DNA from: Actinomycetes bacterium
GTDB lineage: Bacteria > Actinomycetota > Acidimicrobiia > Acidimicrobiales > RAAP-2
NCBI GenBank assembly: GCA_021828005.1
Contig: JAKATJ010000002.1
Location: 2,859 to 41,160 of the forward strand
Length of the DNA: 38,302 bases
Reading direction: 5' to 3'
Under the pieces are notes generated by a model. That model had not been told where the DNA came from. It saw only the letters and a program-made list of their open reading frames with translations, and did not search any database. Below are positions 1 through 38,302 of the stretch, piece after piece. The translations under genes and the position numbers were made by a program. The stretch's first letter is position 1, and each line of letters begins with the position of its first letter.

Positions 1-74
1 GTCCGGGCCGCTGCCGCCCCGCGTCCGGGCGCCGCGGCTGCGACGCTGTATCGCAGCGTGCGAAGTAGCGTCAT

Positions 75-2240
75 GTGGTGTCGATAAGGGACCGCCGGGG
101 CGAACGCGCGCCCTGCCGGGCCTGGGTCGCGGGCTCGCTCGTCCTCCTCGCCACCCTGGCTTTGGGCACGATCGGCGGCGCCGAGGCAGGCGGCGGGGTC
201 CGTGCCGCGCACGCGCGGCCCGCCTCTGGGGCTTTCGTGCTCGACGCCCAGTCCGAATGGGTCGTCGCCCCGAAGGCGCCGAGGTCGGGGGGCTCCGCCC
301 CACCGGCACTCTTCGACCTCGCGCTCACCGCCCGCGGGGCACCCACCGGCGCGACGGTCGAGGTGATCCTGTACCCCCGCCTCCGCAGCCGGTACGCCTT
401 CAAGGACGTGGTGCGCAACGGCCCGCGGGGCAGCCCGTTGACGTCGATTGCGCCGATCCCGTACGACAGCCTCGAGCCGCACCCCCGCAGCGCTGCGGTG
501 GCGACCCTCGACCTGCCCGTCGTCCAGACGGCCTCGACTGCCACGGGCACCCGCCTCGGCCTCGCCTGCGCCCCCCCCACAGGCGCCGGGACATGCACAG
601 GCGTGTACCCGGTCGTCGTCGAGCTCCAGGAGCCGACCGGCAAGGTGCTGCACCGCTTCACCACCTTCCTCACCTATGTGGCGGGAAGGAGCGCGCACCC
701 GCTCGAGCTCAGCTGGATCGTGCCGATCGACACTCCCGTCTCGCTCTCTCCACACCCCTCAGGACCGACCAACGGCATCGGGCTCCCGAGCGCCGTCGAC
801 ACGTCGGCATTGGAGGCGACGATCGCCCAGCTCCGTTCGTCCGCGGTCCCGGTCACGCTCGACGTGTCGCCCGAGACCCTGCAGGCGCTCGCACGCGCCG
901 GACCAAAGGGCCGCGCAGCCGACACGATGCTCGCCGTCCTCTCCACGAACCACAAGTCGGACCAGGTGCTGGCGAGCCCGTACGTCCCCGTCGCCCTCGG
1001 CGCGCTCGCCGGCGCGGGGGAGCCCACCGAGATCGTCGCCCAGATGGCCGCCGGCGCGACAGTCCTCCGCCATTTTCACGTGACGACGGCGCCCGGGCCG
1101 TCGCCATGGGTCCAGCGCGGACTTGTGACCGACAACATCGCCACCGGGCTCGCAACGGTCGGAGCGAACCAGCTCGTGCTCCCCGACTTCAACCTTGCCT
1201 CGACACCGAACGCCACAAGCGCCGGAACCTGGGCCTCGACCTTCACGCTCACCCTCTCCCACGGGGGGTCGTCAGCGTCGGTCCAGACGTCGGTCCAGGC
1301 GTCGGTGACGGACACTTGGCTCGACGGACAATTCACCTCCCTCCGCAAAGACCCTGCGCTCGCCGCCACCCAGCTCCTGGCCGACCTCGCGATGGTGCAT
1401 TTCGAGCGGCCCAACACAGCCGCTGTGCGCGGCATGGTCGCGTTGCCGCCCGCTCGCTGGATCCCGGACCCCGTGTTCACCCACGTGCTCCTCGCTGGTC
1501 TCTCGCAGAACCCCGTCGTCGAACCGGTGACGCTCTCCCAGTTCTTCACCTCGGTCACCGCCGACGGCGCACGCCAGCTGGCCGACTCGAGCTCGGCGCC
1601 CGTCTTCGGGCGCACGCTCGCTCGAGCCGTGTCTCGAGCGCGAGTGCGCCTCAGCAACTTCGACGGAGCCGTGCCGGGGCACCCCTCGGTCATCTCCGAG
1701 CTCGACGACATGCTCCTTGCCACGGAGGCCGAGAACCTCACGCCCCGTCGCCAGACCGCCGGCGTGGCCGCGTTCGAGCACGCGCTCCAGGCTCAGCTCG
1801 GACTCATCACCTTCCAGAAGTCCACGGTCACGCTTACGGCGCGCACAGGGTGGATCCCCGTCACGATCGAGTCAGGAGCGCCGTACACGGTGATCGGTAC
1901 GCTCTCGGTGAGCGGGAACAAGTTCGTCTTCTCCCCGAAGAGCAGCCGCCGTACCGTTCGGCTGGACCATGCGACCAACGTCTCACGCGTGGACGTCCTC
2001 GCCCGCACCTCCGGCGACTCCCCGCTCGACGTCACGTTCACGTCGCCCAACGGACGCCTCGTCATCGCGCGCGGCCTCATCACGGTGCGCTCGACGGCCA
2101 CGTCGGTCGCCGGCGTCGCGCTGACCGTAGTCGCGCTCGCTGTCCTCCTCGTCTGGTGGGCTCGCACCTGGAGGTCGGGCCGGCGCAAACGCCGGCTCCG
2201 TCGCGCCGACGAGCTCGGGCGCCGAGCGACCGTGCCATGA
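75..2240 (+). CDS. DUF6049-like secreted membrane-anchored protein upstream of murJ
   Basis: This 721-residue protein has a hydrophobic signal segment at about residues 18-36, a long extracytoplasmic region, and one transmembrane helix near residues 680-698 followed by an Arg-rich cytoplasmic tail. It is therefore probably anchored at its C-terminus with its body outside. The segment around residues 210-265 (SWIVPIDTPV, later PVTLDVSPETL) resembles the DUF6049 family, which precedes murJ in many actinobacteria (the Rv3909 position in M. tuberculosis). The stop overlaps the murJ start as ATGA, so the two are probably translationally coupled, and a role in envelope assembly is inferred from that. 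The function of the family is not established. A TAG stop lies in frame at 66-68, so the start is the GTG at 75 or the GTG at 78; neither has a clear ribosome binding site. Positions 1-74 hold no gene I can support, only a small inverted repeat at 43-59. Confidence 0.75.
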   Translation: MVSIRDRRGERAPCRAWVAGSLVLLATLALGTIGGAEAGGGVRAAHARPASGAFVLDAQSEWVVAPKAPRSGGSAPPALFDLALTARGAPTGATVEVILYPRLRSRYAFKDVVRNGPRGSPLTSIAPIPYDSLEPHPRSAAVATLDLPVVQTASTATGTRLGLACAPPTGAGTCTGVYPVVVELQEPTGKVLHRFTTFLTYVAGRSAHPLELSWIVPIDTPVSLSPHPSGPTNGIGLPSAVDTSALEATIAQLRSSAVPVTLDVSPETLQALARAGPKGRAADTMLAVLSTNHKSDQVLASPYVPVALGALAGAGEPTEIVAQMAAGATVLRHFHVTTAPGPSPWVQRGLVTDNIATGLATVGANQLVLPDFNLASTPNATSAGTWASTFTLTLSHGGSSASVQTSVQASVTDTWLDGQFTSLRKDPALAATQLLADLAMVHFERPNTAAVRGMVALPPARWIPDPVFTHVLLAGLSQNPVVEPVTLSQFFTSVTADGARQLADSSSAPVFGRTLARAVSRARVRLSNFDGAVPGHPSVISELDDMLLATEAENLTPRRQTAGVAAFEHALQAQLGLITFQKSTVTLTARTGWIPVTIESGAPYTVIGTLSVSGNKFVFSPKSSRRTVRLDHATNVSRVDVLARTSGDSPLDVTFTSPNGRLVIARGLITVRSTATSVAGVALTVVALAVLLVWWARTWRSGRRKRRLRRADELGRRATVP

Positions 2241-4198
2241 CACGGGATGGCCGGCGCCTCCAGCGCGCCGCCGTCTGGATGGCCGCGGGCACGACGGTCT
2301 CGCGACTCACCGGGCTCCTGCGCATCATCGCCCTTGCCTACGCGCTCGGGTTCACTCCGCTCGCAGACGCGTACAACCTCGCCAACACGACGCCGAACAT
2401 GATCTACGACGTCGTGCTCGGCGGCGTCCTCGCCGCGACGTTCATCCCTGTCTTCGTGGACCGGCTCGCCACGCGCGACGAACAGGAGGCGTGGCGGGCG
2501 ATCTCGGCCATCACCACCGCGGCCGTCGTGGTCCTGGTCGCCATGACGCTCGTGTTCTGGGTCATTGCGCCTCAGGTGATCGGCGCGTACACCGCGTTCG
2601 ACCACGTCGCCGGTGCGTCGGCTGCGAGCCTCGCGAGGGAGAAGGCCGCCGCCTCCACGCTACTCCGCTGGTTCGTGCCGCAGGTCGCCCTCTACGGGTT
2701 CATCTCCCTCATGGCGGCACTGTTGAACACGCGCCGCCGCTTCGCCGCGCCGATGTGGGTCCCGATCGTGAACAACGTCGTCGTCATTGCTGTGCTCCTC
2801 TGGTTCCATTCCCTGGTCCCGAAGGTCGCAAGGGGCCAGGGGAGCGCTGGCGACCTCGTCTTGCTCGGGATCGGCACCACGGCCGGCGTGCTGCTTCAGG
2901 CGCTCGCGCTCCTGCCCGCCCTCCGCGGCATCGGGCTCGAACGGCTCAGGTGGCACTGGGAGCCCCGGCACGAGGCGGTGCGCACGGTCATGCGCCTGGG
3001 AGGCTGGACGTTCGGCTTCGTCGTCGCGAACCAGGTGGCCCTCTACGTCGTGCTCGCGCTGGCCGTCCGCGCCGGCGGCACAGGGCCGGTCTCCTCCTAC
3101 ACGTACGCGTACACGTTCTTGCAGATGCCGTACGCGGTGGTGGCGGTCTCCATCATGAGCGCGGTCACGCCAGGGCTGGCAGAGCACTGGTCGACGGGGG
3201 ACGAAGTCGGGTTCAAGCGGCAGCTCGCCGGTGGGCTTCGCGCCACGCTCGCGGTGATCCTGCCCGCGGGGGTGGGCATGCTGATTCTGGCCCATCCGGC
3301 AGCGGCGCTCCTCCTCGGTCACGGGAGCGCACGGGCCGCCGGCACCGACAGAACCGGTGCCGCGCTCGCGATGTTCTCGCTCGGTCTGCCGGGTTTCTGC
3401 ACGTTCCTCTACGTCGTGCGTGTCCTGCAGGCGATGCAGCGGACGAGGACCGCGTTCTACCTCTACCTGGTGGAGAACGGCCTGAACGTCGCCTTCGCCG
3501 CCGCGCTCGTCGGGCCGCTCGGCGTACGCGGGCTCGCGCTCTCCGTGTCGATCGCCTACACGGCCGCAGCGGCGTGGGGCATCACCGTCCTGCGCCGGTG
3601 GCTCGGCACCATCGGTGGTCCGGGTGCGTGGGCGCCGCTACGGCGCGCCGCCGGGGCGACGATCGTGATGGGCGCAGTCGTGCTCGTCGTGTCCGACCTG
3701 TCCGGCTCCCAGCGCGGCGCCGGTCTGCTCCTCCGCGTCGCCGCCGCAGTCGCCGCCGGCTTCGCGGCCTACGCCGGCGTCGGCGCGCTGCTCGGGGGGC
3801 GCCGCCGGCCGTTCTCGTTCCTCACCGGGGAGCCGACCGGCACCGCCGGCGCGGCGGCCCCGTCCTTCGACAAAGCGGACGTCGGTTCGGGCGCTGGACT
3901 CGGCGTCGCGTGGGGTGACACGAGGACGCCCGTGAACACCGGGCCGCGCATCCGGATCGTTCCGCCTCCCGGCACCCCGGACACCTCTTCCCCCGCGGCG
4001 CGCCAACCCGAAGGTGCGCCGCGTGCCGCGCGCGTCCCTCGGGCGTCGAAGCCCCCTGCCCCTCGGGCAGACGTCACCCTCGCTCGCTTCGCCCCGGAAC
4101 GGGCGGGAGGCGACGAATCCGACAACGACGACGACCCCGGCGCGCGCCGCTGGGTCGGCGGCACGAAGACGTCCTTGCGAGGGCGGCTGCCGCGCTAG
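2237..4198 (+). CDS. murJ: MurJ lipid II flippase with long disordered C-terminal tail
   Basis: This is a 653-residue polytopic protein of the MurJ/MviN family, which flips the peptidoglycan precursor lipid II across the cytoplasmic membrane. The N-terminus carries the family signature (ASRLTGLLR-like segment TTVSRLTGLLRIIALAYALG, then NTTPNMIYDVVLGG). Hydrophobic helices continue to about residue 515. The last 120 or so residues are Pro-, Arg- and Thr-rich with an acidic patch (ESDNDDD), and look disordered and cytoplasmic. Mycobacterial MurJ carries a pseudokinase domain in that place, which is absent here. The ATG overlaps the stop of the preceding gene (ATGA), which fixes the start. Identification as MurJ is firm. 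Any interaction of the tail with FHA proteins encoded further along the window is inference. Confidence 0.93.
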   Translation: MTRDGRRLQRAAVWMAAGTTVSRLTGLLRIIALAYALGFTPLADAYNLANTTPNMIYDVVLGGVLAATFIPVFVDRLATRDEQEAWRAISAITTAAVVVLVAMTLVFWVIAPQVIGAYTAFDHVAGASAASLAREKAAASTLLRWFVPQVALYGFISLMAALLNTRRRFAAPMWVPIVNNVVVIAVLLWFHSLVPKVARGQGSAGDLVLLGIGTTAGVLLQALALLPALRGIGLERLRWHWEPRHEAVRTVMRLGGWTFGFVVANQVALYVVLALAVRAGGTGPVSSYTYAYTFLQMPYAVVAVSIMSAVTPGLAEHWSTGDEVGFKRQLAGGLRATLAVILPAGVGMLILAHPAAALLLGHGSARAAGTDRTGAALAMFSLGLPGFCTFLYVVRVLQAMQRTRTAFYLYLVENGLNVAFAAALVGPLGVRGLALSVSIAYTAAAAWGITVLRRWLGTIGGPGAWAPLRRAAGATIVMGAVVLVVSDLSGSQRGAGLLLRVAAAVAAGFAAYAGVGALLGGRRRPFSFLTGEPTGTAGAAAPSFDKADVGSGAGLGVAWGDTRTPVNTGPRIRIVPPPGTPDTSSPAARQPEGAPRAARVPRASKPPAPRADVTLARFAPERAGGDESDNDDDPGARRWVGGTKTSLRGRLPR

Positions 4199-4277
4199 GT
4201 TGCTCGCGCCAGCGCACCCGCGCGGGACCAGGGCTGGTCTGGCACGGCCAGCACGACACGTCGGAGGGAAGCGCGCA

Positions 4278-5123
4278 TTGCCTGGTGTACGGGTCGTCAC
4301 CGACAGCGCGTGCGACCTTTCCGACGAGCTCGCCGACCGCTACGGCATCGACGTCGTGCCGCTCACCATCCGCTTCGGCGACGAGGAGCTCCTCGACCGG
4401 CGTGACGTCTCCCCCGCGGAGTTCTGGCGCCGGTGCAAAGCCTCACCCCTGCTCCCCGAGACCGCGGCCCCACCGCCGGGGGCGTTCACGAGCGCGTACG
4501 AGCGCGCGGCGTCGGACGGCGCCACCGGCGTCCTCTGCCTGACGCTCTCGGCAGGGGTCTCGGCGACCTACCAGGCCGCTCTCGCCGGGACCGCGCTGCT
4601 CGAGAGCCGGTTGCCGGTCGTGGTGGTCGACACCCGCTCGGTCACCATGGGCCAGGGCCTCATGTGCATCGCCACGGCCGAGCTCGCCGCGACCGGAGCT
4701 TCCCTCGACCAGGCTGTCGCGCTCGCACGCGACCTCGTGGCCCGCACGCGGGTGCTCGGAGTCCTCGACACGCTCGACCACCTCCAGCGTGGCGGTCGCA
4801 TCGGCGGCGCCGCTGCGCTTCTCGGCTCGCTCCTCTCCATCAAGCCGGTCATCGAGGTACGAGACGGCGTGGTCGAGCAGGAGTCCAGGCAACGCACCCG
4901 TGGGCGCGCGCTCGACTACCTGGCTGCGAAGGTCGTCGCCGACGCACCCCTCGAGCGCCTTGCGGTATGCGACGGCTCAGCCCCCGACATCGACGCGATC
5001 GTCGATCGCCTGCGTAAAGTTGAGGTCGCCCATGGGCTCGTCCTCACCGACCTCGGTCCCGTCGTCGGCACCCACTCCGGCCCGGCCGCCGTCGGTGTGG
5101 CGTACCAGCTTCCCAGTCGCTGA
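4278..5123 (+). CDS. DegV family fatty-acid-binding protein
   Basis: The 281-residue length and the sequence fit the DegV family, soluble proteins that bind a fatty acid; some act with fatty-acid kinase. The N-terminus VRVVTDSACDLSDELADRYGI carries the family's TDS motif. The middle shows LTLSAGVSATYQAA and VVVDTRSVTMGQG, and the LDHLQRGGRIG stretch is typical of the second half. The start is a TTG at 4278, chosen because GGAGGG at 4263-4268 sits at proper spacing and because the alignment begins right there; a longer reading upstream is not supported. In mycobacteria the sigma factor gene sigM lies between murJ and trxB, so this gene occupies an unusual position. The ligand and any kinase partner cannot be told from the window. 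Confidence 0.88.
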   Translation: MPGVRVVTDSACDLSDELADRYGIDVVPLTIRFGDEELLDRRDVSPAEFWRRCKASPLLPETAAPPPGAFTSAYERAASDGATGVLCLTLSAGVSATYQAALAGTALLESRLPVVVVDTRSVTMGQGLMCIATAELAATGASLDQAVALARDLVARTRVLGVLDTLDHLQRGGRIGGAAALLGSLLSIKPVIEVRDGVVEQESRQRTRGRALDYLAAKVVADAPLERLAVCDGSAPDIDAIVDRLRKVEVAHGLVLTDLGPVVGTHSGPAAVGVAYQLPSR

Positions 5124-5147
5124 CACTCAACCGATAGGCTGGCCGGG

Positions 5148-5585
5148 ATGACTGACGAGCACGTGACGCCGACCAGCGCCACGGCTCCCCCGCCAGGCGC
5201 GGCGACAGCCGGGATCGGCGGGGGCACAAGCAGCGCTTCTCAGGGCGTGCCTCCCTTCATGGGCGGCGCGACGGCGCAAGCGGCCGCAGACCTGCCCCGC
5301 AGGGCGGCTGACGCGGTCCAGTTCGTCGTCGACACGATCCACGACAAGGCCGTGCGCCCCGCGATCCTCGCCACGAGGGCGGTCGTGTTCGGCCTCGTCA
5401 TCGCGGCCCTGGCTGTCGTGCTCGTGGTGGTGGGCTCCATCGCGCTGCTCCGGCTCTTCGACGTGTACGTCTTCGGCCACCGGGTCTGGCTCAGCTACAT
5501 CGTGATCGGCGGTGCCTTCACCCTGGTGGGGCTCACCGCCTGGACGCGCCGCACGGCGCGCCCTTCACCCGTCCACCCACGTTGA
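5148..5585 (+). CDS. small membrane protein, two predicted TM helices, function unknown
   Basis: This 145-residue protein has a Pro/Ala/Gly-rich N-terminal 45 residues, an amphipathic stretch (RRAADAVQFVVDTIHDKAVRP), and two hydrophobic helices at about 80-103 and 112-130, with a basic end. The shape resembles small actinobacterial membrane proteins sometimes grouped with holin-like or phage-holin-superfamily proteins. I see no lysis cassette, and nothing suggests a phage origin. It is 24 bases after the DegV gene and 7 bases before trxB, so it is probably co-transcribed with both. No function can be assigned. Confidence 0.65.
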   Translation: MTDEHVTPTSATAPPPGAATAGIGGGTSSASQGVPPFMGGATAQAAADLPRRAADAVQFVVDTIHDKAVRPAILATRAVVFGLVIAALAVVLVVVGSIALLRLFDVYVFGHRVWLSYIVIGGAFTLVGLTAWTRRTARPSPVHPR

Positions 5586-5592
5586 GGAGCCC

Positions 5593-6552
5593 GTGACCGC
5601 GCACGTGAAGGTACTCATCGCGGGCTCCGGACCCGCAGGCCTGACTGCGGCCGTGTACACGGCCCGCGCCCAGCTGCGCCCGGTCGTCGTGGAGGGCGAG
5701 CCGTCGTCCACGAGCGACCAGCCCGGTGGCCAACTCATGCTGACCACCGAGGTCGAGAACTATCCCGGCTTTCCCGACGGCGTCCTCGGCCCCGAGCTGA
5801 TGACGGCGATGCGCTCCCAGGCCGAGCGCTTCGGCGCGTCGATCGTCACCGCCAAGGTGACCAAGGTCCACCTCGAGTCGAGCCCCTTCGGCGTGTGGAG
5901 CTCCGACCCGTCTGCGCCGGATCCCGACTACGAGGCAGAGACCCTCATCATCGCCACCGGTGCGCAGGCGCTCATGCTCGGCGTGCCGGGAGAAGACCGG
6001 CTTCTCGGCTACGGCGTCTCCACGTGCGCGACCTGCGACGGTTTCTTCTTTCGGGACCAGCACATCGCCGTCGTCGGCGGCGGAGACTCCGCGCTCGAAG
6101 AGGCGCTGTTCCTCACGCGCTTCGCGTCGAAGGTCACGATCGTCCACCGCCGTGACCGGCTGCGCGCGTCGCGGATCATGCAGGAGCGCGCCTTCAGCCA
6201 CCCCGATATCGAGTTCGCCTGGACACACCAAGTTGCTGAGGTGCTCGGGGATGCCAAGGTCGCCGGAGTCCGGCTGCTCCACTCGACGACCGGAGAGGAG
6301 CGGATCCTCCCTGTCACCGGGGTGTTCGTCGCGATCGGCCACCGGCCGAACACGTCGGTGTTCAGCGAAGAGGTCGAGCTCGACGACCAGGGCTACGTCG
6401 TCACCCGCAACGGCACCTCGACCAGCGTCGACGGCGTCTTCGCCTGCGGCGATGTGCAGGACGCCACGTACCGTCAGGCCGTCACCGCCGCCGGTTCGGG
6501 ATGCATGGCGGCGATCGACGCCGAACGATGGCTCGAGGCCCGAGGTTCCTGA
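5593..6552 (+). CDS. trxB: thioredoxin reductase (NADPH)
   Basis: This 319-residue flavoprotein reduces thioredoxin with NADPH in the cytoplasm. The N-terminal FAD site [10 protein letters not shown] (about residues 10-19), the redox pair CATC (C145 and C148) and the NADPH site [12 protein letters not shown] are all present, as is the terminal FAD motif [21 protein letters not shown]. Its length is typical. The start is a GTG at 5593 preceded by GAGGAGC at 5584-5590. It is followed by trxA after 137 bases, so the reductase and its substrate form one unit, as in other actinobacteria. Confidence 0.96.
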
Positions 6553-6689
6553 GACGACGGGCCCGGGAGCGAGCTCCTGCTCCGAACGGCACGCCTGAGG
6601 CGCCGAGAGGGAACAGCAGGCCGTCCAGCGGCGTTGGCCTTGCCTGGGCGCGAGGCCTCGAGGCCGGAGACGATGGACGAGGAGGGAAC

Positions 6690-7016
6690 GTGAGCGCTAC
6701 GACGGTGACCCTGGACGACAGTACGTTTGACGAGCATGTCAAGGCTGCAGAAGTGCCGGTGCTCGTCGACTTCTGGGCCGAATGGTGCGGACCGTGCAAG
6801 ATGATCGCCCCGGTGCTCGAGGAGATCGCGGCGGAGCAGGCGGGGAGGCTGCAGATCGCGAAGCTGAACATCGACGAGAACCTGGACATCACGCGCCGCT
6901 TCGGGGTGATGAGCATTCCGACCTTGATCCTCTTCAAGGATGGCGAGCCGAAGGTCCGTCTGGTCGGCGCCAAGCCGAAGGGGCAGCTGCTCCAGGAGCT
7001 GGCCGGCTACCTGTAA
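6690..7016 (+). CDS. trxA: thioredoxin
   Basis: A 108-residue classical thioredoxin, the electron-donor disulfide reductase served by the preceding TrxB. It carries the WCGPCK active site (C33 and C36), the preceding VLVDFWAEW strand, and the cis-proline loop [12 protein letters not shown]. The start is a GTG at 6690 with a strong AGGAGGG upstream (from 6680). The 137-base spacer from trxB contains a 12-base palindrome (GGCCTCGAGGCC, 6654-6665) but no obvious gene. The stop is 8 bases before the GTG of the next gene, suggesting one transcript. Confidence 0.96.
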
Positions 7017-7024
7017 CCCCTGCT

Positions 7025-8020
7025 GTGGCCGACCCGGGCGCGGCCCTTCCCATCCGCGAGGGCGACAGCGGCGGGGGTGTGGTCGATGTGCAGGACAGGC
7101 TCGTGGCGCTGGGCTTCGGGCCGATGAGCGACCCTCGGGGCGAGTTCGGGATCGCGACGCGTGCCGCGCTGGAGGCATTCCAACGCCGCCGGGGCCTCCG
7201 CGTCGACGGCATCTGCGGCACGCAGACCTGGCAAACCCTGGTCGAAGCCGGCTACCGCCTGGGCGACCGGTTCCTCTACCTGCGCACGCCGATGCTGCGC
7301 GGCGACGACGTCGCCGAGCTTCAGCAGCGGCTGTGCGCGCTCGGGTTCGACACTGGACGAGTCGACGGCATCTTCGGCGGCGCGACGGCGACGGCCCTGC
7401 GCGACTTCCAGGAGAACTCGGCGCTGCCGGTTGACGGCATCCTCGGGGGCGAGACGCTGCGCGAGCTGCTGCGGGTCGCGGCGCGCGGCCCGGCACCCCT
7501 TCATCTCGTGTCGACGGTGCGCGCGCGCGAGCTGCTGCGGCAGGCGCCGCCGACCCTCGCGGGGCGTCGCATCGCGATCGGCGAGCCGGGGGGCCTCGCG
7601 GCACCGGTGGCCGCCCTCCGCCGTCGTCTCGGAGCGCAGGGCGCGTCGGTGACGACCCTCCACCACCCCGACGGCTCTGCTCAGGCGCAGCAGGCGAACG
7701 CAGCAGGCGCCCACGTGTACCTCGGCCTCAGCCTCGAGCCGGAACGCGCGGGATCGTTGGCCGCGTACTACTCGGGCTACCGTGACGAGTCGGTCGGGGG
7801 CCGGCTGCTGGCCGAGAACATTCAACGGAGCGTTCCCGCCGCGCTCGGCATCCCGGACCTCGGGGTGCACGGGATGTCCCTCGTCGTGCTCCGGGAGACC
7901 AGCATGCCAGCCGTGACCCTCGAGATCGGCCCGGCAGCCGTCCTGGTCGAGCATGGACCCGCTCTTGCGGACGGGCTTACCGCCGCTCTCATCGCCTGGG
8001 TCTCGCGTCCCTGGGAGTGA
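7025..8020 (+). CDS. CwlM-like amidase_3-fold protein, catalytic zinc ligands lost
   Basis: This 331-residue protein has two peptidoglycan-binding repeats (about residues 10-75 and 88-150, each with an RLxxLGF...VDGIxGxxT pattern) followed by an N-acetylmuramoyl-L-alanine amidase_3-like domain at about 178-328. There is no signal peptide, so it should be cytoplasmic. In active enzymes zinc is held by a His in DPGHGG, a Glu, and a His in an S-I-H-A-N-like motif. Here the matching places read GEPGGL (186-191) and LGLSLEP (233-239), without His; only the late Glu (E300 in AVTLEIG) is kept. The place after trxA matches mycobacterial CwlM, an essential regulator that stimulates MurA when phosphorylated by PknB. 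A regulatory, non-enzymatic role is therefore the best inference. The GTG start lies 8 bases after trxA. Confidence 0.85.
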   Translation: MADPGAALPIREGDSGGGVVDVQDRLVALGFGPMSDPRGEFGIATRAALEAFQRRRGLRVDGICGTQTWQTLVEAGYRLGDRFLYLRTPMLRGDDVAELQQRLCALGFDTGRVDGIFGGATATALRDFQENSALPVDGILGGETLRELLRVAARGPAPLHLVSTVRARELLRQAPPTLAGRRIAIGEPGGLAAPVAALRRRLGAQGASVTTLHHPDGSAQAQQANAAGAHVYLGLSLEPERAGSLAAYYSGYRDESVGGRLLAENIQRSVPAALGIPDLGVHGMSLVVLRETSMPAVTLEIGPAAVLVEHGPALADGLTAALIAWVSRPWE

Positions 8021-8122
8021 GGCGCCGCTGCGCCCTCCACCGGGATCCTCGCTGTTTGGCTCCTCCGGTGAACAACGGGTGACAAGACCGTGGCCGTGCG
8101 CTGTACTTCAGGGCGAACCTGA

Positions 8123-8155
8123 CAATCCACAACATCATGCACAGGTTGTGGATAC
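8123..8155. promoter_or_regulatory. inverted pair of DnaA-box-like sequences in a convergent intergenic gap
   Basis: An 8-base perfect inverted repeat, TCCACAAC (8126-8133) and GTTGTGGA (8145-8152), is separated by 11 bases. Its arms contain DnaA-box-like 9-mers: CAATCCACA on the + strand (8123-8131) and TGTGGATAC (8147-8155), the latter 8 of 9 to the reversed box TGTGGATAA. The gap 8021-8205 lies between two gene ends (cwlM-like + and parB -), so this is not a promoter. A short hairpin, AGCTC-TTGC-GAGCT (8181-8194), next to the parB stop could be a weak terminator. DnaA binding is inferred from sequence only. Confidence 0.4.
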
Positions 8156-8205
8156 TGCTTAACTGCGGGTTGAGGGTTGCAGCTCTTGCGAGCTGACCAG
8201 GCGCC

Positions 8206-9141
8206 TCAGTGCGCCTCTGGCGCGGCAGGTGGCCGTTCCACCATCGCCCTGTAGATCCGCTCGAGATCCTCGAGCGTCGCGAACTCCACGACCACCCGGC
8301 CCCGTCGGTTGCGAAGCTCGACCTTCACTCGCGTGTTCAGGTAAGTGGACAGGAGCTCCTCGAGCTCCAGGAGACCGGGCTCTGGCAGCCGTCGAGGCGT
8401 GGCGTGAGTACTACCTTTGGTGGTACCGTCGAAAGGCGGTGGAGCCGTCTCAACTCTGCCGTCCCCCCGCTCGGCCTCTTTCACCGCATCCTCCACCTGT
8501 CGCACCGTCAGCCCCTCGGCGACGATACGCCCTACGAGAGATTCCTGGAGCGTCCGGTCAGGAGTGCCGAGCAGCGCGCGGCCGTGACCCGCCGAAATGG
8601 ACCCGTCCGCGAGGGCACGCTGCACGCCGGCGGGCAGCTGGAGCAGCCGCAGCGTGTTGGTGACGGTCGCCCGGCTCTTGCCGATCCGGGTCGCCACCTC
8701 CTCATGGGTGTGACCGAAGTCGTCGATGAGCTGCTGGTACGCGGCGGCCTCTTCGAGCGGTCCGAGGTCCTCGCGGTGAAGGTTCTCGACAAGGGCCTGC
8801 TCGAGGCTGCTGGCGTCGGCGGAGACCTCGCGCACGAGCGCGGGAACCGTCTGAAGGCCAGCCCGACGGGCCGCGCGCCACCGCCGCTCGCCGGCGATCA
8901 GCTCGTACTCGTCGGTCCCACCTCCGAGCGGTCTCACGAGGACGGGTTGGAGAACCCCCACTTCCCTGATGGAGGCGGCGAGCGCCGACATCGCTTCCTC
9001 GTCGAAGTGGGTCCGTGGCTGCAACGTGTTCGGCCGGATGCTGGAGATCGGGACTTCCCGCAGTGCACTTCCCCGCAATCCCGACACCTCCGTCGGGATG
9101 AGCGCGCCGAGTCCCTTACCCAGCCCGCTGCGACGCGCCAT
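8206..9141 (-). CDS. parB: chromosome partitioning protein ParB
   Basis: A 311-residue ParB/Noc-family CTP-dependent clamp that loads at parS sites and organises the origin for segregation. The N-terminus (MARRSGLGKGLGALIP) is the usual ParA-interacting end. The GERRWRAARRAG motif at about 84-95 is the CTP/arm box, ENLHREDLGPLEEA follows, and the helix-turn-helix lies near 140-165 (THEEVATRIGKSRATVTNTLRL). The C-terminal dimerisation domain ends at ERPPAAPEAH. The ATG at 9141 has GGAGG at 9148-9152, favoured over an in-frame start six codons upstream. parA overlaps its start by 26 bases. Candidate binding sites lie upstream of parA at 10485-10603. Confidence 0.95.
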   Translation of the reverse strand: MARRSGLGKGLGALIPTEVSGLRGSALREVPISSIRPNTLQPRTHFDEEAMSALAASIREVGVLQPVLVRPLGGGTDEYELIAGERRWRAARRAGLQTVPALVREVSADASSLEQALVENLHREDLGPLEEAAAYQQLIDDFGHTHEEVATRIGKSRATVTNTLRLLQLPAGVQRALADGSISAGHGRALLGTPDRTLQESLVGRIVAEGLTVRQVEDAVKEAERGDGRVETAPPPFDGTTKGSTHATPRRLPEPGLLELEELLSTYLNTRVKVELRNRRGRVVVEFATLEDLERIYRAMVERPPAAPEAH

Positions 9142-10267
9142 TGCTGACCTCCTTCGCAAGATCCCGGTACGCGACGGCCCCGCGGGACGTCGGGTCGAAG
9201 ACCGTGATCGGCTGACCGAACGACGGCGCCTCGGAGAGCCGGATCGTCCGCGGGATCACGATCCGGCATACTTTGTCGCCGAAGTGCTCGCGCACTTCGG
9301 TCGCGACGTCGACTGCGAGCCGCGTCCGCGCGTCGTACATCGTGAGCACGATGGCGCTCACTTCGAGCCCCTCGTTCAGGTTCGACGCTACCAGGTGAAC
9401 GTTTCGCAACAGCTGGCCCAGACCCTCGAGCGCGTAGTACTCGCACTGTATCGGCACCATCACCTCGGCCGCCGCCGCGAGGCCATTGACCGTGATCAGC
9501 CCCAACGACGGCGGGCAGTCGATCAGCACGAAGTCGAAGTCCTCGACCACGCTCTCCACGGCCCGCCGCAACCGGAGCTCTCGGCTGAAGGCGGGTACGA
9601 GCTCGATCTCGACCCCTGCGAGATCGATGGTTGCAGGTGCGACAAACAGATTGCGCACGCTGGTCGGTTCGACGCAGTCTTCCATCGGCGTACCGTGCAT
9701 GATCACGTCGTACATCGAGCGCTCCAAATTGCGGGCATCGATGCCGAGCCCAGTGGTCGCGTTGCCCTGCGGATCCAGGTCGACCACGAGGATTCTGTAC
9801 CCGAGCTCGGCCAACGCTGCGCCAAGATTGACGGTCGTGGTCGTCTTCCCGACTCCGCCCTTCTGGTTGGCAATCGCGATCACCCGCGGCAGAGGCCTGA
9901 AAGTGGACACCCCGCGTCCGTCCGAGCGACGGACCTGGTCCGTCGTCGTTTGATCGGTGACCGAGGAGCTCCATGACGCAGCGTCGGACAGGCGCGCCGG
10001 GGCGACAGCTCCGCCGTCCTTTGCCCCTCTGATCGAACGCCCGGCCTCCCCGGAGCCACCTTCGGCGTTCGCCATCTCCTCGCCCGACTCCCCGCCTGCT
10101 TCGATGCCACCGTCTTCCAGCGGCGAGGCAACCGGGTCGGGCGGCGCGAAGCTCGGGGCCGGGTCGGGCGGCGGGGATCCGGCATCCCCGCCCATCGGCT
10201 GTGGCCCAACAGTCGAACGCTCCTCCACTTCTGACATCCCCGTGACAGAAGAGGCTTGGGATGCCAT
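9116..10267 (-). CDS. parA: chromosome partitioning ATPase ParA (long N-terminal extension)
   Basis: A 383-residue ParA/Soj ATPase. The deviant Walker A motif NQKGGVGKTTTTVNL is at about 134-148; VVDLDPQGNATTGLG and VLIDCPPSLG follow, so the ATPase core is complete. About 125 residues precede the core, rich in Pro, Gly, Ser, Asp and Glu, and probably disordered. Mycobacterial ParA also has an N-terminal extension, but this one is long. I chose the ATG at 10267 because GGAG lies at good spacing upstream. ATG 10237 (MSEVEERS) is an alternative that would shorten the tail by 10 residues. The gene end overlaps parB, so the two are one operon. Confidence 0.93.
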   Translation of the reverse strand: MASQASSVTGMSEVEERSTVGPQPMGGDAGSPPPDPAPSFAPPDPVASPLEDGGIEAGGESGEEMANAEGGSGEAGRSIRGAKDGGAVAPARLSDAASWSSSVTDQTTTDQVRRSDGRGVSTFRPLPRVIAIANQKGGVGKTTTTVNLGAALAELGYRILVVDLDPQGNATTGLGIDARNLERSMYDVIMHGTPMEDCVEPTSVRNLFVAPATIDLAGVEIELVPAFSRELRLRRAVESVVEDFDFVLIDCPPSLGLITVNGLAAAAEVMVPIQCEYYALEGLGQLLRNVHLVASNLNEGLEVSAIVLTMYDARTRLAVDVATEVREHFGDKVCRIVIPRTIRLSEAPSFGQPITVFDPTSRGAVAYRDLAKEVSNGASQRAG

Positions 10268-10484
10268 CTCGCTCCAGCGGCGGCGGCGCCCGATCCTTCT
10301 CACCACTGGGTAAATCCCCGGTTGAACGGGACCGCACGGGTCACTGATCGCAACGTCGAGTCGTTACGAAGACTGCGACCGCGCTGCCCCATACGCCCCC
10401 TCACGGCCACGCTGACCATCCTCGCTCGCCCGACGGTACAGGTCAAGGCTTTGCGCGCTTTTTCCGTTCGGGCAGCCGGAGGGC

Positions 10485-10513
10485 CGTTCCACGTGCAACC
10501 TGACGGTGAAACA
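10485..10513. promoter_or_regulatory. parS-like composite repeat, copy 1
   Basis: Positions 10485-10500 match the conserved parS palindrome TGTTTCACGTGAAACA at 12 of 16 bases, including the central CACGTG. The following bases AACCTGACGGTGAAACA (10497-10513) end in a perfect parS half-site, GTGAAACA (10506-10513). The same 17 bases recur in copy 2, exactly 90 bases to the right. Both copies lie between the divergent parA and LAGLIDADG genes, where a centromere site would be expected. Binding by ParB is inferred. Confidence 0.5.
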
Positions 10514-10574
10514 ACCCAGCATCGGAGCGCGCGTCTCCCGCCCACCCCGTTTTGGTCGCTCCCCACCTTGCAGC

Positions 10575-10603
10575 TGTTTCACATGTAACCTGACGGTGAA
10601 ACA
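10575..10603. promoter_or_regulatory. parS-like composite repeat, copy 2
   Basis: Positions 10575-10590 match parS at 13 of 16 bases. Read as a whole, the unit has two perfect parS half-sites facing each other, TGTTTCAC (10575-10582) and GTGAAACA (10596-10603), with 13 bases between. The second half lies in the 17-base direct repeat shared with copy 1. The unit ends 64 bases before the ATG of the LAGLIDADG gene, so it could also act as an operator for that gene. The rest of the 400-base gap 10268-10667 holds no gene I can support and no clear promoter. Confidence 0.5.
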
Positions 10604-10667
10604 TGTGGTAGCGCTTACGAGGTCCGGCAGACGGCCGGTCCGAGCACGAGACCCTGGAGCGGACGCG

Positions 10668-11144
10668 ATGGCGAGCGACTTCGAAGAAGGGGTGCTGGTG
10701 GGCCTGCTGGTCGGGGAAGGCCACTTCGGCGGCGACGGGCGCCAGCCGCAGGTGACCCTGCGCATGCATGAACGCCACGAAGCGCTGTTCCGGTGGCTCG
10801 AACGCACCTTCCCCGGCGGTCGGCTCTACGGACCCTACGATCATGGCGGTCGGCGCTACTACCAGTGGATGGCGCGGGGAGACTACCTGCGTGCAGAGCT
10901 CGCACCGATGCTCCATCGCGCCCTGTCGCCAGCGCTCGATGGCTATGCCTACCACCGGTTCCTCGCCATGTGTGAGCGCTACGCGCGGCAGCTTGAGCTT
11001 CCCGAACGTGCCACGCCAGCCGCTTCTGCATCCCCGCAGGCAGCGTCGTCTGTACCGGCACACGACTCGCCCAGCTCCGCAATGGCGATCTTCGCCGCGC
11101 TCCGGGAAGCGCGCGTGCTCACAGAAACACCGCCGCCTGCCTGA
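10668..11144 (+). CDS. free-standing single-motif LAGLIDADG-type protein
   Basis: This 158-residue protein begins MASDFEEGVLVGLLVGEGHF. Residues 10-18 (LVGLLVGEG) align position for position with LAGLIDADG, and the catalytic acid is kept as Glu17. GHFGGDGRQPQVTLRMHERHEALFRWL continues the alpha-beta-beta pattern of such domains. About 100 residues form the domain; the remaining 45 are Ala/Ser/Pro-rich and end in a short helix. One motif implies a homodimer. It is neither in an intron nor in an intein, and it sits opposite to the parA and rsmG genes around it, with GGAGCGG at 10656-10662 as ribosome binding site. It could be a homing endonuclease relic or a domesticated DNA-binding protein (compare the LAGLIDADG fold of WhiA). 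Its target is unknown. Confidence 0.72.
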   Translation: MASDFEEGVLVGLLVGEGHFGGDGRQPQVTLRMHERHEALFRWLERTFPGGRLYGPYDHGGRRYYQWMARGDYLRAELAPMLHRALSPALDGYAYHRFLAMCERYARQLELPERATPAASASPQAASSVPAHDSPSSAMAIFAALREARVLTETPPPA

Positions 11145-11151
11145 CGCAGGC
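11135..11151 (+). terminator. weak hairpin at the end of the LAGLIDADG gene
   Basis: GCCTGC (11135-11140) and GCAGGC (11146-11151) can pair around the loop CTGAC, which contains part of the stop codon. No T-run follows. It lies in the 44-base gap between two converging genes, so it may help end transcription, but it could equally be chance in GC-rich DNA. Confidence 0.25.
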
Positions 11152-11188
11152 CTGCCTGTGTACGAGGTTCAGTGCACTCGACGAGAGG

Positions 11189-11845
11189 TCAGAACATCGG
11201 GTGTTTCGCGGGCACCCCGACCCGTCGGGGAAACCGGGCTGGGCACGGCTGTTTCTGCGGGACCAGGACGAACCCGTATGCGGAACCGACCGGAGACGCA
11301 CTTCCCATGCCGAGCTCGGCCAACCGATCCTCCGGCCAGCGCCCGATGGCGTCTCGCGAACTCGGCGGAGGCTCCGAGACAGCCAGAAACCCGCCCACTG
11401 CCAGCAGCGGGGCCGCGCACTCGGCGACGACGGCGGGCCTGCCGAATCCCCTGGCGGTGACAACGTCAAAAGCACCCCGCCGCTTTGGTGTGCGGCCCAC
11501 GACCTCGGCTCGCGCGGCCTCCACCGCGACACGTCCTTCCAACCCCAGCACACCAACGGCGCGGTGGAGGAACGCCGCACGACGTCCTTGGGCTTCGACA
11601 AGGAGAAGCGATGGGGCCTCCCAACGCACGGCGAGCACGAGCCCGGGAACCCCACCCCCAGAACCGAGGTCAACCACGGTGGAAGGGGGGGAGGATGTCC
11701 ATGCGCTCTCGACCGCCTCGGCGAAGGCGTCAGCGTGCTCCAACTGCGCATCGACCGGGCCGGGACCAAGGAACCCGAGGTCACGCGCCTCGGTCAGGAG
11801 GCGGCGAAGGGTGGCTCGTCGATGGCCGCCCGGAAGTGCGGGCAC
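11189..11845 (-). CDS. rsmG: 16S rRNA (guanine527-N7)-methyltransferase RsmG (GidB)
   Basis: A 218-residue SAM-dependent methyltransferase that modifies G527 of 16S rRNA in the 530 loop. The SAM-binding motif I is VVDLGSGGGVPGLVLA, followed by LLLVEAQGRRAAFL and the RGFGRP-type motif (VVTARGFGRPAVVAECAAPLL). Length is normal. The start is a GTG at 11845 with GAGGA upstream at good distance. It follows jag by 24 bases and completes the parB-to-rpmH minus-strand block, although the LAGLIDADG gene separates it from parA. Loss of RsmG gives low-level streptomycin resistance in several bacteria. Confidence 0.93.
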   Translation of the reverse strand: MPALPGGHRRATLRRLLTEARDLGFLGPGPVDAQLEHADAFAEAVESAWTSSPPSTVVDLGSGGGVPGLVLAVRWEAPSLLLVEAQGRRAAFLHRAVGVLGLEGRVAVEAARAEVVGRTPKRRGAFDVVTARGFGRPAVVAECAAPLLAVGGFLAVSEPPPSSRDAIGRWPEDRLAELGMGSASPVGSAYGFVLVPQKQPCPARFPRRVGVPAKHPMF

Positions 11846-11869
11846 TCCATCTTCCTCGACAACGCGTGC

Positions 11870-12901
11870 TCAGGGCGCCGGCGAGATGACGACGAAGCGG
11901 TGCGGCTCTTCTCCTTGTGAACTCGACACCGCACCTTCGATCCCCACCACCGTATCGTGCACGACCTTGCGATCGGCTGCCGACATGGGCTCGAGCGCAC
12001 GCTCGGATCCGGATCGGACCACCTCCGTCGCGACCTCGGCGGTGAACCTGCGCAGCGCCGCGACACGGCGTTCGCGGTACCCCGCGACGTCAACCAAGAT
12101 CCTGTCGGTGCGGTTCGGGAAGTGCCTCTGAACAACCGTCCGCGTCACGTCCTGGAGCGCCATCACGGTCGCTCCCTTCGGCCCGACAAGCATGCCAAGC
12201 CCTTCGCCCTGCGCCGCAAGCTCCACGGTCTCCTCGTCGAGCTCACGGACGTCCAACGTCGCCCGGAGGCCGAAGCGGTCCAACAGTCCCTCGAGGAACT
12301 CCTTGGCCACCGCCGCCTGCTCCTGCAGCGTGATCCCGTCAGCCACCGTGTGCTCCTCCTTCACTGCTCCGTCCGGTCCGACCACTTCGGTACGACGAGC
12401 GTCACCGCGCTCAGGCGTCGTGCCGTTCCCCGCTTGGGCATGGCACGGCTCGTTCACAGCCCGGGCTCCCTTCTGAGCTGCACCCTGACGGCGCCGGCGG
12501 CGCCGGCGGCTCGGGCCGGTTCTTCCCGTCGATTCGGTTTCTCCACCGCCATCTCGGACCGAGACCCCCGGTTCCTCACGGCCGGCGCGTCCCGACGCCC
12601 CGGCCGAGCGGCTCGTGTTCGCCTGCCGCTGCCGCGTCGTTTGGGTACCGGCGCCGTCGTCCCCGCCACGGCGCACGCCGTCACGAGCTCGATCTCGCTG
12701 GCGATGTGAGCGCTTCGGGCGCGGTTCAGCGGGTCGGACCCGCGCCCGCACTCGGGCCTCGCCTCGGACGCGCCCGAACAAGCCCGCCCTCGGCTCCGCG
12801 AGGACCACGAGCTCTGCATCCTTCTCGGACACCCCGAGTTGCTCGAGGGCACGCTCCTTCGCCTCGTCGACCGACTTGCCCGTTTTTTCGACCCATTCCA
12901 C
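11870..12901 (-). CDS. jag: Jag/KhpB RNA-binding protein (Jag_N-KH-R3H)
   Basis: This 343-residue protein has the Jag_N domain at 1-50 (EWVEKTGKSVDEAKERALEQLG, then AGLFGRVRGEARVRARV), a linker of about 110 residues, a KH domain near 165-240 with GxxG-like GPKG, and an R3H domain near 250-320. Such proteins bind RNA and are linked to cell wall elongation control in Gram-positives. The linker is extremely basic and contains seven Arg in a row. The GTG start at 12901 is 2 bases after the yidC stop, so the genes are coupled. Domain identity is clear; the RNA targets are unknown. Confidence 0.9.
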   Translation of the reverse strand: MEWVEKTGKSVDEAKERALEQLGVSEKDAELVVLAEPRAGLFGRVRGEARVRARVRPAEPRPKRSHRQRDRARDGVRRGGDDGAGTQTTRQRQANTSRSAGASGRAGREEPGVSVRDGGGETESTGRTGPSRRRRRRRQGAAQKGARAVNEPCHAQAGNGTTPERGDARRTEVVGPDGAVKEEHTVADGITLQEQAAVAKEFLEGLLDRFGLRATLDVRELDEETVELAAQGEGLGMLVGPKGATVMALQDVTRTVVQRHFPNRTDRILVDVAGYRERRVAALRRFTAEVATEVVRSGSERALEPMSAADRKVVHDTVVGIEGAVSSSQGEEPHRFVVISPAP

Positions 12902-12903
12902 GC

Positions 12904-14055
12904 TCAGCGAGCCTTTCGTACACGTTTGGCCTTCGACCGGGGGTGGGGCTTCGTGGCCGGAGAGGTAGCACCGTTGATGCTACCTCTACTCGCATCCCGG
13001 CGCCGCCCGTTCGTACCGCCTTCCTGCGCCTCCGGTTGCCCGCTGCTGGGACGAGAGCGCCGGCCACCCAGGCTGCCCGTCCGCTCCCCGTCGTGCGGAA
13101 CGGATTCCTCCTGCTTCGTGCCGCTCGTCGACCTCGCCTCGACCGCGGCAGGCGCCACCGAAGGCTTGGGCTTGCCGCTCACCTGGCGTTCTCCGGGCCG
13201 CTGCACCAGGCCGTACCGGAAGATCAAGTCCTGGGTGAGAACCCGGATCCCGGACGAAACGATCATGTAGACCACCACGCCGGCGGGGACCAGGAAGTAG
13301 ATGTAGGCGAAGATCAGCGGCATCACCCGCTGCATCGTCTGCATCTGCTGCGGCATCTGCTGCTGCGTGTTGTTGCGCTTGTTCCGGCGCGTCATCTGGG
13401 CCATCTGGAAGTACTGCAGGGCGACCGCGACGGCGAGGAGGCCGAAGTACGGGACGTACTCGTACCAGTCCGCGTGATGTGTGAGGGGTCGCAACGCGAG
13501 GTTCAGACCGATCGAGTGCATCACCCCGGGCGTCTTCACCAGCGCCTTGTGGATCGCCGACGTCTGAGGCACGTAGTGCGGTGTGGCGCAGACGGCGACG
13601 TGGCAGCGGGCCTTGCCTGTGGCCATGAGGGTGCCCTTCTTCACCGTGTTCGCAAGCCCGCGGATGACGTCGTAGAGGACGATCAGGGCGGGCATCTGGA
13701 GGAACATCGGCAGGCAACCACCCGTGGGACTGACCCCGTGCTCTCGGTAGAGCTTCATGAGCTCTTCGTTCAGCTGCTGGCGGTTCTCGGCGCCCTTGTA
13801 CTTCGCCCGCAGCTTCTGCATCTCGGGCTGGAGTGCCTGCATCGCCAGCATCGAGCGCGTGCTCTTGATGGTCAGCGGAGTGAGGAGCGCCATGATCAGC
13901 AGCGTGAGCAGCACGATTGCCGCTGCGTATGTGGGCACGGCGCCGTAGATCCACGACAGCACGTCGGCCACCGCGATGAACAGCGGGTGGAAGATGTCTC
14001 CGACGGCCTTGAACAGCGAGTTCTCCGCGACTAGGGGCACGGCGTGCACGGTCAC
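12904..14055 (-). CDS. yidC: membrane protein insertase YidC
   Basis: A 383-residue YidC/Oxa1 insertase, which puts proteins into the cytoplasmic membrane with or without SecYEG. The core runs from [20 protein letters not shown] through [25 protein letters not shown] to [21 protein letters not shown] Lys/Arg-rich C-terminal tail of about 100 residues could bind ribosomes. The groove Arg normally in the first core helix is replaced by Met55 (LLIMALL against the usual LLxxIVRLIL). The start is the GTG at 14055, overlapping the yidD stop as GTGA with GGGGGAGG upstream; longer readings run inside yidD. Confidence 0.93.
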
Positions 14056-14387
14056 CGCCTCCCCCGCCGACGCCGACCCGCCTCGAGCGGGACCAGGTCC
14101 ACCCCGTGCCCGCCCAGCGGGTGGCAGCGCGCCAGCCGTCGCACAGCCAGCCAGAGCCCCAGCCAAGTACCGTGCCGCTCCACCGCCTCGACCGCGTACG
14201 CCGAGCAGCTCGGGTAAAAGCGGCACGGGGACACGCCGCCCGCCCTCGCGGCCTGGTAGGCGTGCAGCGCTCCGAGCGCGGCCCGCTGCCCGACCGTCTG
14301 CCGCGCCCCCGAGGCGCTCCCGTCCACCTTGCGGTGGTCCCGCCCCGCCGGCCCTTCAACCGGTGCCGCAACCTGCCTGATGATCAC
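14052..14387 (-). CDS. yidD: YidD membrane protein insertion efficiency factor
   Basis: A 111-residue protein of the YidD family (UPF0161), a small membrane-associated helper of YidC. The signature cysteines are in [21 protein letters not shown], with [18 protein letters not shown] after it. Residues 14-35 form a family-atypical basic linker before GALHAYQAA. The start is a GTG at 14387 that overlaps the rnpA stop as GTGA, and the end overlaps yidC in the same way, so the three genes form a coupled chain. Confidence 0.9.
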
Positions 14388-14752
14388 AGGATCCGTCTTC
14401 CTTCGCCGTCAGCCCCAGCTGCTGCGGCCCGGGCCGCAACGCGGACCGCACGGCGTAGCTCCTCGAATCGGAGCTCGCCGGCACCCGGCGCCGCGCGTAC
14501 CAAGTATGCGCCGGCCGGCAGCTCCGGGCCGAACGCTCGAACCGCGGCGCGGAGCCGGCGCCGCAGTCGGTTCCGTTCGACCGCACCGCCGTGCCGCCTC
14601 CCTATGGAGTACCCGACCAAAGGGGCGCTCTTCACCTCCGGCACGTGACTGCTGAACGCCACCGCCACCGTTCCCATCTGGCCACGTCCCTCGGGGCGCG
14701 ACAGGGCTCGGAACGTAGCCTGCCTGCGGATCCTTCCCACCACGGGGGGCAT
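14384..14752 (-). CDS. rnpA: ribonuclease P protein component
   Basis: The 122-residue protein subunit of RNase P, which matures the 5' ends of tRNAs with the rnpB RNA. The key motif [12 protein letters not shown] (RNR) is present, as is the opening [11 protein letters not shown]. The last third is Ala-rich. The ATG at 14752 has AAGGA at good spacing. It lies 21 bases downstream of rpmH, the nearly universal arrangement. Confidence 0.93.
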
Positions 14753-14773
14753 CGTCCTTCTGGGCGCGCCAAC

Positions 14774-14908
14774 TCACACCGTCAGCCGATGACGCCCCTT
14801 GAGCCGTCTCGCCTTCAGGATCGCCCGGCCGGCACGCGTCGACATGCGCTGGCGGAACCCGTGCCGCTTCGCTCGCTTGCGCGTGTTGGGTTGATAGGTT
14901 TGCTTCAC
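14774..14908 (-). CDS. rpmH: 50S ribosomal protein L34
   Basis: The 44-residue protein starts [19 protein letters not shown] and ends [12 protein letters not shown]; it matches bL34 along its length. It starts with a GTG at 14908 with GGAAAGG a few bases upstream. It heads the minus-strand run rpmH-rnpA-yidD-yidC-jag-rsmG and diverges from dnaA, as is usual at bacterial origins. Confidence 0.96.
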
Positions 14909-15010
14909 GTCCGTCAGCCTTTCCGCGTTGCCCGCCAGCGCGACCTGATCGGGTCGGTGACGGCGAGCGGACCAACGCGTTGCCCACGGTGGGCTGCGAT
15001 GTCGCACGTG

Positions 15011-15041
15011 ATCGTACGCGACCGCGGACGCCGACACTAGT
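15011..15041 (-). promoter_or_regulatory. candidate rpmH promoter with ACTAGT upstream element
   Basis: Read on the minus strand, TACGAT (15016-15011) fits a -10 hexamer of TANNNT type and lies about 100 bases before the rpmH start. The palindrome ACTAGT (15036-15041) lies exactly 19 bases upstream of it, about where a -35 element belongs. No TTGACA is present. The dnaA side shows the same design in mirror image. The promoter call rests on pattern alone. Confidence 0.35.
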
Positions 15042-15089
15042 CGCGTCCGGGAGCTCCAGGTCAGACCGCGGCCGCCCTGAGGCGGCGGC

Positions 15090-15130
15090 CCCTTGCGACC
15101 CGGCGGCGGCCCCCTTGCGACCCGGCGGCG
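15090..15130. repeat. 22-base GC-rich tandem repeat between rpmH and dnaA
   Basis: The 19 bases CCCTTGCGACCCGGCGGCG occur at 15090-15108 and again at 15112-15130, giving a period of 22. The pair lies between the two ACTAGT elements of the divergent promoter candidates. No known protein site is recognised. The whole 347-base gap 14909-15255 contains no supported gene. Confidence 0.6.
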
Positions 15131-15143
15131 ACCCCCGGTTGCC

Positions 15144-15174
15144 ACTAGTCGGGAGAGCCCGAACGGTGTAGGTT
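15144..15174 (+). promoter_or_regulatory. candidate dnaA promoter with ACTAGT upstream element
   Basis: TAGGTT (15169-15174) is a TANNNT-type -10 candidate, and ACTAGT (15144-15149) lies exactly 19 bases upstream. The 9-mer CACTAGTCG occurs both here (15143-15151) and at 15035-15043. Transcription from here would start near 15181, placing the DnaA-box palindrome at 15199-15212 just inside the leader. Confidence 0.35.
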
Positions 15175-15182
15175 CGATCGAC

Positions 15183-15225
15183 CACGTCACTGACGTGTTC
15201 CACACCTGTGGATCACGCTGTGGAC
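15183..15225. promoter_or_regulatory. dnaA leader operator: two inverted repeats, DnaA-box cores
   Basis: CACGTCA and TGACGTG (15183-15197) form a perfect 7-base inverted repeat around one base. Directly after it, TCCACA and TGTGGA (15199-15212) form a perfect inverted pair of the DnaA-box core with two bases between, and a third core, TGTGGAC, lies at 15219-15225. DnaA is known to repress its own gene in many bacteria by binding such sites; autoregulation here is inferred. Confidence 0.5.
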
Positions 15226-15255
15226 GACGAGCGGCTCGCGTGCGCGGAGGACCAG

Positions 15256-16677
15256 GTGGACGAGACGGGTGGTCTGTGGACCAGGTGCGCCGCACCTCTT
15301 CGTGACCAGGTGTCGGACACGACGTGGAAGATGTGGTTCTCGAGCATCGAGCCGGTGTCCTACGACGGGCGCACGATGGTCCTCGGCGTGCCCAACACGG
15401 TGGTGCGCCAACGCGTCGAGGGGCGGTTCCTCCCGCTGATCGCCCAGACCGTGTCGTCAGCCGCAGGCCACGACGTCGACGTCCGCCTCGAAGTCGCCGA
15501 CCCGGTGCCGTCGGATGTCGGTGCCCCGGCTGCGTCCGGCCTCGGCCCCGCCGGTTCTTCCTACCAGACACCGGCCGAGGCCCTTCCATCTCCTCTGCAC
15601 CCTTCACAGCGCCCTGTTCAGGCCAGCGGTCGGTCGCGCGACGGCGCGGTGGTCTGCCTCGACCCCAGGTTCACCTTCGAGAGCTTCGTCGCCGCGTCGT
15701 CGAACCGACTCGCGCACGCTGCCGCGCAAGCCGTGGCCGAGACGCCCGGCCGTTCGTACAACCCGCTGTTCATCTACGGAGACTCGGGGCTCGGCAAGAC
15801 GCACCTCCTGCACGCGATCGGCAACTACGCACAGGAGAACTTCTCCTCGCTCACGGTGCTCTACCTCACGACGGAGACGTTCATGAACGATTTCGTCGAC
15901 TCGTTGCGAATGTCCACGACGATCGCGTTCAAGCGCCGGTACCGCGAGTGCGACGTCCTCCTCATCGACGACGTCCAGTTCATGGGGAACAAAGACGGCC
16001 TCCAAGAGGAGTTCTTTCATACCTACAACTACCTCCAGGGCGCGGGGAAGCAGATCGTCCTCACGTCCGACAGGTCGCCCAAGTCCATCGAAACGTTGCA
16101 AGACCGCCTGCGGAGCCGTTTCATGTCGGGCTTGATCACTGAGGTCGACCCACCAGACTTCGAGACCCGTCTCGCGATTCTGAGGAAGAAGTCCGAGGCC
16201 GATCACGACGACATCCCCGACGACGTGCTCGGGTTCATCGCCACCCACGTGAAGAGCAACATCCGCGAGCTCGAAGGCGCGTTGATCCGGGTGACGGCGT
16301 TCGCGAGCTTGACCAGAGAGCCGATCTCGCTCGAGCTTGCAGAGCACGTGCTCGCGGACATCGTCTCGAGCGTGGAGCCGCGGCGCATCACCCCCCAGAT
16401 GATCCTCGAGGCGACCGCCGCGAGCTACGGCTTCACGGTGGAAGCCCTCTGCGGCCCGAGCCGGACGCGTCCACTGGTCACCGCGCGCCAGGTCGCGATG
16501 TACCTTGTCCGCAGCCTGACGGATTACAGCTACCCCGCCATCGCCCGTGTCTTCGGAGGCCGCGACCACACCACGGTCATCCACGCCGTGGACAAGATCT
16601 CCACCCAGATGAAAGAGCGACGACAGCTCTACGAGCAGGTCACGGAGCTGACCGTGCAGATCCGGAACGGGACGTGA
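15256..16677 (+). CDS. dnaA: chromosomal replication initiator DnaA
   Basis: A 473-residue initiator AAA+ ATPase that binds DnaA boxes and opens the origin. Domain I starts [24 protein letters not shown], followed by a short linker, Walker A GDSGLGKT at 175-182, Walker B LLIDD (Asp 238-239), and the domain IV helix-turn-helix with [14 protein letters not shown] from about 435. I place the start at the GTG at 15256: GGAGG (15246-15250) stands five bases before it, and the alignment begins at once. The earlier in-frame GTGs at 15208 and 15220 have no ribosome binding site, and 15208 lies inside a DnaA-box palindrome. dnaN follows after 238 bases. Confidence 0.95.
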
Positions 16678-16915
16678 GCGTCGACCCGGTCCCATCTGTG
16701 CACACACCCGCGAGCAACCTGTGGACCGAAGGGCGCCCCGTCCACAGGATCACGCCGTCAGCTCGCCGTCGGGCTCGGCCCGCCCCGGCCGGTACCCGGC
16801 ACGGTGGACGACCGCAGGCCCCTGACCACGAACGTTGGCTGCGTGTCCACAATCCCCAGCACTACTACCACTGACATGTCTTCCGAAACCTCATCACGTT
16901 CGAAAGGATGACGAT
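16678..16915. other. candidate origin of replication (oriC), dnaA-dnaN spacer
   Basis: In many actinobacteria oriC lies between dnaA and dnaN. This 238-base spacer has no gene. It contains a perfect 9-base inverted repeat, CCTGTGGAC (16718-16726) and GTCCACAGG (16740-16748), a further GTGTCCACA (16843-16851, 8 of 9 to the actinobacterial box TTGTCCACA), and the palindrome TGTGCACA (16697-16704). The last 50 bases before dnaN are AT-richer. Gene strands diverge around this region, as expected for an origin. The box count is low compared with Streptomyces, so the rpmH-dnaA spacer may share the role. Confidence 0.55.
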
Positions 16916-18037
16916 GTGAAATTCCGGTCCGAACGCGACTCTCTCGTCGACGCGCTGGTTATGGCAACGCGTGCCGCAGGGGGAAGAGGTGGGACGTCCG
17001 CAGTGCTCTCCGGGCTCATGCTGCGCGTGGTGGGAAACCACCTGGAGGTGACGGGCACGGACCTCGACCTGACCATCCGGGTCGAGCTCGAGGTCATCGG
17101 TGTCGAGGACGGGACGTGCGTGGTGCCCGGCCGGCTGACCGGCGACGTCGTGCGCGCGCTGGAGGCCGGGGCGGTCACCCTCGATTCCGACGACGAGCGG
17201 GTGGAGATCTCGTCCGCAAGAGCCCACTTCAGCCTGCGGGTTTTTCCTGCGGTCGAGTTTCCAACCTTGCCGTCGCCAACCGTGCCGTCTGTGGTTCTGC
17301 CACGCGGCGCGCTCGTCGAGGCGTTGCGCCAGGTGGTTCGTGCGGCGTCAGGTGACGAGGCCCGACCACTGCTGACCGGTGTGCTGATCACGGGGGAGGG
17401 TGAGTGGGTTCGGTTGGTCGCCACCGACTCGTACCGGCTTGCGCTCCGAGATCTGCGCGGGACGGCGAAGGTTGGCGAGGGTGGTGACGTGCTGGTCCCG
17501 GCCCGCGCGCTCGCAGAGCTCCAACGGGTGGCGCCGTCGGCGGGGGGCGTAAGCGATGACGGAGAGGGCGTTGTGGGGGTCACCCCGGGACAGTCCGAGA
17601 TCACGTTCACGACGGACCACGTGCGGATCTCCACTCGTCTTCTCGAGGGAACTTATCCGGACTACCGTCAGTTGATCCCGGACCAGTACCCAAACCGCTT
17701 GCACGTGGGACGTGAGTCGCTGCTGGCCGCCCTGCGGCGCGTCCGGCTTCTCATGCGCGACAGTGCCACCCCTGTGCGGTTGTCCATGCGTCCCAACGGG
17801 GTGGACCTCACCGTCGTGTCTCAGGAGGTGGGAGACGCCAGCGAGACCGTGGATGGGGACTTCACGGGAGAGGACCTCGTCATCGCGTTCAATCCGAACT
17901 ACCTGATCGACGGGGTGGATGCCGTGCTCGACGACGAGGTCTTCATCGAGACCGACAGCCCTGGCCGGCCGGCGACTGTGCGCGCCGCGGGCAGGGACGA
18001 TTTCCGGTACCTTCTGATGCCCGTGCGGGTGTCCTGA
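16916..18037 (+). CDS. dnaN: DNA polymerase III beta sliding clamp
   Basis: A 373-residue ring-forming clamp that tethers DNA polymerase to the template. The three clamp-fold repeats are present, with VLSGLMLRV, LTGVLI...VATDSYRLALRDL in the middle domain, and the C-terminal DDFRYLLMPVRVS. The GTG start at 16916 has AAAGGA at 16903-16908. It is followed by recF after 11 bases, in the common dnaA-dnaN-recF order. Confidence 0.96.
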   Translation: MKFRSERDSLVDALVMATRAAGGRGGTSAVLSGLMLRVVGNHLEVTGTDLDLTIRVELEVIGVEDGTCVVPGRLTGDVVRALEAGAVTLDSDDERVEISSARAHFSLRVFPAVEFPTLPSPTVPSVVLPRGALVEALRQVVRAASGDEARPLLTGVLITGEGEWVRLVATDSYRLALRDLRGTAKVGEGGDVLVPARALAELQRVAPSAGGVSDDGEGVVGVTPGQSEITFTTDHVRISTRLLEGTYPDYRQLIPDQYPNRLHVGRESLLAALRRVRLLMRDSATPVRLSMRPNGVDLTVVSQEVGDASETVDGDFTGEDLVIAFNPNYLIDGVDAVLDDEVFIETDSPGRPATVRAAGRDDFRYLLMPVRVS

Positions 18038-18048
18038 CGGGCGCCCCG

Positions 18049-19167
18049 ATGGTGGCTGTGGGGTCCCTGCCGGACTGCGGGATCCGTCTGCACCATCTGG
18101 AGCTGCAGGACGTCCGACTCTTTGTCGAAGCCGCGCTCGAGGTCCCGATGGGCGGCACGACGGTGCTGGCCGGTCCCAACGGGTCCGGGAAGACCACGTT
18201 CCTCGAAGCGGTCGCGTTCTTGGCATCGCAGCGGTCGTTTCGCACCAGCGTGCGAGAGGCGATGGTCCGCAGCGGTGCCGAGCGTGCGATCCTGCGCGCT
18301 GAGCTCGAACACGAGAAGCGACCGTTGCTCGTCGAGAGTGAGCTCCTCGCGAAGGGCGCTGCACGTACCCTTGTGAACCATCGGATGGTCCGCAGGAGGG
18401 GAGCGCTCGCCGAGGCTGTCCCGGTGACCGTGTTCTCGCCCCACGACCTCGGGCTCGTGCAGGGCCCCCCTGTGCGACGGCGGGAATTGCTCGACACCGC
18501 GCTCCGCCTCCTCGACAACCGCGCGGCGGCCCAGCTTGACGCGATGGACCGGGTTCTCCGCCAGCGTGCCGCGCTGCTGCGACAGGCGGGCTCAAAGTTG
18601 AGTGGCGAGGTCGCGTCGACTCTCGACGTGTGGGACGGACGGCTCGTCGTGAGCGGGCAGGCGGTCTCCGACGCCCGACGGCAGCTCCTTGCCGACGTGC
18701 AGCCCGCAGTCGAGGCTGCGTACGAGCGGCTCGTCGGGGTGGCGGCAGCGGATGGGGGGGTGACGATGCGCTACGTGCCAGGCTGGGAAGGTGAGCTCGC
18801 GGACGCGCTGTGCGCGAGCCGACACGACGACATCCGGCGTGCCGCGTCGACCGTGGGCCCTCACCGGGACGAGGTGGCCCTGGTGATCGGGGGACGTGAC
18901 GCGCGCGTGTGCGCCTCCCAGGGCGAGCAGCGAAGCCTCGCGCTCGCGCTCCGGCTCGGGCTGCACCATCTCGCGACCCAGCGACGGGGCGGCGCTCCGC
19001 TCCTCCTGCTCGACGACGTCTTCTCCGAGCTCGACCCCGACCGAAGTCGGGCGCTCGCGCGCCTCCTTCCCGTGGGGCAGGCACTCCTCACCACCGCGAC
19101 GCCGCTCCCCGAGGGGATCGAGGTGAGCGCTGTCGTGGACGTTCGGACCCTGGGCAGACGCGCGTGA
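18049..19167 (+). CDS. recF: DNA replication and repair protein RecF
   Basis: A 372-residue SMC-like ATPase that loads RecA at gaps during recombinational repair. It has Walker A GPNGSGKTTFLEA near 43-55, PVTVFSPHDLGLV and RRRELLD in the middle, the STVGPHRDEV segment, the ASQGEQRSLALALRL signature and the Walker B LLLLDDVFSELD. The start ATG at 18049 lies 11 bases after dnaN, in the same run. The stop overlaps the next gene as GTGA. Confidence 0.94.
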   Translation: MVAVGSLPDCGIRLHHLELQDVRLFVEAALEVPMGGTTVLAGPNGSGKTTFLEAVAFLASQRSFRTSVREAMVRSGAERAILRAELEHEKRPLLVESELLAKGAARTLVNHRMVRRRGALAEAVPVTVFSPHDLGLVQGPPVRRRELLDTALRLLDNRAAAQLDAMDRVLRQRAALLRQAGSKLSGEVASTLDVWDGRLVVSGQAVSDARRQLLADVQPAVEAAYERLVGVAAADGGVTMRYVPGWEGELADALCASRHDDIRRAASTVGPHRDEVALVIGGRDARVCASQGEQRSLALALRLGLHHLATQRRGGAPLLLLDDVFSELDPDRSRALARLLPVGQALLTTATPLPEGIEVSAVVDVRTLGRRA

Positions 19168-19577
19168 CGCCACGAAGGCACCGGCCAGACGAAGGACCCG
19201 TCCGAGGACCGCTGCCGGTGCGCGAGTCGCTGGACGAGGTGGTCGCAGGGCTCGTGTCCGCAGGCTCTGGCGGAGGGTCGTTGGCGGCCCGGCGCCCGTC
19301 GTCTGCGCAGGGAACGCCGGCAGGGCCCGAGCAGCGCCGCGCGTCGGCGACCACGCTCGGCACGGTCTTCTCGTGCTGGGCGGAGCTCGTCGGGCCGTCG
19401 GTAGCCCGTCACGTGAGGCCGCTACGGCTCGAAGGCACCACGCTGCGCGTGGCCGTCGACCAGTCTCCCTGGGCGACGCAGGTGCGAGCGCTCGCGCCAG
19501 GCATCCTCGAGCGGATCGCCCAGGAGACCGGGGAGCGGCTCGACCGGCTCGATGTGGTGGTCCGCCCACCCCGCTGA
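19164..19577 (+). CDS. DUF721/DciA-like protein
   Basis: A 137-residue protein with a disordered first half and a DUF721 domain in the second (TLGTVFSCWAELVGPSVARHVRPLRLEGTTLRVAVDQSPWATQVRALAPGILERI). The domain occurs in DciA, which helps load the replicative helicase DnaB in bacteria without DnaC. The place between recF and gyrB is the same as Rv0004 in M. tuberculosis. The start is a GTG that overlaps the recF stop. A helicase-loading role is inferred from family and place. Confidence 0.85.
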   Translation: MTPRRHRPDEGPVRGPLPVRESLDEVVAGLVSAGSGGGSLAARRPSSAQGTPAGPEQRRASATTLGTVFSCWAELVGPSVARHVRPLRLEGTTLRVAVDQSPWATQVRALAPGILERIAQETGERLDRLDVVVRPPR

Positions 19578-19690
19578 AGACGGCAACGGACTGGAGCGTC
19601 GGGACAGAGACGCAGCAGGCCGCGACAGTTCCGGCACGCCGGAGTCGCGCGCGGCTGCTCCGCACGTGCGGCCCGGAGCCGGGCGTCGGG

Positions 19691-19696
19691 TAGACT
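19691..19696 (+). promoter_or_regulatory. possible gyrB -10 element
   Basis: TAGACT at 19691-19696 fits a TANNNT -10 hexamer in the 232-base gap between dciA and gyrB, about 110 bases before the gyrB start. No -35 match is seen at the usual distance, so this is weak. Nothing else is evident in the gap 19578-19809. Confidence 0.25.
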
Positions 19697-19746
19697 CGAG
19701 CGTCCGCGAATGGCACTGGGTGGCCTTGCATCCCGAGGTCGCGTGA

Positions 19747-21732
<1,986 letters not shown>

Positions 21733-21746
21733 GGGGGCACCGGACC

Positions 21747-24251
21747 ATGGCAAGACGACCGATCACGCGGGGATCCCCCACGAACGGCAGCGGCGCGGCC
21801 TCAGGAGGGGACGGGTCCGGGGAGGGCGAGGTCCTCGGCTTCATCGAGCCGATCGAGATCCAAGAAGAGATGGAGCGCTCGTTTCTCGAGTACTCCATGT
21901 CGGTCATCGTCTCGCGGGCGCTCCCGGACGTCCGCGACGGGCTGAAGCCGGTGCACCGCCGGATCCTCTTCTCGATGTTCGACCAGAACCTGCGACCCGA
22001 CCGCCCCTACGTGAAGTGCGCGGCGGTCGTCGGCGAGGTGATGGGAACCTTCCATCCGCACGGCGACACCGCGATCTACGACGCGCTGGTTCGCATGGTC
22101 CAGGACTTCTCGATGCGCCATCCGCTCATCGACGGCCACGGGAGCTTCGGCGGCCCGGGGCCCGAGGAGGGGCCGGCGGCGATGCGCTATACGGAGTGCC
22201 GCCTGCAGGCGTTGGCCCTGGACCTCCTGGCGGGGATCGACGAAGAGACCGTCGACTTCGAGCCGAACTACGACAACACGTCTGAACAGCCCGTCGTCCT
22301 GCCAGCACGGTTCCCGAACCTCCTCGTGAACGGATCGCAGGGGATCGCGGTCGGGATGGCTACCAACATACCGACGCACAACATGGCGGAGGTCATCGAC
22401 GCGGCCGTGCACCTGATCGAGCACCCGGACTCGACGCCCGACGAGCTTATGCGGTTCGTGAAGGGCCCGGACTTTCCCACCGGAGGACAGATCCTCGGCC
22501 GTCAGGGGATCCTCGACGCGTACCGCACGGGACGGGGATCGGTCAAGATGCGCGCGGTCGCGGAGATCGAGGAAGGGCGTGACGCGACGCGGATCGTGGT
22601 CACCGAGATCCCGTACCAGACGTCAGTGCCGGTGATCCTCCAGAAGATCGATGATCTCGTGCGCGCCGGGGAAGTCGAAGGCGTCGCAGAGGCGATCGAC
22701 TCCTCGGCCGGACGCCAGACTCGGCTCGTGATCCGGCTGAAGCGTGACGCGAACGCGAACGTGGTGCTGAACCAGCTCTACAAGCACACGCCGCTGCAGA
22801 CGAACTTCAGCGTGAACATGTTGGCCCTCGTAGACGGGGTGCCCCGGACGCTGAATCTCGCCCAGATGCTGACCCACTACGTCGCTCACCAAGTCGAGGT
22901 GGTGCGACGTCGCTCGGAATTCCGGCTTCGCAAGGCTGAGGCCCGCGCGCACATCGTCGAGGGTCTGCTTCGCGCCATCGACATGCTGGACGCGGTCATC
23001 GCCGCGATAAGGGGTTCGGAAGATCGGCCCGCCGCGCGCGGAGCGCTCATGGCCGAACCGTTCTCTTTCAGCGAGGAGCAGGCGAACCACATCCTCGACA
23101 TGACCCTCGGCCGGCTCACCCGGTTGGGCCGCTCGGAGCTGGAGGAGGAGATGGCGCAGCTCCGGGAGGCGATCGGGGAGCTCCAGGCCGTTCTGGGGGA
23201 TCCAGCAAGGCTGCGAGGGGTCGTGTCGAGCGAGATGACCGCGATCCGGGACAAGTTCGCCGAACCCAGGCGCTCGGTGATCACCCACGATCCCGGGGAA
23301 CTGGGCGTGGAGGACCTGGTCGCGGACGAAGAGATCGTGGTCACCATGACCGCGGCCGGCTACATCAAGGCGGTGTCTGCGGACGCCTTCCGGACTCAGG
23401 GGCGCGGCGGGCGAGGCGTGCAGGGGGCGCGGCTGAAAGAGGAGGACCTCGTCACGAACGTGGTGCACACCACGACGCTGTCGTACCTGCTCTTGTTCTC
23501 CAACCGGGGACGTGTGTACCGGTTGAGGGGTTACGAGATCCCGGTGAAGGACCGGACCGCGCGAGGGACCGCCCTCGTGAACCTGCTCCCGCTGGAGAGC
23601 GGGGAGACCGTGCAGGCGATGGTAGAGACGCGCGATTTTCCGGCGGAGCACTGCCTCGTCTTCGCGACGGCCCGCGGACAGGTGAAGAAGACGCCGTTCA
23701 GCGAGTACGACAAGTCTCGCCGCGAGGGGTTCATCGCGATCAACCTGCGGGAGGGCGACGAGCTGGTGCGCGTCGTGCCGACCACGGGATCGGATGAGCT
23801 GATCGCGGTCACGAAGACGGGCATGACGATACGGTTCGCCGAAGACGACGTCCGTCGGATGGGTCGGGACGCAGCCGGCGTGCGCGGGATCAGGCTGCGC
23901 GAGGGGGACGAGCTGGTCTCGCTCGACGTCGCGAGGGACGACGCCGACATCTTGATGGTCACCGATGCCGGCTACGGAAAGCGGACGAAGGTCGAGCGTT
24001 TCAGCCGCCAGGCGCGGGGCGGCCAGGGGGTGCGCGGCATCCGGCTCACGGTGAAGCGCGGTCGTGTGGTCGCCGCGTTCATGGTGAGCCTCGACGAGGA
24101 GATCCTGCTGGTCTCGACCGGCGGGGTGGTGATCCGCACCCCGGTGCGCGAGATCGCCTCACAGGGCCGCGACGCGACCGGGGTCCGGGTGATGAACCTG
24201 GACGACGGGCAGGTGGTGGCAGCGGTCGCGAGAGTGTCGGGCAGCGAGTAG
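21747..24251 (+). CDS. gyrA: DNA gyrase subunit A
   Basis: The 834-residue cleavage subunit of gyrase. The catalytic tyrosine is Tyr148 (MRYTECRL). The quinolone-determining segment reads HPHGDTAIYDALV, with Thr108 at the place of E. coli Ser83 and Asp kept at the place of E. coli Asp87. The C-terminal beta-pinwheel has the GyrA-box QGRGGRG near residue 551 (QRRGGKG is usual), which supports gyrase rather than topoisomerase IV. The first 27 residues are a Gly/Ser-rich extension. It is the last gene of the dnaA-gyrA run. No tRNA genes follow, unlike in mycobacteria. Confidence 0.96.
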   Translation: MARRPITRGSPTNGSGAASGGDGSGEGEVLGFIEPIEIQEEMERSFLEYSMSVIVSRALPDVRDGLKPVHRRILFSMFDQNLRPDRPYVKCAAVVGEVMGTFHPHGDTAIYDALVRMVQDFSMRHPLIDGHGSFGGPGPEEGPAAMRYTECRLQALALDLLAGIDEETVDFEPNYDNTSEQPVVLPARFPNLLVNGSQGIAVGMATNIPTHNMAEVIDAAVHLIEHPDSTPDELMRFVKGPDFPTGGQILGRQGILDAYRTGRGSVKMRAVAEIEEGRDATRIVVTEIPYQTSVPVILQKIDDLVRAGEVEGVAEAIDSSAGRQTRLVIRLKRDANANVVLNQLYKHTPLQTNFSVNMLALVDGVPRTLNLAQMLTHYVAHQVEVVRRRSEFRLRKAEARAHIVEGLLRAIDMLDAVIAAIRGSEDRPAARGALMAEPFSFSEEQANHILDMTLGRLTRLGRSELEEEMAQLREAIGELQAVLGDPARLRGVVSSEMTAIRDKFAEPRRSVITHDPGELGVEDLVADEEIVVTMTAAGYIKAVSADAFRTQGRGGRGVQGARLKEEDLVTNVVHTTTLSYLLLFSNRGRVYRLRGYEIPVKDRTARGTALVNLLPLESGETVQAMVETRDFPAEHCLVFATARGQVKKTPFSEYDKSRREGFIAINLREGDELVRVVPTTGSDELIAVTKTGMTIRFAEDDVRRMGRDAAGVRGIRLREGDELVSLDVARDDADILMVTDAGYGKRTKVERFSRQARGGQGVRGIRLTVKRGRVVAAFMVSLDEEILLVSTGGVVIRTPVREIASQGRDATGVRVMNLDDGQVVAAVARVSGSE

Positions 24252-24255
24252 CACG

Positions 24256-24279
24256 CCGCGTTTCGCAGCCGCAACGCGG
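24256..24279 (+). terminator. hairpin after gyrA
   Basis: CCGCGTT (24256-24262) pairs perfectly with AACGCGG (24273-24279) around a ten-base loop, starting 4 bases after the gyrA stop. No T-run follows, so this would be an atypical terminator. Confidence 0.3.
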
Positions 24280-24376
24280 GGGACCGGGCATCCGCTGTCG
24301 GTGGCTGACGGATATGGTGGGCCGTCGGGAGGTGCGTCCGGCGTCGGCGGGTGACGGGCTTCTCGGGAGTGCGACC

Positions 24377-25267
24377 ATGGCGATCGAGATCCCGCTTGCG
24401 CTGGCGGCGAGCTTTTTCACTGCGGGCGCCTCGATCTTCATGCGGGCGGCCGCGGCCCCGGCGCCGGGGGAGCTGCGGTTCAGCTGGCGACTGATCGCGT
24501 TCCTGATCCGAAGACGACTGTGGCTGTGCGGAGTGCTGAGCATGATCGCCGGGTTCGTCTTCCAGGTGTCCGCGCTGCACTTCGGCGAGCTCGCCGTCGT
24601 CCAGCCGGTGATCGCGTCGGAGCTCCTGGTCGTCTTCGCGTACCTGGCACTGCGAGGCCCCGCCCGCGTACGCGGAGTCGACTGGGCGGCCGCCGCCGGC
24701 GCGGCCGCGTCCCTCGGGGGCCTCCTCTACGTCGCGGACCCCTCTGGGGGGTCGTCGACCAGCGGGGCTGCGACACGGTGGCTGGAGGCGGCCGGAGCGG
24801 TCGGGTTGGCTGCTGCGGTCGCAGTCGCGCTCTCGTCGGTGCGCGGGCGACGGGGACGGGCGCCTACGCCTGCGCGCAAGGCGGCGTTCCTCGGGATCTC
24901 GGCGGCGCTGACGTGGGGTTTCGTGGCAGCGGTGGTGAAGGAGCTGAGTGCGAACCTTCCCGAGGGTCCCGGAGCGGTCTTCGGGAGCTGGCCCCTGTAC
25001 GTCTTGGTGGTCTCCGGCACGGTCGCCATGTTCCTCGTGACCAACGCCCTTCAGGCGGGACCGCTGGCGGCCGTGCAGCCGGGCCTCACGATCGTCGACC
25101 CGCTCGTCGCGAGCTTGCTCGGGGTCACGATCTTCGGCGAGCACGTCCGCAGTGGTGCCGGAGACCTGTGCGCGGAGACCCTGCTCCTGGTGGTGCTCGT
25201 CGTGAGCGTGGTGCTCCTCAGCCGGAGCCCCGCCGTCGATTCGGGCGCCGGGTCGCACCGCCCGTAG
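24377..25267 (+). CDS. DMT/EamA-like multi-pass membrane protein
   Basis: A 296-residue protein with about nine or ten hydrophobic helices, including FVFQVSALHFGELAVVQPVIASELLVVFAYL in the first half and the matching VTNALQAGPLAAVQPGLTIVDPLVASLLGVTIFGE in the second. This internal repeat, with its VQP motifs, is typical of the drug/metabolite transporter superfamily (EamA-like). The substrate cannot be predicted. The ATG at 24377 has GGGAG at 24365-24369 and follows gyrA by 125 bases. A longer reading from 24314 adds 21 residues without support. Confidence 0.8.
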   Translation: MAIEIPLALAASFFTAGASIFMRAAAAPAPGELRFSWRLIAFLIRRRLWLCGVLSMIAGFVFQVSALHFGELAVVQPVIASELLVVFAYLALRGPARVRGVDWAAAAGAAASLGGLLYVADPSGGSSTSGAATRWLEAAGAVGLAAAVAVALSSVRGRRGRAPTPARKAAFLGISAALTWGFVAAVVKELSANLPEGPGAVFGSWPLYVLVVSGTVAMFLVTNALQAGPLAAVQPGLTIVDPLVASLLGVTIFGEHVRSGAGDLCAETLLLVVLVVSVVLLSRSPAVDSGAGSHRP

Positions 25268-25412
25268 CCGGGTGGAAATTTCGGGGAGTCCTTACTGCGT
25301 CTTTCTGGTTCTCTTAGGTACGTCCGGTGTACTGGGACTGTGCCGCGGGCCCTAGCCTTCGGGCGAGCTCCCGAGATGGCGTGGCGACCGAAACGGCGAC
25401 CGAGGAGACACG

Positions 25413-26999
25413 ATGAGCGACCGCCCTGAGGACAACACGGAACCCGAGAACACCGAGCCGGCAGCGCCAGTGGGCGGCGGGTTCGGGCCCCCCGACGCCG
25501 CGTGGTGGCACCAGTCCCACGGAGGAGCCCCGGTTGGTGCCCAGGGAGGTTCCCAGGCAGGCTGGCCCCAGGATCCGAAGGAGGGAGGGGAAGGCCCGCA
25601 GGACCCGCACCTCGGGGCCCCGCAAGTCCGTGGCGGCCCCGCCGGGTGGCAGGGCGAGCCGTGGCCCGTAGGGCAGTGGGCCTGGGGACCGTCGCCCGGC
25701 GGCTGGGGATTCCCGCCGTACCCGTCGACACCCCCCACGCGCCAGCGCGGCAGAGGCCTGGCGGCGCTGGCGGCCACCTTGCTCACGGTGCTCGCCCTGC
25801 TGGTCGGTGTCGGGATCGGTTACGGCGTGTGGAGTGCTCGCAGCAGCACCCCGACATCGGGGCGCTCCTTCGGCTCGGCTGGGGGCACATCGAGGTTGAC
25901 ATTCACAGGGGCCGCTGCGACATCCTCGAGCGGAGGCGGGACAAAGGTGTCGTCGGCCACCGGCGCGCCCTCGAACATCGCGACAATAAGGGCGAAGGTG
26001 ATGCCGGAGCTGGTGGACATCAACACCGTGCTCGGCTACGAGACAGAGGAGGCGGCCGGCACCGGCATGGTCCTCACGCCCACAGGCAAGGTCCTCACGA
26101 ACAACCACGTGATCGAAGGGGCCACGAAGATCAGCGTGACCGACCTCGGAAACGGGAGGACCTACTCGGCAACGGTGCTTGGGTACACGCGCGCCAACGA
26201 CATCGCCGTACTCCAGCTCGAGGGCGCCTCGGGCCTCAAGACTGTGCACATCGGCAACTCGGCATCGGTGAAGGTGGGCGAGGCCATCGTCGGGATCGGC
26301 AACGCAGGGGGCACCGGTGGGGTGCCGAGTGCGGCCGGCGGCTCGGTCACCGCACTGAGCCAGTCGATCACAGCGAGCGACCAGGGCTCGCTGGGCACGA
26401 CGTACGAGCACCTCACGGGCCTCATCGAGAGCAACGCGGACATCCAGCCCGGTGACTCCGGCGGCCCACTCGTGACGACGTCTGGCGCAGTCGTCGGGAT
26501 GGACACCGCGGCGTCTGCCGCGCAGGGCTACAGCTTCCAAGGAGCAGTGACAGGCCGCGGGTACTCCATACCGATCAACGAGGTCATGTCGACGGCGCGC
26601 CAGATCATGGCGAGGAGGGCGTCGACCACGGTGCATATTGGTGGGACGGCGTTCCTGGGCATCTATGCGGTTGCGCCGCAGACACGGTTCAGCCGCTTCA
26701 GGTTCGGCAGCACAGGGACATTCACACCCAGGACACCGACAGTCACAGCGAAGCCGAGGCTCCCGACGAGGGGGGCCGCGGTCGAGCAGGTGATCCCGAA
26801 CACCCCGGCGCAGGCGGTGGGGCTCGCGGCGACAGACGTGATCACGAGGGTGGGCGGGGCGCTCATCACCAGCCCAAGCGATCTGACGAACGTCTTGCTT
26901 CGGTACCACCCGGGAGACTCGGTGAAGCTGAGCTGGACGACGAGCTCGGGCAGGGCGGTGACGGGGACGGTCAGGCTCGCGAGCGGCCCCCCAGAATGA
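25413..26999 (+). CDS. HtrA/DegP-like trypsin-type serine protease with PDZ domain
   Basis: A 528-residue protein with a Pro/Gly/Trp-rich cytoplasmic N-terminus of about 112 residues, one transmembrane helix at about 115-138, a Ser/Thr-rich spacer, a trypsin-like domain with His232 (TNNHVIEG), Asp263 (NDIAVLQL) and Ser349 (QPGDSGGPL), and a PDZ domain at about 430-525. It should act outside the membrane in protein quality control, as HtrA/DegP/PepD proteins do. The ATG at 25413 has GAGGAG just upstream. The 145-base gap before it holds no clear promoter. It converges with the acetamidase gene only 19 bases away. Confidence 0.92.
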   Translation: MSDRPEDNTEPENTEPAAPVGGGFGPPDAAWWHQSHGGAPVGAQGGSQAGWPQDPKEGGEGPQDPHLGAPQVRGGPAGWQGEPWPVGQWAWGPSPGGWGFPPYPSTPPTRQRGRGLAALAATLLTVLALLVGVGIGYGVWSARSSTPTSGRSFGSAGGTSRLTFTGAAATSSSGGGTKVSSATGAPSNIATIRAKVMPELVDINTVLGYETEEAAGTGMVLTPTGKVLTNNHVIEGATKISVTDLGNGRTYSATVLGYTRANDIAVLQLEGASGLKTVHIGNSASVKVGEAIVGIGNAGGTGGVPSAAGGSVTALSQSITASDQGSLGTTYEHLTGLIESNADIQPGDSGGPLVTTSGAVVGMDTAASAAQGYSFQGAVTGRGYSIPINEVMSTARQIMARRASTTVHIGGTAFLGIYAVAPQTRFSRFRFGSTGTFTPRTPTVTAKPRLPTRGAAVEQVIPNTPAQAVGLAATDVITRVGGALITSPSDLTNVLLRYHPGDSVKLSWTTSSGRAVTGTVRLASGPPE

Positions 27000-27018
27000 T
27001 CACGTCCGCTGCTGCGTA

Positions 27019-28068
27019 TCAGGCCGGAGACCGGCTCGCGAACGGCTGGCCCCGTCTCCTCCTGTACTCGGTGGCGAGGGCGCGGAGCTTGGCGTGCGTG
27101 CCTGTGAAGACCTCCCGCCTAGGCAGCCACCGCTTCGCCATCTTCGCGACCGACGTGTAGTTCACGTCCACCACGTTCGCGAGCGGTGACTCCACCGCCT
27201 GGCTGACGAGCTGGTAGGCGTCGAGCTGGTCGAGCCCGAAATCGACGTGGAGCCAGGAGACCATGTCGGCGTGCGCGATCCGGAAGGCGTCCTCGAGCGG
27301 TCGGGCGGACCCGGTGGAGATGAGATGCGTGTCGTTCTCGATCCGAGGCCAGTGGCACGTGGTGCCCTTCACGAGGTCGAAGATGACCACGGTGTCCATC
27401 GCGCACTCGACCGCGACCCCGCACGTCTCGCCCTCGCCCTGCCGCGCGTGGCCGTCGCCGAGGGAGACCAGCGCACCGGGGACGTTCACCCCGAGGTAGC
27501 AGGTGACCCCGGCGCGCAGCTCCGGCGTGTCCATGTTCCCGCCGAAGGCGTCAGGCACGAGAGCGCTCCGGACCTCGAGGTTGGCAGGGGCGACGCCGAG
27601 GGTCCCGTGCATCGGGTCCATCGGCAGGTCGACAGCCCACGTACGGTCCCGTGCGCGGAAGCGGCAGGTGCGAGCGAGACGGTCGAGGTGCCAGACCCAG
27701 ACCAGTTCGGGAAGTGGCTCGTGGAGCATCGCGGTCGAGTGGGTCGCGGTGAGCGCGCCGAACAGCGGCACGGTGGTCGACACGGCCCAGTCCCGCGCGG
27801 GCTCGATCGAGACGAAGTGCACAGCCAGCGTGTCGCCGGGCTCCGCACCGTCCACGTGGAAGGGGCCCGTCTGGGGGTTAACGAACGGGAATTCGCAGAC
27901 GCGGCTCACGAGGTCCGATTCGCTTCGCACTCTGCCGCAGAAGGCGTCCTCGGTCCACAGCTCGATCACCGTGCCGGGCGTGACCCGACGCACCGGTGGC
28001 ACACCCCCGAACGTCCACGCGAGCTCGCGGGCGTCGGGTCGGTACTCGACCACATCGAAGTCGACCAT
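27019..28068 (-). CDS. acetamidase/formamidase family protein
   Basis: A 349-residue member of the FmdA/AmdA family, amidases that release ammonia from formamide, acetamide or related short amides. Typical stretches are PVRRVTPGTVIELWTEDAFCGRV, NPQTGPFHVDGAEPGDTLAVHF, MHGTLGVAP, GGNMDTPELRAGVTCYLGVNVPGALVSLGDGHARQGEGE and GVAVECAMDTVVIFDLVKG. The length and motifs suggest an active enzyme; the substrate is not determinable. The gene diverges from the asparaginase gene with 161 bases between, where no clear promoter is seen. Confidence 0.9.
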   Translation of the reverse strand: MVDFDVVEYRPDARELAWTFGGVPPVRRVTPGTVIELWTEDAFCGRVRSESDLVSRVCEFPFVNPQTGPFHVDGAEPGDTLAVHFVSIEPARDWAVSTTVPLFGALTATHSTAMLHEPLPELVWVWHLDRLARTCRFRARDRTWAVDLPMDPMHGTLGVAPANLEVRSALVPDAFGGNMDTPELRAGVTCYLGVNVPGALVSLGDGHARQGEGETCGVAVECAMDTVVIFDLVKGTTCHWPRIENDTHLISTGSARPLEDAFRIAHADMVSWLHVDFGLDQLDAYQLVSQAVESPLANVVDVNYTSVAKMAKRWLPRREVFTGTHAKLRALATEYRRRRGQPFASRSPA

Positions 28069-28229
28069 GCCGCACTATGGCACGGGGTGAGCGTCTGCCA
28101 GCGCAGGAAGCGGCTCCCCCTCCGCCCCGGTAGCGTAGCGACTCAACCGGAGCGGGCTCCTGTGGCGAGGCGCGCAGCGAGCGGGGCGAAGGGGCCGAGC
28201 CGCCACGAGGGCGCAAGGGTGGAGGTCGC

Positions 28230-29183
28230 GTGAACGATCCGGTCATCATCGGGAGCGAACGCAGCGAGGTCGGGCTGCCGTCGGGCATGTCCGTGCTACG
28301 GCGAGGCGGGAGCGCGCTCGATGCGGCCGAGGTGGCCATGCGCGCGTGCGAGGACAACCTGTCGGACCATTACGTGGGGACGGGGGGGCTTCCGAACGCG
28401 CGCGGCGAGGTGGAGCTCGATGCATCGGTGATGATCGGCTCCACCCGGGCCTTCGGAGCTGTTGGCGGCGTGAAGGGCTTCCCGAACCCGATCTCGATCG
28501 CGCGCGCGGTGCTCGAACGGCTCCCTCAGCACTGCCTGCTCGTCGGCGAGGGCGCGGAGCTCTTTGCCGAGGAGTGCGGCTTCACCCGAGCCGAGCTGCT
28601 CACCGCAGACGCACGTCGCCTGTACGTGGAGGCTGTCGGCACACAGAGCGAGTCGGTCGAGGGTGAAGACGTGGGAGCGACCGAGGGCGACCGGCGTTAT
28701 CGTCAGTCCGCGCGAGCCCTGATGCGTCGGCTCTCACCGCACGAAGGGCCCTGGGGCACCATCGACGTCCTCGCGCTGGACGCGTTCGGTGAGCTGTGCG
28801 TCGCGGTGTCGACGAGCGGCTACCCGTGGAAGTACCCCGGAAGGGTGGGGGACTCGGCCGTGCCGGGAGCAGGGAATTACTGTGATCTCCGGCACGGCGG
28901 CGCGGCGTGCACGGGCCGCGGGGAGATGGCGATGCGAGCGTGTGGGGCGCGGAGGGTCGTGGACCTGCTCGGGTTCGGCATGGAGCCGACGGAGGCATGC
29001 GCCGAGATGCTGCGCGACGCGCGCTCGATCCCAGACGAGTTCGCGGCCGAGCTCCGGGCGCTGGCGCTCACGCCCGACGGCCGTCACGGCGGCGCGGCGG
29101 GGAAGCTCGGGTCCGTCTACGCCTTCATGACGGCAGACCACACGGAGCCTGAGCTCCGGCCGAGAGCAGTCGTCGATCCGTGA
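28230..29183 (+). CDS. N4-(beta-N-acetylglucosaminyl)-L-asparaginase-like Ntn hydrolase
   Basis: A 317-residue protein of the type 2 asparaginase family, made as a precursor that cuts itself before a Thr nucleophile. The likely nucleophile is Thr177 in WGTIDVLALD, and the motifs STSGYPWKYPGRVGDSAVPGAGNYCD and HGGAACTGRGEMAMRACGARR follow. The first part has AEVAMRACEDNLSDHYVGTGGLPN. Members hydrolyse glycosyl-asparagine or isoaspartyl-type bonds, which cannot be told apart here. The GTG at 28230 has GGAGG nine bases upstream. It converges with the next gene, 7 bases away. Confidence 0.9.
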   Translation: MNDPVIIGSERSEVGLPSGMSVLRRGGSALDAAEVAMRACEDNLSDHYVGTGGLPNARGEVELDASVMIGSTRAFGAVGGVKGFPNPISIARAVLERLPQHCLLVGEGAELFAEECGFTRAELLTADARRLYVEAVGTQSESVEGEDVGATEGDRRYRQSARALMRRLSPHEGPWGTIDVLALDAFGELCVAVSTSGYPWKYPGRVGDSAVPGAGNYCDLRHGGAACTGRGEMAMRACGARRVVDLLGFGMEPTEACAEMLRDARSIPDEFAAELRALALTPDGRHGGAAGKLGSVYAFMTADHTEPELRPRAVVDP

Positions 29184-29190
29184 CACCCGG

Positions 29191-30738
29191 TCACCCGCCG
29201 GAAAGCGTGCCCCCGAGCCGCCGCAGGATCGTGAGCAGGCGGTGGGCGTCCTCTACGGTGGTGAGCCAGTTCATGACCCCAGCGCGAAGGTACGTGCGGC
29301 CTCGCAGCCTCGTCGTCGAGACCCAGGCCTCACCGGAGATCTCGAGGGCACGCTGGAGCCGATCCTGGTGCGCGTCCAGCTCCTCGTCGGACTTCCCGGG
29401 GACCAGGTGACGGAAGCAGACGACCGAAAGGTCTGGCTGCGCGACCGCGGCCTCGAAGTCGAAAGCCCGCCCCAGCTCGGCGGCGAGCACCGCCGCGACG
29501 TCGTTGTCGTGCTCGACGAGCCGTGCGAACCCCTCGCTCCCGACGTGCTTCCAGGACGCCCACAGCTTGAGGGCGCGGAGGCGCCGGGTGCCTTCCATCG
29601 AGTACTCGAGCCAGTTGAGCGGCTCGGCGTCGGGGGTCGCTGAGCGGTAGTACTCGGGCGACCGGTGGAAGGTCCCGTGCAGGTCCTCTCTTCGGCGAAC
29701 GACGAGAGCGCCGATGTCGTAAGCCTGGAACAGCCACTTGTGGGGGTCGACGGTGACGGAGTCGGCGAGCTCCAGACCAGGGACACGCCGTGCGTCGCGC
29801 GTGGACAGCCGGGCCGCGCCTCCGTACGCGGCGTCCACGTGGAGCCACAGGCCTTCTCGGCGGGCGAGCGCCGCGAGCCCCGGAACGTCGTCGACGGACC
29901 CGGTGTTGGTGGTGCCGCACACCGCGGCGATGCAGAACGGCACCAGCCCGGCCGCCCGGTCGTCGGCGATCCGGCGCGCGACCGGCTCTGCCTGGAGGCG
30001 GTACCGCTCGTCGCTCTCCACGACGACGAGGGAGTCGGGCGGGAACCCGAGCATGTCGAGGGCACGGCCGATGGAGAAGTGCGCCTGGTCCGAGACGTAG
30101 ACCCTCGCTGCCTCGAGGGCTCGGCCGCGCGGGGGGCCCACGGTCCCGGCGAGGTGGCAGAGGTGCCGGTCGCGCGCGACGGTCATCGCCATGATGTTGG
30201 CCATCACCCCGCCCGACGTCAGGACTCCCCAGCTGTCGGCGCCGCACCCGACGAGGTCCGCGAGCCAGCGGATCACCTCCTCTTCGACGAGCGCCCCGAC
30301 CGGACCGGAGTGGAAGACGTCGATCCCTTGGTGGAACACCTGGCAGCACAGCTCGCCCGCCACCGACATCGGCAGGGGCGGAGGGGTGAAGTAGGAGAAC
30401 GATCCGGGGTGGTAGGCGTTGTACAGGCAGGGGACCACCCGCTCGCGGATCTCATCGAGGACTGCCGACGAGGGACGAGGGGCCGTCGGCGCAGGGGCCG
30501 GTCCGAGCGAGGGGCCGAAGAACCGGGCGCGCAGCTCCTGGTAGGAGTCGGGGCCGACGGTGCGGACCAGGCCCTCGTCGTAGACGTAGTCGAGGGCGAG
30601 CGTCCAGGCGTCCCGACCGAGGCCTTCGAGCGTCTTGCGTGCACCGGCTGCACGAAGGTCGAACAGCTCGGGCTCGGGGTGCCACTCGAACCGTGCCGCG
30701 ACGGGTGCGTGGCGGGGGGGAGGCGTGGAGTCGTCCAT
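29191..30738 (-). CDS. PLP-dependent group II decarboxylase
   Basis: A 515-residue protein of the group II amino acid decarboxylase family (aromatic-L-amino-acid, glutamate and related decarboxylases). The PLP lysine is Lys334 in VDPHKWLF, the ring-stacking His is in SDQAHFS (about 220), and the pyridine-nitrogen Asp is in HVDAAYGG (about 302). The N-terminal NAYHPGSFSYFTPPPLPMSVAGE shape fits the aromatic amino acid or tyrosine-type group. The substrate is uncertain. The ATG at 30738 was chosen over a GTG six codons upstream; neither has a strong ribosome binding site. Confidence 0.9.
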   Translation of the reverse strand: MDDSTPPPRHAPVAARFEWHPEPELFDLRAAGARKTLEGLGRDAWTLALDYVYDEGLVRTVGPDSYQELRARFFGPSLGPAPAPTAPRPSSAVLDEIRERVVPCLYNAYHPGSFSYFTPPPLPMSVAGELCCQVFHQGIDVFHSGPVGALVEEEVIRWLADLVGCGADSWGVLTSGGVMANIMAMTVARDRHLCHLAGTVGPPRGRALEAARVYVSDQAHFSIGRALDMLGFPPDSLVVVESDERYRLQAEPVARRIADDRAAGLVPFCIAAVCGTTNTGSVDDVPGLAALARREGLWLHVDAAYGGAARLSTRDARRVPGLELADSVTVDPHKWLFQAYDIGALVVRRREDLHGTFHRSPEYYRSATPDAEPLNWLEYSMEGTRRLRALKLWASWKHVGSEGFARLVEHDNDVAAVLAAELGRAFDFEAAVAQPDLSVVCFRHLVPGKSDEELDAHQDRLQRALEISGEAWVSTTRLRGRTYLRAGVMNWLTTVEDAHRLLTILRRLGGTLSGG

Positions 30739-30886
30739 GGCTCGATGCTCGCGCACGCACGGTAGGTCCGACGTCGCTCACGTAGCGTTGGGCTGCGCTC
30801 GATCCAACCCCGCTGGTCGTCGGGGAGACGGTTGGGGCGACCGCGCGCCGGACGCGCGTCGCCCTGCGGTCAGGTGGAGGACGGGC

Positions 30887-31276
30887 TCATCCCACGATCG
30901 ACGCGACGTGCTTCGCGAGCTTGTCCTCGATCTCGAAGTTCCAAGCCGTCTCCGCGACGTCGACGACCAGGAACAAGTCCGAGATGAGGAGCGTTTCCAA
31001 GGCCATCACCGCAAGGTGCTCGACCCATTTGCCGATCCCGATCCGTACCGTGAAGTCTTCGGGCGTTCCGGACACGAGAACCGAAAGTGCCCGGTCGGCG
31101 TCGACCACACCACGCAGGAAGCCGCCCTTCTTCGCCTGGAGCAGGGTGCCCTGCTCGCTCGGTTCGGAGGTCTGGACGCTGAACCCATCAGCTTCGAGGT
31201 ACGAAGAGATGTTGTGCTGGAGAGCCGCGAGATCCGTGGCCTTCCCCTCGAAGTGCATGACCTTTTCGCCGATCAT
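30887..31276 (-). CDS. conserved hypothetical protein, 129 residues
   Basis: A soluble alpha/beta protein with no signal peptide. It begins MIGEKVMHFEGKATDLAALQ and has a well-defined core (SSYLEADGF, LLQAKKGGFLRG, DFTVRIGIGKWVEHLAVMALETLL). A near-perfect GGAGG precedes the ATG at 31276, so translation is likely; a longer reading to 31453 is not supported. I do not recognise a named family. It may be transcribed with the upstream PGK-like gene on the same strand, 118 bases away. The 148-base gap 30739-30886 holds nothing I can identify. Confidence 0.7.
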   Translation of the reverse strand: MIGEKVMHFEGKATDLAALQHNISSYLEADGFSVQTSEPSEQGTLLQAKKGGFLRGVVDADRALSVLVSGTPEDFTVRIGIGKWVEHLAVMALETLLISDLFLVVDVAETAWNFEIEDKLAKHVASIVG

Positions 31277-31394
31277 CTCGCCTCCTTCGCGCCGAGCCCA
31301 CACGAGCGGGACGCGCAGGATCGTACACACGGGTCCCGTCGAAGTTCTCGCCGGCGGGAGCGTTGGGCCGCGGTCGACCGTAGCGCGCAACTCC

Positions 31395-32594
31395 TCAGGA
31401 GCTAGAGGGATCTCGGTCCACGTTCGCCGCGCCGGCGGCACGTGCCGCCTCACGGATGGCGGAGATCGCGGGAAGATCGCCGTTCTTCAAGAGCTCGATG
31501 GCGCTGTCGGTGGCGGTGAGCACTTCGGACTTGCCCGGCCGGATCTGCTCACGCCAGAGGAGCGTGACGAGGGCGTCGCCCCCGAGCACCACCGATTGCT
31601 TGTCCGCCAACGCGGAGGCGAGTGCCCGGGTGCCGGCACGGAAGGGCTCGCTCTCCACCATCCCGACGCTTCCGGCCCACAACACGGAGCCAGCCCCGCG
31701 GAGCTCCTCCCCGAAGCGCAGGCAGGTGGCAGGGCCGATGTCGACGACAACGTCTCCGGTCCGCTCCCGTCTCGTGGAGACGTGCACCCGCCCGCCGCGT
31801 GACCACACGAGATCGGCAGGAAGGACGAGACGGTGGCGCACCCGCTGCGACAGGCCATGCACGCTGCGGCACTCCTGGATGAAGTCGTTGTCGCAGTCTT
31901 CCGCGGGTTCTCGTCCGAGCGCCTGGAGCATGGGCAGCGCGAGGCCCCCGCCGAGCAGGACCGCGTCGGCACGGAGCACGAGTCCCACGAGGCGGTGGAG
32001 GCGGCCGAACGTGCGCTCGCCGCCCAGCACCGCAACGAACGGCCGGGGTGGGGCGGTGAGGAGGGGCTCGAGGACCGTTAGGTCGCGTTGCAGGGTGCGG
32101 CCGATCGCGGAGGGCAGCAGCGTGGGTGGCAACGTGACGCTCGGTACTGGCAGCAGCGAGTCCTGCAGCGAGTCGTTCACGAATAGGTCGTGGTGCGCGA
32201 CGACCTGCGCGACCGCTTCCCTGTCCTCGTCTTCGGCACACCGTTTGAGGCGCAACGCGCCGCTGTCGAGCGAGGGCTCGAGCGCGAGAAGGACTGTCCG
32301 TACGTGGGACAGATGGCCGCCCGCACCGCCGTGCGCACCGCCACCGCCGTGCGCACCGCCACCGCCTTGCGCACCGCCCCCGCCCCACACGGTCACGTGC
32401 GCGCCCCGCTCGGCGAGCCACCGCACCGTCGCCGCCAATCCCTCGGCTCGGATCTGTGCGAGGGGCGAGGAGGGCGCGGAAGACAGGGGGAGGTCGAGGG
32501 TGGAGCGGACGAGCACGTTCGCACCGTGGGGGTCCGGCAGGTCCTCGAGGAGCGGTAGCCCCATCGGACGCGCGCCGCTTGGAGCTGAGCTCAT
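31395..32594 (-). CDS. degenerate phosphoglycerate kinase paralogue
   Basis: A 399-residue protein with the overall order of phosphoglycerate kinase: VLVRSTLDLPL at the start, FVNDSLQDS, LLPSAIGRTLQRDLTVLEPLL, RPFVAVLGGERTFGRL, a GGGLALPMLQALG stretch, DIGPATCLRF and VLWAGSVGM. Key PGK residues are changed: VRxDxN is VRSTLD, HLGRP is replaced by a Gly/His-rich repeat, GGAKVSDK is GGERTFGR, and WNGPMG is WAGSVG. It is unlikely to make ATP from 1,3-bisphosphoglycerate. The reading frame is intact, so it may have a new role. Its ATG overlaps the HTH gene stop (ATGA). A true pgk is expected elsewhere. Confidence 0.75.
   Translation of the reverse strand: MSSAPSGARPMGLPLLEDLPDPHGANVLVRSTLDLPLSSAPSSPLAQIRAEGLAATVRWLAERGAHVTVWGGGGAQGGGGAHGGGGAHGGAGGHLSHVRTVLLALEPSLDSGALRLKRCAEDEDREAVAQVVAHHDLFVNDSLQDSLLPVPSVTLPPTLLPSAIGRTLQRDLTVLEPLLTAPPRPFVAVLGGERTFGRLHRLVGLVLRADAVLLGGGLALPMLQALGREPAEDCDNDFIQECRSVHGLSQRVRHRLVLPADLVWSRGGRVHVSTRRERTGDVVVDIGPATCLRFGEELRGAGSVLWAGSVGMVESEPFRAGTRALASALADKQSVVLGGDALVTLLWREQIRPGKSEVLTATDSAIELLKNGDLPAISAIREAARAAGAANVDRDPSSS
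32322..32387 (-). repeat. 18-base tandem repeat encoding a Gly/His-rich loop in the PGK-like gene
   Basis: On the + strand, units starting CGCACCGCC occur at 32334, 32352 and 32370, each 18 bases long with small changes, plus a 12-base partial unit at 32322-32333. On the coding strand they encode GGGGAH-type units. They sit where active PGKs have the HLGRP loop. Confidence 0.75.
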
Positions 32595-32914
32595 GCCTCG
32601 AGTCTGGGTCCGGTACGTGCCCGGGCGCAGGGGCTTTCGGCAGCAGTAGGGCGTCCGCCGCGAACGGGGTGGCCGTACTCGTCGGAGAACCGCTCCCACG
32701 CGGATAGGCGCGCCATTCCCAGCGTTCCGCCGATGCGCGCCCAGGTGACGCCACGCGTCCTGAGCGCCGCGACGTGATGAGCGACCGCCCGGTCAACGGT
32801 CTCGTGAGCGGCATGAGCATGCACCATCTCGGCGAGCAGCTCCTCGTCGGACCAGGTTGGCGCGGTCACGCCGGCTGCGGCCCGGAGGATCAACGCAGGC
32901 TTGTCGAGCTTCAT
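32591..32914 (-). CDS. small helix-turn-helix protein
   Basis: A 107-residue protein. Residues about 45-80 (VAALRTRGVTWARIGGTLGMARLSAWERFSDEYG) match the actinobacterial helix-turn-helix pattern of G-x-S/T-W-A-x-I-G-x-x-L-G followed by AWERF, seen in small DNA-binding proteins. The basic C-terminal tail is disordered. The stop TGA overlaps the ATG of the PGK-like gene (ATGA at 32591-32594), so the pair is coupled. The ATG at 32914 has only a weak ribosome binding site. The DNA target is unknown. Confidence 0.65.
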   Translation of the reverse strand: MKLDKPALILRAAAGVTAPTWSDEELLAEMVHAHAAHETVDRAVAHHVAALRTRGVTWARIGGTLGMARLSAWERFSDEYGHPVRGGRPTAAESPCARARTGPRLEA

Positions 32915-32924
32915 GGCTCGATCA

Positions 32925-33595
32925 GGGGGGGCTGGTTCTGAGCGGGACCGGGCTGCCCTCGGATCGCCTGGGCACGACAGGGGACTTCTACATTCGCACC
33001 GTCACCGACCAGCTGTTCGGGCCGAAGACAATCCGGATCGCCGATCCTTGGGGCGCTGTCGGCATCCGCGTCGGGGGCCCGAGGGGTCCAGCGGGCCCGG
33101 CCGGTCCGTCGGGTCCGAGGCGTCCAGCGGGCGCCCAAAGCCCGAAGGGCACCTGCGGCACGTCCATTACTGAGCGGCACGGTGCCGCCGACGAACCAGG
33201 GGACCACAGGTGACTTCTATCTGTATCTGGACACCTCGACCGAGGTGCTCTACGGGCCCAAGATCGAAGGGAGCTGGTCACCCACGGGCAGGAGCCTGAT
33301 CAGGAGCGCTGGCCCGTCGATCATGCTGACAACGATCGCGGACAGATCTACGTTCGCTGCACCTGCTGCCGCGTCGAGCACAGCCACCGGCGTCGTTTCG
33401 TGCCCGCCGGGCTACGCCGTCACCGGTGGTGGATATACGAGCAATGTGGTAGCGGTGAGTGTGCAGAACGACGGGCCGGTCCTGACGGGAACAACCTGAG
33501 AGCCGACAGCGTCCGTCACCGATACGACAGCGACGCAAAAGGTGACCGCGATGGTCTACGCGGACTGTGGGAAGGGAGCAGGACACTTCGAATGA
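32925..33595 (+). pseudogene. decayed collagen-like repeat protein gene
   Basis: Two copies of a unit known from bacterial collagen-like proteins are visible: LSGTGLPSDRLGTTGDFYI...LFGPK with a Gly-Pro triplet run (GPRGPAGPAGPSGP) in one frame, then LSGTVPPTNQGTTGDFYLY...LYGPK in another frame from about 33167. An indel just before 33167 separates them. The C-terminal part (VVSCPPGYAVTGGGYTSN) runs into TGA at 33497-33499, yet the same frame continues beyond it with EPTASVTDTTATQKVTAMVYADC to 33595, suggesting a Trp codon turned to stop. No start codon fits, and the 5' end is lost into the HTH gene's upstream DNA. Confidence 0.7.
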
Positions 33596-33673
33596 TCGTC
33601 GGCAGCCGCTGACGATGCCTGGAGCTGTGGGGCCGAGAAGGCTCAGTCGAGGCGCGGGAGCCGTCGTGTTGCG

Positions 33674-33757
33674 TGGGCGAGGGGGGACTTGAACCCCCAC
33701 ATCCTTTCGGACACAGGAACCTGAATCCTGCGCGTCTGCCTATTCCGCCACTCGCCC
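33674..33757 (-). tRNA. tRNA-Leu (anticodon CAG)
   Basis: An 84-base cloverleaf on the minus strand. The acceptor stem pairs 33751-33757 with 33675-33681, and A is the discriminator base at 33674. The anticodon stem CAGGA/TCCTG encloses the loop TTCAGGT with anticodon CAG, which reads CUG. A long variable arm (TGTCC-GAAA-GGATG) and the T arm GGGGG-TTCAAGT-CCCCC confirm a class II tRNA-Leu. The CCA end is not encoded. Confidence 0.95.
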
Positions 33758-33953
33758 GAGTGCGGCAGCCAGCGTAGTCGAGCCTCGACACCCGGCTTTG
33801 GGGGCAGGTGGGCGCTCGTGCGACGCGTAGAAAACGTCACCGTGTCCTCGTCGGGCGCGCCGAGCATCCGGGTGACGTGGACCGCTTGCTGGTACCTCCG
33901 GCGTCGAGAGCCGTGCTGCCAGCCGCACCGAGCGCCCGATTGGGTGCGTGGAG

Positions 33954-33997
33954 TCGCCCAGGGTGAGCCCTCGCCCAGGGTGAGCCCTCGTCCAGGG
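33954..33997 (+). repeat. 17-base tandem repeat, about 2.6 copies
   Basis: TCGCCCAGGGTGAGCCC occurs at 33954-33970 and 33971-33987, followed by a partial copy (TCGTCCAGGG) to 33997; CTCGCCCAGG recurs at 34029-34038. The 318-base gap 33758-34075 between the tRNA and fhaA holds no gene I can support; the fhaA promoter should lie here but is not recognisable. Confidence 0.65.
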
Positions 33998-34075
33998 GGT
34001 TGCGACCGGGGCGGCCGCCGGCGATGCCCCTCGCCCAGGTAGGAGTCAGAGCGACCGGTAGGATTGCTCGAACCT

Positions 34076-34732
34076 ATGGGACTCCAGCAGTTCGAGGAGC
34101 GACTCGAGCGCCTTGTGGAGGGCACGTTGTCGAAGCCGTTGCGCAGCACTCTCCAGCCGATCGAGATCGGGCACCGGCTGACCCGCGAGATGGATCTCCA
34201 TCGCCGCGTCGGCGTCCGCGGCCTCATCGCGCCGAACTCGTTCACGGTGACCCTGTCGCCTGCCGACGTCGACCGGTTCGCCAACTTCATCGACGCGCTC
34301 TCCAGGGAGCTCGCGGACGCCGCTCGCGAGCACGCCAAGATCGAGGACTATTCCTTCGTCGGCCCTGTGGACGTCCAGGTTTACGAGGGCACCCGGCTCC
34401 GGCCCGGGCGGTTCGTAGTGACCGCCGAGGTCGTCGAAGGGCCGGAGGAGGTCCCAGCCGCGGAGCTCGTCCTCCCAGATGGGCGCCACTTCCCGCTTGG
34501 GGACGGGCCGGTGACCCTGGGCCGGCTGCCGGACTGCGACGTCGTGCTGAGCGACCCGAACGTGAGCCGGCGCCACGCCGAGTTCCGCCGAACCACGGAC
34601 GGGGTGGTGGTCACCGATCTGGGGTCTACCAACGGCACGCGGGTGAACGGCGTGCGTGTGCGCGAGCAGCAGCTGGCAAGCGGTGACGAGGTCACCGTGG
34701 GGTCGACGACGCTCGTGTTCGAGCTTTCGTGA
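34076..34732 (+). CDS. fhaA: FhaA-like protein (DUF3662 + FHA domain)
   Basis: A 218-residue protein with the N-terminal DUF3662 domain (MGLQQFEERLERLVEGTLSK, then IEIGHRLTREMDLHRRVGVRGLIAPNSFTVTLSPADVDRF) and a C-terminal FHA domain at about 148-216 (TLGRLPDCDVVLSDPNVSRRHAEF, then LGSTNGTRVNG). FHA domains bind phosphothreonine. Mycobacterial FhaA is far longer because of a middle linker, missing here. It takes part in PknB-dependent control of peptidoglycan synthesis with MurJ and CwlM. The ATG at 34076 fits the family N-terminus; a TTG at 34064 is possible. The stop overlaps fhaB as GTGA. Confidence 0.9.
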   Translation: MGLQQFEERLERLVEGTLSKPLRSTLQPIEIGHRLTREMDLHRRVGVRGLIAPNSFTVTLSPADVDRFANFIDALSRELADAAREHAKIEDYSFVGPVDVQVYEGTRLRPGRFVVTAEVVEGPEEVPAAELVLPDGRHFPLGDGPVTLGRLPDCDVVLSDPNVSRRHAEFRRTTDGVVVTDLGSTNGTRVNGVRVREQQLASGDEVTVGSTTLVFELS

Positions 34733-35253
34733 CAGTCATGGCCGCGGGGCTCAACGCCGCGGTCGCGACGTCGGGCTACTCCGGCGCCATCCGAATCGTG
34801 CAGTGGTGCGTCATCGCGCTCGTCTTCCTTTTCTTCCTGCGGGTGATCCGGGCCGTCTGGGTGGAAGTTCGCCCGGCAGGTCCACGACAGGCACGGTCGA
34901 ACGCTCGTCCCGCGGCGGAGCAGCGGACCGAGGAGAGCTCAGCGCCGAGGCGAAAGCGACGCGTCCTGCACCTCGATGTCGTCGAGCCGGCCGATCTTGC
35001 AGGGCGGCGCTTCGAGATCGACGAGGAGCTGACGATCGGAAGGTCGCCGGAGTGCGGGATCTCCACCTCCTACGACATCTACAGCTCGACGCTGCACGCA
35101 CGCCTGGTTCCCGAAAACGGGCACGTCTTCGTGGAGGATCTCGGCTCGACGAACGGCACGTTCGTGAACTCCGAGCGCGTCGTGAAGCCGACGAAGTTGG
35201 GCAAAGGGGATCTCCTGCAGGTGGGAGCGACCGTCTTCCAGGTGAGACGGTGA
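34729..35253 (+). CDS. fhaB: FhaB-like membrane FHA protein
   Basis: A 174-residue protein with one transmembrane helix at about 20-40 (IRIVQWCVIALVFLFFLRVIRAVWVEV), a linker, and an FHA domain at about 98-173 (LTIGRSPECGISTSYDIYSSTLHARL, then LGSTNGTFVNSERV). This is the layout of FhaB/FipA, the Ser/Thr-kinase substrate encoded next to fhaA and pstP in actinobacteria. The GTG start and the stop both overlap neighbouring genes (GTGA), giving a tightly coupled trio. Confidence 0.9.
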   Translation: MTVMAAGLNAAVATSGYSGAIRIVQWCVIALVFLFFLRVIRAVWVEVRPAGPRQARSNARPAAEQRTEESSAPRRKRRVLHLDVVEPADLAGRRFEIDEELTIGRSPECGISTSYDIYSSTLHARLVPENGHVFVEDLGSTNGTFVNSERVVKPTKLGKGDLLQVGATVFQVRR

Positions 35254-36944
35254 CCACGCTTCGGTCGGGGTCGGCGACCGACGTCGGAAAGGTCCGCACC
35301 ACCAACCAAGACGTCGCGCTCGAAGAGCCCGGTCTCTTCGCCGTGGCCGACGGCATGGGTGGCCATGCCGGTGGGGAGGTCGCGGCGCGGCTGGCAGTGG
35401 ACTCGCTGCGAGCGGCGTTCCGGAACGCTCCGACGATAGAGGGCCTCCGCCGCGCGGTGGCCGAGGCCAATCGCGCGGTGTGGCGCCAGGGGCAGTCGCG
35501 GAGCGGCCTGCTCGGAATGGGGACCACGCTGACCGTGACGGCGCTGGTCGAGGATCCGGGCGGCCGCCAGGTCGTCGCGCTCGCCAACGTCGGCGACTCT
35601 CGCGCCTACGTGTACTCCAGGGGTCAGGTCATCCAGGTCACCGCCGACCACAGCCTCGCCGAGGAGAAGGTCCGCCAGGGGCAACTGACCGAGGCGGAAG
35701 CCGCGGTCCATCCTCACCGACACGTGCTCACGCGCGCGCTCGGGGTGTCCTCGGACGTCGACGTCGACCTCTGGGAGCTGCATCTGCACGACGGCGACCG
35801 CATCCTCCTCTGCAGCGACGGGTTGACGAACGAGGTGGACGACGAGCGCATCGGCGAGGTCCTGGGCTCGGTGAAAGACCCGTCCGGCGCGGCGAAGAGG
35901 CTCGTGAAGGCCGCCCTCGACCACGGTGGCAGCGACAACGTGACTTGCGTCGTGATCGACGTCGGCGACACCGGGTCGTCCGTCGTTCCCCGGGCCGGAG
36001 CACGGGGCGAGGGGGCTCGATCCGCGCCGGTCGCTGCCGGAGCGGAAGAGGGTGCTGCCGGAGCGGAAGAGGGTGCCGGGCGAGACGGCAGAGAGCCGAC
36101 GACGGGAGCAGACGCCGAATCGCCAGGGGAGGGGAACGCGATCGAAGCGGTAGCCGAGGAGGAGCCCAGCGGCGCGAGCGCCTTCGGGCAGGCTCGCCCG
36201 CTGCGCGTGCTGAGCGGCACCGGCACCGGGACCCGTGGCCGCGGGGCCCCGCTGAAGAAGGGGTCCGGCGTCGGGAGGGGGAGCCCCACCACCGTCGCCT
36301 TCGCCGTCGCGAACGGCGCCGGCGTCGCCGAGGCAGGCGGGCAGGCCGTCGGGAGCGTCCGCGCATCGGCGCGGCTGGAGGCGGCGGAGCTCCGCAGACT
36401 GCAGCCGCGGCGGGAGCGTCGGCGCGGACGGCGCCGGGCGCCGGGCGCTTCGCGGCTGTTCACCCTGCGGCTGTTGGGCTTCGTGGTGCTGCTCCTCGCT
36501 GTCGTCGGCGCCGGCTATGTCGCGCTGCGCTGGTACTCGATGGACGAGTGGTATGTCGGCATCGACCACGGCCGTCTCGCGGTGTACCAGGGGCGGCCGG
36601 GAGGTTTCTTGTGGTTCAAGCCCCGCCTCGTCGACAAGAGCAAGCTGACGACCCACGAGGTGCTCGCCTACCGGCTTCCCCAGCTCCGCTCCGACCACCA
36701 GGAGACATCGCTCGCCGCTGCCAAGAGCTACATGGCGAACCTTCACGCGGAGTACCAAGCGGCCTCGATCCTGCCGACCGGACGCACACCGAAGACCCGG
36801 CTGGCCCCGACCGCGCGCACACCGAGCACGGCAACGACGGCCCGTTCCGGCACGACCCCGACGACCTCGACCTCGACGACCTCGACCTCGACGACCTCGA
36901 CCTCCACCAGTGCCTTCTCGGTGCCGGTGGGCGTGTGGCAGTGA
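35250..36944 (+). CDS. pstP: PP2C-type Ser/Thr protein phosphatase, PstP-like
   Basis: A 564-residue protein. The PP2C domain (about 1-240) has TNQD (18-21), the metal site FAVADGMGGHAGG with Asp34, GMGTTLT, VALANVGDSRAYVY, ILLCSDGLTNEVDD and GGSDNVTCVVID. An acidic linker with a 21-base duplication (36033-36053 and 36054-36074) leads to a basic region, a transmembrane helix at about 405-427, and a 130-residue outer part ending in a Thr/Ser tail. PstP removes phosphates from PknA/PknB and their substrates. It is coupled to fhaB. The kinases are not in the window. Confidence 0.93.
   Translation: MTTLRSGSATDVGKVRTTNQDVALEEPGLFAVADGMGGHAGGEVAARLAVDSLRAAFRNAPTIEGLRRAVAEANRAVWRQGQSRSGLLGMGTTLTVTALVEDPGGRQVVALANVGDSRAYVYSRGQVIQVTADHSLAEEKVRQGQLTEAEAAVHPHRHVLTRALGVSSDVDVDLWELHLHDGDRILLCSDGLTNEVDDERIGEVLGSVKDPSGAAKRLVKAALDHGGSDNVTCVVIDVGDTGSSVVPRAGARGEGARSAPVAAGAEEGAAGAEEGAGRDGREPTTGADAESPGEGNAIEAVAEEEPSGASAFGQARPLRVLSGTGTGTRGRGAPLKKGSGVGRGSPTTVAFAVANGAGVAEAGGQAVGSVRASARLEAAELRRLQPRRERRRGRRRAPGASRLFTLRLLGFVVLLLAVVGAGYVALRWYSMDEWYVGIDHGRLAVYQGRPGGFLWFKPRLVDKSKLTTHEVLAYRLPQLRSDHQETSLAAAKSYMANLHAEYQAASILPTGRTPKTRLAPTARTPSTATTARSGTTPTTSTSTTSTSTTSTSTSAFSVPVGVWQ
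36861..36905 (+). repeat. 15-base tandem repeat encoding a Thr/Ser tail
   Basis: ACGACCTCGACCTCG occurs at 36861-36875 and 36876-36890, and a third copy (36891-36905) differs at the last base. It encodes TST-rich units in the outer tail of the phosphatase, and such repeats may vary in copy number. Confidence 0.75.
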
Positions 36945-37029
36945 GCTTCTCGGACCGCCAGCATGCTCCCGACCCAGGCCCAGAGGTCCTGTGCGGCGCC
37001 GCCGCGGGGGCAGGGAGAGACGAGCGCTG

Positions 37030-38302
37030 ATGAGACGGCGTTTCGACAATGCCCGCGGGCTGGTTCTCGCGTCGTACGGGTCTGTGCCCGCCCGGTCCGT
37101 GCCGACCGGTGCGCCGCACGAGAATTACCAGTACAGACGCGTCTATCCAACAGGGCCCCTCTATTCGAACGTAGTGGGGTACCCCGCCCACTTCTACGGC
37201 ACCGCAGTGGCCGAGCACACCTGCAACACGTTCCTGGGCGTACACGAGGGACCCGCACAGGCCCTAGGTCAGCTCCTCGAGACACCGGGCACAACTACCG
37301 ACGACCTGACGCTGACCGTGATGCCCCTGCTTCAGCGGCTCGCCGCACATGTGCTCGCGGCAGTGCCAGACACGAACAAGGACGCGGCGATCACGGTCAG
37401 CGTCAAAACATCTGCGGTCCTCGCGATGCACTCGAACCCCACCTACGCAAACAACGCGCTCGCCACGCCGACAGCCGCGAAAGACGAGGCTGCGGGCCGG
37501 AAGGACCGGGGCAAGCCGGATCACGAAGGCTTCGTGGCGTACCCGTCGATGGCCACGTTCGAGACGTTTGCCCCCGGCTCGACGTTCAAGGTCGCGACTT
37601 CGAGCGCGGTGTACAACCTGAAGCCTGCCCTCGGGAATTTTGCGTTCCGCATCGCAGGGTGCACCACGCGGGGAGCGATCCCCGAGACCAGCAAGGTGAT
37701 CTGCAACGACGCCACAGCGCCGAAAGCAGCAAGCCCTTGCGGCGGCACGATGATCCAGATGCTGCCAGAGTCCTGCCACCCTGGATACGCGGAGCTCGAC
37801 CTCGCGATCGGCGGCACAGCCCTCTACGAAGAGGCCGAGGTCGGGTTCGACCAGATGCCCCGGATCGATCTCGTGTTTCCTCCCGGCGGCGTCTCGAAGT
37901 CCAACTGCCCGACACCGGTGCTCGCTCCGCAGGGCAGGCTCGGTCTGCCCGGCGTCGCGCTCTCGGCGTTCGGTCAGGAGACAGTCACCGCCACCGACCT
38001 TCAGAGCACCATGGTCGCCCAGGGGATCGCGAACAAGGGGGTAGTCATGACGCCGCGCGTGATGGCCGAGATCCGCAACGCGGCAAGCGGGCTCGTCAGC
38101 GCTACCAGCCGTCGGTCTTCAAGGACGCGGAGTCGGCGAAGGCAGCCGAGAGCGTGAGCAAGCTGATGCAGCTCGTCGCGACGACACCCGCCGGAACCGC
38201 CTACGGCGCCGGGTTCCCGCCGCAGTGGGGCATCGCCGTGAAGACCGGGACCGCTCAGGCAGGCGCCGGCAGCACGAATACGACCGACTGGATGATCGGA
38301 TT
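37030..38302 (+). pseudogene. PbpA-like penicillin-binding protein remnant (N-truncated, frameshifted, runs off the window)
   Basis: The reading from ATG 37030 (MRRRFDNARGLVLASYGSVPARS) begins inside the family: the N-terminal transmembrane anchor and first conserved segment are missing. The transpeptidase part has the STFK motif (Ser nucleophile; APGSTFKVATSSAVY) and, at the end, VKTGTAQ. The middle motif that should be SxN reads SCHPGY, so the Asn is lost. Near 38100 a single missing base breaks the frame: VS then continues in another frame as RYQPSVFKDAESAKAAESVSKLMQLVATTPAGTAYGAGF. The uncorrected frame ends at 38157. Usually rodA lies between pstP and pbpA, but only 85 bases are present here, with nothing of rodA. 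A functional copy is expected elsewhere. Confidence 0.75.

Follow-up and report, generated by a model that had tools for sequence, protein, structure and literature searches.

A phosphoglycerate kinase-like paralogue with an altered inter-domain cleft, under purifying selection in an actinobacterial lineage

The PGK-like gene and its surroundings

The window is a 38,302-nt stretch of an actinobacterial MAG (2.3 Mb, ~86% complete). Towards its end it carries, on the reverse strand, a phosphoglycerate kinase (PGK)-like gene, referred to here as PGKL, and a helix–turn–helix (HTH) frame that overlaps the PGKL start. The features discussed below are as follows.

31395..32594, (−) strand: PGKL, a PGK-like paralogue of 399 aa whose two-domain PGK fold has an altered inter-domain cleft (Pfam PF00162, AF2 model, match to 1vpe, clade, selection)
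32324..32384, (−) strand: 18-bp tandem repeat encoding a Gly/His linker where PGK has the HLGRP loop region (TRF: 3.4 copies, 95% match); variable, not conserved
32591..32914, (−) strand: HTH frame related to ClpX-C4-zinc-finger/HTH small proteins but truncated and probably decaying (identity to the G033 protein, stop loss against G008, half deleted in G009)
32675..32677, (−) strand: site of the ancestral HTH stop, which reads TAA in G008 but TAC here, and after it the window has a 2-nt gap (pairwise DNA alignment; related proteins end here)
31345..32775, no strand: interval absent from the sister genome G009, where PGKL is missing entirely and the HTH frame lacks its 3′ half (by blastn, window 26852-31344 is collinear with L202 1-4517 and window 32776-32852 with L202 4517-4593)

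The PGKL frame matched the Pfam PGK family (PF00162) with 135 bits (cut-off 27; E 3.9e-39), and a sequence search aligned solved PGKs to the C-terminal two thirds of the protein. The AlphaFold model (AF2, 23 sequences in the input) reached a pLDDT of 87 and a pTM of 0.87. Compared with the PDB, its best matches were PGKs without exception, with a Z of 37.5 to 1vpe (Thermotoga PGK) over 359 residues. By profile match and two-domain fold PGKL belongs to the PGK family, and the intact open frame with PGK similarity described in an earlier note on this DNA is real far beyond chance, as the Pfam E value and the selected, intact homologues described below indicate. The start codon is ambiguous, being either the ATG at 32594 or an in-frame ATG ten codons downstream at 'RPMGLPLLEDLPDP'. 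No promoter- or terminator-like sites above chance were found near PGKL. A canonical pgk with every motif intact is located on another contig of the same genome, inside a gap-pgk-tpi cluster.

At window positions 30887-31294 a conserved 135-aa protein without clear Pfam family is encoded; most genomes of the genus have it, and the window's genome carries a second copy on contig C83.

The HTH neighbour, the Gly/His stretch and the G009 deletion

The PGKL start (32594) and the end of the HTH stop codon (32591) share an ATGA. Starting from this overlap, the earlier note had proposed a metabolite-sensing regulatory pair of PGKL and the HTH protein, or alternatively a metal-binding protein with a Gly/His loop. 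The overlap exists in the window sequence but is not conserved. In G008, the closest relative, the HTH frame ends with ...SAWERFSDE-TAA, 82 nt before the PGKL start, and the related G033 protein ends similarly (...SAWERFSGEE*). Past 32675..32677 the window frame is read-through, up into the PGKL start. The ATGA is thus explained by loss of the HTH stop in the window only (TAA to TAC plus the 2-nt gap, compared with G008). As it is seen in one MAG, this stop loss could be a sequencing or assembly error.

HTH residues 22-79 (58 residues) are 76% identical to the central part of the G033 protein, which carries a zf-C4_ClpX (PF06689) zinc finger, and the two share the same natural protein end. Unlike proteins of this class, which combine an N-terminal C4 zinc finger with an HTH part ending ...SAWERF, the window frame has no zinc-finger half (absent from the window), has lost its stop codon and is weakly constrained. 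Against G008 we counted four nonsynonymous and two synonymous changes in 40 codons (dN/dS ~0.73, too few codons for a firm rate); two window changes, A to T and Q to L, leave the family consensus. We searched the other genomes for the pair and found the HTH neighbour in G008 only. It was absent next to PGKL in G001, G005, G019, G022, G024, G035 and L052, while L051 offers only 156 bases upstream; a conserved PGKL–HTH pair is therefore not observed. A regulatory pair would fit the gene order and overlap in the window, and in kinetoplastid PGKL a dead PGK domain is fused to cNMP-binding and HTH-like domains (PMC7729029). Given the G008 frame end, the stop loss, the missing neighbour elsewhere and the HTH dN/dS, we consider such a pair very improbable. 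The HTH frame is probably a truncated, decaying bystander of PGKL, outside any conserved unit.

The proposal of a metal-binding protein, which we regard as equally improbable, fared no better. The Gly/His repeat does occupy the place of the HLGRP loop, as had been noted, and residues 75-90 are disordered in the AlphaFold prediction. However, the repeat of the closest relative, G008, is longer and contains no histidine, and the other members carry unrelated short sequences and no repeat. The loop histidines are thus not conserved and metal binding is unsupported. Judged by these sequences, the stretch is an unstable linker; it does not constitute a conserved metal site.

Between 26852 and 38302 the window and the sister genome G009 are collinear (79-91% identity), apart from one 1.4-kb gap in G009 and ~490 differing bases upstream of the HTH frame. 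G009 keeps the 5′ half of this frame. Since the junction cuts the HTH frame, the gap most plausibly arose by deletion in G009. A profile search found no copy of PGKL elsewhere in this genome (84% complete), and PGKL is therefore dispensable there. The ~490 bases upstream of the HTH remnant (L202 4594-5085) have no counterpart in the window, and the zinc-finger half was not found there. In the window, positions 32911-33500, just upstream of the HTH frame, contain disrupted frames in which collagen-like Gly-X-Pro repeats and recurring 'TGDFY...YGPK' segments can be recognised; they look like what is left of a collagen-like repeat protein. A tRNA-Leu(CAG) gene (33673-33757) adjoins this degraded stretch. 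Together with the truncated HTH frame and the 1.4-kb deletion, these features suggest a plastic region.

Cleft residues, distribution and selection

We assigned site roles from published work (PMC7729029) and general PGK knowledge; the 3PG ligands of PGK are R65, H62, H167 and R170 (PMC7729029). At 17 of 22 canonical substrate or catalytic positions PGKL differs from the canonical PGK of its own genome, with an alignment uncertainty of about one residue near R122 and in the GGGD loop. The earlier statement that nearly all PGK catalytic motifs are changed is therefore correct. In the 3PG site, D23 is replaced by T, N25 by D, H62 by G, R65 by A and R170 by L, the H167 equivalent is gone and the R122 position is poorly aligned. 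PGKL thus does not have the 3PG basic patch of a PGK enzyme (H62, R65, R122 and R170, with D23 and N25).

The residues of phosphoryl transfer are likewise altered. K215, the transfer lysine (transferred phosphate), and K219, the β-phosphate lysine, are both R in the window protein; N336 is replaced by A and STGGG by TATDS, and the K215/K219/N336/GGGD/STGGG set of a PGK enzyme is not present. Among the PGKL members introduced below, the K215 position is occupied by R, D, N, S or Q, never by lysine, the N336 position by A, C, M or V, and STGGG by (S/T)(A/S)T(D/G)S. An Asp is kept at or adjoining the position of the Mg-binding Asp; D340 may be this Asp itself, displaced by one alignment column. 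Judging from these replacements, PGKL very probably cannot act as a PGK.

PGKL homologues were found in G008 (94% identity to the window protein), G001 and G005 (66%), G019 (53%), G022 (50%), G035 (45%) and G024 (44%). Each of these genomes also has a canonical PGK, 33-39% identical to the window protein; PGKs of the same order show ~35%. A scan of named genomes added L051 and L052. The ten intact homologues span 39-94% identity, form one clade (support 100/100) and come only from actinobacterial MAGs (Acidimicrobiaceae, Actinomycetes or Actinobacteria). Searching with a profile of ten members, we detected PGKL in 9/172 genomes belonging to the window's family and in one further genome (judged by contig coordinates, G440 of this family scan appears to be L051). 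Its occurrence is patchy, with PGKL in 4 of the 13 genomes of the genus. Members scored 535-593 bits and all other sequences of a 395-genome class sample at most 287, the level of canonical PGK, with none between. Beyond the listed members, this sample and a scan of 84,980 species genomes with degenerate patterns yielded canonical PGKs only; more divergent ones could escape. We rejected a viral origin, as viral contigs hold no relative. A comparison of nine loci revealed no conserved operon around PGKL, genes being shared only within the close pairs window–G008 and G001–G005. Carbamate-kinase-like genes lie near two members (L049 and L052), but their distances differ and we attribute them to chance.

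Several new cleft residues are invariant in 10/10 PGKLs: D34 (N25 to D), Q144 (G166 to Q), R198 (K219 to R), D340 (G to D), T362 (G to T) and K370 (E to K). L342, which lies with D340 in the GGGDS loop, and H254 are also fixed in all ten. The R38 equivalent is retained in seven of ten members and E343 in nine. Basal PGKLs keep D23 and H62, both lost in the window's subclade, so the catalytic residues were lost stepwise. Invariance was more common at functional sites (8/22) than elsewhere (62/343); the p value of 0.04 is nominal, and the test is weak because the site list was drawn up after the alignment had been seen.

We estimated dN/dS by Nei–Gojobori counting with the variable loop left out, a simple method with high dS in distant pairs. 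PGKL values were 0.17-0.42 (window vs G008, 0.17; G001 vs G005, 0.39; G035 vs G024, 0.28), in the range of canonical pgk in the same three pairs (0.29, 0.17 and 0.32, respectively). The deficit of nonsynonymous changes was significant in each pair (p 1e-10 to 6e-22; window vs G008, Fisher p 1e-10). The dN/dS check suggested in the earlier note thus yielded purifying selection, already against the nearest sister. Frame disruption in relatives, which that note had named as a sign of simple decay, was seen for the HTH gene; all ten PGKL frames are intact, though G009 has lost the gene whole. PGKL is a subfamily under selection, as its single clade, intact frames and purifying selection demonstrate.

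The stepwise loss of catalytic residues, the repeat expanded inside a loop and the clean deletion in G009 could also mean that a redundant duplicate of pgk, now without function, is slowly decaying. We consider this unlikely, as ten frames have stayed intact across large divergence, dN/dS is well below 1 with a significant shortage of nonsynonymous changes, and shared derived residues are fixed in all ten members.

Possible roles of PGKL

Taken together, our data favour PGKL as a repurposed, stand-alone PGK paralogue, probably a ligand-binding pseudoenzyme and neither a PGK nor a decaying pseudogene; we give this reading a probability of roughly 0.5. The genome has an intact canonical pgk, and the cleft switches are fixed in members only ~40% identical. 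The patchy occurrence and the clean deletion in G009 indicate that PGKL is dispensable, which counts against it. From the earlier idea of a dead kinase fold we retain a PGK-fold frame that is hardly a working PGK and is kept by selection; its pairing with the HTH gene and metal binding are dropped.

As a repurposed protein, PGKL would no longer phosphorylate or dephosphorylate 3PG/1,3BPG. Its cleft may still bind a ligand, perhaps a nucleotide or another phospho-compound, a guess prompted by R198 at the position of the β-phosphate lysine and by the Asp at or beside the Mg-binding position. On ligand binding the hinge would close as it does in PGK, and in this closed state the protein might regulate carbon metabolism or act there as a scaffold. 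PGKL would work on its own, next to an unrelated and degenerating HTH frame.

With E343 and the R38 equivalent kept in most members, some chemistry is still conceivable. PGKL could be a new enzyme in which the PGK fold performs phosphoryl or acyl-phosphate transfer on another substrate via D34, Q144, R198, H254, D340 and T362. These two retentions, and the new residues at former catalytic positions, which are fixed and do not vary at random, are consistent with this possibility. We nevertheless hold it to be doubtful: K215, N336 and the STGGG phosphate loop were lost without one fixed basic replacement, small or hydrophobic residues occupy two of these positions, and PGKL has no metabolic gene neighbourhood.

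Few enzymes are as conserved as phosphoglycerate kinase, and to our knowledge dead PGK paralogues have been described mainly in kinetoplastids. In the openly accessible literature searched, we found no bacterial dead-PGK family. Canonical PGK (PF00162) shares with PGKL the two-domain fold over the whole length and the structural motifs DIGP, W-G, GG and LP-D. It differs in having R65, H62, H167, R170, K215, N336, the STGGG loop and the gap-pgk-tpi setting, whereas PGKL has the new invariant D, Q, R, D, T and K at cleft positions. Among described cases, kinetoplastid PGKL comes closest, being likewise a PGK paralogue without key catalytic residues alongside active PGK genes. The kinetoplastid proteins are 89-110 kDa in size and fused to cyclic-nucleotide-binding, transmembrane or HTH-like regions, and a T. 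brucei PGKL null mutant is viable (PMC7729029, PMC4106842), comparable to the natural loss in G009. In contrast to these eukaryotic fusions, the protein described here is bacterial, with 399 aa and a single domain set. The bacterial and kinetoplastid PGKLs likely arose separately.

Automatic annotation would label PGKL genes 'phosphoglycerate kinase', a label to be treated with caution. Tentatively, and with somewhat less confidence than in the repurposing itself, we propose that PGKL is a family of bacterial proteins derived from a glycolytic kinase, which may have become either a regulator responding to a ligand or an enzyme with a new specificity; selection would have acted on the rebuilt cleft in several genera of one actinobacterial lineage. 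With its graded loss of the 3PG site and its fixed new cleft, this clade would make the stepwise change of role of a glycolytic enzyme testable biochemically.
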